Assembly (NCBI GenBank): GCA_947446925.1
Contig: CANFHU010000007.1
Coordinates: 54,905-118,904 of the forward strand
Length of the DNA stretch: 64,000 bases
Source of the DNA: Flavobacteriia bacterium
GTDB taxonomy: Bacteria; Bacteroidota; Bacteroidia; Flavobacteriales_D; Crocinitomicaceae
Direction of reading: 5' to 3'
Within the stretch, counting starts at the first letter, position 1. Each line of letters opens with the position of its first letter. The notes under the pieces are model-generated. The model was not told where the DNA came from. It did not search any database and worked only from the letters and a program-made list of their open reading frames with translations. The position numbers and the translations under genes are program-made. Of this stretch, positions 1-64,000 are shown piece by piece.

Positions 1-1
1 T

Positions 2-376
2 GCAACTTATTACGACACCTATAAATTCAGTAATGCAACATCCAAAGATTTTATACATGTATTTGAGCAAGTGACACATACGAATCTTACGCAATTTTAC
101 GAAGAATGGATTTGTCAATCAGGACATCCAATTCTAACGTATTCTATAGCGCAAAAGGAAGAAAAGGTGAAAATAAAATTTAGTCAAATTCAGCCAGAAA
201 ACTTTCATTTCTCCTTAGAATTTTTAGTTTTGTATGAAGACAATACGAAAGAAATAAAAACGTTATTATTTAAGGATAAAGAAGCCAACTTAGAATGGGC
301 AACGCAAAAAAAAGTAACGAGTCTTAAGTTAGATCCAAATTTCAAATTATTGTTTGAAGAAAAAAATAAACCATGA
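2..376 (+). CDS. M1-family aminopeptidase, C-terminal fragment (runs off left edge)
   Basis: The ORF track starts this at a GTG at 71, but the frame stays open to the window edge and reads ATYYDTYKFSNATSKDFIHV, so this is the 3' end of a larger gene. The text around 'FYEEWICQSGHPILTYSI' resembles the C-terminal barrel of M1 metallo-aminopeptidases, where the W-x-x-Q-x-G-x-P motif is typical. The zinc-binding HEXXH part lies outside the window, so catalysis cannot be checked. The stop codon overlaps the ATG of the next gene (ATGA), which suggests co-transcription. A complete M1 paralogue is present at 18984-21407. Confidence 0.75.
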   Translation, partial: ATYYDTYKFSNATSKDFIHVFEQVTHTNLTQFYEEWICQSGHPILTYSIAQKEEKVKIKFSQIQPENFHFSLEFLVLYEDNTKEIKTLLFKDKEANLEWATQKKVTSLKLDPNFKLLFEEKNKP

Positions 377-801
377 AGTTATTACTCTTAAGTTTAACCC
401 TTTTCCTTTTCTCTGGTGCGTCCTTCAAGACGGATGATATTTTGGGTATGTGGTTAGACGAGAGTCAAAAACTGATTGTGGAGTGTTATAAATTTGATAA
501 CAAATATTACGCGCGCATCAAATGGTTTAAAAATGAAAATAAAAAAATAGAGAAATTTTCCGAAAAAGGACTTCCAAAGTCGCAATGGGTGAATTATAAA
601 GTAATGGAGCACTTCACCTTTAATGGTGAATATTGGACCGGAGGAACAATTCACCAAATCAAAAAAGGGACCTCTTACGATGCGACTATTCACATGAAAA
701 GTTACAACGCAATTGTGGTACGAGGATATGTCTTAGTGACACTTTTGGGTGACGACGTGAATTTTTCTAGGTATACAGGAGGGTTACCGAAGCAGGAATG
801 A
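373..801 (+). CDS. DUF2147 family secreted protein
   Basis: This 142-residue protein has an N-terminal signal peptide (KLLLLSLTLFLFSGAS) and then the start of a DUF2147 domain (DDILGMWLDESQKLIVECY), a small lipocalin-like fold found in periplasmic proteins of Bacteroidota and Proteobacteria. The second half (WTGGTIHQIKKGTSYDATIH) fits the family's 'G-x-I-x-D-P-x-x-G-x-x-Y' strand, although the usual Asp-Pro is not conserved. It is translationally coupled to the upstream aminopeptidase by a 4-base overlap. The ligand and role of the family are unknown. Confidence 0.7.
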   Translation: MKLLLLSLTLFLFSGASFKTDDILGMWLDESQKLIVECYKFDNKYYARIKWFKNENKKIEKFSEKGLPKSQWVNYKVMEHFTFNGEYWTGGTIHQIKKGTSYDATIHMKSYNAIVVRGYVLVTLLGDDVNFSRYTGGLPKQE

Positions 802-806
802 TGGCT

Positions 807-886
807 TCGAGAGCCTCAGCCACCATTGTTTGAGAGCCTCAGCCACCATTGTTCGAGAGCCTCAGCCACCATTGTTCGAGAGCCAT
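807..886 (+). repeat. 23-bp tandem repeat, 3.5 copies; left arm of an inverted repeat
   Basis: The unit TCGAGAGCCTCAGCCACCAT plus TGT is repeated three times, with a partial fourth copy, just after the stop of the DUF2147 gene. The same sequence occurs once in reverse complement at 1373-1393, so the array and that copy bracket the GIY-YIG gene. Confidence 0.85.
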
Positions 887-993
887 AATCGTCATTATTA
901 AAGACCAAAACATACCTCAAAAACACTTTTTTTCTTCTATTTTAAAGTATTAAATGCGATTTTCTTTCTTAAATTAATGTAGAAAAGATTAGA

Positions 994-1287
994 ATGAAAG
1001 GGTATATGTACATTTTAGAATGTTCAAATGGTAGCTATTATACTGGCAGCACGATTAATTTAGAACGTAGAATACAACAACATCAATCAGGCGAAGGAGC
1101 AAAACACACAAAAAAATATTTACCTGTAAGATTGATTTATTTTGAAGAATTTAAACGCATTGATGAAGCCTTCTATAGAGAAAAGCAAGTCCAAAATTGG
1201 AGTAGAAAAAAGAAAGAAGCTTTAATAAATGGAGAACTAGATAAATTGATTTATTTATCAATAGCTTTCAGAGATAAGCGTAGTTAA
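994..1287 (+). CDS. GIY-YIG nuclease family protein
   Basis: This 97-residue protein is a single GIY-YIG domain of the UPF0213/YhbQ-like type. It carries the two short motifs as 'MYILEC' and 'YYTGST', then the arginine helix (NLERRIQQHQSGEGAKHT), the family hallmark 'LPVRLIYFEEF' and the conserved Glu in 'DEAFYREKQVQNWSRKKKE'. All residues expected for a single-domain endonuclease are present. Its substrate is unknown. It stands alone between inverted copies of a short repeat (804-824 and 1373-1393), which is unusual and may mean that gene and repeats belong to one element. Confidence 0.9.
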   Translation: MKGYMYILECSNGSYYTGSTINLERRIQQHQSGEGAKHTKKYLPVRLIYFEEFKRIDEAFYREKQVQNWSRKKKEALINGELDKLIYLSIAFRDKRS

Positions 1288-1352
1288 GGTAAATTATAAT
1301 TAAGCAGTTTATGCTGTTGATATTAGATTAGAGTATACTATACTGACTGTGA

Positions 1353-1393
1353 CAGAGGCTCTCGATTTTAACGGTGGCTGAGGCTCTCGAAGC
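1353..1393 (-). repeat. Reverse-complement copies of the 807-886 repeat
   Basis: GGTGGCTGAGGCTCTCGAAG plus C at 1373-1393 is the exact reverse complement of 804-824. A shorter copy, GAGGCTCTCGA, lies just upstream. The copy ends a few bases from the stop of the convergent DEAD-like gene at 1398. Confidence 0.85.
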
Positions 1394-1397
1394 CCCG

Positions 1398-2003
1398 TCA
1401 CTCGATTACCATCGGATTCTCCAACACCGCATCCACTAGTCGTTCTGTGTATTTCTCCATTGCTGGGTTCATCACAATTTTTTGACATTTCGGGAAACTT
1501 TCGGTCATACGAGTTACATGGGCAACAGAACTGAATTTTAAGCATTTTTCAGAATCAACTACTAAAAAGTATTTCAGTTTATTGATGTTAATACCATTTT
1601 GAAAATAAAGTTCATTTACTCGTTTTGGAGTACCAATAACAATGTCGGCACCATTAAACAAATCGTTACGTTGTTTTACTTTTTCACGACTTTCATATGT
1701 AAGCGTATGAATCATTTCTGTACGCTTCGATATTTTCACCCAAAGTGCTTCGATATCTAAACAGGATTGGTTATCCGCTGCTACGATAAGAATACGCGGT
1801 GCATCATCGTTCGCTGGAACTTGAATTTTTTCAACAAATCCAGCAAGTAACGCGATTATCGCTTCTTGTTTTTTATCGTTTAAAATGAGAAGATCTCCCC
1901 CACTTTTCACGCGTTTTAAACAAGCAATTTGAAATTCTGAATCTACTTTTAATTCAAACTTTTCTAAATTTTCGATAAGTTGCTCAAACTTGATGTACTG
2001 CAT
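1398..2003 (-). CDS. Degenerate DEAD-box helicase-like protein (single RecA-like domain)
   Basis: The 201 residues align in outline with the first RecA-like domain of DEAD-box RNA helicases. A QxACLK segment is followed by a position where Walker A should be (KSGGDLLILNDKKQ), then APRILIVAADNQ (motif Ia region), ADIVIGTPKRV (motif Ib, intact) and LKYFLVVDSEKCL, where DEAD is expected. Walker A and DEAD are both degenerate and there is no second domain, so ATP hydrolysis and unwinding are unlikely. Short DEAD-like proteins of this type occur in flavobacteria; a regulatory or RNA-binding role is inference. Three copies of a 10-bp unit sit directly upstream of the start. Confidence 0.6.
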   Translation of the reverse strand: MQYIKFEQLIENLEKFELKVDSEFQIACLKRVKSGGDLLILNDKKQEAIIALLAGFVEKIQVPANDDAPRILIVAADNQSCLDIEALWVKISKRTEMIHTLTYESREKVKQRNDLFNGADIVIGTPKRVNELYFQNGININKLKYFLVVDSEKCLKFSSVAHVTRMTESFPKCQKIVMNPAMEKYTERLVDAVLENPMVIE

Positions 2004-2032
2004 TTTGGAAGGTTTTGGAAGGTTTTGGAAGG
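2003..2032 (-). repeat. 10-bp tandem repeat at the start codon
   Basis: TTTTGGAAGG is repeated three times without interruption. The first copy overlaps the ATG of the DEAD-like gene, so the repeats form the ribosome-binding part of its leader. Confidence 0.7.
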
Positions 2033-2041
2033 TATAAAAAC

Positions 2042-2073
2042 AAAAAAACGGACTTAAAAAAATCCGTTTTCGT
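2042..2073 (-). terminator. Rho-independent terminator of the 85-aa gene
   Basis: The arms AAAACGGA and TCCGTTTT form a stem, with a T tract on the minus strand after it. It lies just downstream of the minus-strand gene 2090-2347 and before the DEAD-like gene. Confidence 0.7.
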
Positions 2074-2089
2074 TTAAAAAAATGTAGAA

Positions 2090-2347
2090 TTACATTAATT
2101 CATTTAATTTGTGGATAAAGTTTACCGCTGTTTCTTCCACTTCTTTGTGAATTGCAGGGAAATCTTTAGTAGTTTTTGCTTGGTGAATTTTCTCCGTCAT
2201 ACTGTTTCTAAACCCAATTACTTCTTCAATTAATTTATTAGTAACTTCTGTTTTAGATTCGTTATATAACTGTACGCTGAAGCATTCTTCCACTACGTCA
2301 AAAACCATTTTGTTAAGGTCTTTTTTAAAATTTCTTTTACTTGCCAT
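2090..2347 (-). CDS. Conserved small hypothetical protein
   Basis: This 85-residue, charged, probably all-helical soluble protein (KDLNKMVFDVVEECFSVQLY, then ETAVNFIHKLNELM) has no signal peptide or membrane segment. I do not recognise a named domain; proteins of similar look occur beside housekeeping genes in flavobacteria. It has its own terminator and diverges from efp, with about 170 bp between the two starts. It is probably real because it is cleanly bounded and its codon use looks ordinary. Confidence 0.65.
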   Translation of the reverse strand: MASKRNFKKDLNKMVFDVVEECFSVQLYNESKTEVTNKLIEEVIGFRNSMTEKIHQAKTTKDFPAIHKEVEETAVNFIHKLNELM

Positions 2348-2466
2348 TATTCTTATATTTTCTGTAAAGATACGGCTTTCTTTAGATTGAAAAAATAGTT
2401 TGCCGTTAAATATTTTTTAAGGGAACACTCGTTAAGTGCGATTAAATACGATGTTGCACTATTTTT

Positions 2467-2497
2467 TTTGGATTTCACTACATTTTCCCTAATTTTG
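2467..2497 (+). promoter_or_regulatory. efp promoter (Bacteroidota -33/-7 type)
   Basis: TTTG at 2467-2470 and TAATTTTG at 2490-2497 match the TTTG-N19-TAnnTTTG consensus exactly, with a 19-base spacer. The predicted start site lies about 15-20 bases before the efp ATG at 2520. Confidence 0.8.
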
Positions 2498-2519
2498 CAC
2501 TCAACTAAAAAAACTACTT

Positions 2520-3086
2520 ATGGCAACTACTGCAGATATTAAAAACGGATTATGTATTAAGTTTAACGACAAACTTTGTCAAATCATTGAATTTCAACAC
2601 GTAAAACCAGGTAAAGGTCCTGCATTTGTACGTACAAAATTGAGACAAATTGAATCTGGGAAAGTAATTGACAATACGTTTTCTGCAGGACATAAAATTG
2701 AGCCAGTTCGTATCGAAAACCGTGAATACCAATACTTATACCAAGAAAGTACGGAATATGTATTCATGAATAACGAAACATTTGAGCAAGTAAATATTCC
2801 TGCAAAAATGATTGAAAAACCTGGTTTCTTAGTTGAGGGTATGATGTGTAACATCTTGTTTCACGCGGAAGAAGAGAATCCATTAGTTGTTGAGTTACCA
2901 TTCTACATTGAATCTGAAGTAACTTACACTGAACCAGGGATCAAAGGAGATACTGCTACGAATACAATGAAACCAGCTACCATTGCTACAGGTGCTGAAG
3001 TTCGTGTTCCTTTGTTTATTGACAATGGAGAAAAAATTAAAATTGACACGCGTACTGGAGTTTATGTGGAGCGTGTGAAGAAATAA
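2520..3086 (+). CDS. efp: Elongation factor P
   Basis: This 188-residue protein matches full-length EF-P. It contains the N-terminal KOW-like domain with the loop lysine in 'KPGKGPAF' (Lys32), the central OB domain (ESTEYVFMNNETFEQV) and the C-terminal OB domain ending 'IKIDTRTGVYVERVKK'. EF-P relieves ribosome stalling at polyproline stretches. Lys32 is the residue that other bacteria modify; no epmA or epmB homologue is in this window. The gene has its own promoter and a strong terminator, so it is monocistronic. Confidence 0.97.
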   Translation: MATTADIKNGLCIKFNDKLCQIIEFQHVKPGKGPAFVRTKLRQIESGKVIDNTFSAGHKIEPVRIENREYQYLYQESTEYVFMNNETFEQVNIPAKMIEKPGFLVEGMMCNILFHAEEENPLVVELPFYIESEVTYTEPGIKGDTATNTMKPATIATGAEVRVPLFIDNGEKIKIDTRTGVYVERVKK

Positions 3087-3122
3087 TACGTGCAATAACT
3101 AAACCCATTTTAGGCATATAAG

Positions 3123-3153
3123 AAAGGCTACTCGATTTGAGTAGCCTTTTCTA
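3123..3153 (+). terminator. efp terminator
   Basis: AAAGGCTACTC and GAGTAGCCTTT form an 11-bp perfect stem with a 5-base loop, followed by T residues. It may also act on the minus strand. Confidence 0.85.
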
Positions 3154-3167
3154 TTTGAGGTTAGATC

Positions 3168-3323
3168 TTAATTGAGGTGAACCAAGGTTTGTTCGTTCAA
3201 TACCTTCACTGTAGTCACAGACTTGCTGTAATTTAAAATTGCTTCGATTGTTTTAGTGGATGGTTCGCTAGCTAAAACAGCTGATGAAGTCGGAGTAATT
3301 GTTTTAGAGTAGTGTTTATTCAT
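3168..3323 (-). CDS. 51-aa small protein downstream of the LRR kinase
   Basis: This ORF is too short for the supplied track. It reads MNKHYSKTITPTSS and ends SVTTVKVLNEQTLVHLN, is rich in Ser and Thr, and has no signal peptide or double-glycine motif. It lies 72 bp downstream of the kinase stop on the same strand and ends just before the efp terminator. The ...TIEAILNYSKS... core reminds me of small conserved Bacteroidota proteins of unknown function, but that is weak recall. It could be a substrate, a partner or an unrelated gene. Confidence 0.5.
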   Translation of the reverse strand: MNKHYSKTITPTSSAVLASEPSTKTIEAILNYSKSVTTVKVLNEQTLVHLN

Positions 3324-3395
3324 AGTTACTTTTTGAGGTTATAAAATAGATAACGTGAAGTTTATTGGTTTCGTATAAATCAGTGTGCTTTTTTT

Positions 3396-4682
3396 CTACA
3401 GATCTTCTAAAAATTTCACTACCTCCTCAAAACTTGGTCGTTCCATCACTACTTCTAGCATACATTGCTCAGATAGTTTAATCAGCGATGCTTTACCTTC
3501 TTCATTGTCATGCATTAGCGATGCAATATCTTGCACTAAACAACCAAAAGCACGTACATCCAAACGTTCTAAATAAGGGGCTATTTCCGAGTTGTTATCA
3601 TAAAAAGTGGCAGCTCCAAAATCACCAAAATAAGCCTTTCCTTCCGAATTGTATAAGGTGTTGTGCGCATATAAATCCCCATGCATAATTCCTCGTGCAT
3701 GCAGGTGTTTAGCTGCTTGTAAGACTCCTTTAAGTATACATAATCCTTTGGTAAACGTAAACTTTTGATCTCTAGAAAAAACATCACGGGTACATGTGGC
3801 AAAACTTGGTGGTTGACCCAAATTTCTATACTCCGAAGGAATTAACTCCATTACAATCCCTTGTTTTCCTTCTGGATGCTTTGAAATTATTCCTGTTAAA
3901 GGAACAATGTTTTCATGTAAACCAGTTGACAAACAAGTTGCTAATTCGTCATTTGGGTATCCATCACTTGTTACATCTCCTTTGAAAATTTTAATCGCCA
4001 CTTCATTTTCTCCGTCGATTATTGCTTTGCAAATAATACCAGATGCACCTTCCCCAAGTTGTTGTTCAACATGTATACGCGACCAATCGATACGTGGTAA
4101 TTGGACTTCGTTTGTCGGCAGATAGGTAGAAGGATTTCCAGAGAATGCTAACCAAGATAATTTTGGCATTTGCACTAACCAAGTTGGAATCTTAACAAGT
4201 TGGTTTGCAGAAATTCGAAGTAATTCCAAATTTTTACATTGTGCTAATTCCTCTGGTAATTCTGTTAAACGATTCCCAGCCAACATGCATTTTTGTAATT
4301 GTTGATGTTGACCTATTGATTTCGGTAATTTATCAATACAATTATCGGTTAACGTCAACCACTGAATGTTTAATGGAATTGAATTTTCAGGAAATTCGAT
4401 CAATTGATTTGACTTAAAACCTATCATCGTCAATGCAGGACAATCGGCTAATTGTTTGGGAAAAACAGTAAACTTATTTTGCGAAAAAAAAGCAATTTTC
4501 AATTTGGTAAAACGGTACATATCTTCCGGTAAACTAGATAGTTGATTACCAGATAAATCAAGGATTTCTATAGTTTCAGCATAGTCAAATAAAACTTGTG
4601 GAAATTCTGTTAATCCACATGAAAGTGTAATTCTTGTTGGATTCGAAAAGTTCCCTGATTGTAGGTCTTTTAAAGTCGTCAT
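3396..4682 (-). CDS. Leucine-rich-repeat protein kinase
   Basis: The 428-residue protein has about seven leucine-rich repeats (residues 20-190; e.g. IEILDLSGNQLSSLP, NLELLRISANQLVKIP) and then a eukaryote-like protein kinase domain (about 205-428). The kinase residues are intact: glycine loop GEGASG (210-215), VAIK lysine Lys231, catalytic HGDLYAHN (Asp336) and metal-binding DFG (354-356). There is no membrane segment, so it is cytoplasmic. It follows the PCAT exporter by about 107 bp on the same strand. Its target is unknown; LRR-kinases of this design occur sporadically in Bacteroidota and Proteobacteria. Confidence 0.9.
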   Translation of the reverse strand: MTTLKDLQSGNFSNPTRITLSCGLTEFPQVLFDYAETIEILDLSGNQLSSLPEDMYRFTKLKIAFFSQNKFTVFPKQLADCPALTMIGFKSNQLIEFPENSIPLNIQWLTLTDNCIDKLPKSIGQHQQLQKCMLAGNRLTELPEELAQCKNLELLRISANQLVKIPTWLVQMPKLSWLAFSGNPSTYLPTNEVQLPRIDWSRIHVEQQLGEGASGIICKAIIDGENEVAIKIFKGDVTSDGYPNDELATCLSTGLHENIVPLTGIISKHPEGKQGIVMELIPSEYRNLGQPPSFATCTRDVFSRDQKFTFTKGLCILKGVLQAAKHLHARGIMHGDLYAHNTLYNSEGKAYFGDFGAATFYDNNSEIAPYLERLDVRAFGCLVQDIASLMHDNEEGKASLIKLSEQCMLEVVMERPSFEEVVKFLEDL

Positions 4683-4789
4683 AAAACAAAAATAGGTAAA
4701 TATCCATGAATTATGACTAATAAATAAACGACTAATTAGTATCGTTAATTTCGCTAAAGCAAGAGAATTGTGGTTTATAAAACCGAAAA

Positions 4790-6970
4790 TTATTCCATTT
4801 GATTTTTTACTAATTCAAAATACTTTCCTTTTTGAGAAAGTAATTCATGGTGGTTACCTTTTTCGACTAATTTTCCTTCATGCATCACTAAAATCATATC
4901 GGCATTTTTCACTGTACTTAAACGATGTGCAACCAAAATGACGGTTTTACCAATAAAATAATGGTGTAAATTTTTCATTATTTGCGCTTCGTTTTCCGTA
5001 TCTAAGGCGGAAGTAGCTTCATCAAAAATAAAATAGGCTGCTTTTTTGTAGACTGCCCGAGCAATCAATACACGTTGCTTTTGACCACCACTCAATTGTA
5101 AGCCATTGACACCAATTTTAGTTTCTAAATTCCCTCTAAGATTGTCCCTGACAAATTCTGTAAGATTTGCAATTTCAATGGCAAGTTGGAATCGTTCCAA
5201 ATCAATTTCTTCTTCGTTTCCTAAAATAATATTGTATAAAAAAGATTGATCAAAAAGATATCCTTGTTGCATCACGGTTGAAAGTTGACTTCGTAACACT
5301 CTAGAAGGCAGTTGGTTCAAGGCATGATTACCTATCTTTAATTCCCCTTCATATTCTTGATAATAACCTAAAATTAAGCGTAATATCGTCGTTTTCCCAC
5401 TCCCGCTCTCCCCTACAATGGCAGTCGTTTTTCCTACAGGAATTACCAAATTTAAGTCTTGAATCATTGATTTATATTGACCATAATATTTAAAATTAAA
5501 AGAACTAAAAACAATATCCCCAGGAATTAACTCCATACTTGTTGTTGAATTTTCTTCTTTCAATAATTGAATACTCAACAAACGATTCATACTTAACTTC
5601 GCTTCTTGTAAAGAATGTGCAAAAGTTAAAAGTTGATTCAACGGATTCGTCGCTTGACCCAACACGAATGACAAACTCAGTAAACCTCCAAAAGAAAGTT
5701 GCTCGTTCATAACTAGTTGTGCTGCTAGGTAGGTAATTATAATGTTCTTTCCAGATTGAAAAAACGAATAACCTATGGATTGAAACATGTCGATTTTCGT
5801 GCTTTTCAGAGAAAGTTTAACCGAATCCTGTTGGGTTGTTTTCCAATTCGCATTTTGTTGTTCTTCCACTCCAAACAACTTTACGTCTTGTATTCCTCCA
5901 ACGATCTCGTGAAGAATATTCTGACTCTCCACGTGTTTTTGAAATTGTAAATATTCCACTTTTCTACGTTTAGCTTGAAATGCATACATCCAAACAATTC
6001 CGAGTAGTATACTAACTATGAAAATAGTAAATATGGTCACACCATACATCCAAACCACAAACGAATAGATGATAATATTGGTAACCGAAAACAAAGTATT
6101 AACTAGATCAGAAGTCAAAAACTGCTCCAATCGCGAGTGGTCATTGATTCGTTGTGAAAGATCTCCATATGATTTTGCGTCAAAAAATCGCATCGGTAAT
6201 TTGAACAATTTCTGAAGAAAATCTTGAATAATATCTAGACCAATTTTACCTGAAACATAGGTCGTTAACCAGGTTCTAAAAAATGAGATCAATGAATCTC
6301 CAAAAAATAACCCGAGTTGAGAAAAGAGTAACAATTGAAGTAGTTGTTCATTTTTAAATTTCATTGCTTTGTCAACCATCAACTGAGTTGTGTAAGGAAT
6401 AATCAACGTGACTGCACTTGCTAAAATCATCAATCCGATGATTTGTAAAAATTGACGATAATAGGTTTTGATGTATTTGAGAGTGTATTTCGAAACTTCA
6501 AAATTACGTTGTTGGTTTTTCAAATTATCGAAAGCAGCTTCTTTGGTGAAAAGCATTACATAGCCAAAATCTGCATCCTGTTTCAAAAAGTGTTTTACAA
6601 AAACAGCTTTCGTAATCTTATGTTTTTTAAAAGCCGGGTCAGCAATGTAATAATAGGTTGTACGACCAATGTTTTTCACCTTGTACAATACGACAAAATG
6701 GTTATTGTTCCAATGAAGTATACAAGGTAATGCCTCCTCCGAAAAATCATCCACGCCCATCCGAATTGCTGAGCTTGACATACCCAGTTGCTGAGCAGCG
6801 GTCGACAAACTCATAAAATCGATGCCCAATACAGACTTTTGACAAAGTTCATTTAAATAGTCTAAAGAATACTTAGCACCGAAGTAGCGCGCTACCATAG
6901 ACAAACAAGCGGTACCACAGTCGGTACTATCTATTTGTCGGATAAATTTTATTTTTCGAGAGGAGAACAT
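4790..6970 (-). CDS. Peptidase-containing ABC exporter (PCAT, C39 peptidase type)
   Basis: The 726-residue protein has an N-terminal C39 cysteine peptidase (residues 1-145) with catalytic Cys18 in DSTDCGTACL, His91 in NNHFVVL and Asp111 in IADPA. A six-helix ABC membrane domain follows (about 165-450), then an ATPase with Walker A GESGSGKTT, signature LSGGQKQRV and Walker B FIFDEATSALD. Every catalytic residue is present. Such exporters cut double-glycine leaders and export the core peptide across the inner membrane. Two GG-leader peptide genes lie directly upstream (7076-7222, 7357-7524), so the substrate assignment is strong. No HlyD-type adaptor or modification enzyme is adjacent. Confidence 0.95.
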   Translation of the reverse strand: MFSSRKIKFIRQIDSTDCGTACLSMVARYFGAKYSLDYLNELCQKSVLGIDFMSLSTAAQQLGMSSSAIRMGVDDFSEEALPCILHWNNNHFVVLYKVKNIGRTTYYYIADPAFKKHKITKAVFVKHFLKQDADFGYVMLFTKEAAFDNLKNQQRNFEVSKYTLKYIKTYYRQFLQIIGLMILASAVTLIIPYTTQLMVDKAMKFKNEQLLQLLLFSQLGLFFGDSLISFFRTWLTTYVSGKIGLDIIQDFLQKLFKLPMRFFDAKSYGDLSQRINDHSRLEQFLTSDLVNTLFSVTNIIIYSFVVWMYGVTIFTIFIVSILLGIVWMYAFQAKRRKVEYLQFQKHVESQNILHEIVGGIQDVKLFGVEEQQNANWKTTQQDSVKLSLKSTKIDMFQSIGYSFFQSGKNIIITYLAAQLVMNEQLSFGGLLSLSFVLGQATNPLNQLLTFAHSLQEAKLSMNRLLSIQLLKEENSTTSMELIPGDIVFSSFNFKYYGQYKSMIQDLNLVIPVGKTTAIVGESGSGKTTILRLILGYYQEYEGELKIGNHALNQLPSRVLRSQLSTVMQQGYLFDQSFLYNIILGNEEEIDLERFQLAIEIANLTEFVRDNLRGNLETKIGVNGLQLSGGQKQRVLIARAVYKKAAYFIFDEATSALDTENEAQIMKNLHHYFIGKTVILVAHRLSTVKNADMILVMHEGKLVEKGNHHELLSQKGKYFELVKNQME

Positions 6971-6987
6971 TAGGTATTAATTGATTA

Positions 6988-7061
6988 GAGAAGCAAGGAT
7001 AAGTTTGTAAATTTTAATGAGGTTAACCTCATATCAGTTGATTTGTCCTTCCTTGCTTCTC
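6988..7061 (-). promoter_or_regulatory. Long hairpin between peptide genes and exporter
   Basis: Perfect 12-bp arms GAGAAGCAAGGA (6988-6999) and TCCTTGCTTCTC (7050-7061) enclose a 16-bp perfect palindrome ATGAGGTTAACCTCAT (7017-7032). It lies between the stop of the second peptide gene and the exporter start. It could be an attenuator or processing site that lets peptides be made in excess over the exporter, with the inner palindrome a possible protein site. Confidence 0.6.
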
Positions 7062-7075
7062 AAGGTTATTAGATA

Positions 7076-7222
7076 TTACCAAAAAATTGTAACCGTAAAT
7101 GTAGTTGTAGTTTTAGTCGTAGTTTTTGATGCCACGATTGCAATTTTTCTTGGAGTTGTAGCTGATTCTAAACCTCCCATAATTACTAATTGTTCTTCGA
7201 TTGTGATTAATTGATTTTTCAT
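7076..7222 (-). CDS. Double-glycine-leader precursor peptide B (48 aa)
   Basis: This ORF is missing from the track because it is short. The leader MKNQLITIEEQLVIMGG ends in Gly-Gly with hydrophobic residues at the expected -4, -7 and -12 positions, as C39 peptidases require. The predicted 31-residue core begins LESATTPRKIAIVA, contains a threonine run (SKTTTKTTTTFTV) and ends in Trp. There is no Cys, so no lanthionine or disulphide. It shares a Pro-Arg-Lys near the core N-terminus with peptide A. It sits 105 bp upstream of the PCAT gene and is the likely substrate. Confidence 0.85.
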   Translation of the reverse strand: MKNQLITIEEQLVIMGGLESATTPRKIAIVASKTTTKTTTTFTVTIFW

Positions 7223-7283
7223 TTTTTAAAATTTAAATTGTTATAAAATATTCCTTTAAGTTTTACCACATCAAAGGATTACG

Positions 7284-7334
7284 GTGGTGATGTACATCGC
7301 TTATCGAAATCGATTTAAGGCCCTACGACTTCAA
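7284..7334 (-). promoter_or_regulatory. Conserved upstream element, copy 2 (before peptide B)
   Basis: On the minus strand there is a hairpin TTGAAGTCG...CGATTTCGA (9 bp with two G-U pairs, 13-base loop; 7304-7312 with 7326-7334). It is followed by the perfect palindrome GATGTACATC (7289-7298). The same arrangement occurs exactly 300 bp away before peptide A. It may be a structured leader RNA or an operator. Confidence 0.65.
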
Positions 7335-7356
7335 TGCGAATATTTTTTTTCTCTTA

Positions 7357-7524
7357 TTAATAACTAATAATCGGAGTGAATGTTGTTGGAAAAGGATTAG
7401 GATTATATGGAGGCGTTCCCGTTGGAAATGGCAATTTTGGTTTTCTAGGACCGATTTCATTTCCACCCATAACTTTTCCTAACTCATCTATCGCAATAGA
7501 TGCAGTGTTTGTTTTATTGTTCAT
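7357..7524 (-). CDS. Double-glycine-leader precursor peptide A (55 aa)
   Basis: This short ORF is absent from the track. The leader MNNKTNTASIAIDELGKVMG ends in Gly-Gly at residues 20-21, with Ile/Leu/Val at leader contact positions typical of C39 substrates. The predicted 34-residue core is proline-rich (GPRKPKLPFPTGTPPYNPNP) and ends in Tyr. It lacks Cys. Its leader is similar in pattern to peptide B, but the core differs, which suggests two products of one exporter. It lies between the outer-membrane barrel gene and peptide B on the same strand. Confidence 0.88.
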   Translation of the reverse strand: MNNKTNTASIAIDELGKVMGGNEIGPRKPKLPFPTGTPPYNPNPFPTTFTPIISY

Positions 7525-7583
7525 CTTAAAAAAATTACATTGATTTTCTGTTCACCAAAGTTTATTCACATTCGGTGTTCCTG

Positions 7584-7632
7584 GTGACGATGTACATCAG
7601 TTCTTAAAGTCTTTTTGGGCCTTCGACTTTAA
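7584..7632 (-). promoter_or_regulatory. Conserved upstream element, copy 1 (before peptide A)
   Basis: On the minus strand TTAAAGTC and GACTTTAA (7625-7632 with 7604-7611) pair around a 13-base loop. The palindrome GATGTACATC (7589-7598) follows, and then CACC. Copy 2 keeps the pairing with different bases, which supports a real hairpin. Peptide A starts 64 nt after the palindrome. Confidence 0.65.
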
Positions 7633-7650
7633 TCTCTAATAAGTAGGTGA

Positions 7651-10017
7651 TTATTCTTTTGTACGTTCGATTTCTTCGGTGTTTTTGATCTCACGATCTT
7701 CCACTTGCACTTTAGTATTTCCAAAATTATAAGTCAATGAAAAACGAGCTGAACGTTGATCTTGATAATTCATTACATCCAACAACACTCCGTTAGAATA
7801 CATTTGCAATTTTGGTCTCATAGATCGAAAAATATCGTTAAATGTAATCCCTAATACAAACTTCTTATTCTTTGTGCGATACAAAAACCCTGGATTTATA
7901 GTATAGAACGTTTGCATTTTCACTAATCCAGTTATTCCAGGAAAACTATATATTACTCCCAAATTCATTGTCAATCCTTTTAATGGCATTTTTATCTGAT
8001 TGTTAAGATTTATGGAAGAACTGAATCCTTTTAAGGAAGAGTAAGTGATTTCAGAATTGGAATATGAATTGGAGTAAATTAAATCCCATTGAACATCAGA
8101 TTGTATTACCCTGTTTTTTATGGAATATACCGAAGCTAATGATAGGATGTCAGAAGTTAAAAAATTCAGATTAGTATATACTTGTGTATTTGTTTTTTGA
8201 TCGACAATTGGAATTTGGCTATATAAATTCTCATTATGAGAATAATTTAAAGTACTCGAAAATTTGTCTTTAAAAATATAGTAAATGTCGATGTTGTTTG
8301 TAAATGAAGGTCTAAGAAATGGATTACCGATTGAATACTGATTTGCATTCATATACAATCTAAAAGGATTTAATTCTGAATAATTTGGTCTGTCGATTCT
8401 CCTAGAGTAAGACCCTCCTAAATATACCTCTTCTTTCAAAGCATAGAGCACATATAAAGACGGGAAAAATTTCAAATAATTATAGTTATTTACAGTATTG
8501 TAAGTAAATGACTTACTTTCAATGATCGAATTCTCCGCACGTATGCCAGCACTAATTTCCAACTTATTGAATGATTTAGAAAACGTAAAATACAAAGATT
8601 GAATCTTTTCATTATACAAAAACTTATCTTTTTCAAGAAGTTGTGGCAAATTATTTACTTTATACTCATTATCAAAAAAATTAAGATTTTCATTACTGCT
8701 AAGCCTTCCTCCAGTAGAAATTAAAAATTTCTCAAAAGGCAATTCAAAATCTACATCTAAAGAATTAGATAATACCTCCTGTATACTTGATGTTTGTATA
8801 GTAGACAAATTATATGGTGAAAATAAAAATTGTGTATAACTTTCGACTAATCGATTTTTGGATTGATCATAACTGAAATTATTGTAATCTATCGACATTT
8901 TTTTTCCTAGTGTATCAAAAATGTAAGAATAATTTAATCCTGTATTGATTGACTTTAAATTAGAATTACCATCTCCAAAAGATTTTGTAATTGAATCACT
9001 AATCAAATTTCTAAGGTAATTAATATTAGTTGTATTCGTAAGTGTAGGTTGAGAAGAATTAATTTGGGTAGAAAGTACAATTCTTGATCTTTCATTAATT
9101 TTATACGTTAGATTAGCGTTATTACTTAATCCAACTTGATTGTTTTTTGCAACGGAATTATTTTGATTATTACTCGTTGGTAATTTCAAATCAACATCTA
9201 TTAATTGTTGAAATACATTTTGACTTGCGCTTAGTCTATTCTTAAAACTTATTTTTCCCTTATTATAAGTCAGTCCTCCACTTACAGACTCTGACCAATA
9301 GGTATTTCTAGAAATTGATGAATTTACGTCTCCAGTATATCCTTTCTTCAATACCGACTTCAAAACAATATTTATAATCCCAGAAGAACCCTCAGCTTGA
9401 TATTTTGCTGGAGGATTACTTATAACTTCGATACGAGAAACATCCTCGCTTGGCACATTCATTAAATAATTGATTAAGTCTTCTCCAGCCAACTGTACCA
9501 CCTGATTATCGATGTATATGATTACTTCTCCTTTACCTACAATCTTTACGGATTTATCATCAACCCGAACTCCTGGTGTCATTGCTAACATGTTATAAAG
9601 ATTATTCCCATAGGAAATCAAAGAATTCTCCACATGAAACACCATACGATCCGCATTGCGTTTAAACACTGGTTTTTTATTATTAATAGTCGCTGCCTCT
9701 AATTGTTTGGACTTCGCCATTTCAATCACAATGGTGGTATCACTAGAAATCATGGCAACTTGCTCCGTTACCACTCCGTATTGCGAAACTTTAAACGAAT
9801 ATTCTCCTGCAATAACTTTTTGAAATACACATATTCCGCTACTATCTGTATATTCCGTTTGTAAAAAAGCATCTTGCTGACGCAATGAAACGGTTGTCAA
9901 TTCCATCCCTTTACCTTTAAAATCTATAATTTTTGTTGTAACCTTGAACTGAGCTTGTACGCTTGTTACTAGAAGACAAGAAATAAAAAAAAGGAATAAA
10001 TAGAAGTACTTTTTCAT
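7651..10017 (-). CDS. Outer-membrane beta-barrel family protein (TonB-receptor-like)
   Basis: The 788-residue protein has a signal peptide (MKKYFYLFLFFISCLLVTSV), a carboxypeptidase-regulatory-like domain (about 22-105), a plug-like region (MLAMTPGVRVDD ... EGSSGIINIVLKS) and a long beta-barrel of the OMP_b-brl type to the C-terminus. It belongs to the Bacteroidota TonB-dependent receptor superfamily, whose members import or pass large ligands. It is the first gene of the minus-strand block containing the GG-peptides and the PCAT, about 127 bp upstream of peptide A. Linkage to the peptides (receptor or exit route) is inference from position. Confidence 0.88.
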   Translation of the reverse strand: MKKYFYLFLFFISCLLVTSVQAQFKVTTKIIDFKGKGMELTTVSLRQQDAFLQTEYTDSSGICVFQKVIAGEYSFKVSQYGVVTEQVAMISSDTTIVIEMAKSKQLEAATINNKKPVFKRNADRMVFHVENSLISYGNNLYNMLAMTPGVRVDDKSVKIVGKGEVIIYIDNQVVQLAGEDLINYLMNVPSEDVSRIEVISNPPAKYQAEGSSGIINIVLKSVLKKGYTGDVNSSISRNTYWSESVSGGLTYNKGKISFKNRLSASQNVFQQLIDVDLKLPTSNNQNNSVAKNNQVGLSNNANLTYKINERSRIVLSTQINSSQPTLTNTTNINYLRNLISDSITKSFGDGNSNLKSINTGLNYSYIFDTLGKKMSIDYNNFSYDQSKNRLVESYTQFLFSPYNLSTIQTSSIQEVLSNSLDVDFELPFEKFLISTGGRLSSNENLNFFDNEYKVNNLPQLLEKDKFLYNEKIQSLYFTFSKSFNKLEISAGIRAENSIIESKSFTYNTVNNYNYLKFFPSLYVLYALKEEVYLGGSYSRRIDRPNYSELNPFRLYMNANQYSIGNPFLRPSFTNNIDIYYIFKDKFSSTLNYSHNENLYSQIPIVDQKTNTQVYTNLNFLTSDILSLASVYSIKNRVIQSDVQWDLIYSNSYSNSEITYSSLKGFSSSINLNNQIKMPLKGLTMNLGVIYSFPGITGLVKMQTFYTINPGFLYRTKNKKFVLGITFNDIFRSMRPKLQMYSNGVLLDVMNYQDQRSARFSLTYNFGNTKVQVEDREIKNTEEIERTKE

Positions 10018-10137
10018 CTGTATTTTCGTTTATTTTTCTAGAACAAAACTACTAACAGATTTCACAACTACCAAATTATCAGTGTAAATCGCGTATAAAT
10101 ACGATGGTTTTCAATCGTGCTTTTTGTCAGATTTAGA

Positions 10138-10167
10138 CAAAAAAAAGACCGCTTTCACAAGCAGTCT
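10138..10167 (-). terminator. Terminator of the DUF2911 gene
   Basis: On the minus strand AGACTGCTT and AAGCGGTCT pair (one G-U), followed by eight T residues. It lies 24 bp after the stop at 10192 and isolates the barrel gene from the hut block. Confidence 0.85.
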
Positions 10168-10191
10168 CTTACATTTTTTAAGTTCTATTTT

Positions 10192-11034
10192 TTACTTCTG
10201 CATCTCTGCAATGAAGGTATTCAAAAGTGTAATGTAGGTTTTATTATTTATTTTTTCAGCGACAACTAATCCTGCTTTTGCAGTCTCCATTGCTCCTTTT
10301 TTATCCCCTAACTCTTTTTGAATCATTGCTTTTGTGCGGTACATATAATACGCTGAAGGATTCCCTTGAATTGCTTTGGAAACCCATTCTAACGCTTGTT
10401 TATTATCTATTTTATTCGTGTAATAATAGTTTCCTGCAGCATAATAATCCGATGCAGATGGACCTGCCATTACTTTTTGAATATTTACAATCGTTCTTTG
10501 CGCAGTTAATAAGGTAAAAGGAAAAGTTACCGATGTTTTATCCCACGTAAAAGTCAATGCTGCTGATTCGTTTTCTAGATTATCTAGCGCTATCGTAAAC
10601 GTTTCTACCACTGATGGTAAAGTAGTAACAGCAGCTTTTGTGCGTAAAGCGACCTTGTTTTCCTCCCATTTTTCTGGTGTTCCCCAATTGGTTACATCCG
10701 TATAAAAAATTAATTCCCAACTATCTACCGCTGGTTTAGTGAAAATTGCATACGTCCCTGCTTTTAATGTATCTTTTCCGAAAATCAATACATCGCTTGT
10801 TGTAATTTTAGTATTTTCGTTTGCACCAGTTCTCCAAATTTCATTCAAAGGAACTACCTCTCCAAAGACATTCCGGTTATTTTTTCCTGGTCTAGAATAT
10901 TCAATTTTAATATCTGTCAAACCTACACGTTGCTCCATTTTTGCAACTGGACTCGCTTTTGGCGTTTGTAACTGTGCTCCTGCACTTACTGCTAATCCTA
11001 AAATTAAGACAATACTTGTGATACTTCTTTTCAT
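10192..11034 (-). CDS. DUF2911 domain secreted protein with TPR-like tail
   Basis: The track extends this ORF to 11259, but the extension runs in another frame through the upstream gene. The real start is the ATG at 11034 before a signal peptide (KRSITSIVLILGLAVSAGAQ). The 280-residue protein has the DUF2911 core (VGLTDIKIEYSRPGKNNR, EVVPLNEIWRTGANENT) and a helical C-terminal part (ALEWVSKAIQGNPSAYYMYR) resembling tetratricopeptide repeats. DUF2911 proteins are common periplasmic Bacteroidota proteins of unknown function. The start lies 3 nt after the stop of the membrane protein gene, so the two are co-transcribed. Confidence 0.88.
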   Translation of the reverse strand: MKRSITSIVLILGLAVSAGAQLQTPKASPVAKMEQRVGLTDIKIEYSRPGKNNRNVFGEVVPLNEIWRTGANENTKITTSDVLIFGKDTLKAGTYAIFTKPAVDSWELIFYTDVTNWGTPEKWEENKVALRTKAAVTTLPSVVETFTIALDNLENESAALTFTWDKTSVTFPFTLLTAQRTIVNIQKVMAGPSASDYYAAGNYYYTNKIDNKQALEWVSKAIQGNPSAYYMYRTKAMIQKELGDKKGAMETAKAGLVVAEKINNKTYITLLNTFIAEMQK

Positions 11035-11036
11035 AA

Positions 11037-11558
11037 TTAATTCGTTAAGTGTTTTAAATTGATTGTGTACAAACCGACCATGATACCTGACCACAATAAT
11101 AGAGAAAGGACATCTTCCATCGCAATAAGTTTGGTTGGTAATATTAAATACAAAGAGATAACCGATAAAACAGAGTATACCAAATATAAATAATACCCTG
11201 AACGTTGACGTTTTTTGAACATTTTGAAAACTCCAAAAAAGCCCAGTGAATACACCCAAATATTTATTGTTGCATTTAAATAAAATTTGTCATTCATCAC
11301 TTTTTGCTTTTCGTATGCTAATTCTAACAAACGTGCTTTTTCCTGTTTACTGATCGAATTTGGGACTAAAGAACTTACATTTTGAAATGTTTCGTTCAAT
11401 TCCGTTTCAGACATTGGTCCAGAAAACAAGCCGAAAATTGCTGGTATTAAGATGATTCCGATGTAGATAAAACTCAAAATACAAAGTACCTTTAAAAATA
11501 TAGGCATCTTTTTTTCTTCTTGAATTTCTTCTACTTCTTGGTATTCTACATTTTCCAT
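11037..11558 (-). CDS. Four-helix membrane protein, hypothetical
   Basis: The 173-residue protein has an acidic N-terminus (EYQEVEEIQEEKK) and about four transmembrane helices (VLCILSFIYIGIILIPAIF; INIWVYSLGFFGVF; YLYLVYSVLSVISLYLIL; LSLLLWSGIMVGLYTI). I do not recognise a named family; it resembles small uncharacterised membrane proteins of Bacteroidota. It overlaps the 3' end of hutH by 13 bp and ends 2 bp before the DUF2911 start, so all three form one operon. Confidence 0.75.
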   Translation of the reverse strand: MENVEYQEVEEIQEEKKMPIFLKVLCILSFIYIGIILIPAIFGLFSGPMSETELNETFQNVSSLVPNSISKQEKARLLELAYEKQKVMNDKFYLNATINIWVYSLGFFGVFKMFKKRQRSGYYLYLVYSVLSVISLYLILPTKLIAMEDVLSLLLWSGIMVGLYTINLKHLTN

Positions 11559-13039
11559 GAAATATTTTTTACAAAGTTTGTACTCGCACTAATTAATGGA
11601 TGTAAATAACAATCTTCCTCTACAAATGGCACTACTTCACGGTACGAAGCATGTAAACTTTGTAAAATGGAACTTGATTTTAAAGGCTTTCTGAATTCGT
11701 ATGCTTGCGCTGCGTTTAACAATTCAATTCCCTGAATCGTATAACAATTCTCCAACACACGGTATAATTTTGTTGCTGCATTTGCCCCCATACTCACGTG
11801 GTCTTCTTGCCCATTGGAAGAATCTACAGTATCACAACTTGCTGGAAAACAAAGCGATTTATTTTGACTCACAATCGAGGCACAGGTATATTGTGGAATC
11901 ATGAACCCAGAATTTAAGCCTGGATTTGCCACTAAGAATGCTGGTAAACCTCTTGTCCCTGAAATCAATTTATACACACGACGCTCAGAGATACTTCCCA
12001 TTTCAGCCATTGCCAATGCTAAGAAATCCATCGATATCGCCAATGGTTGTCCGTGGAAATTTCCTGCTGAAACTACCAACCCTTCTTCTGGGAAAATCGT
12101 AGGATTATCAGTCACCGCATTGATTTCGTTTTCAACTACTTTCGCACAATGTTCGATCGCATCATAACTTGCACCATGCACTTGTGGTATACATCTAAAC
12201 GAATATGGATCTTGTACGTGCGCTTTTTCTTGCGCTACAATCTGACTTCCTTTCAATAAATTGCGCATTTCTTCTGCGGCATGTATTTGACCTGCTTGTT
12301 TACGAATTTCATTCACAGAAACGCCAAACGGCTCGATACGACCATCGTACCCTTCTAAGGATAAAGCTGCAATGTGGTTGAATTGATTCCATAATTTATA
12401 GGAAGTTGCTACTGCATACGAAGCATAACTACTCATGAATTGTGTTCCGTTCAACAAGGCCAAACCTTCTTTGGATTGCAATTCTACTGGCTCTAATCCA
12501 CAAATTGCTAAAACCTCTCTTCCCGAAAAACGTTTTCCTTGGTAGGCAACTTCTCCTTCTCCAAAAATCGGTAAAGACAAATGAGCCAAGGGCGCTAAAT
12601 CTCCCGAAGCACCTAAACTTCCTTGTTGGTAAACAATTGGTAAAATATCGTTATTGAAGAAATACACCAAACGCTCTACCGTTGCTAATTGTACCCCTGA
12701 ATGTCCGTGCGACAAACCTAATACTTTCAATAAAAGCATACGTTTCACCAAATGACTAGGAACTTCTTCTCCAGCCCCACAAGCATGGGAAAGCACTAAG
12801 TTTTTCTGTAATAATGCTAAATCTTCGTTTGGAATCACGGTATTACACAAGGAACCAAATCCAGTGTTAATTCCATAAATAACGCGATTTTCCTTTGCAA
12901 CAACCTCATCCAGGTACGCACGACACTTCGTGATTTTTTCTTTTGCATTCTCGGATAATTCAATCGTATATCCTTCATTTAAAATCTCTTCTAGTTGTTC
13001 TAGAGAAATCCAATCGTTGTTAATTAAGTACTTTTTCAT
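11546..13039 (-). CDS. hutH: Histidine ammonia-lyase
   Basis: The 497-residue protein matches full-length HutH, which converts histidine to urocanate and ammonia. The self-forming MIO cofactor triplet Ala-Ser-Gly is at 144-146 in GSLGASGDLAPLAH. Other family motifs are YGINTGFGSL, the NPTIFPEEG region and QNKSLCFPASCDTVDSSNGQEDH. The rest of the hut pathway (hutU, hutI, hutG) is not in this window, so the gene is isolated from its pathway. Two uncharacterised membrane or secreted genes follow it in the same operon. Confidence 0.96.
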   Translation of the reverse strand: MKKYLINNDWISLEQLEEILNEGYTIELSENAKEKITKCRAYLDEVVAKENRVIYGINTGFGSLCNTVIPNEDLALLQKNLVLSHACGAGEEVPSHLVKRMLLLKVLGLSHGHSGVQLATVERLVYFFNNDILPIVYQQGSLGASGDLAPLAHLSLPIFGEGEVAYQGKRFSGREVLAICGLEPVELQSKEGLALLNGTQFMSSYASYAVATSYKLWNQFNHIAALSLEGYDGRIEPFGVSVNEIRKQAGQIHAAEEMRNLLKGSQIVAQEKAHVQDPYSFRCIPQVHGASYDAIEHCAKVVENEINAVTDNPTIFPEEGLVVSAGNFHGQPLAISMDFLALAMAEMGSISERRVYKLISGTRGLPAFLVANPGLNSGFMIPQYTCASIVSQNKSLCFPASCDTVDSSNGQEDHVSMGANAATKLYRVLENCYTIQGIELLNAAQAYEFRKPLKSSSILQSLHASYREVVPFVEEDCYLHPLISASTNFVKNISWKM

Positions 13040-13057
13040 TTTATTATTTTTATTCTT

Positions 13058-13073
13058 CCCCCTTGGAAGGGGG
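13058..13073. repeat. Short G/C-rich hairpin repeat upstream of hutH
   Basis: CCCCCTT and AAGGGGG form a 7-bp stem, followed by GACCGAGGGGGATG. Such 'ccccctt..aaggggg..agggggatg' units are dispersed in many Bacteroidota intergenic regions; it could end transcription from the upstream S41 gene. Confidence 0.5.
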
Positions 13074-13116
13074 ACCGAGGGGGATGACTCTGGTATCTTT
13101 CACCCCACTCATTTTA

Positions 13117-14517
13117 CTATTTAATTAAATTTTCAAAAACATATTTCAGTGCATTATCAGACTCTACTTCAAAATTTGGTGCTACACCAACTTTATCTAA
13201 TCTAACTCCGTCATTTGTAAAATAATCTGTTGTAGGCACAGTCAATATAAAGTCATCGGACAAATTAATAAAGGACATACCTAACATTGCGCCAGCAGTA
13301 TTCTCACCAACAACGATACCTCTTCCCGTATTTTTTAATGCGTATACTAAAGGTTCACAAGTACTTGCAGTACGTTTGTCTGTTAAAACAAATATTTTTC
13401 CTTTATAAACTTCTTTCGCTGGTATTACTTTTAATACAATTGCTTTTTCAGTTTTCATCTGAGCTAAAAACTGAAATAAATCTGGTTGAATTACATAAGG
13501 TAAGTCTGTATATTGCAGAGATGTTGGAATTACATTTGTTGAATCAAACCATCTTCTAGTCAGAAAAACACCTGTATTCAATTCATTTTCAATAACTCTT
13601 TTTCCAAACATTAATGAAGAAGCTATTCCTCCTCCACCATTTTTTCTTAAATCAACTATCAAATTTTTATAGTTTTTAGATAAAATAATTTTAAAAACAC
13701 TATCCATTTCTTCTGCAGAACCAGCAAAAGATTTGATTCTTAATATACCTGTTTGTCTTGACAAACTATCTGAAAGAAATACTGTATTGGAAGGAGTTCC
13801 ATTTCCAAATTCCATTTTTCGTATTAAATTAAAATGCGAAAAAGGAAATTTCTTATTTTTTCTAGTTGAAAAATAATGAAATATTAATAATTCTAAATCA
13901 TCCTCAATATGAATTGGTTTACGTAACTTATACTTGTATCTTTTCCAAATTCTATGATTTAAAATAGCCTTATCGTAGATATACTTACTTGTAGTATCAA
14001 TTATTCCTGACATTACTCTAGAATAATCAGTTGTATTTGTTGTTTCCTTATTTGAAAAAAATGTACCTATTTCAGAATGATTTATTTTAGAATAAATTGT
14101 ACCCGAAATTTTAGAATTGTAGAGATAACCTTCAATATCACCTGATTGATTTAAAACATCAGAATAAGTTCCCTTAATGAATAATGTATCATTCTTAAGA
14201 TAAGTTGTTCCATTAGTAATTTTAACCAACGATCCATCTGAAACACTTTTTATTACTTTTTTAATGAATTTAGATTTAATTGATCCAAAAAGATCCTTTA
14301 ATACATTTTTACGTGTATAAGCATTAAAGGTATTTGATTTGGTTTCAAAAATTAAATTAATTCTATATTCACCAAAATTAGTTTCAGGAAAAACTACATT
14401 CCATTTACCCTCCAATAAATTAGTCGAGTTATCTTTTTGGGCATGAACACTTAAAGAAAAGAAACCAATAATTACTATCGGAATAATTCTTAACAATTTT
14501 AATGTGTAATTTTTCAT
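13117..14517 (-). CDS. S41 family (C-terminal processing) peptidase, secreted
   Basis: The 466-residue protein has a signal peptide (LLRIIPIVIIGFFSLSVHAQ), a lineage-specific N-terminal beta domain and an S41 catalytic domain in the second half. IVDLRKNGGGGI and KIFVLTDKRTASTCEPLVYAL contain the catalytic Ser (TAST) and the conserved 'VGENTAGAML' loop. No PDZ domain is clear. S41 peptidases degrade or process exported proteins; the substrate here is unknown. A second, divergent S41 protein lies at 17277-18761. Confidence 0.87.
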   Translation of the reverse strand: MKNYTLKLLRIIPIVIIGFFSLSVHAQKDNSTNLLEGKWNVVFPETNFGEYRINLIFETKSNTFNAYTRKNVLKDLFGSIKSKFIKKVIKSVSDGSLVKITNGTTYLKNDTLFIKGTYSDVLNQSGDIEGYLYNSKISGTIYSKINHSEIGTFFSNKETTNTTDYSRVMSGIIDTTSKYIYDKAILNHRIWKRYKYKLRKPIHIEDDLELLIFHYFSTRKNKKFPFSHFNLIRKMEFGNGTPSNTVFLSDSLSRQTGILRIKSFAGSAEEMDSVFKIILSKNYKNLIVDLRKNGGGGIASSLMFGKRVIENELNTGVFLTRRWFDSTNVIPTSLQYTDLPYVIQPDLFQFLAQMKTEKAIVLKVIPAKEVYKGKIFVLTDKRTASTCEPLVYALKNTGRGIVVGENTAGAMLGMSFINLSDDFILTVPTTDYFTNDGVRLDKVGVAPNFEVESDNALKYVFENLIK

Positions 14518-14590
14518 TTATTACTTCTTTTCACCTCCCTCAATCCCTGCACTTACGTTTGGTCTTCGAAAGCAATGCTTTCTCTCCTCA

Positions 14591-14721
14591 CTTCGACAAG
14601 CTCAGTGTAAACTCGGGAAGTCTTAAATTTTGCTTCTATTTATTATCTTCAATCGTTTCCTTGTCTTCGACTACGCTCAGACTGACGGAAACCCTCTTCG
14701 TCCCCCTGAGCGGAGTCGAAG
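14591..14721. repeat. Dispersed CTTCGAC...CTCAG palindromic repeats
   Basis: Three half-palindromes occur here: CTTCGACAAGCTCAGTG (14591), CTTCGACTACGCTCAG (14665) and CTGAGCGGAGTCGAAG (14706, opposite orientation). Others in the window are at about 16147, 54031-54090 and 56519-56594, so this is a genome-wide repeat family. Confidence 0.8.
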
Positions 14722-14723
14722 GG

Positions 14724-16094
14724 CTACTTTTTAACTAAAGAGATCAACTCCTCCACACTCACTTCTTCCTGTTCTCCTGTTTCCATGTTTTTTAATTGGA
14801 TGATCTCATTGGCCATTTCATCTTCCCCAACAATCGCTACGTATTTCACGCGCACATCGTTTGCATACTTCATTTGCTTTTGCATTTTCGCTTTGGATGG
14901 ATACAATTCACAGGAAATACCGTTTTTACGAATGTCTTTCACCAATGGTAGACAATATGCTTCTTCCACTGCACCAAAATTCACGAACAATACTTCCAAT
15001 CCTTGCTCTACTTCTTTTGGAAACAATTCTAATTCTTTCAATACATCATAAATACGGTCAGCGCCAAACGAAATCCCTACACCAGACATATTTGGCATTC
15101 CAAACAAATCCGTCAAGTTATCGTAACGACCACCACCGCAAATACTTCCCATTTTTACGCCATCCGCTTTTACTTCGAAAATTGCTCCCGTATAGTAGTT
15201 CAAACCACGTGCTAAGGTCACATCAAACACCAAGCTTGCTTTTTCTAGACCTAGTTTCGTAGCCGTATCTAGCACATACACCAACTCTTCGATTCCTTTC
15301 AAACCAATTTCACTTGTCGCTAAATAGTTTTTCATCGCTTCGATGCGTTCTTGGTTCGAACCAGTCATCGTCAACAACGGCTTAATGCGTTCTATCGAAC
15401 TTTCAGCAACTCCTTTTTCCTGTAATTCTTTGATAACACCATCTTCCCCAATTTTATCTAACTTATCCAAAGCCACTGTGATGTCAATCAAACGATCAGA
15501 CTCCCCAGAAACCTCAGCGATTCCAGATAAAATTTTACGGTTATTGATATATATTGTGAAGGCTGGCAACTTTAAATTGCTCAACACCTCATCAAACAAC
15601 TGAATAAAATCCACTTCGTACAACAACGAGTCGCTTCCTACCACATCCGCATCGCATTGAAAAAACTCCTGGTAACGACCATGTTGCGGACGATCTGCTC
15701 TCCAAACCGGTTGAATTTGGTAACGCTTAAACGGAAACGATAATTCATTTTGGTGTTGAACCACAAAACGTGCAAACGGCACGGTCAAGTCATAACGCAA
15801 GGCTTTTTCCGCTAAGGAATTCGCAAAACGCGCTAAGTTCCCTTCTTCCAATGCTTGGATATCTGCTTTCTTTTGCTTGTCGCCCGAATTTAATATCCTA
15901 AAAATCAAACGATCTCCCTCTTCGCCATACTTCCCCATCAAGGTAGAAGACAACTCAAAGGAAGGAGTTTCAATCGGTAAGAATCCAAAGTTTTTATAAG
16001 AGGCCTTAATCGTGTCGAAGATATAATTTCTACGAGCTACTTCATAAGGTAAAAAATCACGTGTTCCTTTCGGTATGGATGGTTTTTGCGCCAT
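14724..16094 (-). CDS. hisS: Histidyl-tRNA synthetase
   Basis: The 456-residue class II synthetase charges tRNA-His. Motif 1 surrounds '[10 protein letters not shown]', motif 2 is [25 protein letters not shown], and the HisA and HisB signatures appear as [10 protein letters not shown] and [10 protein letters not shown]. Motif 3 follows in [13 protein letters not shown], and the C-terminal anticodon-binding domain ends in [14 protein letters not shown]. The gene looks complete and functional and is flanked by repeat-rich spacers, so it is probably transcribed alone. Confidence 0.97.
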
Positions 16095-16243
16095 GGTTGA
16101 ATAGTTTGTCGCAAAGATAAGTTTATTAATTTGAAAATTTGAAAATGAGGTACACTTCGATAAACTCAGTGTAAAATTTGAAAATTAATGTAGCAATGAA
16201 TTCAATGTAGCAATGTGTAAATGGAAAGTAGAAATCTTATTTT

Positions 16244-16852
16244 CTAAATCTCTTTTACTTCATGGAGGATTCTTTCTTTTACTTGACTCCAGGTAATCGG
16301 AATTAACATAATAGGATCTGGCTCAATTTCAGCATCATCAAAATACAATAAACTTTTTAAGACCATAAATTCAGATCCATTTGGATATTTTTGAGAATAA
16401 AAAGTCAACATCTCGGACAACGAGAAATCATTCAGCAATTGATAAACATCCATAAAATCCTTTTTACTTCCGCGTCCAGCAATAGCATTAAGCTTCATCG
16501 CTGCTATATCTTTCTTTGAAACTAAACGAATACCATCAATAACATTTACAGGTTCTAATAATTGAAAATTATAGTCAACAAAATCTACCTTAATGTTATT
16601 AATTACATAAATCAAAATTTTTGAACTCTGAGAAAGAATGATTGTTTCTCCTTTGTCTTTCAATATTTCAGTAAAAAAATCAGGATTAATCTCACTTTTA
16701 CCAAATAAATCAATGTCTACGGATAATCGATGTCCCTCATACAATGCTAACGCAGTTCCTCCAACCAAATTAAAATCAGTAAATTCATTTACTAACATTA
16801 ACTCTTCTAATAACTCCAATAATTCTGGTTTGACTGCTTGTTTTTGTAGCAT
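16244..16852 (-). CDS. AbiEii/AbiGii-type nucleotidyltransferase (putative toxin)
   Basis: The 202-residue protein has the nucleotidyltransferase core of AbiEii-like toxins: 'NLVGGTALALYEGHRLSVDIDLF' (GG-x-x-L then D46-x-D48) and, later, VSKKDIAAMKLNAIAGRGSKKDFMDVYQLL with the conserved Lys and Asp. Characterised relatives add nucleotides to tRNA ends or otherwise block growth during phage infection. Its start overlaps the upstream gene (16807-17106) by 46 bp, as expected for a toxin-antitoxin pair. Toxin activity here is inferred. Confidence 0.85.
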   Translation of the reverse strand: MLQKQAVKPELLELLEELMLVNEFTDFNLVGGTALALYEGHRLSVDIDLFGKSEINPDFFTEILKDKGETIILSQSSKILIYVINNIKVDFVDYNFQLLEPVNVIDGIRLVSKKDIAAMKLNAIAGRGSKKDFMDVYQLLNDFSLSEMLTFYSQKYPNGSEFMVLKSLLYFDDAEIEPDPIMLIPITWSQVKERILHEVKEI

Positions 16853-17106
16853 TTAAATTCGGATTTATCAATTTTATATAGGTTGGATAAAAAAGAAATA
16901 GAAACATCATCTAAAGTGGGTAACTGAACAGCAAGTGCTTTTATATTCTCAACCCCTATTATAGATTTAAGTAATAACCAATCCTTTAAAATACCATATT
17001 GTAAAACTCTTTGCAACACAAAAACACCATTCTTCTCCATGTCTACTGACTGAACATCAACATCCCAAAAAATATGTGGTGACAAACTTGTAATTAAAGA
17101 TGACAT
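16807..17106 (-). CDS. DUF6922-like putative antitoxin
   Basis: This 99-residue protein starts MSSLITSLSPHIFWDVD and continues MEKNGVFVLQRVLQYG, a pattern I recall from small proteins encoded before AbiEii-like nucleotidyltransferases (DUF6922). No clear winged-helix DNA-binding domain like that of AbiEi is visible. The 46-bp overlap with the toxin gene means translational coupling. An inverted-repeat region upstream (17173-17217) could be its operator. Confidence 0.65.
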   Translation of the reverse strand: MSSLITSLSPHIFWDVDVQSVDMEKNGVFVLQRVLQYGILKDWLLLKSIIGVENIKALAVQLPTLDDVSISFLSNLYKIDKSEFKCYKNKQSNQNYWSY

Positions 17107-17172
17107 CTTTTCCTATTTGATATAAAAATACAAAATTTAAAATTTAAAGCCTAAAAAAATATGTAAACTAAA

Positions 17173-17217
17173 CTTACCAATCAGTATGTTACTAATAGGT
17201 AAGTTACCTAATGGTAA
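17173..17217 (-). promoter_or_regulatory. Inverted repeats upstream of the toxin-antitoxin pair
   Basis: CTTACC...GGTAAG and an adjacent TTACC-TAAT-GGTAA share one half-site type (TTACC/GGTAA). They lie about 70-110 bp before the antitoxin start, a plausible autoregulatory operator. Confidence 0.4.
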
Positions 17218-17276
17218 TATTTTAATAAACTCAATTATAAGTGGTAAAAGAAAACATTAATAATTTAGTGGTAAAA

Positions 17277-18761
17277 TCAATTCTCCAAATACTTTACAAC
17301 CTCATCTACCCATTCTACTTCAGGGACTAATCCTTGAAAATAAATATCTGGCTGAACCCCTACGTCGTCGATACAAAAATTCGGTATACGATAACTTTTG
17401 GTCATACCATAACAAAAATTCAAATTACCATCTGGGGAATTTATGCAATTCAAATTAGAGATATCTAACATTCCACCAGTTGTACAACCGAATATTTTGA
17501 CTTTTTTGCTTTGACGAGCTTCCATTAAAAATGCTTCATCAGTGCTTCCATTATTTTTATTGCAAATAATAGCTACCTGTTTTGGATATTCAGATTTTAT
17601 TAATTCTAATTTAGTTATAGTATCTTGTACAAAAAATTCTGAATAATCAACATCGATCATTTTTCCTAGATTGTCTCTCATCTTTTTTGCAATTTCAGTA
17701 CAAAATCTCTTTGACAGACTATCTTGAATCATGTTCGCATAAAATTCATAACCTTTAGAATTTAATTCTGTAGCATAATACTGTTGACCGGTACTATAAG
17801 TAGTATTTGTCTGAATAAAAGGGATTAATCCTCCGTATGAATCATCACTTCCCCCAGTTCCATTACGAATATCGATTATTAAATTTGGAACACTTTTAAT
17901 TAATGCTTCATTTTGTTTTAAGATACTATCGATAATTACTTTATTCTCATATCTAAAAGAAGGTATACGTAAATACAATGTTTGAGGTGTTAACTTTTCA
18001 AAATAAGGCTTAGTATTTGTAAAAAAATTATACGTTGAACTTAGTGTTTGTGTAACATTCGTATTATCTGGTAATTTAACAAAAAAATGTTCGATTCCTT
18101 TTCTATAATAACTGAGTGTGTTTCGTAATGTATCTAAAGTCAATTTATCTCCTTTAATTAAGTGATATAAATTGTTTAATAAATAACTTTTTTGTGTACT
18201 ATCATAATCCACATCAAAAATGATATCTATATTTTCAAAATCCACATCATACGCAAGCTTGTAAAAGGAAAAATTATTAGGATTATTTTCATTTTGTAGT
18301 ACTCCAAATTTTGTATTCCATTCCGGAAAAAGCCAAATACCCTCTAAAAAATGAGATTTCTTTTTCTTGCCAATGATTTTTAAAATTTCCTTTTCTGAAT
18401 AATTCTTACCAAATAGTTTGCTTGTTGCTTTTTTAACTGTTTGTTCTGCAAATTCCGTGAAAGAACGATTCCAACCAACTTGTATATGTCCACCTCTAAA
18501 AAAGCTGGTATACTCACCCATTAACTTCATACAAGTTTTTGGAGTCAAAGTATCATTCAATTTAGCTGTCAAACGTTTTTTATAATCTTCGTAATAATCT
18601 TTCCCCTTCTTATCCAACACATATTGAAAACCTGCGTCATTCTCTTCAAAGGTTTTTACCATCCAATTAAAATTCTCTACACAATTACACGATTGACCAA
18701 ATGACAAACTAGAAAATAACACTAACAAAAGCGTCCCAATAAATGAAGTTATACTATTCAT
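17277..18761 (-). CDS. S41 family peptidase, secreted (second copy)
   Basis: The track starts at 18836, but the ATG at 18761 opens a signal peptide (NSITSFIGTLLLVLFSSLSF) and a TAnnTTTG promoter box lies inside the longer version, so 18761 is used. This gives a protein of 494 residues. NLIIDIRNGTGGSDDSYGGL and KQVAIICNKNNGSTDEAFLM (catalytic Ser in GST) followed by IFGCTTGGMLDISN mark the S41 fold. After the signal peptide there is a Cys pair (SCNCVENF). Its substrate is unknown; it is not closely similar to the S41 protein at 13117. Confidence 0.85.
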   Translation of the reverse strand: MNSITSFIGTLLLVLFSSLSFGQSCNCVENFNWMVKTFEENDAGFQYVLDKKGKDYYEDYKKRLTAKLNDTLTPKTCMKLMGEYTSFFRGGHIQVGWNRSFTEFAEQTVKKATSKLFGKNYSEKEILKIIGKKKKSHFLEGIWLFPEWNTKFGVLQNENNPNNFSFYKLAYDVDFENIDIIFDVDYDSTQKSYLLNNLYHLIKGDKLTLDTLRNTLSYYRKGIEHFFVKLPDNTNVTQTLSSTYNFFTNTKPYFEKLTPQTLYLRIPSFRYENKVIIDSILKQNEALIKSVPNLIIDIRNGTGGSDDSYGGLIPFIQTNTTYSTGQQYYATELNSKGYEFYANMIQDSLSKRFCTEIAKKMRDNLGKMIDVDYSEFFVQDTITKLELIKSEYPKQVAIICNKNNGSTDEAFLMEARQSKKVKIFGCTTGGMLDISNLNCINSPDGNLNFCYGMTKSYRIPNFCIDDVGVQPDIYFQGLVPEVEWVDEVVKYLEN

Positions 18762-18778
18762 ATCAATAATTTTAGTCG

Positions 18779-18786
18779 CAAAAGTA
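18779..18786 (-). promoter_or_regulatory. -7 promoter box of the second S41 gene
   Basis: On the minus strand TACTTTTG matches TAnnTTTG and lies 17 bp before the ATG at 18761. It decides the start codon choice. Confidence 0.6.
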
Positions 18787-18815
18787 AAAGTTTCAAATAA
18801 AGAAAATCCAATTTC

Positions 18816-18945
18816 CTTTACACGTTTTATTTTCATGTAAAGATTTTTCGATTTTCTTTACACGTTCTACTTTTCATGTAAAGATTTTTCGATTTCCTTT
18901 ACACGTTCTGTTTTCGTGTAAAGATTTTCCGATTTTCTTTACCCG
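18816..18945. repeat. 40-bp tandem repeat of small hairpins, about 3.3 copies
   Basis: CTTTACACG recurs at 18816, 18856, 18897 and (as CTTTACCCG) 18937, a 40-41 bp period. Each unit contains CTTTACA...TGTAAAG, so the array is a row of stem-loops between the M1 gene stop and the S41 promoter. Confidence 0.8.
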
Positions 18946-18983
18946 TTATTATAGATAGTATGAAAACAACCTGACTTTGAGAT

Positions 18984-21407
18984 TTAAAACAATACTTTTT
19001 CTAGCATCAATTTATAAAAGTTTTCCCCTTGAAAAGCTTCAATCTTTTGCTTAATCAACTTCTTGTTGTCCTCAACAATATAAAAATGTTTCAGTATATC
19101 AGAAGAAACTTCTGACAATTTACCATTCTTATTGATAATACCATCTATACAATTTTCTACCAGTGTTTCATTGCAATAATTTAAACGACGTAATACTTTC
19201 ATTGCATTCGTTCGTGTTGCAAATTCATAGGAAACGGAAGTATACCCAACCAATTGCTTGAGATAAGACGTGTCTTTTGTTTGAACAAACGCGATACGAA
19301 GCCATTTCATTCGCACATTTTTTCCAATCGTCCCCTCCACGTCTTTTGTTTGTTCTAAATAGGAAAGCGTATTTTTCGGGAAATTTTGTGCTAACAAATC
19401 CAATGTATTACCAATCAAATCATAGGAAGAATCGTTCAAAAGCGCCTTATAATCCGCCTCTAAACTTGGATGAATTTTCTTCGTGTTTTTAACAATTTCT
19501 TTTCGAAGTTTAATATCGGAATCCGAAAGTCCTTTTTTAATCATTTGAAGTACGCGTGTAGAAGTATCCGACTGTAATTGACTTAGAACCTCTCCTTTGA
19601 TGACATAAAACGTATTGGCATTGTATACTTCTTCGAATAAACTGATTTTCTTATCTACCGGAACGTTTTTAAGTGCTAGTAATGCTTCATAACGATCCAA
19701 CATATTTGTTGCTTTCAAGGCTTGCGCTTTAAGTTCTTCCAAACTTCTTTCAAAGGTCACCGTTTTCAACACGCGATTATTTGGATCAAACAATACAAAA
19801 GCAATCTTCTTATTTTTGGTATTTGGAACACGTACCACATGTCGTTGTTTTTCTATCCATTCCGTTACTTTCTCACTCGTTCCATCGGTATAATGCACCT
19901 CAAATTCAATCGGCATTTTAAAAAGTCCAATTTGCTCATTTATGGTATGCGTTTGTGTAACCACGATTTCCGTAAATCGCTTTTTATCGGCACCTAACAG
20001 GTCTGTATATGCTACGTTGTAAGCAGGCTCCCCTTCACGATAAATCCATTGATCCCAAAACCAATGGAGGCTTAAACCTAATTCATCGTGAAAAGCATCT
20101 AGTAAATCCTCGGAATCCACATTTGCGTATTTATGATCCGTTAAATAACGTTTAATTCCTCTATTAAAAGCTTTTCTTCCAATGACATATTTTAACATTT
20201 CAAGCACCTGTGAACCTTTTTGATACACTAATTCTACTGGTAAATTAGAAGTTGCCAAAGGTTTTTTATTGGTAACAGACAAAGCTGAATTACACGCTTT
20301 TAAACGTTCCCAATCAAAATGATCTTGGCCAAAACAAACTTGTTCCGCCAACTGGTTATAATGTGTCGCAAAACTTTCTTGCAACCAAACATGTGTTGTT
20401 GTTCGTGCTGTAACTAAATCCCCAAACCATTGATGTGCTAATTCATGTGCATTTACGGATACATAATTTTTATCGTTATAACTCCTTGCATCTACCATGA
20501 AAAAGTCACCAAACAGAGTAGCGGTAGTATTCTCCATTGCACCATACATAAAATCTTGCACCGGAATTTGTGCATACGATTCCCAAGCATACGGAACTCC
20601 TATTTCTTGTTCTAAAAAATCAAAAATCTTACCCATAAACTTATAGGTTAAATCCACACGACTTTTCCACTCCGGATAATAATAAAGTTTCATCGGAACA
20701 CCAGACAACGATTTCGTTTCCAAAATATCGTATTTACCAATCCCTAACATCAACAAATAAGTGGGTTGCGGATGATCCATTTTATACCGCCATGTGATTG
20801 TTCGATCTGCATTTATTTTTTCGGATAATTTACGTCCATTCGACAAAACTTTATAATCACTGTTGAAATTTACAATTACCTCGGTAATCAACTTGTCATT
20901 CGCTAAATCGAAACATGGAATCCAATAACGATTATCAAATGCTTGTCCTTGCGTCCAAATTTGTTTTCGGGAAAGATTATTTGGATCATTCCATCCGATA
21001 AAATAGAGACCTTTTTTAGGATTAGCTTCATAGGTAATAGTCAAACTATCTTTCGAGCCCCAAGTCAATGTTTTTCCTGTAAAAAAAGTAATTCCTGTAT
21101 GGTCATTTCGAAATGTAATTGGCTGACCATTCAAACGTGCTTCTTGAATTCGAATATCTATCCCATCAAAATAAATAGAATCTACTTTATCGCGCAACGG
21201 CGTAAAATAATGGGTTACCTCCCCTTTCACAAGCCCCTGCTCTGGTACAAATGAAACTGACAATTTCATGTGTTCAACATCAATAGGATGTTCTCTCGGA
21301 ATAGATACTGGGTCAAACAAATGGGTTACAGTGGTGCACTGCGCAAATACAGTTGCATTACTTAACAGAAAAACGAATAAAAAAAAGATAACTCGAAATG
21401 AAACCAT
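18984..21407 (-). CDS. M1 family metallo-aminopeptidase
   Basis: The 807-residue protein has a signal peptide (VSFRVIFFLFVFLLSNATVFAQ), then an N-terminal beta domain, the substrate-binding YGAMENTT motif, and the zinc site HELAHQWFGDLVTARTTTHVWLQESFA (HEXXH plus the downstream Glu). A HEAT-like helical C-terminal region follows. It removes N-terminal residues from peptides in the periplasm or outside. The gene is followed by the hairpin array and, upstream, by a 1.2-kb repeat region; it is probably monocistronic. Confidence 0.93.
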   Translation of the reverse strand: MVSFRVIFFLFVFLLSNATVFAQCTTVTHLFDPVSIPREHPIDVEHMKLSVSFVPEQGLVKGEVTHYFTPLRDKVDSIYFDGIDIRIQEARLNGQPITFRNDHTGITFFTGKTLTWGSKDSLTITYEANPKKGLYFIGWNDPNNLSRKQIWTQGQAFDNRYWIPCFDLANDKLITEVIVNFNSDYKVLSNGRKLSEKINADRTITWRYKMDHPQPTYLLMLGIGKYDILETKSLSGVPMKLYYYPEWKSRVDLTYKFMGKIFDFLEQEIGVPYAWESYAQIPVQDFMYGAMENTTATLFGDFFMVDARSYNDKNYVSVNAHELAHQWFGDLVTARTTTHVWLQESFATHYNQLAEQVCFGQDHFDWERLKACNSALSVTNKKPLATSNLPVELVYQKGSQVLEMLKYVIGRKAFNRGIKRYLTDHKYANVDSEDLLDAFHDELGLSLHWFWDQWIYREGEPAYNVAYTDLLGADKKRFTEIVVTQTHTINEQIGLFKMPIEFEVHYTDGTSEKVTEWIEKQRHVVRVPNTKNKKIAFVLFDPNNRVLKTVTFERSLEELKAQALKATNMLDRYEALLALKNVPVDKKISLFEEVYNANTFYVIKGEVLSQLQSDTSTRVLQMIKKGLSDSDIKLRKEIVKNTKKIHPSLEADYKALLNDSSYDLIGNTLDLLAQNFPKNTLSYLEQTKDVEGTIGKNVRMKWLRIAFVQTKDTSYLKQLVGYTSVSYEFATRTNAMKVLRRLNYCNETLVENCIDGIINKNGKLSEVSSDILKHFYIVEDNKKLIKQKIEAFQGENFYKLMLEKVLF

Positions 21408-22550
21408 GGAATATTTTTATTAAAATGGAATTAGGTACTTAATCAAATACACAAAAAGTTTTTTGGTTAAACGAAAATAAATAAATAACACGAAAAAGTC
21501 ATACGAATGCGCTTCTAATCCATACTTTTCTTATTGAAATTTAAACTTTTACACATCTACTACAAACGTTGAAATTGAAAAATCATAAAAACTAATCGCC
21601 ATTCCTCCCTCCTAAAAAACACAATCCCACCTCCTAAAAAGACCGCAGGTCTCTCAATTCCCCTCTAACCAACCATTCCCTCCACTTCTAAATGGTAAAC
21701 CCTACCCTCCAAAAGCAAAGCGACTCAAAATCCTCCGTGTCCTTCGTGCTCTCCTTTCCTCCGTGTAACAAAAAGTCCCCTTAAATTTGTCTACACCCAC
21801 CTCCTAAAAAGACCGCAGGTCTCTCAATTCCCCTCCTAAAACCATTCCTCCACTTCTAAATGGTAAACCCCACCCCCCCAATAGCAAAGCGCCTCAATAA
21901 CCTCCGTGTCCTTCGTGCTCTCCTTTCCTCCGTGTTACAAAAAAGTCCCCTTAAATTTGTCTACACCCACCTCCTAAAAAGACCGCAGGTCTCTCAATTC
22001 CCCTCCTAAAACCATTCCTCCACTTCTAAATGGTAAACCCCACCCCCCAAAAGCAAAGCGCCTCAATAACCTCCGTGTCCTTCGTGCTCTCCTTTCCTCC
22101 GTGTAACAAAAAATACAACCCCCTTAAATGTGTCAACACCCTCCTCCTAAAAAGACCGCAGGTCTCTCAATTCCCCTCCTAAAACCATTCCTCCACTTCT
22201 TAACTTCTCCATGGTAAATCCCACACTCCAAAAGCAAAGCGCCTTAAAAACCTCCGTGTCCTTCGTGCTCTCCTTTCCTCCGTGTAACAAAAAATCCAGC
22301 CCCTCAATTTGACACATCCTGCTCCTCTTATTTCCACATAGTACCTCTGTCCCCCTCCTCCTCAAAAGACCGCAGGTCTCTCAATCCCACTCCCCTCCAG
22401 CCATTCCCTCAACTTCTTAATGGTACCACCCCCCAAAAAAAAGCCTATCAATTTGCCTCCTCCCCCACAAACAAGCCTTCCATAATGCCTTAATGTCTCA
22501 ATAGTTACACAAACTCCCCAACTAAAATGTCATTTTGTCACTTCCTCCCC
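21408..22550. repeat. 1.1-kb gene-free region with five ~170-bp direct repeats
   Basis: The core AGACCGCAGGTCT occurs at about 21640, 21810, 21980, 22153 and 22367, giving periods of 170, 170, 173 and about 214 bp. Each unit holds the hairpin AGACC-GCA-GGTCT, a stretch like CCACTTCTAAATGGTAAACC, and CTCCGTGTCCTTCGTGCTCT ending in CCTCCGTGTAAC. The plus strand is strongly pyrimidine-rich. The ORF at 22147-22365 is only a reading of the repeats. No protein, tRNA or CRISPR architecture is seen. Confidence 0.85.
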
Positions 22551-22552
22551 CT

Positions 22553-22567
22553 TGGCACAATCATTGT
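22553..22567 (+). promoter_or_regulatory. Possible sigma-54 (-24/-12) promoter of htpG
   Basis: TGGCAC-AATCA-TTGT matches the sigma-54 consensus TGGCAC-N5-TTGC except for the last base, with correct spacing. It lies 45 bp before the htpG ATG. No activator gene is nearby, so this is tentative. Confidence 0.45.
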
Positions 22568-22611
22568 CAATTCCCTACCATATCAGTTTAAATTCTAAAA
22601 AAAATAAAACT

Positions 22612-24498
22612 ATGAGAACAGGTCAAATTAATGTATCAACGGAAAATATCTTTCCAATCATTAAAAAATTCTTGTATTCGGATCACGAAATTTTCTTGAG
22701 AGAATTAGTTTCCAATGCAGTGGATGCGTCACAAAAATTAAAAGTTCTTACATCAACAGGTGAATTTAAAGGTGATTTAGGTAACCTTGAAGTAAATGTC
22801 ATCTTAGATAAAGAAGCGAAAACATTAACTATCAGCGATCGTGGTATCGGTATGACAGGAGATGAAATCGATAAATACATCAATCAAATTGCATTTTCAG
22901 GAGCAGAAGAATTCGTAAAACAATACGAAGGAAAAGAAGGCGCTGAAAACATTATTGGTCACTTCGGACTTGGATTCTACTCTGCGTTCATGGTTGCTGA
23001 AAAAGTACAAATCAGAACATTATCTCGTCACGAAGGATCTCAAGCGGTTCAATGGGAAAGTAACGGAACAACAGAATTCACCATTACAGACATTGAAAAA
23101 GCAGAAAGAGGTACAGATATCGTATTATATATCACTGAAGAATCTGTTGAATTCTTAGAAAAAGCACGTATCCAAGGTATCCTTGACAAATACTGTAAAT
23201 TCTTACCTATTCCAGTAATCTTCGGAACTAAAACAGATTACATCGATTCTCCAGAAGGGGAAAAAGACGAAAACGATAAAATCAAACGTGTTTCTATCGA
23301 AGTTCCTAACCAAGTGAACAACCCTGCTCCAGCATGGACAAAAGCACCAATCGACTTAAAAGACGAGGATTATAAAACGTTCTACCGTGAATTATACCCA
23401 ATGTCTTTTGAAGAACCATTGTTTCATATTCACTTAAACGTAGATTACCCATTCAACTTAACAGGGATTCTTTATTTCCCAAAAATTAAGGAGAATGTGG
23501 AAATTCAACGCAACAAAATCAATTTATACTCCAACCAAGTATTCATTACAGACAGCGTTGCTGAAATCGTACCTGAATTCTTGACGTTATTACATGGTGT
23601 TATAGATTCTCCAGATATTCCATTAAACGTTTCTCGTTCTTACTTACAAAGCGATGGTAACGTGAAGAAAATTTCTGCACATATCACGAAAAAAGTAGCG
23701 GACAAATTAGCAGAAATGTACAAAAAAGACCGCGCTGATTTTGAAGCAAAATGGGATGATTTAAAATTATTCGTTGAATACGGAACATTATCGGATGATA
23801 AATTCGCAGAAAAATCTAAATCGTTCTCTTTATTAAAATCTACGGACGGAACATACAATACGATTGAAGAATACATCGAGAAAATCAAACCGTTGCAAAC
23901 GGACAAAGACAACAAAATTGTTGCGCTTTACACACACGATGCGGATGCACAATACGGATTCGTAAAAGCGGCAAAAGACAGAGGATACGATGTAGTTGTA
24001 TTAGACGGACCATTAGTTCCTCATTGGGTTCAAAAAATGGAAATGTCTCATGAAAACGTAACATTTGCACGTGTAGATGCGGATACGTTGGATAAATTGA
24101 TCAAAAAATCAGAAGAAATTCCTTCTGTATTGACAAAAGAAGACGAAGAAAAATTGAAACCAGTGTTTGAAGGTTCTGTAAACAAGGATAAATTCCGTGT
24201 TGAATTTGAAAGCATGAGTTCTTCTGAAGCTCCGATCATCATCACACAACCAGAGTTTATCCGTCGTATGATGGAACAACAACGTACTGGTGGAGGTGGT
24301 TTCATGGGAGCTTTCCCAGAAATGTACCAATTGGTTGTAAATAGTAATCACCCTAAAGTGAGTGAATTATTAGCAGCGGAAGATGGCGTACGTGCAGAAA
24401 AAGCAAAACAATTAGCGGATTTAGCATTGCTTTCACAAGGATTGTTAAAAGGGGCTGATTTAAATAAATTTATTGAACGTTCCATTGAATTAGTATAA
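22612..24498 (+). CDS. htpG: Chaperone protein HtpG (Hsp90)
   Basis: The track begins at a TTG at 22552, but Hsp90 homology begins at MRTGQINVSTENIF, so the ATG at 22612 is used (628 residues). The GHKL ATPase is intact: ELVSNAVDAS (catalytic Glu and Asn), DRGIGMT and GHFGLGFYSAF. The middle domain (LYSNQVFITD, NVSRSYLQ) and C-terminal dimerisation part follow. It folds client proteins with an ATP-driven clamp. A TerB/DnaJ co-chaperone gene follows after a palindrome. Its upstream sequence may be sigma-54-dependent. Confidence 0.97.
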   Translation: MRTGQINVSTENIFPIIKKFLYSDHEIFLRELVSNAVDASQKLKVLTSTGEFKGDLGNLEVNVILDKEAKTLTISDRGIGMTGDEIDKYINQIAFSGAEEFVKQYEGKEGAENIIGHFGLGFYSAFMVAEKVQIRTLSRHEGSQAVQWESNGTTEFTITDIEKAERGTDIVLYITEESVEFLEKARIQGILDKYCKFLPIPVIFGTKTDYIDSPEGEKDENDKIKRVSIEVPNQVNNPAPAWTKAPIDLKDEDYKTFYRELYPMSFEEPLFHIHLNVDYPFNLTGILYFPKIKENVEIQRNKINLYSNQVFITDSVAEIVPEFLTLLHGVIDSPDIPLNVSRSYLQSDGNVKKISAHITKKVADKLAEMYKKDRADFEAKWDDLKLFVEYGTLSDDKFAEKSKSFSLLKSTDGTYNTIEEYIEKIKPLQTDKDNKIVALYTHDADAQYGFVKAAKDRGYDVVVLDGPLVPHWVQKMEMSHENVTFARVDADTLDKLIKKSEEIPSVLTKEDEEKLKPVFEGSVNKDKFRVEFESMSSSEAPIIITQPEFIRRMMEQQRTGGGGFMGAFPEMYQLVVNSNHPKVSELLAAEDGVRAEKAKQLADLALLSQGLLKGADLNKFIERSIELV

Positions 24499-24515
24499 TA
24501 AATCTTAATACTTTT

Positions 24516-24563
24516 ATCCCCTGCAGTAGAGACGCAATGCGTTGCGTCTCTACTGCAGGGGAT
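24516..24563. terminator. Dispersed palindrome acting as terminator, copy 1
   Basis: The 22-bp arms end in GTAGAGACGCAA and begin again TTGCGTCTCTAC, with a 4-base loop (TGCG) and outer arms ATCCCCTGCA/TGCAGGGGAT. A T run follows. The same core recurs at 25368-25415 and 27252-27297 with different outer arms. Confidence 0.85.
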
Positions 24564-24591
24564 TTTTTATTTACCATTAAAACATACGATT

Positions 24592-25362
24592 TTGTTTAAA
24601 ATTATTTTCGCCGTTGGAGGTTTCCTGCTTACTAAAAGTTTTATCGGAGCAATTATTGGATTTTCTGTCGGTTCCTTAGTGGACAACTACCAAAAAATGA
24701 AAGCAAACGGCGGAACACAAGGAAATGGAGGTAGCGGGTTTTCGTCTGACGATATCTTTGGTTTCTACCAACAACGTACTTCTACGAATGATTTCCCAAC
24801 TATGTTAATCGCTTTGTCTGCAGCAGTAATGCGTGCCGATGGAAAAGTAGTAAAAGCAGAATTATCGTATGTAAAATCCTTTTTCGCGCAACAATTTGGA
24901 CCAGATTTTTCCGTACAACACTTACAAACACTGAAACAATTTTTAGATTCCAACGATATACCATTAGAGCGTATTTGTCAAGATATTCGCATGCGTACGC
25001 AAGAAGAAGTACGTATACAATTGTTACACTACCTATTTGGAATCGCAAAAGCAGATGGGAATGTCGCAGATATCGAAATCACCTTATTGGAGCGAATAGC
25101 AACATTAATGGGTATCCAACATGCGGATTTTAGAACGGTTAAAAACATGTTCTACCGCGATGTAAACTCGGATTATGCAGTACTTGGTATCGAACCAACT
25201 GCTACGGACGAAGAAGTGAAAAAAGCCTACCGTCAATTGGCAATACGTTACCACCCAGACAAAGTCGCATCTTTAGGGGAGGAATACCAACATGGTGCAA
25301 AAGAGAAATTCCAAAAAATTCAAGAAGCATACGAAACGGTGAAGAAAAGTCGCGGAATGTAA
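24592..25362 (+). CDS. TerB-DnaJ (DjlA-like) co-chaperone
   Basis: The 256-residue protein starts at TTG because no ATG precedes the hydrophobic N-terminus ([20 protein letters not shown]), typical of DjlA-like membrane anchors with glycine motifs. A Gly-rich linker, a TerB-like helical domain (about 65-185, with ADGKV and ADGNVADIE metal-type loops) and a C-terminal J domain follow. The HPD tripeptide ([10 protein letters not shown]) shows it can stimulate Hsp70 ATPase. It lies between two copies of the dispersed palindrome, downstream of htpG, so both belong to protein quality control. Confidence 0.88.
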
Positions 25363-25367
25363 TTTGG

Positions 25368-25415
25368 TTGTTTTTTTGTAGAGATGCAATGCATTGCGTC
25401 TCTACAAAAAAACAA
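25368..25415. terminator. Dispersed palindrome, copy 2 (bidirectional terminator)
   Basis: The core GTAGAGATGCAATGCATTGC with outer arms TTGTTTTTTT/AAAAAAACAA forms a 48-bp near-perfect palindrome (one U-G pair). It separates two convergent genes, so it can stop transcription from both sides. Confidence 0.85.
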
Positions 25416-25417
25416 TA

Positions 25418-26632
25418 TTAATCGTGATTAATTCGCAAATATAAAAACAACCCTATTAATAATATAATCGCCGCTAACGCAAAAATAATTCCATGATTCA
25501 TGGTGTAAACAGCAGCAGCTCCAATCGGAACAATAACGCGATATAGCGCTTGCAAACTATGATTTGTTCCCTGTAACACCCCTTGTTTTGTATCACTTAC
25601 TGCATTCGACAATTGGGAATTATACGAAGGGTCAAACAGCCCTTCACCTAGAACAATAAAAGCGACTGCAGTAAAAATTAAGTAGGGAGACGGGAAATAA
25701 CTTGTTGCAAACAAACAAACCAAGCCTAGACTTAATCCCAGTAAACCAATTGCACCAAGTGTTTTTTCGCTCCATTTTTTCAACAATAATGGTAGAAGAA
25801 CTACCCTCGATAATATGTCGCAAACACCTACTGTCATAAAAACCGCACCGATAAACGTGGTTCCCCAATGCAACTCATCTTTTAAATAAACACTTGTATT
25901 AAATTGCCAAATAATCAATCCAACAAAGAAAAAACCGCCCATAATTAATAAGGTTCTTGCTTGTTTGAGTTGAAATACTTCGCGGAATTGATGATACAAA
26001 TTAAAACTTTTGAGGTTGAAATGGGTACTTCGTTTTTCAACAGGCAAAGATTCAGGAAGCAATAGCATCACACATATTATTGAAACAATCGTAATTCCCG
26101 CGGTCACGAAAAAGGGCAAGGTAATCGAAATAGAACCGAGTGTTCCGCCTATTACGGGACCAATCATAAATCCTAATCCGATGGCACCACCCAAAATTCC
26201 AAACCATTTTCCACGCTCTGCAGCTTCGGTACTATCCGATATATAAGCAAACAAGGTACTTTGATTTCCAGCGGTAAGTCCGTCAATAATGCGACCTAGA
26301 AACAAAACCCAAATGGCACCACCGATACCAAGTAAGAAATAACCTACCGCAGAACCTATCAAACTGAAAATTAATATGCGCTTGCGACCAAAGCGATCAC
26401 TCAAGGCACCAAAAATCGGCGCCGCAAAAAATGTACACAAGGCAAACACCGAAACCAAGGCGCTCATATACGTAGCAACTTGTTTTTCTGCGACATACTC
26501 CGATAATAAAAAAGGAAGAATGGGTAAAACAATTGTTAAACCAATGGCATTTAACACCGTAATTCCGGTGATGATCCACAGATTTCGTTTTTTCGGGAAA
26601 AGGGTTTTAGACATAGGTTTAGGTTGTTTCAT
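25418..26632 (-). CDS. MFS drug efflux transporter (TCR/Tet-like, DHA1)
   Basis: The 404-residue protein has 12 predicted membrane helices. Motif A is GALSDRFGRKRIL between helices 2 and 3, and GRIIDGLTAGNQST and GFMIGPVIGG (motif C-like) match the drug:proton antiporter-1 group with tetracycline-type exporters. The substrate cannot be read from sequence. The gene is transcribed towards the DnaJ-like gene and shares the palindromic terminator. The start could be the second Met (MSKTLFPKK); either leaves the first helix intact. Confidence 0.9.
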   Translation of the reverse strand: MKQPKPMSKTLFPKKRNLWIITGITVLNAIGLTIVLPILPFLLSEYVAEKQVATYMSALVSVFALCTFFAAPIFGALSDRFGRKRILIFSLIGSAVGYFLLGIGGAIWVLFLGRIIDGLTAGNQSTLFAYISDSTEAAERGKWFGILGGAIGLGFMIGPVIGGTLGSISITLPFFVTAGITIVSIICVMLLLPESLPVEKRSTHFNLKSFNLYHQFREVFQLKQARTLLIMGGFFFVGLIIWQFNTSVYLKDELHWGTTFIGAVFMTVGVCDILSRVVLLPLLLKKWSEKTLGAIGLLGLSLGLVCLFATSYFPSPYLIFTAVAFIVLGEGLFDPSYNSQLSNAVSDTKQGVLQGTNHSLQALYRVIVPIGAAAVYTMNHGIIFALAAIILLIGLFLYLRINHD

Positions 26633-27001
26633 AAAAATAGATAAATATTTAAAACAATTGTAAAAATTAATAATTAATCGTAAATTAGATTAATAAATAA
26701 TCAAAATAAATAAAATGACACTTACAAACTCTAACCCAAACTATGTTGTAGAAATTAAAGAAATTCTATCAAACGCACGAAAAAGAGCATACTCAGCAGT
26801 AAATTCCGCAATGGTTGAAGCGTATTGGAATATTGGAAAACGCATTGTAGAAGAAGAACAAGATGGTAAGGAAAGGGCTGAATATGGAAAGGAAATTATC
26901 AAGAAGTTGTCAAAGGAACTAACTACTGAATTCGGAAAAGGATTTTCAGAGAGAACATTATGGGAAATAAAACAATTTTATCTAATTTTTATCGATTTTG
27001 A

Positions 27002-27028
27002 AAAACTGCGCACAGTGTGCGCAGTTTT
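27002..27028 (+). repeat. In-frame 27-nt inverted repeat inside the DUF1016 gene
   Basis: The arms AAAACTGCGCAC and GTGCGCAGTTTT are perfect complements around an AGT loop, and the reading frame passes through them (EKLRTVCAVL). The same 12-3-12 geometry and codon phase occurs three times in the paralogue at 38446-38553. Confidence 0.85.
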
Positions 27029-27251
27029 GAAATGGTCTCATATTAAATTAATTATGAGGGTCTCAAACAAAGATGCTCAACAATGGTACATCAAAGAAGC
27101 TGCGGAACAAAATTGGTCTGTACGAACACTTGACCGAAACATCTCAACGTTGTACTATCAACGTTTACTCTCTTCTCAAGAAAAGGATAGTGTTCAAAAT
27201 GAAATGAAACAAAACACACAAGAATTTCAAAATGATTCTTTCGAATTCATC

Positions 27252-27297
27252 AAAAAACCAGTAGAGACGCAATGCATTGCGTCTCTACTGGTTTTTT
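27252..27297. terminator. Dispersed palindrome, copy 3 (perfect 46 bp)
   Basis: AAAAAACCAGTAGAGACGCA followed by ATG is mirrored exactly by its complement. It ends the DUF1016 fragment and overlaps the stop region of the convergent epimerase gene, whose transcription it can also terminate. Confidence 0.88.
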
Positions 27298-28286
27298 TAT
27301 TTTTTTAATTTTTCTATCACTTCCTCCACACTCCTCTCCTCCGCAAACAAATCATTTGTCAGCAACAACGGTCCATCCAAATCCACCCAATCCGCAAGGG
27401 ACGAAATTTGCTTCGCTGCATTACTCACCACACTCGATTCACTCATGCAACCAATAATACTTTTCAATTCCATTTCTTTAGCGCGCTGCAGAGCAGCAAC
27501 ACCTTCCGAAATTCCACCGCACTTCATGACTTTCAAATTGATTCCATCGAAATACTTGACCACTTTTTCTAAATCGGCATAATTCTGAAACGATTCATCC
27601 GCAATGATAGGAATGGGACTTTGTTTCTTTAACCACAAATGACTCTCAAAATCTTCTTTATGAAAAGGTTGCTCTAAATATCCTACGCCTAAATCAGCGA
27701 GCTTATAACTCCACGCAAGGGCTAGTTTTCGATCCGTAAATCCTTGATTTGCATCAATCGTAAATGGCGTTGAAGTCAAGCGTTGAAAGGTGTTTACGAT
27801 CCGACCTATTTCTTCCTGGTTAACTTTTAATTTATAGTACTGCATGTCCGGACGACCCTGGAATTTCTGCTCCATTTCTGCATCCGAAGCAATACCTAAA
27901 GTGTAAGAAGTCGTTTTATCATTCTCCAAAAGTCCATACTGTTGCGCTATCGTCTGACCAGTAGTAGCAGTACGTAAGTTATGCAGGGCAATATCCAACG
28001 CACCGATACAAAAATAACTATCTGAAAAACGTCTTTTTAAATCGGTGATATACTCCCCAATCGCGTCGGTGTTAACCGGTAAAACACTAGAATTAATCAA
28101 TGCTTTAAACGTATCTAATGTCTCCGTATAATAAGGGATGAAAACACATTCTCCCCATGCCTGATGGTTACCTTGTGTCAACAAAACATAGACATTGTCT
28201 GTACCAGTTCTTTCCGTATGCGCAATGCGAAAAGGATACTTAAAATTAAGTCTGTAAGGGTAATACGCAAGTTTGATTGAATCCAT
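27297..28286 (-). CDS. Dipeptide epimerase (L-Ala-D/L-Glu epimerase type)
   Basis: The 329-residue enolase-superfamily protein has the muconate-lactonizing subgroup residues. These are Lys-x-Lys in YYKLKVN, the metal ligands in FTIDANQG, YLEQP and IADES, the second catalytic Lys in INLKVMKCGG, and 'LDGPLLL' near the C-terminus. These proteins epimerise dipeptides, often L-Ala-D-Glu released from peptidoglycan, so a role in murein recycling is likely. The exact dipeptide cannot be told. It is transcribed alone, ending in the palindrome shared with the DUF1016 remnant. Confidence 0.9.
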   Translation of the reverse strand: MDSIKLAYYPYRLNFKYPFRIAHTERTGTDNVYVLLTQGNHQAWGECVFIPYYTETLDTFKALINSSVLPVNTDAIGEYITDLKRRFSDSYFCIGALDIALHNLRTATTGQTIAQQYGLLENDKTTSYTLGIASDAEMEQKFQGRPDMQYYKLKVNQEEIGRIVNTFQRLTSTPFTIDANQGFTDRKLALAWSYKLADLGVGYLEQPFHKEDFESHLWLKKQSPIPIIADESFQNYADLEKVVKYFDGINLKVMKCGGISEGVAALQRAKEMELKSIIGCMSESSVVSNAAKQISSLADWVDLDGPLLLTNDLFAEERSVEEVIEKLKK

Positions 28287-28369
28287 AAAACGAATGTAAG
28301 TAAGATTTTTAATTTTTTCATTGAATATTTAAGCAATTAGCTATACATTTACACAGCAAAATTCAGATT

Positions 28370-29581
28370 ATGAACTTACACGAATATCAAGGTAAATCGA
28401 TACTTACAAAGTACGGTGTAGCAATACAAAGAGGTGTTGTTGTAGAAAAAGTTGAAGATGCAGTTGCTGCAGCTAAAAAACTTACAGAAGAAACTGGTAC
28501 AAGCTGGTACGTTGTTAAAGCACAAATCCATGCAGGTGGACGTGGAAAAGGCTTAGTTGCTGAAACTGGATCTAACGGGGTTGTTCTTGCTAAAGGAATT
28601 GACCATGTAGAAGAAAAAGTAAAAGGTATTTTAGGTGGTCACCTAGAAACTGCTCAAACAAACGGAAAAGGAAAATTAGTTTCTAAAGTATTGTTAGCGG
28701 AAGACGTTTACTACCCAGGAGAAAGTGAAGTTTCTGAATTCTATATGTCTGTATTATTAGACAGAGAAAAAGGACGCAACGTTATCATGTATTCTACAGA
28801 AGGTGGAATGGATATCGAAACAGTTTCTGAAAACACACCACACTTGATTTTCAAAGAAGAGATCGATCCTAAAGTTGGTATCCAAGGATTCCAAGCTAGA
28901 AAAATCGCGTTCAACTTAGGTTTATCTGGTGAAGCGTTCAAACAAATGACAAAATTTGTTGTGAACTTATATAGCGCTTACGAAGGTTGTGATGCTGCGA
29001 TGTTTGAAATCAATCCAGTATTAAAAACTTCTGACAATAAAATTATAGCAGTTGATGCAAAAGTTACATTAGATGGTAACTCATTGTTCAGACACCCAGA
29101 CTATGCTGCTATGCGTGACTTCACAGAAGAAGATCCAACAGAAGTGGAAGCAGATGCTGCAGGATTAAACTTCGTGAAATTAGATGGTAACGTTGCTTGT
29201 ATGGTTAACGGTGCTGGTCTTGCGATGGCAACAATGGATATTATTAAATTATCTGGTGGTAACCCAGCGAACTTCTTGGACGTGGGTGGAACAGCTAACG
29301 CAGAACGTGTAGAGAAAGCGTTCCATATCATCTTGAAAGATCCTAACGTAAAAGCTATCTTAATCAATATCTTTGGTGGTATCGTTCGTTGTGACCGTGT
29401 TGCGCAAGGTGTAGTAGATGCATACAAAAACATGGGATCTATTCCAGTTCCAATTATCGTTCGTTTACAAGGAACTAACGCGGTGGAAGCGAAAAAATTA
29501 ATTGATGAGTCTGGATTAAATGTTCACTCAGCAGTTTTATTACAAGAAGCATCTGATAAAGTAAAAGCTGTTTTAGCTTAA
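28370..29581 (+). CDS. sucC: Succinyl-CoA synthetase beta subunit
   Basis: The 403-residue protein begins MNLHEYQGKSIL, the usual SucC start, with an ATP-grasp domain (KAQIHAGGRGKGLV) and the C-terminal ligase half (FLDVGGTANAERV, INIFGGIVRCDRVAQG). It makes succinyl-CoA or GTP/ATP in the TCA cycle together with SucD. The alpha-subunit gene sucD is not adjacent and is not in this window. The gene has its own terminator, so the subunits are encoded apart, as in many Bacteroidota. Confidence 0.96.
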   Translation: MNLHEYQGKSILTKYGVAIQRGVVVEKVEDAVAAAKKLTEETGTSWYVVKAQIHAGGRGKGLVAETGSNGVVLAKGIDHVEEKVKGILGGHLETAQTNGKGKLVSKVLLAEDVYYPGESEVSEFYMSVLLDREKGRNVIMYSTEGGMDIETVSENTPHLIFKEEIDPKVGIQGFQARKIAFNLGLSGEAFKQMTKFVVNLYSAYEGCDAAMFEINPVLKTSDNKIIAVDAKVTLDGNSLFRHPDYAAMRDFTEEDPTEVEADAAGLNFVKLDGNVACMVNGAGLAMATMDIIKLSGGNPANFLDVGGTANAERVEKAFHIILKDPNVKAILINIFGGIVRCDRVAQGVVDAYKNMGSIPVPIIVRLQGTNAVEAKKLIDESGLNVHSAVLLQEASDKVKAVLA

Positions 29582-29601
29582 TCTTTAGCAAAAAGATAAA
29601 G

Positions 29602-29629
29602 AGGCTATCTCATCAGAGGTAGCCTTTTG
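29602..29629 (+). terminator. sucC terminator
   Basis: AGGCTATCTC and GAGGTAGCCT pair (one G-U) around ATCA, and T residues follow. It lies 21 bp after the sucC stop. Confidence 0.8.
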
Positions 29630-29784
29630 TATTTAACAAGAAATTTAACTAAGGCAAAATAAAAAATTCAATAACGAGGCGTTTGAAAATGAAAAAAGCG
29701 GAGTTTACTAGAGTAAATGAGCATTTTTGAATTAAAAACAACGATGTTAGTGTGTTTTTTAGAATGCCGTAAATAATAAAGACA

Positions 29785-30582
29785 TTGGGAATTTTCAATC
29801 GTAAACAAATACTTTATAAGACAGCCGCTGAAATCGAAATCATGCGTGAAGCAGCACAAATTGTAAGTAGAACACTAGGAATAATAGCTGCAGAAATCAA
29901 ACCGGGAGTAACTCCGCTGCATTTAGATAAAATCGCAGAAGAGTACATTCGTTCTCAAAATGCTATCCCAGGATTCTTAGGCTTATACGATTTCCCAAAT
30001 ACCTTATGTATTTCCATCAACGAACAAGTAGTACACGGTATCCCTGGTAACAAACCATTAAACGAGGGAGATATCATTTCTGTAGACTGCGGTTCGTATT
30101 TCGAAGGATATTACGGAGACCACGCCTATACGTTTGAAGTAGGCGAAGTAAGCCCTGAAATCAAAAAATTATTACAAGTTACCAAAGAATGTTTGGAAAT
30201 TGGTGTTGCACAAACCAAAGTGGGTAACCGCATTGGAGATATTGGGTTCCACATCCAACAACATGCCGAAAAACATGGCTACGGCGTTGTTCGCGACTTA
30301 GTAGGACACGGTTTAGGTCAAGCAATGCATGAAGAACCACAAGTTCCAAATTACGGACGCAGAGGAACTGGAAAACAAATCCAAAATGGATTGGTGATTG
30401 CGATTGAACCAATGATCAACATGGGGACAGAACAAGTGATTCAAGCATCCGACAACTGGACTATCATTACAGCAGACAACCAACCAAGTGCACATTTCGA
30501 GCACGACGTAGCAGTAGTGAACGGAAAACCAGAAGTACTATCCACCTTCAAATACATCGAGGAAGCATTGGCGAAAAAATAA
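29785..30582 (+). CDS. map: Methionine aminopeptidase, type I
   Basis: The 265-residue protein removes initiator methionine. The five metal ligands are visible: Asp in ISVDCGSYF, Asp in YYGDHAYTF, His in VGHGLGQAMHEEPQVPN, and two Glu in IAIEPMINMG and SAHFEHDVAV. The start is a TTG at 29785, because in-frame ATG codons upstream are cut off by a stop (ATG CCG TAA) and the next Met is inside the first helix. The start is therefore less certain than the rest. It overlaps the next gene by 1 bp. Confidence 0.94.
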   Translation: MGIFNRKQILYKTAAEIEIMREAAQIVSRTLGIIAAEIKPGVTPLHLDKIAEEYIRSQNAIPGFLGLYDFPNTLCISINEQVVHGIPGNKPLNEGDIISVDCGSYFEGYYGDHAYTFEVGEVSPEIKKLLQVTKECLEIGVAQTKVGNRIGDIGFHIQQHAEKHGYGVVRDLVGHGLGQAMHEEPQVPNYGRRGTGKQIQNGLVIAIEPMINMGTEQVIQASDNWTIITADNQPSAHFEHDVAVVNGKPEVLSTFKYIEEALAKK

Positions 30583-31148
30583 TGGCAACCGAAAAAAGAA
30601 CCATTTTCTTAGCATGTGTCACCCTGACGGTGTATGCCCTATCTGGATTATTACAGCAAGGAAAATTCTTATATCCTTTTCCGTTAAATGAGTTTATCTT
30701 TTTAGGGATAAGTGCTTATATCGCTATTCGCAACTTCAACCAACAGAAACTTCTATACAGTTTGCTGGCGTTTGCAGCAATTTGTTTTGTTGCTAGCAAA
30801 ACTTATAATTGGAATTTAATTTTAAGTAGTGAATCCATGGAACGCCTGGACCATGGTTACACCACGGATGTATTTTACGTGTTATTTTATGGTGTCCTAA
30901 GCACTCTCACCTTTCACTTAGCAAAAAACAACTTGAAACGGGTACACCTACCCACCTATTTAAGTTCGATTCTTTTGATTCTATTAGGTTCAATTTTCGC
31001 ACTGGATAGTATTTGTATACTTGGCATCCTCGTTCAATTAAAAACATTTTACAACAAAGAAAACACGACCACTACCCCATTTGTGTATTTATATAGTTTC
31101 TTAGCGTTTTTGATAGCGACAAAAGAATTGACGTTGTTGTTGGCATAG
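30582..31148 (+). CDS. Six-helix membrane protein, hypothetical
   Basis: The 188-residue protein is almost entirely membrane segments (FLACVTLTVYALSGLLQ; FIFLGISAYIAI; LLYSLLAFAAICFVA; VFYVLFYGVLSTLTF; LSSILLILLGSIFALDSICILG; FVYLYSFLAFLIATKELTLLLA). I recognise no family. The start codon overlaps the map stop by 1 bp (TAATG), so it is translationally coupled to map. Nothing in it suggests an enzyme. Confidence 0.75.
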   Translation: MATEKRTIFLACVTLTVYALSGLLQQGKFLYPFPLNEFIFLGISAYIAIRNFNQQKLLYSLLAFAAICFVASKTYNWNLILSSESMERLDHGYTTDVFYVLFYGVLSTLTFHLAKNNLKRVHLPTYLSSILLILLGSIFALDSICILGILVQLKTFYNKENTTTTPFVYLYSFLAFLIATKELTLLLA

Positions 31149-31156
31149 CTCGAACT

Positions 31157-31187
31157 CTTCTTTTCTTTTTCCGCAAAAGAAAAGAAG
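31157..31187 (+). terminator. Hairpin after the map operon
   Basis: CTTCTTTTCTTTT and AAAAGAAAAGAAG are perfect 13-bp complements 9 bp after the stop. There is no long T run after it, so termination is only likely. Confidence 0.5.
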
Positions 31188-31704
31188 CAAAAGAAAACTC
31201 GTCGCTGTATTTTTCATATTGCATTCCACTCTTGAAATACGACCTTTTCGGTGATCTCTCCACATCCGTTTCGAGTTACCTCAAGGTGCCCGTATTTCAA
31301 TTCGCTTCATTTATATAAAAAATAAGGCGACAATTTATGTTTCGCTTCGAATTATTATTTTCCTTAAGCCTTACAAATTCAAATACCTGTAACTTTTCCA
31401 TATTAACTAAACATTTTAAAAATATTGAAACCATAAATCGGCCATTTATAAAGTTTACGTAGAAAATAAGTGGAATGAAACGTCGTCAAACCCTTGTTTG
31501 AACTCAGCCTTCTAATTTTTAGTATAAAAATTAGCTAAAGGCGTTTGTGAGTTTGGGTGAAGACAGTGAAATGCAACGTAATTTTCAAGGAAACTTTATA
31601 GAGGCCTAGACTTTTTGGCTCCACCTTTTTTGGCAATGAAAAAAGGTGGAATAAAAAAACAAAAAAATATTTCCAATTTTCCTTTCATTTTATAATCCTT
31701 TTAT
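31188..31704. repeat. Gene-free spacer with several hairpins
   Basis: No coding ORF is seen in about 500 bp. It holds TGAAATACG/CGTATTTCA arms (31233 and 31291), CTAATTTTT/AAAAATTAG (31514-31536) and CCACCTTTTTT/AAAAAAGGTGG (31621-31649), all typical of dispersed intergenic repeats. The last one precedes the tRNA promoter. Confidence 0.6.
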
Positions 31705-31712
31705 TACTTTTG
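31705..31712 (+). promoter_or_regulatory. -7 promoter box of the tRNA cluster
   Basis: TACTTTTG matches TAnnTTTG and lies 24 bp before the first tRNA. The -33 element is weak. Confidence 0.55.
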
Positions 31713-31735
31713 CACTCAGTTCTTTTCAGATCTAA

Positions 31736-31822
31736 GGTGGAGTGGGTGAGTGGCTAAAACCACCAGTTTGCTAAACTGACGTACGGGTAACTGTACCGCG
31801 AGTTCGAATCTCGCCTCCACCG
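31736..31822 (+). tRNA. tRNA-Ser (anticodon GCU)
   Basis: The acceptor arms GGTGGAG and CTCCACC pair perfectly with discriminator G. The anticodon loop TTGCTAA gives GCU, and the long variable arm plus GTTCGAATC T-loop are typical of tRNA-Ser. CCA is not encoded. Confidence 0.95.
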
Positions 31823-31920
31823 CAAATTAAAAAAAAACTTGCATATTAAGAAAAAGTTCTTATATTTGCACACCGGAAAAGGAAACTTTGACATATTAAA
31901 GAGAAAAGAGAAATCTTCCT

Positions 31921-31994
31921 CGGGGTGTAGCGTAGCCCGGTATCGCGCCTGCTTTGGGAGCAGGAGGTCGTCAGTTCGAATCTGGCCACCCCGA
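31921..31994 (+). tRNA. tRNA-Pro (anticodon UGG)
   Basis: Acceptor CGGGGTG pairs with CACCCCG, discriminator A. The anticodon stem CCTGC...GCAGG holds the loop TTTGGGA (anticodon TGG), and the T-loop is GTTCGAATC. Confidence 0.96.
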
Positions 31995-31999
31995 CACTT

Positions 32000-32030
32000 A
32001 AGGGGATGAGAAATCATCCCCTTTTTTTTT
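32000..32030 (+). terminator. Terminator after tRNA-Pro
   Basis: AAGGGGATGA and TCATCCCCTT pair around GAAA and are followed by a T run. It would separate tRNA-Pro from tRNA-Arg. Confidence 0.85.
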
Positions 32031-32074
32031 CCCTTTTCGACAAGTAAAACGTTGCTTGTTAAACAAAAATTACT

Positions 32075-32148
32075 GGCCCCGTAGCTCAGCTGGATAGAGC
32101 AACTGCCTTCTAAGCAGTAGGTCTTTGGTTCGAATCCAAACGGGGTCA
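32075..32148 (+). tRNA. tRNA-Arg (anticodon UCU)
   Basis: Acceptor GGCCCCG pairs with CGGGGTC (one G-U), discriminator A. The anticodon loop CTTCTAA gives TCT. D-arm AGCTCAGCTGGATAGAGC and T-loop GGTTCGAATCC are canonical. Confidence 0.96.
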
Positions 32149-32162
32149 CTTCATTAAGCTAT

Positions 32163-32198
32163 AAACCCTTGTAAATTAAATATTTACAAGGGTTTTTT
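32163..32198 (+). terminator. Terminator after tRNA-Arg
   Basis: AAACCCTTGTAAA and TTTACAAGGGTTT form a 13-bp stem followed by T residues. It also faces the end of the minus-strand defence operon. Confidence 0.85.
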
Positions 32199-32255
32199 AA
32201 TTTTAGGGTAAACATTTAACTTTTTTCACTTATTATCTGATAAATGCATTTGGTA

Positions 32256-33185
32256 CTAATTTACTTCATCAGGTTCAATGAAATATTCATAATCATCAAT
32301 AAAGTTAACAGCTTCTAATCTATCCTTGTCAAATTTATTTACTTCATCTAATTGTTCTACCTCATCTAAAATAGAAGAACTTATAAAATCACCAAGAAGA
32401 TAATTTATATAGCTTTTCGTATTATAACTTTCGAAACCCAATGGCTTAATTCTTTTTATAAAAGTGATTAAATGATCATCATCTTTTAAATTTAATAAAT
32501 GAATTAAAATTTCTTTCTGTAACCGTCGTTCATTAGAAAATGAAAACTCTTCACAAATAAATATTTTAAATGCTTTAGATTCATAGGAAAGCTCATATGT
32601 GAAAGTACCAATCCTATGAGCTTGATCTTTTATAACTGAATATAATGGTAACGAAATTTTTTTTACTATGTTTCCAATAAATTTCTTTATTCTTTCGTCA
32701 ACTTTTATATAAGTTTTATCTAAATCACCAAATTTTAATTCAGTATCTAAAAACTTAATTAAACGCTCTTTATCTTGACTAGGATTATTAACTGAATCTA
32801 AATTAAATCTTTGATATCTTGTAGATTTATAAAATTCAGCAATCAATTCTATAAACCGATGATGAACTGATCCAAAGTTAATTTCTTGATGTTTAGAGAT
32901 TCTATTTTGTAATTCTACATGATTGTGTGTGATAAGGCTTTTCTCAAATAACTTTTGATTCTCAATTGTTGTGTTTTCATGTTCAAAAAGAATAATTGTT
33001 ATTTTTTGCAATCTTTCGATTCCTACAGAAATATTATAAAGAAATTCAAAACAGTCTTCTTCATAACGAAAATTTTTCATCTTATCTAAATGATAAAGAG
33101 CATTGTAAATGAAACTTCCTGAAATTTGTAATTCAGTACCTAGATTAAAATTCTTCCAAAATAATTCAGGATTTTTAAAAATCAT
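32256..33185 (-). CDS. Unknown protein at the end of the type I restriction operon
   Basis: The 309-residue protein is helical, with segments such as EDCFEFLYNISVGIERLQKI, ITHNHVELQNRISK and FKSTRYQRFNLDS-like text (YKSTRYQRFNL). I could not assign a domain; the helical repeats recall HEPN-like proteins but no R-x4-6-H motif is clear. It lies 19 bp after hsdR on the same strand and is the last gene of the operon, so a defence-linked role is inferred from position. Its low GC matches the neighbours. Confidence 0.7.
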   Translation of the reverse strand: MIFKNPELFWKNFNLGTELQISGSFIYNALYHLDKMKNFRYEEDCFEFLYNISVGIERLQKITIILFEHENTTIENQKLFEKSLITHNHVELQNRISKHQEINFGSVHHRFIELIAEFYKSTRYQRFNLDSVNNPSQDKERLIKFLDTELKFGDLDKTYIKVDERIKKFIGNIVKKISLPLYSVIKDQAHRIGTFTYELSYESKAFKIFICEEFSFSNERRLQKEILIHLLNLKDDDHLITFIKRIKPLGFESYNTKSYINYLLGDFISSSILDEVEQLDEVNKFDKDRLEAVNFIDDYEYFIEPDEVN

Positions 33186-33204
33186 ATAACATTAATTACT
33201 ATCA

Positions 33205-35583
33205 TCACCCAACTTTCTTATCATACAAATGTTTCTGAAACCCAATAAACATTTCGCTGATTGATTTCACTTCTCCTAAAGTTGCTTTTGCATCCTCTAG
33301 TGATTGGTATTTATTTGTAAGAAGTATTGGTAATTTCTCTTGATCTAATTCTTCAACTCCTGATTCAATATATTTACTCAATACAAAATCAATAAACTCT
33401 TTTTGCTTATCATTCAATAATGCGAAAATGGTAGCTTTTGCAGCTGCAACTCGTTCTTCTCTTGTCATAGTTCTGATTTCACTATTGAAAACATACTCTA
33501 GGACATCAAACAAATCACTTTTTTCTAAACTAACCAACTTCTGAAGTGTTTGTAAATCATCTTTACTGAATCCTGTAGCTTCTAATTTTTCTAATAAAAT
33601 TCTTCGAGTTAAAGGATTACTCCAAATGGTTCTTAATTCTTCTTCAGACTGAAATAAATCAGGTAAAGTTCCAAATAGATTCTCCATAAATTCAGTAGCT
33701 GAAATTGGCTTACCATCTGCACCCCAGAAAGAAGTTGAAATCATATGTTGAATTTCTCTTTCTTTACCATCACGAAGTTTAATCTTTAACTTTTTAGGTT
33801 TTTCATAGTCATCAGGTTTTTCCTTACCCTCGTTACCTGGAGGTTTTTTACCATATGGAACTGGCGGTTCATTAACACCTGGTTTTTCATTTGGTTCTTC
33901 AGGTTCACCATCCCATTCAGGATCTGCAAAATGATGGTAAGCATCCACGAAGTCATAGATGGTAAAAAATTCTTTTCCATCAAACATTCGTGTGCCTCTT
34001 CCAACAATCTGTTTAAATTCAATCATTGAGTTAACCGGACGCATTAATACGATGTTTCGTACATTCCTTGCATCTACACCTGTTGAAAGTTTTTGCGAAG
34101 TGGTCAACACTGTAGGAATAAACTTTTCATTATCCTGAAATATTCTCAAAAACTCTTCTCCAATTTCCCCATCATTTGCTGTAACTCTGACACAATAGTT
34201 GGGTTCTTTGGACTTTTTATATTGGTTAATTAAATCTCTTACAACAGAAGCATGTTCTTGATTCGCACAGAATACGATGGTTTTTTCATTTTGATCCACC
34301 TCATCCATATATATCTTGATACGTTTTGCTTCACGTTCTTTGATTACAATAATTTTATTAAAATCTTTCTCTTCGTATAGTCGACCTTGTTGAACTTCTC
34401 CATCAATGATTTGGTCGTCGCTTGTGTACAAATAATCATCAAGGGTAGTCTTTATCCTTTTTACTTTGAAAGGTGTTAAGAATCCATCATTGATACCTTC
34501 TTTTAAAGAATATATGTAAACAGGTTCACCAAAATATTTATATGTGTCTACGTTGTCTTTACGTTTTGGTGTAGCTGTTAAGCCTAATTGAATTGCCGGT
34601 TCAAAATATTCTAATATTCCTCTCCAGTTTCCTTCATCATTTGCTCCACCTCTATGACACTCATCTATGATAATGAAATCAAAATAATCCGGTGGGTATT
34701 GACCAAAATTTGGTACAGGATTACCTTCCTGATCTGTGCCTGACATGAAACTTTGAAAGATGGTAAAGAAGATACTTCCATTGGTTGGAACTTTACCTGT
34801 CTTCTTAATTTCGGATGGCTTAATACGTACCAATGCATCTTCAGGAAACGAAGAAAAAGAGTTATAAGCTTGGTCTGCTAAAATATTTCTATCTGCAAGA
34901 AACAAAATACGTGGTCTTCTTGAAACGTACTCTTTTCCTACAGTGATGGTAGTTAAATTCCAACGTGTTTGAAATAGTTTCCATGCAATTTGAAAAGAAA
35001 TAGCTGTTTTACCAGTTCCGGTTGCTAACGTTAACAAGATACGTTTTTGTTTATTAGCAACTGCTTCTAATGTATTTTTGACTGCTAATTCTTGGTAGTA
35101 ACGTAATTGCCAACTTCCACTTTTATCTTCAAAGGGAACTGCAGAAAACTTTTCTCTCCAGGCTTCGACTTGCTCAGCCTCCTTAGATTCAGTTTTAGGG
35201 TATGTTTTATTCCAAAGTTCTTCTGGTGACAGGTAATTTTCAACTAGACCCTCCACTCCCGTCTTCATACAAATACTGTAAATTTTTTTACCATTTGTAG
35301 CGTAAGTAGTTTCTAAATGTAACTTTTCAGCATATTGTTTTGCTTGAGCTACACCTTCACCAACTTCTAAATTATCACTTTTAGCTTCTACAACAGCCAA
35401 CTTAAGACCTTTGAAAACTAATACATAGTCGGCAGTAAGTTTTTTAGCTCTTCCTCCTCCTGTTTGGATTTTTCCATCTGTGATGTTGTATTCGCGCAAG
35501 ATTCTTGAACCTTCAACAACTCCCCAACCACACGCTTTTAGCTTTGGATCAATCAGTTCTGCTCTTGTTTCTGCTTCATTCAT
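33205..35583 (-). CDS. hsdR: Type I restriction enzyme R subunit (HsdR)
   Basis: The 792-residue protein has an N-terminal PD-(D/E)XK nuclease (ADYVLVFKGLKLAVVEAKSD) and a superfamily 2 helicase motor. Walker A is ATGTGKTA, the DEAD box is IIIDECHRGG, motif III is LTATP, motif V is STGVDARNV and motif VI is QIVGRGTRMF. A Pro/Glu/Lys-rich linker near residues 565-605 leads to the C-terminal domain. It translocates and cuts unmodified DNA with HsdM and HsdS. It follows the AbiJ-like gene by 21 bp. All motifs are intact. Confidence 0.95.
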   Translation of the reverse strand: MNEAETRAELIDPKLKACGWGVVEGSRILREYNITDGKIQTGGGRAKKLTADYVLVFKGLKLAVVEAKSDNLEVGEGVAQAKQYAEKLHLETTYATNGKKIYSICMKTGVEGLVENYLSPEELWNKTYPKTESKEAEQVEAWREKFSAVPFEDKSGSWQLRYYQELAVKNTLEAVANKQKRILLTLATGTGKTAISFQIAWKLFQTRWNLTTITVGKEYVSRRPRILFLADRNILADQAYNSFSSFPEDALVRIKPSEIKKTGKVPTNGSIFFTIFQSFMSGTDQEGNPVPNFGQYPPDYFDFIIIDECHRGGANDEGNWRGILEYFEPAIQLGLTATPKRKDNVDTYKYFGEPVYIYSLKEGINDGFLTPFKVKRIKTTLDDYLYTSDDQIIDGEVQQGRLYEEKDFNKIIVIKEREAKRIKIYMDEVDQNEKTIVFCANQEHASVVRDLINQYKKSKEPNYCVRVTANDGEIGEEFLRIFQDNEKFIPTVLTTSQKLSTGVDARNVRNIVLMRPVNSMIEFKQIVGRGTRMFDGKEFFTIYDFVDAYHHFADPEWDGEPEEPNEKPGVNEPPVPYGKKPPGNEGKEKPDDYEKPKKLKIKLRDGKEREIQHMISTSFWGADGKPISATEFMENLFGTLPDLFQSEEELRTIWSNPLTRRILLEKLEATGFSKDDLQTLQKLVSLEKSDLFDVLEYVFNSEIRTMTREERVAAAKATIFALLNDKQKEFIDFVLSKYIESGVEELDQEKLPILLTNKYQSLEDAKATLGEVKSISEMFIGFQKHLYDKKVG

Positions 35584-35604
35584 ATTTTAAATATTTATTG
35601 AGAA

Positions 35605-36486
35605 TTAAGCCCTCTCTATAATTGCTTTAATCCTTTTAAACAATTCATTAAAAAGTGTACGGTAACCTTCATCATTTGGTAAATACTTTAATGCTCTGTG
35701 ATGTGTTAAATCAGAAGGAATATCTTCAAAGTTTTGACAAATTGGAATTACTTCTTTTCCTAAAGTATGTGCAATTCCTGTTTCATACATTACATTCGGA
35801 TTTCTACCTGTAAAATCTACTATCACTATTCTTGCACAATAAATGAGATCAAAAATATCTTGAATAAAAGTAGAGTTATTCCAAATATCATCAGCTCGCA
35901 AACATTCAAAACTAATTTCAGTATGATCTGCAACTCTTTTAATTGCTGAAAAAGTATCATCAAAACTTTTATTAAAAGGCATCATTACTGAAATCAATTT
36001 AACATTCAATGGTTTTTCAGGAACTTTAAAAACGGAAGGTGAAAAGGTTATATGTTTTACAGATCCTGTATTTTTAACTGCTGTTGATATAAATTCACCA
36101 TTTAATAGAGCTACTTTAGATTGACCGTCCCAATCCGTTTGTAATATCAATCCTGAACTTTTAAGTGCTTTATTAAGATCTTCAATAGCTTTTGAATGAT
36201 CGTATTTTACATCCATTAAAAAATGATCCGGATTAATAAGATATTCAATGACTTTACATAATTCAACACTTGGAAATTTATCTGTTTCGGAAGATTTATC
36301 ATTCAACTCCAACAAAACAGATTCAACCCAAACTGCTCTGGTTGTACCATCGTGTCCATAATCTAAATCTATATCAAAAAAGAATTTGGTTAACTGTGAA
36401 GAAGTACGATATGGAAAATGATCAAATGATTCGTTTCCACAAATCATTTCTGATAATCTTCGTATAGCAGGTTTTCCTAATTTCAT
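35605..36486 (-). CDS. AbiJ-NTD3-like and TIR-like/deoxyribosyltransferase-fold defence protein
   Basis: The track's M1 is a TTG at 36501; the next Met (ATG, 36486) lies just after the hsdS stop behind AGGTGG, so it is used (293 residues). The N-terminus (IRRLSEMICGNESFDHFPYR) resembles AbiJ N-terminal domain 3 of abortive infection proteins. The C-terminal half (KLISVMMPF ... IVIVDFTGRNPNVMYETGIA ... LGKEVIPIC) has the DLTGRNPNV-E pattern of TIR-like/nucleoside 2-deoxyribosyltransferase-fold effectors. Base or NAD cleavage is possible but unproven. It sits between hsdS and hsdR. Confidence 0.7.
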   Translation of the reverse strand: MKLGKPAIRRLSEMICGNESFDHFPYRTSSQLTKFFFDIDLDYGHDGTTRAVWVESVLLELNDKSSETDKFPSVELCKVIEYLINPDHFLMDVKYDHSKAIEDLNKALKSSGLILQTDWDGQSKVALLNGEFISTAVKNTGSVKHITFSPSVFKVPEKPLNVKLISVMMPFNKSFDDTFSAIKRVADHTEISFECLRADDIWNNSTFIQDIFDLIYCARIVIVDFTGRNPNVMYETGIAHTLGKEVIPICQNFEDIPSDLTHHRALKYLPNDEGYRTLFNELFKRIKAIIERA

Positions 36487-36487
36487 A

Positions 36488-37705
36488 TTATACCACCTCA
36501 ATTTTCTCCGTTTTCAACTCCCCTTTAAATGCCTTCTCCAACAATGATTTTTTTAACTCTTCTAAATCAATCAATTTTTGCTGATAGATTGCTTCTAATC
36601 TTTTTGTTTCTTTTGAAAGGGATTCTAATTTTTTAACGATGTTATTTTGTTCTTGTATAGGAGGAACGTTAATAATCAAAGATTTGATAAATGGTAATTT
36701 TACACCTTGTACCGTTGCACCAGTTCCTTCTTCAACAATTTTATTTGCAATTGATTTAAACCATCTGAATAAAAAATCAACTGATAACTTATTTAGATTT
36801 ATAGGTACCACACCTCTTAAATCTTGATTTATTGCTGTGTCATTTTGTATTAAACAAACCCTTCCTAATCCAACTCTCGTTGCAATTACTACATTACCTT
36901 TTGGAATAATATTTGTTGAACTATTTTTAACCGCATCTAATGTTATTTTATGCTCTGTATCTGTTATTAAGTCACCTTTCATATCTCTAACAGTAGCCCA
37001 ATATATACTACCATCATAAAATTTACCGTTTGCTTTTGAGGGAGTTCCTCCACCAATAACATTACAAAGATCTCCCAATGTCTTCTCTTCCCAACCCTCA
37101 CCTTTTGAAGAAAAAATATTCTGCAAATAACTCTCAAACAATTCTTTGCTATTTTTTAAGTTTTGTTCTGCGTTAGCTTTTGCTTTATCTATTGCTTCAA
37201 ATGCAGTATCTAAAATAGAAACTATGCGTTGTTGCTCTGGAATTGAAGGAATTGAAATTTTTATCTTTTTTAATAGACTTGATTTAATACCCAAAACAGT
37301 TGCACCAGTTCCTTTATCCAAAATTTTTCTCCTTGTAGAATCAGATAATAATAAAAACTTCAAAAAAGTTGAATCAATTTTATCTTTTTGTGGTTGCATC
37401 ACAATAATTCTTTGAGCAAAAGCCACTTTGTCATATGTATCTATTTGAGCAACATTTGCAAGAGGTGCTTCAGTTGTGAATATTACATCTCCAAAGTTTG
37501 GAATACCTCTTGTCATCCAACTCTCATAATTATCTTCTGCTATAAATTCTTGCGGTTCTAATTGTAAGTAACCTAGCTTTACATTTTTAGCTGTGATTAA
37601 TCTTATACCGCTTTCCGTTTTAACTGGTGTCCTACCTCTATAATCTATTAATTTTATGTAATCCTCTAGAATACATTCTTCCCAACCTTGCTTCATATCA
37701 GTCAT
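36488..37705 (-). CDS. hsdS: Type I restriction specificity subunit (HsdS)
   Basis: The 405-residue protein has two target-recognition halves. Each starts with WEE-type text (GWEECILEDYIKL and GWEEKTLGDLCNVIGGGTPS) and ends in a coiled-coil spacer (PEQQRIVSILDTAFEAIDKA and PPIQEQNNIVKKLESLSKE). It reads the DNA target for HsdM and HsdR. The target sequence cannot be deduced. It overlaps the DUF1016 gene by 8 bp. TRD halves are the most variable region of such loci. Confidence 0.95.
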   Translation of the reverse strand: MTDMKQGWEECILEDYIKLIDYRGRTPVKTESGIRLITAKNVKLGYLQLEPQEFIAEDNYESWMTRGIPNFGDVIFTTEAPLANVAQIDTYDKVAFAQRIIVMQPQKDKIDSTFLKFLLLSDSTRRKILDKGTGATVLGIKSSLLKKIKISIPSIPEQQRIVSILDTAFEAIDKAKANAEQNLKNSKELFESYLQNIFSSKGEGWEEKTLGDLCNVIGGGTPSKANGKFYDGSIYWATVRDMKGDLITDTEHKITLDAVKNSSTNIIPKGNVVIATRVGLGRVCLIQNDTAINQDLRGVVPINLNKLSVDFLFRWFKSIANKIVEEGTGATVQGVKLPFIKSLIINVPPIQEQNNIVKKLESLSKETKRLEAIYQQKLIDLEELKKSLLEKAFKGELKTEKIEVV

Positions 37706-38843
37706 GATTTTTATCGTTTAAAATTTGTTTAAACTCGTCTGCAGTTGGCAATTTACCTAAAAACTCGTTTGGTAAATTTTTACTTAAAGTATAGTTTGCA
37801 ACTCCAATTGGTTTGTTTGCAATTCTTAGGGCATATTCTACTTCTAATTGGTCTTTATGTGGTACTAACAATATTCCAATGCTTGGTTTATCGTCGGGCT
37901 GTTTTAATTGTTCATCAATTAATTGCAAATAAAAATCAAGTTTACCCACAAATTCTGGTTCAAACTCGGTTACTTTTAACTCAACTGCAACCATACATTT
38001 TAAAATGCGGTGGTAAAAAAGTAAATCAATGTAATAATCTTTTTCGCCCAAAGAAATACGATATTGGTTTCCGATAAAGCAAAAACCATATCCCAATTCC
38101 ATCATTAGGCGTTTTACTTTTTCTACCATTGTAGATTCCAGTTGTCTTTCAGTAACTGGTTTATTGATATCGAGAAAATCAAGGCTATATACACTTTTGA
38201 TACTTTCTCGTGTTTGCTCTAACAAATGCTCTGGTAATGCCGTTGCGAAATTGTGTTGAGAAGGGTTTTCTATAAAATTTCGATAAGCATCTGCTTTAAT
38301 TTGATGTAATAAAACGGCTCTGCTGTATCTGTTTTTAATTGTGCTTTGCAAATAAAATATCCGTGCTTCGGGATCCTTTACTTTTTGAATGATTAAAATG
38401 TTGTGATACCAAGGCACTTCATAAATTAGATTTTTGATTTTTTCTAATTCTGAAGCAGCCTGCTTCACATTTGAAACAGTTTTTGAAGAAAGATCTAAAT
38501 CTGAATCAAGCTGCTTCAGATTTGATAAATGTGAAACAGCTTGTTTCACATTTGAGTATTCATCAACTATTTGCCTCATAAACCACAAATTACGAGGAGA
38601 CCAACTCACAGCATCACCAATATGATGAGGCAAATCTTTGCTCAAACGTTCAACAATTGATTTCCCCCAGCCGTATTCTTTCTGTCTTTGAATGATTAAT
38701 TCTCCAATGTTCCAATACAATTGATTTGAAATTCTTTGGACAGATTGCACAGCGTGAACACGATGGGTGTGAACCATGTTTACAATTTCAGATAAAAATT
38801 GCTGATAGATTTCAGGAGAATTATTTTTATCAAGAACCTTCAT
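37698..38843 (-). CDS. DUF1016 (YhcG) family PD-(D/E)XK nuclease
   Basis: The 381-residue protein has the DUF1016 N-terminal domain (VQSVQRISNQLYWNIGELII) and a PDDEXK nuclease (GYGFCFIGNQYRISLGEKDYYIDLLFYHRILKCMVAVELKV: Asp then Glu-x-Lys). Between them are three in-frame palindromic 10-residue units (SNVKQAVSHL, SNLKQLDSDL, SNVKQAASEL). It lies between the RhuM-like gene (4-bp overlap) and hsdS (8-bp overlap). DUF1016 genes are often found in type I loci; their role there is not settled. Confidence 0.9.
   Translation of the reverse strand: MKVLDKNNSPEIYQQFLSEIVNMVHTHRVHAVQSVQRISNQLYWNIGELIIQRQKEYGWGKSIVERLSKDLPHHIGDAVSWSPRNLWFMRQIVDEYSNVKQAVSHLSNLKQLDSDLDLSSKTVSNVKQAASELEKIKNLIYEVPWYHNILIIQKVKDPEARIFYLQSTIKNRYSRAVLLHQIKADAYRNFIENPSQHNFATALPEHLLEQTRESIKSVYSLDFLDINKPVTERQLESTMVEKVKRLMMELGYGFCFIGNQYRISLGEKDYYIDLLFYHRILKCMVAVELKVTEFEPEFVGKLDFYLQLIDEQLKQPDDKPSIGILLVPHKDQLEVEYALRIANKPIGVANYTLSKNLPNEFLGKLPTADEFKQILNDKNHD
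38446..38553 (-). repeat. Three in-frame 27-nt inverted repeats in the DUF1016 gene
   Basis: Units at 38446-38472, 38497-38523 and 38527-38553 each have 12-nt arms and a 3-nt loop. The last is perfect (AAATGTGAAACA/TGTTTCACATTT), and the others have one or two mismatches. They encode repeated decapeptides without breaking the frame. Confidence 0.85.
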
Positions 38844-39688
38844 ATCAACTCCAAAATTTCGTTCATAATAGATGCTACTGAGCTTTTCTCCATTTTAGAA
38901 AAAGCAAACCATTTCTTTCCTAAATCTTTTAAGGAAGCACCGAGGTGGTAAATGTCGTTTTCATCAATAATTAAAAACCGGTCATGGCTTTTTGGGAATA
39001 ATTTTAATTCAAAATTGCCGTATTGTTCTTGCGCTTTTTGTACATCCAATAAAAGGGTTTTACCGTGTGATTTGCATAATAAAGTTACACTTACGTTTTT
39101 CTCTTTTTTAGCCAATTGCGCAATTGTATTTTCATCGATGTAATTATCAATCAACACGATTGATTTTGTAGCCGAACGGATTATTTTCGATGTAAGTTCG
39201 TAGGCATCAAAAACCTGTCCGTCAAAAAATACACCTTGGGTAGGGATAGCGTGGGTAATGATTTTAAAATCTATTTCATTTACCTTCTGAACCAAGTGTT
39301 GCACTTCGTTTTCGAGTTTATTCATTCTATTATTTACAGAATATCCTTTTAAAAGGTAATCTTTTAAAATGTTGTTAGCCCAAATCCTAAACTGAATTCC
39401 TCGTTGGGATTTTACACGATAACCTAGAGAAATTATCATATCTAAGTTATAATGCTCCGTTTGATAAACTTTACCGTCCGATGCAGTTGTCGCAAATTTT
39501 GCGACAACTGAAATACCTGCTAACTCTTCCCTTAATACGTTTGCAATATGTTTACCAATAGTTTTTACATCCCTATCAAATAAAACAGAAATTTGTTGCC
39601 TATTGAGCCAAACAGTTTCATTTTCAACTTTAACTTCAATATGTTCAGGTAGTTTATCTAATTGATAAAGTACTATTTCATTCTTCAT
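38840..39688 (-). CDS. RhuM family protein with C-terminal PLD-like domain
   Basis: The N-terminal half is RhuM-type (ETVWLNRQQISVLFDRDVKT, YNLDMIISLGYRVKSQRGIQ, FRIWANNILKDYLLKGY), a family often encoded in type I restriction loci. After a short coiled coil, the C-terminal half (KIIRSATKSIVLIDNYIDEN, LLCKSHGK, SHDRFLIIDENDIYHLGASL) resembles a phospholipase D-like fold with H-x-R in place of the usual H-x-K. It is 282 residues and overlaps both neighbours by 4 bp. The N-terminal domain probably binds DNA; whether the PLD part cuts anything is unknown. Confidence 0.8.
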   Translation of the reverse strand: MKNEIVLYQLDKLPEHIEVKVENETVWLNRQQISVLFDRDVKTIGKHIANVLREELAGISVVAKFATTASDGKVYQTEHYNLDMIISLGYRVKSQRGIQFRIWANNILKDYLLKGYSVNNRMNKLENEVQHLVQKVNEIDFKIITHAIPTQGVFFDGQVFDAYELTSKIIRSATKSIVLIDNYIDENTIAQLAKKEKNVSVTLLCKSHGKTLLLDVQKAQEQYGNFELKLFPKSHDRFLIIDENDIYHLGASLKDLGKKWFAFSKMEKSSVASIMNEILELI

Positions 39689-41154
39689 ATCAACTCCAAA
39701 ATAGATTTTAATACTTCAGCGCTTTCTTCATCTAAACGTTGCATCTCTTCCACAATCTCATTAGGTTGTCTTAAAGCAACTTCTTCTTTTTTATTTGGGT
39801 TTTTTGCACTTAAATCGTAGGTAGCTTTATCAATAGTAGCAACATCTATTGACCAAGAGTTTTCACTTTCGGAAAATGTTTTTTGTAATTCCACAAATTC
39901 TGCTAAATCCTTTTCATTCAAGGCATTTGTTTTTCCTAAATTTCTATCCAAGTTTAATTGATAGAACCATACTTTACGAGTTGGAGCTCCTTTCTCAAAG
40001 AAAAGTACAACCGTTTTTACACCTGCACCTGTGAATGTACCACCTGGTAAATCCAATACCGTATGTAAATTACAATCTTCCAATAAGAGTTTACGCAAAC
40101 TAATAGAAGCATTATCTGTATTGGAAAGGAAAGTGTTTTTGATTACTACCCCTGCTTTACCACCTGCTTTCAATATTTTTACAAAATGTTGCATAAACAA
40201 GGAAGCTGTTTCTCCTGTCTTGATTGGGAAGTTTTGTTGTACTTCAACTCGTTCTTTCCCACCAAATGGAGGATTGGCTAATATAACATCATAGCGGTCT
40301 TTCTCTTGAATATCCGCAATGTTTTCAGCTAATGTGTTTGTATGGATAATGTTTGGAGCTTCAACACCGTGAAGAATCATATTCATTGTAGCAATGATGT
40401 AGGCTAATGATTTCTTTTCCTTACCGTAAAACGTTTTCTTTTGTAAAGTTTCAATGTCTTTGGTAGTCAATTCTTTACTATTACGTAAATAATCAAATGC
40501 TTCTACCAAGAATCCTGCAGAACCAACAGCACCATCATAAATACGATCTCCGATTTTAGGGTGAACCACCTTGATAATGGTTTTAATCAATGGACGAGGA
40601 GTATAATATTCACCTCCATTACGTCCGGCATTACCCATATTTTTAATCTTGTCTTCATACAAGTGACTCATTTCGTGCTTTTCTGCATGGGTTCTGAAAC
40701 GCAGTGTATCAATTAAATTGATTACTTCACGCAAATTATAACCACTTTGAATTCTGTTTTTTAATTCAGAAAAGATTTCACCAATTTTATATTCTAACGT
40801 ATCTGCACTCGTTGCTTCTGTTTTGAATTTCTTCAAATAAGGAAACAATTGAATGTTTACGAAATCTGCTAAATCATCCCCTGACAATGCGTTATGATCC
40901 ATTTCGACTCCGCTCAATGTACCACTTTTTTTGATTTTAGGCGCAGCCCATACATTCCATTGAAATTCTGGAGCAATGATTGGTGTATATTCTTTACCTG
41001 TAAGTTCGGCAGCTGTTGCTTTATCTTGTTCTAAATCATCTAAATACTTTAGGAATAAAACCCAAGAGGTTTGCTCTACATAGTCTAATTCACTCCCACA
41101 TCCTGCATCTTTGTGCAAAATATCATCAATATTCTTAAATGTTTGTTCGAACAT
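39685..41154 (-). CDS. hsdM: Type I restriction DNA methyltransferase subunit (HsdM)
   Basis: The 489-residue N6-adenine methyltransferase has the N-terminal HsdM domain (EQTSWVLFLKYLDDLEQDKA), the SAM-binding motif IYDGAVGSAGFLVEAF and the catalytic NPPFGG. It modifies the target chosen by HsdS and is the first gene of the operon. A 17-base match to the dispersed TTGAGCGGAGTCGAAAT repeat lies inside the coding region (40901-40917) and encodes an SGVE stretch. The gene is otherwise intact, with a possible operator just upstream. Confidence 0.96.
   Translation of the reverse strand: MFEQTFKNIDDILHKDAGCGSELDYVEQTSWVLFLKYLDDLEQDKATAAELTGKEYTPIIAPEFQWNVWAAPKIKKSGTLSGVEMDHNALSGDDLADFVNIQLFPYLKKFKTEATSADTLEYKIGEIFSELKNRIQSGYNLREVINLIDTLRFRTHAEKHEMSHLYEDKIKNMGNAGRNGGEYYTPRPLIKTIIKVVHPKIGDRIYDGAVGSAGFLVEAFDYLRNSKELTTKDIETLQKKTFYGKEKKSLAYIIATMNMILHGVEAPNIIHTNTLAENIADIQEKDRYDVILANPPFGGKERVEVQQNFPIKTGETASLFMQHFVKILKAGGKAGVVIKNTFLSNTDNASISLRKLLLEDCNLHTVLDLPGGTFTGAGVKTVVLFFEKGAPTRKVWFYQLNLDRNLGKTNALNEKDLAEFVELQKTFSESENSWSIDVATIDKATYDLSAKNPNKKEEVALRQPNEIVEEMQRLDEESAEVLKSILELI
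40901..40917 (-). repeat. Dispersed-repeat match inside hsdM
   Basis: TTGAGCGGAGTCGAAAT (minus strand) is identical over 17 bases to 54074-54090 in the intergenic repeat before the beta-propeller gene. In hsdM it is read in frame. Confidence 0.6.
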
Positions 41155-41583
41155 ATGGTATTGTTTAGTGTTTAAAATGTGATTTACAATCTTTTAATCT
41201 ACAATGAGTTACTATCATCAATATAGCAAAGATTGAAACACCTTTTGAAAAGGTGAATATAAGAAAATATATGAAAAGGGGTGGATTTTAATTGATGGTT
41301 TTTTGTGTGCTAGGGCACCTTTCCTAACCTTAATTAAAGAAATCTTAAAATAATAAATGTCTTAATTAAAAAAGAATCAACCGTTGAAAAATTGATTGTA
41401 AATTATATAGAAAAAATGCAACTTTTTTTTTATTACATAGCCTACCTACCCTACCCCAGAGCCTCCTTCAACACCTTCGCCAAGAGGAAGAGTTGCGCGC
41501 TAATTTATAGGTAATTCGTTTGTTCTTTTGGCGTTTTTTGAGTACATTTAGTACATTAGGCAGTAATCAAACTAAACTTCGTC
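41155..41583. promoter_or_regulatory. 429-bp divergent promoter region between hsdM and the AraC gene
   Basis: A 17-bp palindrome CACCTTTTGAAAAGGTG lies at 41239-41255, next to AATCTTTG on the minus strand (41228-41235), which resembles a -7 box for hsdM. The palindrome would fall between -33 and -7 and could be an operator. On the AraC side TTTTGGCGTT and TACATTTAG (about 41529 and 41553) form a weak promoter. No ORF is seen. Confidence 0.45.
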
Positions 41584-42510
41584 ATGGCAAAAAATTCCAA
41601 CAAACCAGCCCTCCCACAATTAACGAAGGTAAATTCTCTTAAAACCTTGGTGGAAAATCGTACGATCTACAATTTAGAACATTGTGAACTAAACCTCTTT
41701 GAAACCTACCAACAAGCAGATATGGTTTCCTTGAAATTTAATGATTTGGTAGTTACGAGTATGTTGCGCGGAAAAAAAATCATGCACCTCTTCGACCAGG
41801 AAGGTTTTGAATATGTCCCAGGACAATCGGTATTGGTTCCTTCCCAAGTTGAAATGAAAATTGATTTTCCGGAAGCCGAACTCAATAATCCTACCCAATG
41901 TTTAGCACTGGCTATCGACAATAAAAAAATCATGCAGACACTCGAATTCCTGAACGAAAAATACCCAAAAGAAGGCGTCAACAACTTCTGGACACTGGAT
42001 GAACGCAATTTCTTTTTCTATAATAATCCAGAATTATCTCAAACAATTAACAAACTCATCACGATATGTCAAAGTTCTAACCTTACCAAAGACGTTCTTG
42101 CGGATTTAGCGCTCCAAGAATTAATTGTGCAAATTTCACAAAGCCAGAATGTAACAGCAATAAACAATAACCGTACGATGGAACAAAATTCCTACCTCAC
42201 CGAAATTTTAGCGTACATCCAAGCAAACCTAACCGCGAAAATCAACCTACAAGACATCGCCAACAAAGTAGGACTTAGCACCACTTCTTTTTATCGCTTG
42301 TTTAAACGAGAATTAGGAATGAGTCCTTTGGAATATATCATGTTAGAACGTATCAAACTTGCCAAACAACTTCTCAAAGACCAAAACGCTTACATCAAAA
42401 ATGTATGTTACGAAACTGGTTTTGAAGATAGTAACTATTTTATTCGCGCATTTAAATTACATGAAGGTATAACGCCGAAACAATACCAATTATTGAATAG
42501 AGGGGCGTGA
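41584..42510 (+). CDS. AraC family transcriptional regulator
   Basis: The 308-residue protein has an N-terminal ligand/dimerisation domain (about 1-190, AraC_N type) and a C-terminal double helix-turn-helix (INLQDIANKVGLSTTSFYRL, then NVCYETGFEDSNYFIRAFKL, ending GITPKQY). It lies near the DUF779 and aldehyde dehydrogenase genes; AraC regulators of this type often control such aldehyde-oxidising units, so it probably regulates them. Its effector is unknown. Its stop codon is already inside the following tandem repeat. Confidence 0.9.
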   Translation: MAKNSNKPALPQLTKVNSLKTLVENRTIYNLEHCELNLFETYQQADMVSLKFNDLVVTSMLRGKKIMHLFDQEGFEYVPGQSVLVPSQVEMKIDFPEAELNNPTQCLALAIDNKKIMQTLEFLNEKYPKEGVNNFWTLDERNFFFYNNPELSQTINKLITICQSSNLTKDVLADLALQELIVQISQSQNVTAINNNRTMEQNSYLTEILAYIQANLTAKINLQDIANKVGLSTTSFYRLFKRELGMSPLEYIMLERIKLAKQLLKDQNAYIKNVCYETGFEDSNYFIRAFKLHEGITPKQYQLLNRGA

Positions 42511-42653
42511 CGGGAGTGACGGAAGTGAGGAGTGACGGAAGTGAGGAGTGACGGAAGTGAGGAGTGACGGAAGTGAGGAGTGACGGAAGTGACGGGAGTG
42601 ATGAGTGACGAAAGTGAAGAGTGACGGAAGTGAAGAGAGACGGAAGTGACGAA
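42507..42653. repeat. 16-bp tandem repeat after the AraC gene
   Basis: GTGACGGAAGTGAGGA is repeated about five times and then decays into related units up to 42653. A minus-strand ORF in the track (42490-42690) is only this repeat read as protein. The two convergent genes lie on either side. Confidence 0.85.
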
Positions 42654-42679
42654 AAAAGAGAAGATTGAAAACTACAGTA

Positions 42680-43057
42680 TTATTCACCATATTTTAGTGC
42701 GTGAAGATGTTCCAATTCTTCAGGGGTAAACATACGAGAATGAACTATAAATCGATATCCCATTGGGATTTCTAAGGAAAAACTCGAACCTCGACCAACC
42801 GTAATATCTATGGTGAGTTCGGTATATTGCCAATATTCAAATTGGTCTTTTGCCATCCAAAATTCACAGCCTGCAATTTCTCCCAGACAGACATCACTAG
42901 CACCAATGATAAAATCTCCTTTTTCAAAACACATCGGTTGTGAACCATCACAACATCCACCGCTTTGATGAAATAAGAGTTCGCCAAATTGTTGTTTCAA
43001 CGTTTCTACCAACGCACGTGCTGCATCGGTCATCTGAATTCTTGCTACTGTTTTCAT
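42680..43057 (-). CDS. DUF779 family protein
   Basis: The track starts at 43087, but that ATG lies inside the terminator hairpin of the upstream gene, so the ATG at 43057 (MKTVARIQMTD) is preferred, with 43069 as an alternative. The 125-residue protein carries the DUF779 signature FHQSGGCCDGSQPMCFEKGD with the Cys-Cys pair and GSQPMC, and DVCLGEIAGCEFWM. DUF779 genes are typically adjacent to acetaldehyde/ethanol-oxidising dehydrogenases, as here. Metal binding by the Cys residues is inference. Confidence 0.88.
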   Translation of the reverse strand: MKTVARIQMTDAARALVETLKQQFGELLFHQSGGCCDGSQPMCFEKGDFIIGASDVCLGEIAGCEFWMAKDQFEYWQYTELTIDITVGRGSSFSLEIPMGYRFIVHSRMFTPEELEHLHALKYGE

Positions 43058-43071
43058 GGCGTAATTCATTA

Positions 43072-43097
43072 AAAACCCCTCGACCATAGCCGAGGGG
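43072..43097 (-). terminator. Terminator of the aldehyde dehydrogenase gene
   Basis: CCCCTCG and CGAGGGG pair around a 9-base loop, with TTTTT after it on the minus strand. The next gene (DUF779) may be reached by readthrough. Confidence 0.75.
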
Positions 43098-43110
43098 AAT
43101 GATTAATTTA

Positions 43111-44610
43111 TCAAAAGAAACCTAATTTGTTTTTGCTGTAAGAAATCAACATGTTTTTCGTTTGACGGTAATAACCCAACATCATTTTGTGGTTTTCACG
43201 ACCAAATCCAGATTTTTTGTAGCCTCCAAATGGTGCGTGTGCTGGATAAGCATGGTAACAATTTACCCATACCCTACCCGCTTGAATCGCTCTTGGTACT
43301 TGGTATAATTCGTGTGCGTCGCGGGTCCAAACTCCTGCACCTAATCCATACATGGTATCATTCGCAATTTCAATCGCTTCTTCAGTAGTTTTAAACGTAG
43401 TCACACATACCACAGGACCAAAAATCTCTTCTTGGAAAATGCGCATTTTGTTGTGTCCTTTAAATAGTGTTGGTTGAATGTAATATCCACCTTCCAATTC
43501 ACCATCTAATTTTTTTACATCTCCACCGCAAAGTAATTCAGCACCTTCTTCTCTGCCTAATTTCAAATACGATTGAATTTTTTCATATTGATCATTCGAT
43601 GCTTGCGCTCCCATCATTGTGTTTGGATCCAAAGGATTTCCCATCACAATTGCATTGGTGCGTTCGATCACACGGGACATAAATTTGTCGTAAATACTTT
43701 CATGTACTAAGATACGCGAAGGACAAGTACAAACTTCACCTTGGTTTACCGCAAATAATACTGCACCTTCAATCGCTTTATCGAAGAATTCATCGTCTGC
43801 ATCCGCTATGGATGGGAAGAAAATATTCGGGGATTTACCACCTAGTTCCATGGTCACCGGAATTAAATTTTCCGATGCATATTGCATTATCAAACGACCA
43901 GTAGTAGTTTCTCCCGTAAAGGAAACTTTCGCAATACGCGGAGATTGCGCCAATGGTTTTCCTGCTTCAGGACCAAATCCTGTCACCACATTTATCACCC
44001 CTGCAGGCAATACATCTTGGATCAATTCCATAAAACACATGATGGAAGTTGGTGTTTGTTCCGCAGGTTTAACTACTGCACAACATCCAGCAGCCAAGGC
44101 AGGTGCTATTTTCCATATCGCCATTAACAGCGGGAAATTCCATGGAATAATTTGCCCAACAACACCTAATGGTTCATGCAAAACGATACTTACTGTGGTT
44201 TCATCGTGCTCTGAAATAGAACCTTCTTCTGCACGAATCACGCCTGCAAAATAACGTAAATGGTCGATACACAAAGGCAAATCCACGTTGATTGTTTCAC
44301 GAATAGGCTTGCCATTATCAATCGTTTCCACCGTTGCCAAATAAGTTAAATTGGCCTCCATGATGTCTGCAATTTTATGCATAATCCCTGCACGGTATGC
44401 AGCGGATGTTTTGCTCCACGTTTTAAATGCTTCATGTGCAGCATCTAACGCTAATTCAATATCTTCTTTACCCGAACGAGCGGCTGTTGTAAATACTTTA
44501 CCATCAATTGGACTTGTATTCTCAAAATAAACCCCATTTACAGGAGCAACAAATTTACCTCCGATAAAATTATCATATTGAGCTTTGAAAGTTGGTCTAA
44601 CGTGTGTCAT
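43111..44610 (-). CDS. NAD-dependent aldehyde dehydrogenase (ExaC/AldB-like)
   Basis: The start at 44694 is replaced by 44610 ([19 protein letters not shown]), where family homology begins; this gives 499 residues. The fold is complete: [20 protein letters not shown], the catalytic base Glu in [12 protein letters not shown] and the nucleophile Cys in [11 protein letters not shown] (one of two Cys), followed by [10 protein letters not shown]. The C-terminus [20 protein letters not shown] is typical of ethanol/acetaldehyde-oxidising aldehyde dehydrogenases. It oxidises an aldehyde with NAD(P)+ and pairs with DUF779 and the AraC gene. Confidence 0.93.
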
Positions 44611-44816
44611 GACTTTAGGTTTTAATAGGTTTATACTGCAATAATACCGAACGAAATTCCAAACGAATAGCACAATCGTGTCAGATGATAGCACAAAATG
44701 AGCGACGAGTTTAGAGAGAAGAGTGACGAAAGCTAAATATTTTATAAGGGACGAGCGATTGAAGAAATAGTAAAAGAGAAGCGAGAAGTCGATAAATAAA
44801 ACGTGTGATTTTTTCG

Positions 44817-44824
44817 TAAATTTG
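44817..44824 (+). promoter_or_regulatory. -7 promoter box of the miaE-like gene
   Basis: TAAATTTG matches TAnnTTTG, 20 bp before the ATG at 44845. The -33 element is not obvious. Confidence 0.55.
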
Positions 44825-44844
44825 CACGCGCAAAAGGCAAACTT

Positions 44845-45426
44845 ATGTTAGGACTAAAATTACGTACCGATCCACGATGGGTAAACATCGCAGAATCAAA
44901 TTTAGAGGAATTATTGACAGACCACGCTTGGTGTGAGCAAAAGGCTGCATCCAACGCGATTTCGTTGGTGGCGTACAATTCTGAATTAGAGGATTTAGTA
45001 ACAGACCTATTAGCGATTGCGAAGGAAGAAGTAGAACATTTCCAGCAGGTGCACGAACTCATGAAACGCAGAGGATATGTACTTGGTCGTGAACGTAAAG
45101 ACGACTATGTCAACGAACTATACAAATTCATGAAAAAAGATGGAAGTCGTAACGATGCATTAATCGATCGTTTGCTTTTTGCTGCCATGATTGAAGCGCG
45201 TAGTTGCGAACGTTTCAAAGTACTCTCAGAAAACATACAAGACGAAGAATTAAAAGTGTTTTACCGTGATTTAATGGCAAGTGAAGCAGGGCATTACACG
45301 ACATTTTTAGGCTATGCCCGCAAATACACACTAAGTGTAGACGTTGAAAAACGTTGGAAAGAATGGATCGACTTTGAAGATTCTATCATCACCAAATACG
45401 GAAATAAAGAAACAGTCCACGGATAA
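44845..45426 (+). CDS. miaE: tRNA 2-methylthio-N6-isopentenyl adenosine-37 hydroxylase-like (MiaE)
   Basis: The 193-residue ferritin-like diiron protein has the pattern of MiaE. Four-helix iron ligands include the first helix Glu, [14 protein letters not shown] (E-x-x-H), [14 protein letters not shown] and [14 protein letters not shown] (E-x-x-H). It hydroxylates the isopentenyl group of ms2i6A37 in tRNA using oxygen. The next gene starts 1 base after its stop, so a two-gene unit. In Bacteroidota this family is often annotated only as tRNA-(ms2io6A)-hydroxylase; substrate is inferred from family. Confidence 0.88.
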
Positions 45427-45427
45427 C

Positions 45428-45616
45428 ATGGAAGACGATTACAGCGCTTTCTCCAAAGCCAATCAATTAGACAAAGATGATTTCTACCTCACGCCTGAGG
45501 GTTACCGAGTATTCACCGAAAAATACTTGCTCAAACGTGGTTATTGCTGCAAAAATGGTTGCAGACATTGTCCATATGGTTTCGATAAAAAAAGCGGAAG
45601 GATTAAGAATCGGTAA
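45428..45616 (+). CDS. DUF5522 domain small protein
   Basis: The track start (45344) lies inside miaE; the ATG at 45428, 1 base after the miaE stop, is better and gives 62 residues. The sequence has 'FYLTPEGYRVFTEKYLLKRG' and the Cys motif YCCKNGCRHCPYG, the DUF5522 hallmark. The Cys/His cluster probably binds a metal. It is translationally linked to miaE, so a role in the same tRNA modification is plausible but not shown. Confidence 0.88.
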   Translation: MEDDYSAFSKANQLDKDDFYLTPEGYRVFTEKYLLKRGYCCKNGCRHCPYGFDKKSGRIKNR

Positions 45617-45855
45617 AAAATCAAACCCTTTAATTAAAATACATTAACACTAGTTATTTAGTGCGTTTTACATAATCTAGATAAGATTGGTGTGAAACCA
45701 ATAATCCTATTACTGAAGTAAATAAGAGGATAATAATATTCAATTCGTGATACTAATCTTGTAATACGTTCACGAAAAAAATAATTGAAAAACCAAAAAA
45801 GATTAAAAATTAATCACTAAATTAGATTGTAAATTAATCAAAAAAACAATCAATT

Positions 45856-46689
45856 ATGAAAAGTGACGACATTAAATCTTTATTTAAACAATTTGAAAAC
45901 ATTACCTCCGAATATAATGGAGTCGAATGTTGGAGCGCTCGAGAATTACAAATATTATTAGGGTATAGCAAATGGGAAAATTTTGTGAAAGTCATAGAAA
46001 AAGCAAAGTTTTCATGTGTTAATTCAGGTGAAAAAATAGAACATCATTTTCCTGACGTCAGGAAGTCAATAATCACAGGTAAAAGAACTGAAAAACAGAT
46101 AGATGACATACTTTTAACACGCTATGCATGCTACTTAATTGCACAAAATGGTGATGCTCGAAAAGTCGAAATCGCTTTTGCTCAAACCTATTTTGCTGTT
46201 CAAACACGTAAAGCTGAAGTAGTTGAACAACGATTATTAGATTACGAACGAATAAAAGCAAGGGAAAAATTAAGCCAAACAGAAAAACAATTATCTGGAA
46301 TTTTATTCGAACGCGGAATCAATGAAAAAGGTTTTGCAATAATTCGTTCTAAAGGAGATCAAGCACTTTTTAATATAAGTACCCACGAGTTAAAGAAAAA
46401 AATGGGTGTACCAATAAACAGACCTGTTGCAGATTTCCTTCCTACCATCGGCATAAAAGCAAAAGACCTCGCAGCTGAAATGACTAGCATGAACGTACAA
46501 ACTAAAGCATTGAAAGGACATTCTCCCATCGAAAAAGAACACATCGATAATAATAAAGCAGTGCGTGGTGTACTTGTAAATCGAGGTATTCAGCTAGAAA
46601 AACTTCCGCCAAGTGAGGATGTCAAAAAATTGCAGCGTAAATTAGCAAACGAAGAAAAAAAAGTGGTGAAAATAAAACCGAAAAAATAA
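45856..46689 (+). CDS. dinD: DNA damage-inducible protein D-like (DinD)
   Basis: The 277-residue protein has an N-terminal BRO-like domain (WSARELQILLGYSKWENFVK, LTRYACYLIAQNGDARKVEI, FAQTYFAVQTRKAE) and the DinD C-terminal region (GILFERGINEKGFAIIRSKG, YKKKMGVPINRPVADFLPTI-type text). E. coli DinD inhibits RecA and is SOS-induced; the role here is inferred. A gene-free AT-rich spacer of about 240 bp upstream holds no other gene. The first residues and the final lysine tail look native. It lies 4 bp before dgkA. Confidence 0.88.
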   Translation: MKSDDIKSLFKQFENITSEYNGVECWSARELQILLGYSKWENFVKVIEKAKFSCVNSGEKIEHHFPDVRKSIITGKRTEKQIDDILLTRYACYLIAQNGDARKVEIAFAQTYFAVQTRKAEVVEQRLLDYERIKAREKLSQTEKQLSGILFERGINEKGFAIIRSKGDQALFNISTHELKKKMGVPINRPVADFLPTIGIKAKDLAAEMTSMNVQTKALKGHSPIEKEHIDNNKAVRGVLVNRGIQLEKLPPSEDVKKLQRKLANEEKKVVKIKPKK

Positions 46690-46693
46690 GGAA

Positions 46694-47065
46694 ATGCAAC
46701 AAAAACAACCTTTCTCCCTGCGTGCTCGCATCAAAAGTTTTGACTACGCTATACAGGGAATAATTACGTTCTTCAAAAATGAACACAATGCAAGGATACA
46801 TGCAGTTGCAGCGATTGCGGTAATTGCTTTAGGTTGGTATTGCAAGTTAAACCGAATGGAATGGTGTTGGATTAGCCTTTCAATAGGATTGGTAATCCTT
46901 GCAGAAATGTTGAATACAGCCATTGAATATCTAACCGATTTAGTTTCTCCAGCAATGCATCCACTTGCTAAAAAAACAAAAGATGTTGCATCTGGCGCAG
47001 TACTTATTACTGCACTGATGGCAGTTGTCATTGGATTATTCATCTTTTTACCAAAGTTTTTATAG
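46694..47065 (+). CDS. Diacylglycerol/undecaprenol kinase family protein
   Basis: The 123-residue integral membrane protein has the DgkA/UdpK pattern: FFKNEHNARIHAVAAIAVIA (helix 1), the active-site helix AEMLNTAIEYLTDLVSPAMHPLAKKTKDVASGAVLI and a third helix. E-x-x-N-T-A-I-E is the catalytic motif. In Bacteroidota this family usually phosphorylates undecaprenol or diacylglycerol, recycling lipid carriers. It starts 4 bp after dinD and could be co-transcribed. Confidence 0.92.
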   Translation: MQQKQPFSLRARIKSFDYAIQGIITFFKNEHNARIHAVAAIAVIALGWYCKLNRMEWCWISLSIGLVILAEMLNTAIEYLTDLVSPAMHPLAKKTKDVASGAVLITALMAVVIGLFIFLPKFL

Positions 47066-47148
47066 CCCTTTTAATTAATCCCTGACTGCTTATTACTGCT
47101 TGTAATTCAAACTTTATTCGGAACTTTACACACTAGATTTTTTTTAAA

Positions 47149-48042
47149 ATGACCAACGACATTACCGACGAACAAACAGCAATCAAAACCACTTGGTTTA
47201 GCATTTTTGGAAACACAAGTTTAGCAATTATAAAAGGGTTAGCTGGTTTTTTTGGCAATTCCTATGCATTAATAGCGGATGCAATTGAGTCAACCACCGA
47301 CATATTTGCTTCATTCTTAGTGTTATTTGGAATAAAATACGCTAGTAGACCAGCAGACGAAAATCATCCTTACGGACATGGTCGTGCAGAACCTCTTATC
47401 ACGTTTTTAGTCGTTGCTTTCCTTATTACTTCCGCATGCATTATTGCCTATGAAAGCATTCTGAATATTGGAACTCCGCATGGACTACCAAAACCGTGGA
47501 CTTTATTCTTTTTGGGCGGTATCATTTTATGGAAGGAAATCTCCTACCGTTTAGTCATTAAAAAAGCAAAAGAAATAAATAGTTCCTCCTTAAAAGCAGA
47601 CGCTTGGCATCACCGGAGCGATGCAATCACCTCTATTTCTGCCTTTATCGGAATTTCTATCGCTTTATATTTTGGAAAAGGGTATGAATCTGCAGACGAT
47701 TGGGCCGCACTTTTTGCCTCTGGATTTATACTTTATAATAGTTACCTCATCTTTAGACCTGCATTGGGAGAAATCATGGATGAACATACCTACGACGAAT
47801 TAGTAGAAGAAATACGGATTGTAGCACTTGAGGTTCCTGGCGTATATGGCACCGAAAAATGTTTTATTCGCAAAGCAGGCATGAAATACCACGTTGACTT
47901 ACATGCACGCGTGGATGGTTCAATTTCGGTTACGGAAGGACATACTATTTCCCATTTACTGAAAGACACGTTACGCAAGGAAATTAAAACGCTTGGACAT
48001 GTATTAATCCACATTGAACCAACCGAACCTAGCAAATTATAA
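47149..48042 (+). CDS. Cation diffusion facilitator (CDF) metal exporter
   Basis: The 297-residue protein has six membrane helices and metal-site residues typical of CDF transporters: ADAIESTTDIFAS (D-x-x-x-S-x-x-D), HPYGHGRAEPL and ADAWHHRSDAITS. A cytoplasmic C-terminal domain follows (EEIRIVALEVPGVYGTEKCF). It exchanges Zn2+, Fe2+ or Mn2+ for protons; the metal cannot be told from sequence. It is probably transcribed with, or just before, dusB. Confidence 0.92.
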   Translation: MTNDITDEQTAIKTTWFSIFGNTSLAIIKGLAGFFGNSYALIADAIESTTDIFASFLVLFGIKYASRPADENHPYGHGRAEPLITFLVVAFLITSACIIAYESILNIGTPHGLPKPWTLFFLGGIILWKEISYRLVIKKAKEINSSSLKADAWHHRSDAITSISAFIGISIALYFGKGYESADDWAALFASGFILYNSYLIFRPALGEIMDEHTYDELVEEIRIVALEVPGVYGTEKCFIRKAGMKYHVDLHARVDGSISVTEGHTISHLLKDTLRKEIKTLGHVLIHIEPTEPSKL

Positions 48043-48077
48043 ATCGAGCAAAAAAAGTTTTCGAATAGATTAATCTT

Positions 48078-48085
48078 TACTTTTG
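48078..48085 (+). promoter_or_regulatory. -7 promoter box next to dusB start
   Basis: TACTTTTG matches TAnnTTTG and ends 4 bases before the GTG start of dusB, so a transcript from it would have almost no leader. Confidence 0.5.
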
Positions 48086-48089
48086 TATC

Positions 48090-49082
48090 GTGGTAAAAAT
48101 TAGAGATATTGAATTGGGAGAATTCCCATTATTATTGGCTCCAATGGAGGATGTAAGTGATCCACCATTTCGTGCATTATGCAAAAAACATGGAGCAGAC
48201 TTAATGTACACCGAATTTATTTCCTCCGAAGGATTGATTCGCGATGCTGCAAAAAGTGTCAAAAAATTGGACATCTACGAATATGAGCGACCTGTTGGAA
48301 TCCAAATTTTCGGGTATGATATCGAAAGTATGAAAACCTCGGCGCAAATTATCGAGAAAACGAATCCAGATATTATTGACATCAATTTTGGTTGTCCAGT
48401 AAAAAAAGTAACCTGTAAAGGTGCTGGTGCAGGTATGTTACAAGACATTCCCAAGCTGATCAAAATGACAGAAGAAATTGTGAAAATCACGAATCTACCC
48501 GTTACAGTGAAAACACGTTTAGGCTGGGACGATAAATCGAAATTTGTAGTTTCCACTGCTGAAAAATTACAAGATGTTGGTGTGGAAGCAGTTTCTATTC
48601 ACGGTCGAACGAGACAACAATTATATAAAGGAGACGCTGATTGGACCTTAATTGGGGAAGTCAAAAACAATCCTCGTATGCATATTCCGATATTTGGAAA
48701 TGGAGATATCGACACACCCGAAAAAGCATTGGAATATAAAAACCGCTATGGTGTAGACGGTATCATGATTGGGCGTGCTAGTATCGGCTACCCATGGATT
48801 TTCAATGAAGTAAAGCATTTCATGAAAACTGGTGAATATCTAGCTCCACCTTCCGTTGCAGACCGCGTAGCGATTGCAAAAGAACACTTACAAATGAGTG
48901 TGGCTTGGAAAGGAGAAGGATTAGGTATTGCAGAAATGAAACGTCACTATTCCAATTATTTTAAAGGAATTTCACATATGAAAGAATACCGCATGAAATT
49001 AGTAACTTCCTTTAACCTACAAGAAATCTATGACACCTTAGATTATATACAAGATCACGCAGATGAATTCACATTTATATAA
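48090..49082 (+). CDS. dusB: tRNA-dihydrouridine synthase (DusB-like)
   Basis: The 330-residue flavoprotein reduces uridines in tRNA. It starts at GTG because an in-frame stop lies 21 bases upstream and the next Met is already in the conserved LAPMEDVSDPPFR. Further motifs are IDINFGCPVKKVTCKGAGAG (active-site Cys), VTVKTRLGW, VSIHGRTRQQLYKG and IFGNGDI ... DGIMIGRASIG. A promoter box abuts the start codon. A long perfect terminator follows. Confidence 0.95.
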   Translation: MVKIRDIELGEFPLLLAPMEDVSDPPFRALCKKHGADLMYTEFISSEGLIRDAAKSVKKLDIYEYERPVGIQIFGYDIESMKTSAQIIEKTNPDIIDINFGCPVKKVTCKGAGAGMLQDIPKLIKMTEEIVKITNLPVTVKTRLGWDDKSKFVVSTAEKLQDVGVEAVSIHGRTRQQLYKGDADWTLIGEVKNNPRMHIPIFGNGDIDTPEKALEYKNRYGVDGIMIGRASIGYPWIFNEVKHFMKTGEYLAPPSVADRVAIAKEHLQMSVAWKGEGLGIAEMKRHYSNYFKGISHMKEYRMKLVTSFNLQEIYDTLDYIQDHADEFTFI

Positions 49083-49118
49083 CAAGAAAAGGGCGATTAA
49101 TATCGCCCTTTTCTTGTT
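49081..49118. terminator. Bidirectional terminator after dusB
   Basis: AACAAGAAAAGGGCGAT and ATCGCCCTTTTCTTGTT are 17-bp perfect arms around TAAT. It lies between convergent genes and can serve both. Confidence 0.9.
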
Positions 49119-49134
49119 ATAAAAGCATTACTAT

Positions 49135-49974
49135 TTAATGTTTCATCACAAAAGGAAATGTTTTATTTGCAACCGTTACCGTTGCCTGATCATCGCAGGT
49201 TCCATCGCCATAATCTACGATAGCATCCAATTTACCAGTACGTTCAATTTTTAATTTACCAGATTTAATCCAAGAACATCCGTTCGCTTTAACCAATGGT
49301 GTAATTGTAGTGAATTTGTATGCGTTACCCGTAGCATTGATCCCAGAACTTGTTCCAGAAATTTCAAAAACATCATCCGAAAAGTTATCTTTCGTATCAT
49401 ATCCTGCAGTCATTGTTCGAGTTCTATCCGTATTCCAAGTAATTACTCCTCCATCCGCTTTTGTAACTTTTCCATTTACAACTACAATACGGAAAGAATG
49501 ATCGTCTAAAACAGTTAAGGTTTTAGTTCCAGAAACTCCATTATTATTCACAAAATAATCTTGCGTTGTATATACGACTGAAGATCCTACGATATTTTTA
49601 TTTCCGATAAGTTTAACTTGAATTTTACCTCTTCTATATTTACCATCTTTACACAAACAATTCTCTAAACCAAAATCCACCGTTGCAGTAAATGTTTTTA
49701 AAATAGTATCAACAGTTGTTGTGATTTTTGCACATGGATACTTCGTTGAGTCTATTCCCTTAACCGTTGCTTCTAATCCTGTTTGATCTGTCACTTCTTT
49801 TAAATCCATAAATGCTGCATCAGCAGTATTATCATCATTAGCACTTGTTGAAATTGCCGAAGAAGCGGTTGATGGATCTTCAGAGATTACACTTTCTTTT
49901 TTACATGCAATAAATACAACGAAAGATCCGAGTAATAGTAATGATTTAGCAGAAAAAATTGATTTTAATTTCAT
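49135..49974 (-). CDS. Hypothetical lipoprotein
   Basis: The 279-residue protein has a lipoprotein signal with the lipobox ending VVFIACKK, so it is anchored to a membrane. A Ser/Thr-rich linker precedes a beta-rich domain with four Cys (PCAKIT, ENCLCKDGKYRRGKIQVK, ANGCSWI, GDGTCDD). I do not recognise the family; similar repeats of beta strands occur in uncharacterised Bacteroidota lipoproteins. It has no close operon partners. Confidence 0.75.
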   Translation of the reverse strand: MKLKSIFSAKSLLLLGSFVVFIACKKESVISEDPSTASSAISTSANDDNTADAAFMDLKEVTDQTGLEATVKGIDSTKYPCAKITTTVDTILKTFTATVDFGLENCLCKDGKYRRGKIQVKLIGNKNIVGSSVVYTTQDYFVNNNGVSGTKTLTVLDDHSFRIVVVNGKVTKADGGVITWNTDRTRTMTAGYDTKDNFSDDVFEISGTSSGINATGNAYKFTTITPLVKANGCSWIKSGKLKIERTGKLDAIVDYGDGTCDDQATVTVANKTFPFVMKH

Positions 49975-50419
49975 ATTTCTTAATTTTTATTGGTTTATAT
50001 AAATATAGACGACAAAAAAACAAAAAGGTTTAATCTACAATGAAAAAAAGTATTAATTTTTTAGTACCTCAATAGATAAAGTTATATAAAAATATATTTT
50101 TTGACACGCATAAATTCAGTGAATTTAAAAAAAGAAGGGATGAAAATCAGATGAAATTAAGTTAGAATTAACTTTAAATAAGGTATGCTTATTATATAAT
50201 TATCAATTTACAAAATAGGATTATATAAAGTAAATTATATAGGATTGATAAAACACTCATGGAATTATTCATTTACAAAAATAGCGATATTGGAAGTCTC
50301 ACTTTCACGGGAAAAGAAAAGTTATGAAAACGAAAATGTGTGTGAATCAAAACCGATATTTTTTTTGTCAATTTTATTTATTTTGTATACATTTATTAAA
50401 CATGTTTAAGTTTAAAACC
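49975..50419. other. 445-bp AT-rich spacer
   Basis: No coding ORF, RNA gene or strong repeat is seen. Several oligo-A/T runs are present; no promoter with a full consensus was found. Confidence 0.6.
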
Positions 50420-51013
50420 ATGAAACAAATTCTTTTCTTTTTTGCAACTATTTTAATCTTATCTAGTTGTAATAAATTTAAATTCGAAAACCTAGACGAC
50501 ACACTCCAATCCTCCGAGGGTAAAACCGCTGCGAAGGTTGAATTTGTGCGAGATTGTACAGGTTCCTATATTCAGATAGATAGTAACGATTATAAAATTT
50601 GTAATTACCAAGATGTACAAAAATTCGAAAGTGGGGATGTGCTTAAAGTGTCTTATGACTCCATCGGGAAATGTGAAAATACTAACCCTGAACAATTAAC
50701 CTGTAAAATGGCACATTTATATGTACATAATATACATATTCATAAAGCAGAATTATTGTACAAGCCCAAAAAAGAAATTACGATCTCTAATCAAAAAATG
50801 AAGGTCGTTAAAGATTGCTCTGGTACATATATTCAATACGAGAATACAGATTATCAAGTATGTAACAAAGATTTATTAGCAAAATACAAGGACGGAGATT
50901 GGATTCTAGCGAGTTTTTATACTTTAACCGAATGTATAGAAAAAGCAGATGAAGTTGTATGCTTGCTTTACCACGAAAATAAAGGATTTGTAAAAGTCTT
51001 TGGAATACAATAA
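50420..51013 (+). CDS. Lipoprotein with a duplicated domain, hypothetical
   Basis: The track start (50324) gives an odd N-terminus; the ATG at 50420 opens a lipoprotein signal (KQILFFFATILILSSC), so 197 residues is preferred. The mature part is two similar domains: VEFVRDCTGSYIQIDSNDYK / KVVKDCSGTYIQYENTDYQ, each followed by a Cys, an acidic loop and a C...(Y/H) end. Each copy has three Cys in the same places. The fold is unknown to me. It stands alone. Confidence 0.75.
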   Translation: MKQILFFFATILILSSCNKFKFENLDDTLQSSEGKTAAKVEFVRDCTGSYIQIDSNDYKICNYQDVQKFESGDVLKVSYDSIGKCENTNPEQLTCKMAHLYVHNIHIHKAELLYKPKKEITISNQKMKVVKDCSGTYIQYENTDYQVCNKDLLAKYKDGDWILASFYTLTECIEKADEVVCLLYHENKGFVKVFGIQ

Positions 51014-51212
51014 TTACAAAGCCATCAATAGTTTTAGCATAATCTAAAGAACTATTATTCATTCTCGCTTTAGGTAAAAAAGTAGGTGTGTGACATTGAA
51101 CCTAATTTAAAATTGATTTACATTTTTTAAATAATCGAACTAAAGAAAATTTAGAAAGAATATAAACTAAAGAATCTTCGAAATTTTAAATATCGTTTAA
51201 AAACAAATTCCC

Positions 51213-51220
51213 TACATTTG
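51213..51220 (+). promoter_or_regulatory. -7 promoter box abutting the start of the 129-aa gene
   Basis: TACATTTG matches TAnnTTTG and ends only 4 bases before the ATG at 51225, which suggests a leaderless transcript for the first gene of the copper/heme block. Confidence 0.55.
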
Positions 51221-51224
51221 CACC

Positions 51225-51614
51225 ATGAATAAAGCATTCTACAAAATATTTTTGTTAGTTATGGTTGGTATGTTGTTATCCAACTCACTGATCAAAGGTG
51301 CTTTATTTGTAAATTATTTGGTAAACCAAGCGGAAATCACAAAACAATTTTGTGAAAACAAAGCAAAACCAAAACTAAATTGTAATGGTAAATGTCATTT
51401 AGCAAAACAATTCGCAAAACAAGATAAACAGGAAAAATCAACTTCTGAAACACAAAAATTCAAAGTAGAGAGTGTAGAAATTGCTGCACAAATTAACGAA
51501 GCGATTACATTTGTTTATCCAATTCAATCTAATAAAACTAACAATCATTACGCATACTCAGAAGCGCGCTCTGATGCTCATTTATTGGAAATATTCCACC
51601 CACCAACGGTTTAA
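51225..51614 (+). CDS. Small membrane-anchored CxxxCH protein, hypothetical
   Basis: The 129-residue protein has an N-terminal membrane segment (YKIFLLVMVGMLLSNSLI), then the motif ITKQFCENKAKPKLNCNGKC with His next (CNGKCH), and a charged linker. The C-x9-L-x-C-N-G-K-C-H pattern recurs in Bacteroidota proteins encoded by copper- or haem-related genes and could bind a metal or haem (CX3CH). The rest is low-complexity. It is the first gene of the block with the beta-barrel, MbnP and cytochrome proteins. Confidence 0.7.
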   Translation: MNKAFYKIFLLVMVGMLLSNSLIKGALFVNYLVNQAEITKQFCENKAKPKLNCNGKCHLAKQFAKQDKQEKSTSETQKFKVESVEIAAQINEAITFVYPIQSNKTNNHYAYSEARSDAHLLEIFHPPTV

Positions 51615-51787
51615 TTACTTCGTATTAAGTTTTCTATTTTCATTCCCTTTTTATAGGGTGATGTTTGGTATTCTATATGCTTAATACGCGTTACGTTCTC
51701 TTGTTAGAACGTAAACTTGGCTTGAACCTCAATTATTTTTTGAAGTTCATCCAATCAATCCCTTTTTCGTAATTAAACAATCAAAGG

Positions 51788-52852
51788 ATGTTTTTCAAAC
51801 AACTTTGCCTTGTGTTTGTTTTGTGCATTAGCCATTGGTTCGTAGCACAAGAAGACACAACAACATGCGATGTGTCTTGCCATTGCATCCGTAATTTAAC
51901 ACCTGCAAGCGTGATGATTAGTCATGTGCATCCTAAAAATGAATGGATGGTGAGTTATCGCTTTATGCAAATGGGTATGGGAACACCCATGCAAGGAAGT
52001 AATTCAATTGCTGATTTGGCAATCTATACTTCTTATATTGCAAATACCCCTTCCATGCAAATGGACATGCACATGGTAATGGGAATGGTTGGTCTTACGG
52101 ATCGACTTACTGCCATGGTGATGTTTAACTACCTTGCAACGAAGATGGATATGCACATGTTGGCAGGGCATAATCATATGATGAATGGCATACCTATGTC
52201 TTCCGCTTCCACCATGGAGATGAACACCCAAGGCTTAGGCGACACGAAATTACAGGTACTATATGGCATTGTAAAAAATGAACGTACACAACTTGTAGCA
52301 AATTTCGGAGCGTCTATTCCGACAGGGTCTATTCAACAAAAAGGAAATGCAGAGGATATGTTCTACCCAACTTCTCGTTTACCTTACATGATGCAATTAG
52401 GTTCTGGAACGATTGATTTTCAACCAGGAATCACCTTTGTGTATCAAAAAGATAAACTAGCATATAGTGTTCAAGCACAAGGAACTATTCGTCCATTTGT
52501 AAACTCAGTAGGATATCGGTATGGCAATGAACTAAATACAACAGCTTGGTTGGGGTATAATTGGTGGAAAGGTTTCGGCAGCACAATTCGTATAGAAGGA
52601 AATTGGATGTCAGCATTAGATGGTTCTGACAAAAGTATCGACTATGCTTTCAATGAAATTTCTGCAAATCCAAACAATTATGGCGGTACACGTGTGCAAG
52701 GAAATCTAGGTCTCTCGTATCAATTCGAAGAAGGATTCATTGCGAATCATCGTATTGCTATTGAAGCAGGATTACCAATTTACCAACATTGGAAAGGAAT
52801 TCAAAACAAGTTAAATCAAACCTGGATAGCTTCTTGGAGCTATTCTTTTTAA
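51788..52852 (+). CDS. Met/His-rich outer-membrane beta-barrel protein
   Basis: The 354-residue protein has a signal peptide (FFKQLCLVFVLCISHWFVA) and a long beta-barrel resembling the phenol-degradation MetA transporter family. The first half is unusually rich in Met and His (FMQMGMGTPMQG, MQMDMHMVMGMVG, KMDMHMLAGHNHMMNG), which is typical of copper-contacting proteins. C-terminal strands end in SWSYSF, the usual aromatic outer-membrane signature. Substrate is unknown; copper or another soft metal is inferred from composition and neighbours. Confidence 0.8.
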   Translation: MFFKQLCLVFVLCISHWFVAQEDTTTCDVSCHCIRNLTPASVMISHVHPKNEWMVSYRFMQMGMGTPMQGSNSIADLAIYTSYIANTPSMQMDMHMVMGMVGLTDRLTAMVMFNYLATKMDMHMLAGHNHMMNGIPMSSASTMEMNTQGLGDTKLQVLYGIVKNERTQLVANFGASIPTGSIQQKGNAEDMFYPTSRLPYMMQLGSGTIDFQPGITFVYQKDKLAYSVQAQGTIRPFVNSVGYRYGNELNTTAWLGYNWWKGFGSTIRIEGNWMSALDGSDKSIDYAFNEISANPNNYGGTRVQGNLGLSYQFEEGFIANHRIAIEAGLPIYQHWKGIQNKLNQTWIASWSYSF

Positions 52853-52861
52853 TGCGAAATT

Positions 52862-53641
52862 ATGAAGTATACATTCGGAATTTTAATGGTATTAGTGAGT
52901 ATCTCACTTCTTACTTCTTGCGGAAAAGTTGAGCCAACTCCTACTACCTCAACGGAATCCGTACCAACTGGGCAACTAAAATTTCACTTACATACTTTTA
53001 TCGGTGAAAACGAAGTAGATGCCTACGGAATCGAAACCGCTATGCCAGATGGTCGCATGATTTCCTTGAATATGGCACAACTTTATATTTCAGACATTCA
53101 ACTTGTTAAATTAGATGGTTCTTATTACAATGTTCCAAGTAATGGTGTATTAAAAGTGTTCGAATCGGAAAGTGTAATTATTGGCGATGTTCCTGTTGGT
53201 AATTATAAAACTGTGCGATTCAAGGTAGGCTTAACTCCAACCGTGAATGCTTTAGAAGCTTCGACTACTGGGTATACTAATTTGTTAAATCAATCGGAAA
53301 TGTGGCTTTCTTCCTCTGCACAACCAGATGGATATGCATTCTTAAATTTTTCAGGAAGTATAGACACAACCGTTGCTAAAACAGGGGATAAAATTCCTTT
53401 TGAGTTCAAAATTGGCACCAATGCTAACTTGACTCAAATTGAAATGCCTGCTCAAAACTTTACGATTTACAAAGATGTCGTAGGGTATGTGCACATGAAG
53501 ATCGAATACGATCGCTTGTTTGAGGGAATCCAACTTTCCAACAATGCGAATTTGCACGTTAAGACAAAAGCAGACAACGCATTGCCAATCGTGGAAACGT
53601 TGAAGAAAAACATCCAGAAACTATTTATTTACGAAAATTAA
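52862..53641 (+). CDS. MbnP-like lipoprotein 1
   Basis: The 259-residue protein has a lipobox (LLTSCGKVEP) and an MbnP-type beta domain (GQLKFHLHTFIG, LYISDIQLVKLDGSYY, GNYKTVRFKVGLTP). MbnP proteins of methanotrophs bind copper after the di-haem enzyme MbnH oxidises a Trp in them. Here the Trp-containing segment is MWLSSSAQPDGYAFLN, less canonical than in the second copy (56643). It starts 9 bp after the beta-barrel gene and 11 bp before the next gene, so the three are one operon. Confidence 0.8.
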   Translation: MKYTFGILMVLVSISLLTSCGKVEPTPTTSTESVPTGQLKFHLHTFIGENEVDAYGIETAMPDGRMISLNMAQLYISDIQLVKLDGSYYNVPSNGVLKVFESESVIIGDVPVGNYKTVRFKVGLTPTVNALEASTTGYTNLLNQSEMWLSSSAQPDGYAFLNFSGSIDTTVAKTGDKIPFEFKIGTNANLTQIEMPAQNFTIYKDVVGYVHMKIEYDRLFEGIQLSNNANLHVKTKADNALPIVETLKKNIQKLFIYEN

Positions 53642-53652
53642 AAACAGATCGC

Positions 53653-54030
53653 ATGTCTAAATTCGTTGTATTTCTTTCTTTGAGTTTATTGTTTTCTTGT
53701 ACGAAAGCAAAGGTAGAAGATGTTTGTACAACACCTGCAACGGTTTCTTTTCAAAAAGACATTCAGCCAATTTTCAATACGAATTGCGCTACATCCGGGT
53801 GTCATGCGGGAACAAAACCAGCGGGATCGTTGAATTTAGAAGCATCTGTTGCTTATGCAAATTTAACGGATTCAAAAAGTGGCTATTTAGACACCGTGCA
53901 TCCAAAGGCAAGTTTGCTCTATACTTCGATGACTTCCATTACAAACCCAATGCCACCAAATGGTAAACTGGGTAAATGTACGACGGACCTCATCTTAGAA
54001 TGGATCGAACAAAAAGCAAAAAACAATTGA
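53653..54030 (+). CDS. Small cytochrome-like lipoprotein (CX4CH)
   Basis: The 125-residue protein has a lipoprotein signal (SKFVVFLSLSLLFSCTKAK) and 'DIQPIFNTNCATSGCHAG', where the Cys pair is separated by four residues before His (C-x4-C-H). Downstream PMPPNGKLGKCTTDLILEWI resembles the C-terminal Met/Pro region of small cytochromes. This is a cytochrome domain similar to those paired with MbnP/MbnH proteins. CX4CH haem sites are rarer than CX2CH. It belongs to the same operon. Confidence 0.78.
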   Translation: MSKFVVFLSLSLLFSCTKAKVEDVCTTPATVSFQKDIQPIFNTNCATSGCHAGTKPAGSLNLEASVAYANLTDSKSGYLDTVHPKASLLYTSMTSITNPMPPNGKLGKCTTDLILEWIEQKAKNN

Positions 54031-54090
54031 CTTCGAGAGCCTGTCGAAATCTAAACACTTTTTCAATATCAGGTTGAGCGGAGTCGAAAT
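54031..54090. repeat. Dispersed repeat before the beta-propeller gene
   Basis: CTTCGAGAGCCTGTCGAAAT and GGTTGAGCGGAGTCGAAAT belong to the same families as the GIY-YIG-flanking repeat and the CTTCGAC...CTCAG repeat. They separate the upstream cytochrome gene from the next gene. Confidence 0.75.
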
Positions 54091-54122
54091 CACATTGAAA
54101 AACTTAAATAATAAACTTAAAA

Positions 54123-56516
54123 ATGAAAAAAACAATTACTAAATTATCCTTGGCGCTAACAGCAGTAGCACTTACAGCTACTTCTGCATTCGCACACTTT
54201 GGTTCTAAAGGACCTTATGGAGGTGGAACAGTTACTTCCTACGTAATACAAAAAGATACGATTTATGTTGGTACCGCAAACGGAGGTGTATATGCTGCAA
54301 CCTGGACAAAAGGTGCAACTGTAAATGACTCTATCCTTTCAAATTGGTCCGCTAAACCTGTAGGTTTAAAAAGCGGGAAAATCGTTTCCTTAGCACACAC
54401 AGGAAAATATGCGATTGCAGCAACTGCAGATAGTGGAATCTTCCGTTTTTCAGGATATGTTGGTTCAGACCGCTATTGGGTAAAAATCAATAAAGGGTTA
54501 ACAGATTTAAACATTACATCTGTGAGTGCATTGGATGCAAACACCTTGCTTGCAGGTACTAGTACAGGTAAAATCTTTAAATCAACCGATTTAGGAGCTA
54601 ACTGGACAGAAGTTACAGGGCTTGCATTTGCTGGGAAAAAAGTTGCTGGAATTGAATTAGCTGGCTCAAGAGTTTTTGTATTAGTAGAAGGAAAAGGTGT
54701 TTATTACTCCGACAACCAAGGAGCGAATTGGACTGCTTTAAATGACACCAATACAGAAAACGTACTTGGTAAAGCTTCCTTTTCGTACAATAAAAGTACC
54801 GACGAATTAATGCTTGCAAACGCTTCAGGATTATTCGTATTGAGTGCTGCTAAAACATCGATTACTGCACTATATAACAAAGTATCTACACCTTCCAATG
54901 GGGTCATAAATTCAATTTCGAACAATGGTGGATTTTGGTATGTCGCAACAAACAAAGGTGTACAAGGTTCTTCCTCCAATCAAATTTTCTGGATGGAATT
55001 AAATGATGGTTTACCTACTGATGTTAATGTTAATGTGGTTACGCTTTTTAAAAAATCAGGAATTGCAGGAACAGAAAATAAAGGAATTTTTAAAATTGTA
55101 GGAACCGTTCCTTTTGCTTGGGGAGAAGCGAATACAGGATTTAACAATTTAAAAACTTCTGCTTTAGCGACTAACGGCTCTCCTTTGATTTATGTTGCTA
55201 CTGAAAAAGGTGTTTTTGTAACTAAAAATCTTGCAACTTCATACTCACGTGCAAATAAAGGGTTAACCGACAGTTTGCATGTAAATGACTTAGCAATATT
55301 TGGTTCTAAAGTATTTGCAGTTACAGAAAATGCAGGTGTTTTTGTAAGTGCTGACTCTGGTAAAGTTTGGAATGCATTCAATAAAGGTTTAACGAACATG
55401 GCCGTAAGAAAATTATTTGCTTCTAAAGGATATGTCTATGTAATTTGTAGTACTGGAAATGTATATGAAACAAATGGAACTGCGGATTGGAAATTAATTC
55501 AAGCAGGTTTACCAAATGGATCTGAACCAGTTTCGTTAGCATTCTTAGGAGGTCAAGTATTCTTAGCAGCGCATGGTCAAGGTGCTTTTGTGAAACCAGA
55601 AGGTAGCGGTGAATGGAAAGACATCAATAAAAATCTACCAACAGATCATTTAACAAGTATTACCGCATTGGGTACAAATGTTTATGTAGGTGCGCATCAT
55701 GGTGGTGTTTATGTTTCGGACATCAACAACATCGACTGGAAAGCAACTGCTGAAACATCCATTGATCATACAACATTATTAGGCTTGGACGGGGATGCTA
55801 TCCAAGCATTAGGTAACTACGGTGGGTATGTATTTGCTTCTTACAAAGGTGGTTTGTTAGCAACATCTGACGAAGGTAAAACATGGGAAAGAGGTGGAAA
55901 CCAATTCAACTTACCAAGCTTCACAGACGTTAACAAAATCGGTTTTGCTGGTGAAAGAGTATTTGTAACTACTGAAAACAACTGTATCTATTCCAACGCA
56001 TTGTCTGAATTACCAATCAATGTGGCATTCCAAGAAGTGAAAGCTGCTGCTTGTGATAATAAAGCGGGTCAATTAACAATCGCATTCACAGGAGGAACAA
56101 TCTTTACTACTCCAGCTGCACCATACAAAATCAAATGGAGTACAGGAGATACAACAAATACGATTCTTGCAGATTTATCAAAAGGTAACTACTGGGTAGA
56201 AATTACAGATAAAAATGGAGTTACAAGTAGAGATTCTATTGTTTTAATAAAAGAAACTTGTGCTAGTATTTCAGAATTATCTACTGAAACAAAGTTCCAA
56301 GTATACCCAAATCCGAGTAAAGGAAACTTTACGGTTAATACTTCTACGCTAGTAAACAACATTCGTATATACAATGAATTAGGGATGTTAGTGAAAGAAA
56401 TCGAAAAGGTAAATACAACACAATTCGAAGTAAATACAACATTCGAAAAAGGAGTGTATTTTGTATACGCGACTTCGGAAGCTGGTACACATGTTCAAAA
56501 ATTGATTATTGAATAG
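54123..56516 (+). CDS. T9SS-secreted beta-propeller protein
   Basis: The 797-residue protein has a signal peptide (KKTITKLSLALTAVALTATS), repeated blades of a sialidase/VPS10-like propeller (e.g. TLLAGTSTGKIFKSTDLGAN, YYSDNQGANW, LLATSDEGKTWERG), a C-terminal beta domain (APYKIKWSTGDTTNTIL) and a type IX sorting domain ending FQVYPNPSKGNFTV ... GVYFVYATSEAGTHVQKLII. It is therefore exported by T9SS and anchored or released at the cell surface. Its role in the copper/heme block is unknown; it may bind a partner or substrate. Confidence 0.88.
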   Translation: MKKTITKLSLALTAVALTATSAFAHFGSKGPYGGGTVTSYVIQKDTIYVGTANGGVYAATWTKGATVNDSILSNWSAKPVGLKSGKIVSLAHTGKYAIAATADSGIFRFSGYVGSDRYWVKINKGLTDLNITSVSALDANTLLAGTSTGKIFKSTDLGANWTEVTGLAFAGKKVAGIELAGSRVFVLVEGKGVYYSDNQGANWTALNDTNTENVLGKASFSYNKSTDELMLANASGLFVLSAAKTSITALYNKVSTPSNGVINSISNNGGFWYVATNKGVQGSSSNQIFWMELNDGLPTDVNVNVVTLFKKSGIAGTENKGIFKIVGTVPFAWGEANTGFNNLKTSALATNGSPLIYVATEKGVFVTKNLATSYSRANKGLTDSLHVNDLAIFGSKVFAVTENAGVFVSADSGKVWNAFNKGLTNMAVRKLFASKGYVYVICSTGNVYETNGTADWKLIQAGLPNGSEPVSLAFLGGQVFLAAHGQGAFVKPEGSGEWKDINKNLPTDHLTSITALGTNVYVGAHHGGVYVSDINNIDWKATAETSIDHTTLLGLDGDAIQALGNYGGYVFASYKGGLLATSDEGKTWERGGNQFNLPSFTDVNKIGFAGERVFVTTENNCIYSNALSELPINVAFQEVKAAACDNKAGQLTIAFTGGTIFTTPAAPYKIKWSTGDTTNTILADLSKGNYWVEITDKNGVTSRDSIVLIKETCASISELSTETKFQVYPNPSKGNFTVNTSTLVNNIRIYNELGMLVKEIEKVNTTQFEVNTTFEKGVYFVYATSEAGTHVQKLIIE

Positions 56517-56518
56517 AC

Positions 56519-56594
56519 TTCGTCAAACTCAGTCTGACTAAATCGACAAGCTCAGTTTGACAATTTAAATGTCGGACTGAGCATAGTCGAAGTA
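56519..56594. repeat. Dispersed CTTCGtC...CTCAG repeats after the propeller gene
   Basis: CTTCGTCAAACTCAG, TCGACAAGCTCAG and GGACTGAGCATAGTCGAAG are half-sites of the dispersed repeat in both orientations, able to fold as a hairpin. It could end transcription of the propeller gene. Confidence 0.75.
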
Positions 56595-56642
56595 TGACGG
56601 AAAAAAATATAAAAAAATAAATAAAACTAAAATAAACCCAAC

Positions 56643-57449
56643 ATGAAAACAATTAAATTATCTATCGCTGCAGTTGCAGCATTAATCTTAGGATTAACAT
56701 CTTGTAAAAAAGAAGAGACAGTAACACCTACTCCGTCTGCAGTTGGTAATGGTTCTGTATCCGTTGAATTATCCCACAAGTTTGGAATGATGAATGAGCA
56801 AACGTTAGCGATTGGGTCGCCAGTAGTTCATCCTATGAAAGGAGATACGTTAACGTTCTCCAAGTTCAAATATTTTATTTCTAACGTGAAATTTAAAAAA
56901 GCGGATGGTACCTATTGGACAGAAAGTGAAAGCTACCATATAGTTGATTTAGCAACACCAGGTTCATTAAAATTAAATTTCTCTGATTTACCTGCAGGCA
57001 CTTATACGCAAATGGAATATACTATTGGTGTGGATAGTGCTAGAAATGTATCTGGTGCGCAAACAGGAGCGTTATCATCTACAAACGATATGTATTGGGA
57101 TTGGAATAGTGGTTACATCATGTTAAAAGCAGAGGGTACATACAAAGACAACAAAGCAGATAAAATGTTTGCATTCCATCTAGGCGGATTTAGTGGTGCT
57201 GATAATATTGTTACTAAACGTACAATGGTATTTGAAGGAGCAACTGCGTTGACCGTAACAAAAGACCAAACAAGTACTGTAGGTGTTGAAGTGAATCCAG
57301 GATTATTGTGGCATTCCGCTCCAAGTGTAAAAACATTAAACATGGTGCATATGCCAGGTGCTGCCGCTAAATTAATGGCTTTAGGCGACGGAGGACTAGG
57401 ATTCTTTGCTAATCCAATGTATTCGTTTCAAGTTAAAAGTGTTAAATAA
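56643..57449 (+). CDS. MbnP-like lipoprotein 2
   Basis: The 268-residue protein has a lipobox (LGLTSCKKEE) and an MbnP domain. It begins GSVSVELSHKFGMMN, with the typical TLTFSKFKYFISNVKFKKAD, LPAGTYTQMEYTIGVDSARN and the Trp motif NDMYWDWNSGYIMLKAEG. In characterised MbnP a Trp in this kind of protein is turned into kynurenine by MbnH, completing a copper site. An MbnH-like gene follows after a terminator. It is a better match to MbnP than the first copy. Confidence 0.88.
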   Translation: MKTIKLSIAAVAALILGLTSCKKEETVTPTPSAVGNGSVSVELSHKFGMMNEQTLAIGSPVVHPMKGDTLTFSKFKYFISNVKFKKADGTYWTESESYHIVDLATPGSLKLNFSDLPAGTYTQMEYTIGVDSARNVSGAQTGALSSTNDMYWDWNSGYIMLKAEGTYKDNKADKMFAFHLGGFSGADNIVTKRTMVFEGATALTVTKDQTSTVGVEVNPGLLWHSAPSVKTLNMVHMPGAAAKLMALGDGGLGFFANPMYSFQVKSVK

Positions 57450-57456
57450 TTAATTC

Positions 57457-57487
57457 TAAAGGCTGTTCTGTGGAACAGCCTTTTTTA
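57457..57487 (+). terminator. Terminator between MbnP-like 2 and the peroxidase
   Basis: AAGGCTGTTC and GAACAGCCTT pair around TGTG and are followed by T residues. Some readthrough to the MbnH-like gene is likely because the gap is only 51 bp. Confidence 0.85.
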
Positions 57488-57500
57488 TTTGTTAACTACA

Positions 57501-58529
57501 ATGCGAAAAATTCTAATTTTATTTGCTTTTACACTTTTTTTAGTGAGTTGTAAAAAAGAAGTGGTGATATCTCCAATTACAAAAGATGCTTTCAGATTTA
57601 ATCAACCGGAACAATTTTCATCACCACATTATAACTTCGAAAATAATCCACTTACAGAAAAAGGATTTGAACTAGGACGTTATTTATTTTATGACCCCAT
57701 TTTATCCCTTGACAGTTCTATTTCTTGTAGTTCGTGTCATGCACAAGCACATGGTTTTGCTGATCATAATATTCCATTGAGTAAAGGAGTTGATAAAAAA
57801 TTTGGAACACGAAACGCTCCTGCGTTGATGAATCTTGCTTGGTCGACCTCTTTTATGTGGGATGGCGGAGTAAACCACATTGAAGTACAACCACTTGTAC
57901 CTTTAACGAGTGAACATGAACTTGGAGAAACAATGGCAAATTTGGTCATCAAACTCAACAAAAATTCATTTTACAAGAAAAAATTTAAGGAAGCATTTGG
58001 CGTTGAAACGATTAATGACCAAAAACTTTTACACGCACTAGCACAATTTACATCCATGCTTATTTCCTCTAATGCGAAATACGATCAAGTAATGGCAGGA
58101 AAAACGAGTTTTACAAACCAAGAACAACAAGGTTATGAATTGTTTAAAGCTAAATGTGCTAATTGCCATACCGAACCGCTTTTCACGGATTATTCTTATC
58201 GAAACACTGGTTTGGAATCGAATTTCAAAGACATTGGTCGCGAAAAAGTTACGCAAGATCCAGCGGATAGGGGTAAATTTAAAGTACCGACACTACGCAA
58301 CGTTGAATTTACCTACCCCTATATGCACGATGGTCGCTTATTTAATTTAGAACAAGTACTCACTTTTAAATCTAATGGTATTCAAGACTCCCCTACTTTA
58401 GATACTTCCTTAAAAAACGGGTTGAATCTTTCCAAAGAAGAACAACAAGCAATTATCGTTTTTCTGAAAACATTGAGCGATTATACTTTTATCGGGAATC
58501 CGATGTACGCGGAACCTGTAATACAATAA
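57501..58529 (+). CDS. MbnH-like di-haem cytochrome-c peroxidase family lipoprotein
   Basis: The track's TTG start is replaced by ATG 57501 before a lipoprotein signal (RKILILFAFTLFLVSCKK), giving 342 residues. Two c-type haem sites are visible, CSSCHAQAHGFAD and CANCHTEPLFTD. The family segments FGTRNAPALMNLAWSTSFMW and FKVPTLRNVEFTYPYMHDG are present. It belongs to the MauG/MbnH/cytochrome peroxidase group. Next to MbnP-like proteins it most likely oxidises a Trp in them rather than detoxifying peroxide, but this is inference. Confidence 0.9.
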   Translation: MRKILILFAFTLFLVSCKKEVVISPITKDAFRFNQPEQFSSPHYNFENNPLTEKGFELGRYLFYDPILSLDSSISCSSCHAQAHGFADHNIPLSKGVDKKFGTRNAPALMNLAWSTSFMWDGGVNHIEVQPLVPLTSEHELGETMANLVIKLNKNSFYKKKFKEAFGVETINDQKLLHALAQFTSMLISSNAKYDQVMAGKTSFTNQEQQGYELFKAKCANCHTEPLFTDYSYRNTGLESNFKDIGREKVTQDPADRGKFKVPTLRNVEFTYPYMHDGRLFNLEQVLTFKSNGIQDSPTLDTSLKNGLNLSKEEQQAIIVFLKTLSDYTFIGNPMYAEPVIQ

Positions 58530-58578
58530 TAAAGTAAATTAAACGTTAATCCATATTACTATTACTAAATTGACAATT

Positions 58579-58923
58579 ATGAAAAAACTCCATCTTCTAT
58601 TTTTAGGGATTTCATCCTTATTTATTGCTACTTCTTGTACCAAAACAACCTCAGCAAGCACAACACTTTCCACTGCAGATTGTGTCGCTATTTCATACAA
58701 AACCGATATAGCACCTATCATGAGTGCAAATTGTATAAGCTGTCATAATGCTAATCAAGCAAGTGCAGGTATTAATTTGAGTACGTATGCAAATGTTGCG
58801 AAATACGCTTCTAGTTCCCTAAATGCGATGAATAACGGCTCTATGCCACCCGCAGGAAAATTACCGACAGGTACCATTCAAAAATTAAACTGCTGGATTT
58901 CGCAAGGGAAATTGAATAACTAA
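58579..58923 (+). CDS. Small c-type cytochrome lipoprotein
   Basis: The ATG at 58579 is chosen over the track start (58570) because it begins the lipoprotein signal (KKLHLLFLGISSLFIATSC). The 114-residue protein has one haem site, APIMSANCISCHNANQASAG, and the distal NGSMPPAGKLPTG with a likely axial Met. It could carry electrons from or to the MbnH-like enzyme just upstream. It is similar in design to the CX4CH protein at 53653. Confidence 0.85.
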   Translation: MKKLHLLFLGISSLFIATSCTKTTSASTTLSTADCVAISYKTDIAPIMSANCISCHNANQASAGINLSTYANVAKYASSSLNAMNNGSMPPAGKLPTGTIQKLNCWISQGKLNN

Positions 58924-58928
58924 TAGAT

Positions 58929-58963
58929 GTTAGGGTATAATATAAATGGTATTAGACCCTAAC
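58929..58963. terminator. Hairpin between convergent genes
   Basis: GTTAGGGT and ACCCTAAC pair around a 19-base loop, ending right at the stop of the glycosyltransferase. It probably ends both transcripts weakly. Confidence 0.5.
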
Positions 58964-60226
58964 CTATTTCTGTTGATCTAAAATTCTTACGTAGGATTTT
59001 TCAAAGATTTCCGCCCCTTTTTCAAGTGCAAAAATCTCTTTACAGTTTTGAGATATTTCTGAAAATTCAGTAAAATCACTTTTTTCGATTGCATCAACAA
59101 CTAGCTGGTAATTCGCTTCCGTAAAATTATCAACCACCCAACCTGCGTTGTGTTTTTGGACAATTAAATCAGAATCTCCTACCCCAGCATTACAAATTAC
59201 TGGAATTCCCATAGACATTAATTCTGCCTGTTTGGTTGGAGACGATGCTTTTTTGGAATATGCTGGTATAATAAAATAAATAGAAGCGGTAAATAGTGAA
59301 ATATAACTTGCTACCTGACTATGCAAACAAGAAACAACACGAATTTTATCTTGCGAAATTCCTTTTTGCGCAGCGAGTTCTTTCACCTTGTCCCCCTCAT
59401 TACTAATAAATAAAAATAAAGCAGTTGGATTCGATTTTTCTAATACTTGAAAGAAATCAAGCATCTCGGGCAACATGTACCACGTACCGATGGAACCAAC
59501 ATATCCTAGCACAAATTGATCTGCTTGAATATTTAAACTTGTTCTTAACTCCGATTGGCGATCAAAAGTAACTTTCTCAGGATTAAAAAGTTCTGTATCC
59601 ACACAACAAGGAATTACCGAAATATCTAATTTTTTTTGGCGTAAAGCTAGAGGTGTTGTTTGTTTGTGTTGCCAAGATAAAATTTCTTCCTTTCCATTTT
59701 CAGTTAAAGAAATTACAGCTCCGGCATCGATGAGAAATTCGATTTCTTTTTTCTTGTAGAAATTATAAATAAATTTAAAAATTGGATTCGATAACTTCCA
59801 TATACCTCCATCTACTCGTTCATCTGCCCAAAACCCACGCATGTCAAACAACCATGGAATATTAGATTTTGATTGCATTCGTTGACCGATGGATGCAGCT
59901 TGATAACTTCTACAATGAATTATATCAATTGGCGATTTTTTGTGTATCGTTTTTGTTTCTTGATACATTCTAAAAATATCCCAAATTGTACTTAAAATAG
60001 GTGGTTTTTTAGTATAACTTTTAGGATGCCATTCGATATTATTTTCACTGCAAAGCCGCTTGACTGTATCTTTAAACTTATTATAATTAGTCTCTTTTTC
60101 AAAACTTATTAGACTAAATTTAAATTCTTTTTTACTTAGTTCAATGATGTACGGTATAACTTGTGATTGACCAAGGGAATCTGTCATTCCATCGTAAGAA
60201 ACGAAAAGTATGTGTTTTTTTTGCAT
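58964..60226 (-). CDS. Glycosyltransferase family 4 (GT-B)
   Basis: The 420-residue GT-B protein has the N-terminal domain (HILFVSYDGMTDSLGQSQVI) and the C-terminal nucleotide-sugar-binding part (LGYVGSIGTWYMLPEM, SPTKQAELMSMGIPVICNAG with the E-x7-E-like motif). GT4 enzymes add sugars to polysaccharides or lipids; donor and acceptor are unknown. No other polysaccharide genes are in view, so its pathway is unclear. It is transcribed toward the cytochrome gene. Confidence 0.88.
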   Translation of the reverse strand: MQKKHILFVSYDGMTDSLGQSQVIPYIIELSKKEFKFSLISFEKETNYNKFKDTVKRLCSENNIEWHPKSYTKKPPILSTIWDIFRMYQETKTIHKKSPIDIIHCRSYQAASIGQRMQSKSNIPWLFDMRGFWADERVDGGIWKLSNPIFKFIYNFYKKKEIEFLIDAGAVISLTENGKEEILSWQHKQTTPLALRQKKLDISVIPCCVDTELFNPEKVTFDRQSELRTSLNIQADQFVLGYVGSIGTWYMLPEMLDFFQVLEKSNPTALFLFISNEGDKVKELAAQKGISQDKIRVVSCLHSQVASYISLFTASIYFIIPAYSKKASSPTKQAELMSMGIPVICNAGVGDSDLIVQKHNAGWVVDNFTEANYQLVVDAIEKSDFTEFSEISQNCKEIFALEKGAEIFEKSYVRILDQQK

Positions 60227-60352
60227 TTGAACAAAAATACTAATTTGAAAATACTTTGGTGAATTTAATTTCTTTTATCTACTAGTCTTTCATCTTTTGT
60301 CTAAAAGTCTTTTATCTAAAAGTCTTTTATCTTATCTTTGTAAAACAATACT

Positions 60353-60753
60353 GGGGCTGTATTGGATTTGACAGCATAAGCGATAGTCAAGTGTAAGCAT
60401 GTAGAGCGTTGAGGTGGAGCTCTTTAATATCCTGTCTCGAACTATAATTGACAACACGTCATACGCACTTGCTGCTTAATCTATTAGATAGATAAAGCTT
60501 AATTCCAGCTGAAACATAGTAGGCGGAACAAGTTCTCCCTCCGCTGCCTCCGTCTTTTAGGCATGGAACTCGGGAGAATCATTCATTTAAGACTGGTGCC
60601 AACCTTACTTCGTGGAAGGCATAAGACAACAGAAGATAAGTTGTATATTGGGTGTTTTTGTCCGTTGTACAATCGAAAATTAACCAAAAACTAAACATGT
60701 AGAAGCCTTGAAAATTCTATGTTTGGACGAGGGTTCAACCCCCTCCAGCTCCA
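60353..60753 (+). ncRNA. ssrA: Transfer-messenger RNA (tmRNA)
   Basis: The 5' end GGGGCTGTATTGGATTTGAC and the 3' end GGGTTCAACCCCCTCCAGCT pair as the tRNA-like domain (GGGGCTG with CAGCTCC). The internal tag reading frame ends ...DNTSYALAA and a TAA at 60477-60479, matching the YALAA degron. The exact resume codon cannot be fixed by eye. It rescues stalled ribosomes with SmpB. A terminator follows at 60771. Confidence 0.95.
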
Positions 60754-60770
60754 CTTTAAAGCAATTATCA

Positions 60771-60812
60771 AAGCGTAATCACTTAAAATAAAAGAGATTA
60801 CGCTTTTTTATT
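60771..60812 (+). terminator. ssrA terminator
   Basis: AAGCGTAATC and GATTACGCTT form a perfect 10-bp stem followed by T residues. Confidence 0.8.
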
Positions 60813-60916
60813 TTAACACTTAGCCCACATCTAGCCCACAATTCAAAACTTATTCTATTAAATAATTTTTTCGCAAAGAGGTAATGTTAGGTCTTGAAAC
60901 GTAACAAACTGATTAA

Positions 60917-61056
60917 ATGTTTGATGAGAAAATTTCAATTATTTTAGAAAATAATAAAAGGATAATATATTAGAGGAGGAAAAAGGGGGATTATATACAG
61001 ATTTATGCAGAAAATTAAAAGTTGATTTTAACAAAGTAAAAATTGAAACATTCTGA
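60917..61056 (+). pseudogene. Frameshifted small ORF remnant
   Basis: ATG at 60917 reads MFDEKISIILENNKRI then stops; a second frame continues ILEEEKGGLYTDLCRKLKVD to a stop at 61056. Deleting one TA in the ATATAT tract at about 60964-60970 joins the two into one helical, Lys/Glu-rich peptide. This looks like a recently decayed gene. No family is recognised. Confidence 0.45.
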
Positions 61057-61259
61057 TTTAATAAATTAAACCCTCTCTCTATATTAAAGAAATCCATTTA
61101 GTTTCTGCTCCTTTCTGAAATTCAAAATCACAATAAATATATTAAAGAATTACTCGTTATTAAAGTAGTTTTTAAAAACATTAAAAATTCTGTCACAAAA
61201 ATTATCTTTTGTTAGTTATCTATTTAAGAAGCGAATATTCACTCTTAAAATAAAAGATT
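61057..61259. other. 203-bp AT-rich spacer before the 155-aa gene
   Basis: Between the end of the decayed ORF and the ATG at 61260 no complete ORF, RNA gene or named repeat is seen. Promoter boxes with the full consensus were not found. Confidence 0.5.
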
Positions 61260-61727
61260 ATGAAAAGTAAAAGTAAGTTGATATTGTCAACAAATGTCCC
61301 ATTTGATTTTTATGTCAAAAACAATCAGTCTAACAAATTCAAGTATATGTTAGTTTTATTCATCCTTTCTTCGAGTATTTCATTCACTGGATTAAGTCAA
61401 GAAATAAAAAATGATTCCATCGTTACTCTTGGTGTTGAAATAGACACTTTAAAGACAAAGTGTAAAACGACATTAGATAAAGTAAAATTTGATTCCATTT
61501 CTAAAGGATCTTCTTTTGAGGAATATGAATTTGCTATTTATATTTTAGAGCACGGTTTAAAAAACATACTTGACGATAAAGACGTTCTTGGATTTCAATA
61601 TCAAACTACAGATCCCGAAACTGGGGATGCATTAATCCCTTGGCAAATTACTTTTAGCGTTGATGAACGAGGTAATTTAAGTTTTAAAGGTATTAGTAAT
61701 CCGTATGGAATATATAGTATAGATTAA
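61260..61727 (+). CDS. Hypothetical secreted or membrane protein
   Basis: The 155-residue protein has a hydrophobic segment at residues 30-47 (MLVLFILSSSISFTGLSQ) that could be a signal peptide if translation starts at the internal ATG 61347; the longer start leaves a 29-residue basic N-terminus. The rest is charged with 'DKDVLGFQYQTTDPETGDAL' and a beta-rich tail. I recognise no domain. It stands alone in an AT-rich area. Confidence 0.55.
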   Translation: MKSKSKLILSTNVPFDFYVKNNQSNKFKYMLVLFILSSSISFTGLSQEIKNDSIVTLGVEIDTLKTKCKTTLDKVKFDSISKGSSFEEYEFAIYILEHGLKNILDDKDVLGFQYQTTDPETGDALIPWQITFSVDERGNLSFKGISNPYGIYSID

Positions 61728-61882
61728 TAGTGCAAATATATATTAGACTTATTTAAGTTCAAAAATCGTATTCTATTTCCTGATTTATCTAAAATAATAG
61801 ATTAAACCGATTCTAACGGTTTTAAAAGAATACAAAATCATTAGTAATTTACTCAATATTAATCATATATAAATCCAACTCT

Positions 61883-63304
61883 ATGAATAGTATCCAGAAA
61901 AATAGTGTGTCAAGTTTAAAGTTAGCAATTCAAAAACTGGCAAACCAAGAAACCATTTGTTTAAACGAAAACTTTTTTAATGGTCATTCTTTAACCAATC
62001 TAAAATGTTTGTTTTTAAATTTAAAATCGGGTAAAATAAAACTCAAAATTGGGAGAAATAGTTCCTCCTTATCGGTTGAATTAAATCAATCCTCCAATGT
62101 TGAGGAAAGTGAACTAAACCTCTTTTATAAGGAAGGATATCTACTTTTCAATTTCTTTTTAGCAAACACCAATGCGAAAAAATTTCTTGATTTTAAGCAT
62201 GCATTTTTTGGAAAAAACTTTCAAAACACATTTTTAGACTTTATAATTAGCAACAAAATAAATGATCTAGAAATAAAAATTTTACTTTATGTTGTTAGTC
62301 ATTTTTTAGAAAATGATCATCCTGTTTTCTTAAGTGAAATTAAATTATCCCCTACTGAACATTATCAAATAACACAATTGTTTATAGACCAAGAAGGGAA
62401 AAATATGGAGCAAGAATTGTTAAACGTAAAAATTGAGAATGGAATTTGTGCTAGAATTGCACCAACTAAAAGATGTGTCATGTTAATGAACGGAGTGGAT
62501 GTGCCAATTTTAGAAGAACTAAAAACTAAACAGTATGATTTTTATTCTTTAATCGATTCAAACGACATCAAACCAATCACTTTACATTACAATGCTTCAA
62601 ACAGAAAACTTTTCGATTCGCTAGAAGGAATCATTCACGCTAAAAAACACTTGCAGCATTCATTGACTACTTTATTATTTGGTCCTTCGGGCACTGGAAA
62701 AACAGAATTTGTATATCAATTGACAAAAAATACAAATGCAATTTTGATGCATGTAGATTATACCAAAATCGTTTCGAAATGGATTGGTGAATCAGAAAAA
62801 AACATGAAACAACTTTTTAAAGCATATCATACTTTAGCACGAGAAACAGACCGTCCTGTAATACTTCTTTTGAATGAAGCAGATGGTTTGATGAATAAAC
62901 GCGTTGCTGTTAACCAAAGTAATGACATCTTCTCAAATCAACTACAAGCGCAGATTTTAGAATTATTAGAAAACTTCAAAGGGATATTAATTGCGACAAC
63001 CAATATGGAGAAAAATATGGATAAAGCATTCGAAAGAAGATTTTTATTTAAATCAAAAATTGATTTTCCATCTTTAGAAGTTAGAGAAATATTAATGCAT
63101 GCTTCCCCAATAAATCAACGAATTTCAAAAGCATTTTCTAAACAAATTATTCAATCCGACTGGACTCCTGCACAATTAATAAACTGCGAACTTAAAATGG
63201 AATTATTAAGCGAATTAGGCGAACTAAATCAAAATGAAATTGAAACGATATTGCAAGAAGATGGTTTATTAAAATCCAATGGGAAAATTGGATTTCGTTG
63301 TTAG
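61883..63304 (+). CDS. AAA+ ATPase with unusual Walker B (LNEAD)
   Basis: The 473-residue protein has an uncharacterised N-terminal half and a C-terminal AAA ATPase (about 230-460). Walker A is LLFGPSGTGKTEFVYQ, the sensor/pore-like segment is HVDYTKIVSKWIGESEKNMK, Walker B is VILLLNEADGL where Asn replaces the usual Asp before Glu-Ala-Asp, and the arginine finger follows in DKAFERRFLFK. Such ATPases remodel proteins or assemblies. It pairs with a small membrane protein that starts 30 bp downstream. Confidence 0.85.
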   Translation: MNSIQKNSVSSLKLAIQKLANQETICLNENFFNGHSLTNLKCLFLNLKSGKIKLKIGRNSSSLSVELNQSSNVEESELNLFYKEGYLLFNFFLANTNAKKFLDFKHAFFGKNFQNTFLDFIISNKINDLEIKILLYVVSHFLENDHPVFLSEIKLSPTEHYQITQLFIDQEGKNMEQELLNVKIENGICARIAPTKRCVMLMNGVDVPILEELKTKQYDFYSLIDSNDIKPITLHYNASNRKLFDSLEGIIHAKKHLQHSLTTLLFGPSGTGKTEFVYQLTKNTNAILMHVDYTKIVSKWIGESEKNMKQLFKAYHTLARETDRPVILLLNEADGLMNKRVAVNQSNDIFSNQLQAQILELLENFKGILIATTNMEKNMDKAFERRFLFKSKIDFPSLEVREILMHASPINQRISKAFSKQIIQSDWTPAQLINCELKMELLSELGELNQNEIETILQEDGLLKSNGKIGFRC

Positions 63305-63333
63305 GAATAATAATTATCAAAAACTCAACTCTT

Positions 63334-63831
63334 ATGACAGAAAATGAATTAGACAAATCAGTTTATTACTTAAGAAAGTTAGAATTACACAAACGATTTG
63401 GGAAAGTCTTTGGAAAGATTCCATTACCAAACGGAGTTCCTTTTTATTTTCAATTATTTCTATTTTTTGTAGTTTTCTTCATCGAAGTCAATATAGGAAC
63501 CTGTTTCATACTCCCGATACTTGCAAATTTGTATGCAATGGATTTGTATTATATTGTTCAAATACGAAAACTAGTAATAGATCGATGCTTGATTCAAGAA
63601 GATATTTTAGAAGAAGATATCGCATGTAATCCGATGGATGAAAAAGAATGGGGTCCAAATCGTGTGATAAATGAGGATAGAGATTCTATCTTCGATGATT
63701 CTTTAGATTGGTATCGAATTACACCTTTTTGGTATTATCTAAAAAATATTTATCCATTTTCACTTTATTCTATCGGATTAAGTGCTTTGTTTTATGGACT
63801 ATTTTATTTACTAAACTTTTATTTACGATGA
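63334..63831 (+). CDS. Small membrane protein partner of the AAA ATPase
   Basis: The track's TTG start at 63298 overlaps the ATPase; the ATG at 63334 is used (165 residues). Two or three membrane helices are visible (FQLFLFFVVFFIEVNIGTCF; LYYIVQIRKL; PFSLYSIGLSALFYGLFYLL) with an acidic cytoplasmic segment (EDILEEDIACNPMDEKEWGP). I recognise no family. It is most likely in one operon with the AAA+ gene. Confidence 0.65.
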   Translation: MTENELDKSVYYLRKLELHKRFGKVFGKIPLPNGVPFYFQLFLFFVVFFIEVNIGTCFILPILANLYAMDLYYIVQIRKLVIDRCLIQEDILEEDIACNPMDEKEWGPNRVINEDRDSIFDDSLDWYRITPFWYYLKNIYPFSLYSIGLSALFYGLFYLLNFYLR

Positions 63832-63908
63832 CAAACGAATTTTTAAAACACGAATTTGACTAGTCCTAAATAAGCGATACAGATTATTAAAGACTAAAAT
63901 ACATAATT

Positions 63909-63950
63909 ATATCCCAGTAAACACGTGTTTACTGGGATATTTGTTTTTTA
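63909..63950. terminator. Perfect palindromic terminator at window end
   Basis: ATATCCCAGTAAACAC and GTGTTTACTGGGATAT form a 32-bp palindrome followed by T residues. It lies 78 bp after the membrane-protein stop and can end transcription from either side. Confidence 0.85.
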
Positions 63951-64000
63951 TAAGTTTTTATTTTGATTCTATTTTGTAAATGCATTTGAATAGGTGTCAA

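Follow-up and report, generated by a model that had tools for sequence, protein, structure and literature searches.

A window of 64,000 nucleotides from a freshwater-type Bacteroidota genome harbours two short peptide genes with double-glycine (GG) leaders, located between a gene for an outer-membrane barrel and a gene for a PCAT, which combines a C39 peptidase with an ABC transporter. Such a locus raises the question of how the peptides would cross the outer membrane where no HlyD adaptor is encoded nearby. We tentatively favour the reading as a cassette of four genes that secretes two unmodified peptides and in which the outer-membrane step, most likely exit, would fall to a TonB-transporter-like barrel.

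Organisation and conservation of the locus

The genes are encoded on the minus strand in the order barrel, peptide A, peptide B, PCAT, and leucine-rich repeat (LRR) kinase (Table 1). An earlier note on this DNA had described two uncalled ORFs with GG leaders between an OMP_b-brl receptor and an intact C39 exporter. Both ORFs are present, with the GG at residues 20-21 (A) and 16-17 (B), and the genes on either side encode a PF14905 protein (E 6e-70) and a Peptidase_C39 protein (E 6e-30).

Table 1. Features of the barrel-peptide-PCAT locus, with positions in the window.
Feature	Position	Strand	Basis
OMP_b-brl_3 barrel, 788 aa, with plug and N-terminal CarboxypepD-like domain	7651..10017	-	PF14905 E 5.8e-70; AF2; Foldseek
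RNA element A, upstream of peptide A	7525..7636	-	alignment and covariation
Peptide A precursor, 55 aa	7357..7524	-	ORF, relatives, dN/dS
RNA element B, upstream of peptide B	7223..7338	-	alignment and covariation
Peptide B precursor, 48 aa	7076..7222	-	ORF, relatives, dN/dS
PCAT (C39 peptidase and ABC transporter), 726 aa	4790..6970	-	Pfam; invariant motifs; PDB matches
LRR and Ser/Thr kinase, neighbour outside the conserved unit	3396..4682	-	Pfam

The conserved unit consists of the barrel gene, peptide A, peptide B and the PCAT gene. This order is kept in seven genomes of the genus, and the whole set is missing from the other six (n=13). A close PCAT (66-100% identity) was found in 7/13 genomes, and the identical seven possess a close barrel; no barrel ortholog at such identity was found in the six remaining genomes. 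Peptides A and B accompany the PCAT in 7/7 of the genus genomes that carry it, and the case named in the earlier note as contrary to its claim, relatives that keep the PCAT gene without the two ORFs, did not occur. The LRR kinase gene follows the PCAT gene in the window, as had been noted. As a component of the cassette it was ruled out, because it is not conserved at the locus: it is missing there in L054, and in L052 and L053 it is separated from the PCAT gene by a pair of genes in inverted orientation, of which one has a WG repeat.

Searches of the neighbouring genes with Pfam, NCBIfam and HMMs detected no LanB, LanC, HlyD or immunity gene adjoining the cassette. This is in agreement with the earlier note, which saw neither cyclase, dehydratase, HlyD nor immunity protein, and its description of an export locus distinct from a standard bacteriocin locus is supported. 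HlyD, the adaptor that HlyD/TolC type I secretion would require beside the ABC exporter, was not detected by the HMM search in the window or in the six relatives. The LanB and LanC expected of a class I lanthipeptide locus are absent from the locus neighbours, and no radical-SAM/SPASM maturase, expected of a radical-SAM RiPP locus, is present among the linked genes. No NCBIfam equivalog above cut-off was obtained for the locus proteins. A hairpin at 6988-7061, between peptide B and the PCAT gene, is not kept in all relatives.

Peptides A and B

Peptide A possesses a 21-residue GG leader and a Pro-rich core of 34 aa with the C-terminus IISY. Peptide B possesses a 17-residue GG leader, four residues shorter in the window than the leaders of its relatives, and a Thr-rich, strand-like core of 31 aa ending in TIFW. 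The same two leaders were found at the same place in six further genomes, and the intergenic stretch of all seven genomes encodes A and then B, with one additional A-type peptide in L052. The leader consensus is MNNQTxTASIAIDEQGKIMGG for A and MKNxLTFTSISLDEQxTIxGG for B. The cores, which had been called very different, diverge strongly, while the leaders are near constant and alike both within and between A and B; A and B are therefore probably paralogues. The dN/dS values of seven pairs range from 0.15 to 0.61, mostly <0.45, and third codon positions hold most of the differences in 6/7 pairs. Judged from these sequence comparisons, both uncalled ORFs are real genes under purifying selection. 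They agree with the description of double-glycine secreted peptides, being short, conserved ORFs linked to a C39 protein, with a hydrophobic leader running to GG.

The C-terminal residue is F, W or Y in 15/15 peptides, switching among the three, compared with 8/116 (7%) of the other sampled proteins, although the peptide sequences are related and these endings are not 15 independent events. Cys is absent from the cores, apart from a single residue in the B peptides of L051 and L052. Pfam and NCBIfam returned no matches for either peptide, and no similarity to known bacteriocin families there.

Paired RNA elements upstream of the peptide genes

Each peptide gene is preceded by a two-hairpin RNA element of ~110 nt. 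These repeated upstream elements were missing from the earlier note. Element A comprises hairpin 1 (7604-7632), GATGTACATC (7589-7598) and hairpin 2 (7553-7577); in element B the corresponding parts lie at 7303-7335, 7289-7298 and 7252-7278. Common to 15/15 peptide genes is AAAGTCG-loop-CGACTTT, then GATGTACATC, then a second hairpin, ~110 nt before the ATG. RNAalifold identified 17 pairs, 9 of them with compensatory change. Standard pairs make up 92.5%, and 24 cells are double-changed, against 8.1 +/- 2.7 after shuffling (0/500 shuffles reach the value). Because relatedness can inflate the shuffle control, a second control is also given, in which partners were slid by one column; pairing was then roughly halved, in a comparison biased towards the derived structure.

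Folding of single sequences gave modest z-scores (-0.1 to -3.1), so the claim of RNA structure rests on covariation. At E <= 0.01, a covariance model run against 240 genomes of the family recovered its 15 training copies and no other site, and no Rfam match up to E 1 was obtained at the elements. In other barrel-type loci only chance-level matches were found, and the element was not found in L075, L143 and L149. A loop-loop pairing between AGGCCC of element A and GGGCCT of element B was considered and set aside: it is exact, but has no covariation support, since both motifs are nearly invariant. The paired elements are a candidate for a new structured RNA with covariation support, and we infer that they act as cis-regulatory or mRNA-processing elements of the peptide genes.

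The PCAT and the barrel

The PCAT encoded in the window possesses the Pfam domains Peptidase_C39, ABC_membrane and ABC_tran. C18, H91, D111, Walker A and LSGGQ are invariant in the relatives, and the protein matches PCAT1 (4ry2) and ComA (8hf4) over the full length. It thus combines the C39 Cys/His/Asp with the ABC transmembrane and ATPase domains of its class.

In the barrel, Pfam detected OMP_b-brl_3 strongly and Plug only at E 0.014. An AF2 model from 11 sequences (pLDDT 78.7, pTM 0.69) includes an N-terminal beta domain, a plug and about 22 strands; it was used instead of a model from 6 sequences (pLDDT 34), which was of no use. There was no sequence match of the barrel in the PDB. The best PDB matches with Foldseek were the TonB-dependent transporters PhuR, PirA, FecA, FhuE and Cir, at a TM of about 0.5-0.6, FhuA was also among the hits, and the barrel is accordingly modelled as a TonB-dependent-transporter fold (plug and 22-strand barrel). 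A TonB-box-like stretch precedes the plug, LEAATI in the genus, where it is invariant save one position, and of EVEI type in others. Similar to the modelled barrel, FecA, FhuA, PhuR and Cir have a plug and about 22 strands; however, their identity to it is 10-15%, and the barrel of the window is genetically tied to a peptide exporter. We know of no TonB-dependent transporter that acts as an exporter.

Barrel and HlyD in PCAT loci of Bacteroidota

PCAT loci from the window's order were scored for barrel, HlyD and TolC by HMMs built in this analysis. All loci with the strong barrel type are without HlyD and TolC, and nearly all others have HlyD directly after the PCAT gene. A further, separate sample, taken across the phylum from a different PCAT query, showed the same exclusion; since that query was a barrel-type PCAT, the sample does not give a census of the classes. 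Among 90 loci, dereplicated at 90% identity (L186, the same as L063, was removed), 19 have the barrel only, 65 HlyD only, 3 both and 3 neither (Fisher p 1.5e-13, descent ignored). Neither was found near the PCATs of L185 and L221. In the PCAT tree most barrel-type members belong to one deep clade (support 0.98), plus L236 and L231, which leaves few independent events behind the exclusion; Fitch parsimony on this tree gives 5 barrel changes and 4 HlyD changes. The distribution is best described as an old split into two outer-membrane solutions, perhaps followed by two further switches. The barrel family also occurs outside PCAT loci: L102 and L116, two barrels in the same clade of the tree, have no PCAT close by.

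In Flavobacterium, Tenacibaculum and Chryseobacterium, similar barrels also accompany distant PCATs, and LanB/LanC or radical-SAM genes lie between the two. The order barrel, GG peptides, (maturase), PCAT was found in the lanthipeptide loci L059, L062, L063 and L184 and in the radical-SAM loci L075, L143 and L183, and the gene order for which the earlier note had proposed a search thus recurs elsewhere in Bacteroidota. Maturases detected with Pfam in the other barrel-type loci are LanB (L063, L184) and radical-SAM proteins (L075, L143, L149, L177, L182, L183, L236, L241); the tested neighbours in L187 and L234 gave no Pfam match. Unlike most other barrel-type loci, those of the window's genus have no maturase gene beside the cassette. 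Since the barrel recurs as an alternative to HlyD/TolC in PCAT loci, including those of lanthipeptides and radical-SAM RiPPs, the cassette is, by its adjoining genes, a maturase-free variant of a broader barrel-type PCAT locus. The barrel was first regarded as a neighbouring receptor; its presence holds, but its standing as an incidental neighbour does not, given its near mutual exclusion with HlyD. No description of a PCAT-barrel pairing was found in the open-licence literature.

Comparison with known systems

Similar to the window, lanthipeptide loci of Flavobacterium (L062, L063) and Tenacibaculum (L059) encode barrel, several GG peptides and PCAT in this order on the same strand, with no HlyD/TolC detected. 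However, they also carry LanB, LanC, a luciferase-like enzyme and Cys-rich cores, none of which the window has. Radical-SAM RiPP loci (L075 of Chryseobacterium sediminis, L143, L149, L183) likewise share a PF14905 barrel, GG peptides and a PCAT without HlyD, and differ in their radical-SAM/SPASM maturase and Cys-rich cores. The PCAT-HlyD-TolC loci of the genus (L133, L135, L136) share the C39 ABC exporter and GG peptides; they have HlyD directly after the PCAT and then TolC, and no barrel of the window's type.

Bacteroidetocins (class IIf) resemble the window as GG-leader peptides of Bacteroidota processed by a C39 ABC transporter, with no immunity gene. Their loci encode a TM protein, one 4-Cys peptide, a thiol oxidoreductase and a PCAT, a four-gene set given without HlyD, barrel or recognisable immunity gene (PMC6671954). 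In contrast, the window has two peptides and an outer-membrane barrel; instead of four core Cys, a thiol oxidoreductase and a 5-TM protein, peptides A and B have no Cys and other neighbours. In the Fap amyloid system, with the C39 peptidase FapD and the barrel FapF (PMC5557850), one secretion pathway is also served by a C39 peptidase and an outer-membrane barrel, but FapD, a periplasmic protein, is no ABC transporter, and FapF is a 12-stranded trimeric barrel. Class IIb bacteriocins are pairs of peptides that kill together, encoded with an immunity protein; the locus has two peptides, and no immunity gene was seen beside them.

Divergence and exchange of the locus

The far-side neighbours HAL and HisS are 98-100% identical between species, whereas the barrel is 55-84% identical (comparisons with G005 rest on a partial barrel) and the PCAT 64-91%. 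Barrel and PCAT trees disagree (L053 and L056 share 82% in the barrel and 66% in the PCAT), and both genes show block-wise changes of identity along their length. Together with the near-identical neighbours, this suggests that the locus has been exchanged and is diversifying. The barrel strands are fastest to diverge, and the plug stays at about 90%. Rank correlation over the seven genomes revealed no significant co-divergence of the cores with barrel or PCAT (best rho 0.22, p 0.18). Among the many pairs tested, divergence of the peptide A leader follows that of the C39 domain (rho 0.79, p 0.002).

Proposed mechanism and alternatives

In the proposed cassette, the structured element before each peptide gene probably sets expression. 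The C39 domain of the PCAT would cleave both precursors after GG, and the ABC portion would deliver the 31-34 residue cores to the periplasm, as the intact motifs and knowledge of the family suggest. The dedicated barrel would then handle the outer-membrane step, most likely exit, replacing the HlyD-TolC tube of other Bacteroidota PCAT loci; the near mutual exclusion points to this substitution. More speculatively, the barrel or the outer-membrane machinery may recognise the conserved aromatic C-terminus, with its strand pattern that ends in Phi-x-F/W/Y.

A doubtful but serious possibility is that the barrel works as a cognate receptor or in re-uptake, the peptides leaving otherwise and own or kin peptide being sensed or re-imported. 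The TonB-dependent-transporter fold, the plug and the TonB-box-like LEAATI or EVEI before it argue for a receptor; the plug and the likeness to importers also count against exit, and fast-diverging strands around a conserved plug would suit a receptor. In siderophore and methanobactin loci, too, a secreted ligand is encoded together with its own TonB-dependent transporter. The RiPP methanobactin is re-internalised by a dedicated TonB-dependent transporter (PMC9601215). Against exit it also counts that L185 and L221 have neither barrel nor HlyD close by, and that a PCAT locus need not encode the outer-membrane step, since the bacteroidetocin set lacks HlyD and barrel (PMC6671954). Nevertheless, a receptor role does not itself explain the near absence of the barrel from HlyD-type PCAT loci, which is why exit is favoured; in addition, the cores have no conserved metal ligands, and Pfam reported no STN signalling domain in the barrel.

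A two-peptide bacteriocin or microcin, with the barrel as self-protection or decoy and export via housekeeping TolC, appears unlikely. A single PCAT beside two short, frequently basic GG peptides would fit it, as would fast divergence with mosaic exchange between species, and bacteroidetocin loci likewise have no recognisable immunity gene (PMC6671954). However, immunity gene, Cys and Pfam/NCBIfam similarity to known bacteriocin families are all absent, and conservation of the barrel extends to RiPP loci whose chemistry is quite different. More improbable still is retention of the mature peptides in the periplasm or outer membrane, where they would act on the barrel or BAM as beta-signal-like ligands with a Phi-x-aromatic C-terminus. 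The motif is short, the A cores are Pro-rich and the peptides of other barrel-type loci lack it, even though F/W/Y is the last residue of 15/15 cores, hydrophobic residues alternate in many of them, as in TYTVSISW-like stretches, and BamA is the bacteroidetocin target, where darobactin mimics a substrate recognition signal (PMC8546649).

Cores and barrel diverge fast and the flanking genes do not, which suggests that the secreted peptides would most likely serve strain-level signalling or antagonism. Beyond the genus, it is possible, though open to doubt, that loci for lanthipeptides, radical-SAM products and unmodified peptides throughout Bacteroidota share barrel-mediated exit as a HlyD/TolC-independent route; in the window this route would be joined by a riboregulatory element that is duplicated and specific to the genus. 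As a minimal four-gene case without maturation enzymes, the locus makes the outer-membrane crossing of peptides from HlyD-less PCAT loci directly testable. With the barrel as exit, a TonB-transporter fold would be engaged in export; with the barrel as receptor, the cassette would be a compact peptide signalling or recognition system.

Other PCAT loci in the genus and in Bacteroidota

Genomes G001 and G010 harbour a second, distinct PCAT locus type within the genus (L133, L135, and L136), which combines HlyD and TolC with a different set of GG peptides. Stand-alone C39-like ORFs occur in L135 as well. Among the loci of the wider Bacteroidota survey, the lanthipeptide-type L185 and L221 have neither HlyD nor an OMP_b-brl_3-type barrel nearby, and are exceptions to the two-way barrel/HlyD split. 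In L241, one PCAT and one radical-SAM gene are surrounded by three OMP_b-brl_3-family barrel genes, which GG-type ORFs adjoin.

Variation at the cassette locus

The LRR and kinase protein is found at the cassette locus in only some relatives (71-83% identity), and its resemblance to XopAC-type LRR proteins is weak and sub-cut-off. In some species, among them L052, L053 and L055, an inverted WG-repeat protein (~1080-1090 aa) follows the PCAT; L052 and L053 have in addition a second protein, ~440-455 aa in length and unassigned to any family. The gap between peptide B and the PCAT contains a perfect 12-bp inverted repeat, with arms GAGAAGCAAGGA/TCCTTGCTTCTC; similar arms were present in L053 and L056, and were not found in L051, L052, L054, and L055. 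Relative L052 possesses a third element-plus-peptide unit (A0), with a different core, ahead of A and B. This suggests that RNA element and peptide duplicate together as a single unit.

Coordinates of features in the window and in related loci
Feature	Locus	Position
LRR + kinase protein	window	3396-4682
Inverted repeat	window	6988-7061
A0 unit	L052	8930-9230
Region after PCAT	L052	12194-16817
Region after PCAT	L053	12194-16867
Region after PCAT	L055	9700-12939
C39-like ORF	L135	12800-13153
C39-like ORF	L135	14565-14918
PCAT, radical-SAM and barrel genes	L241	757-13569
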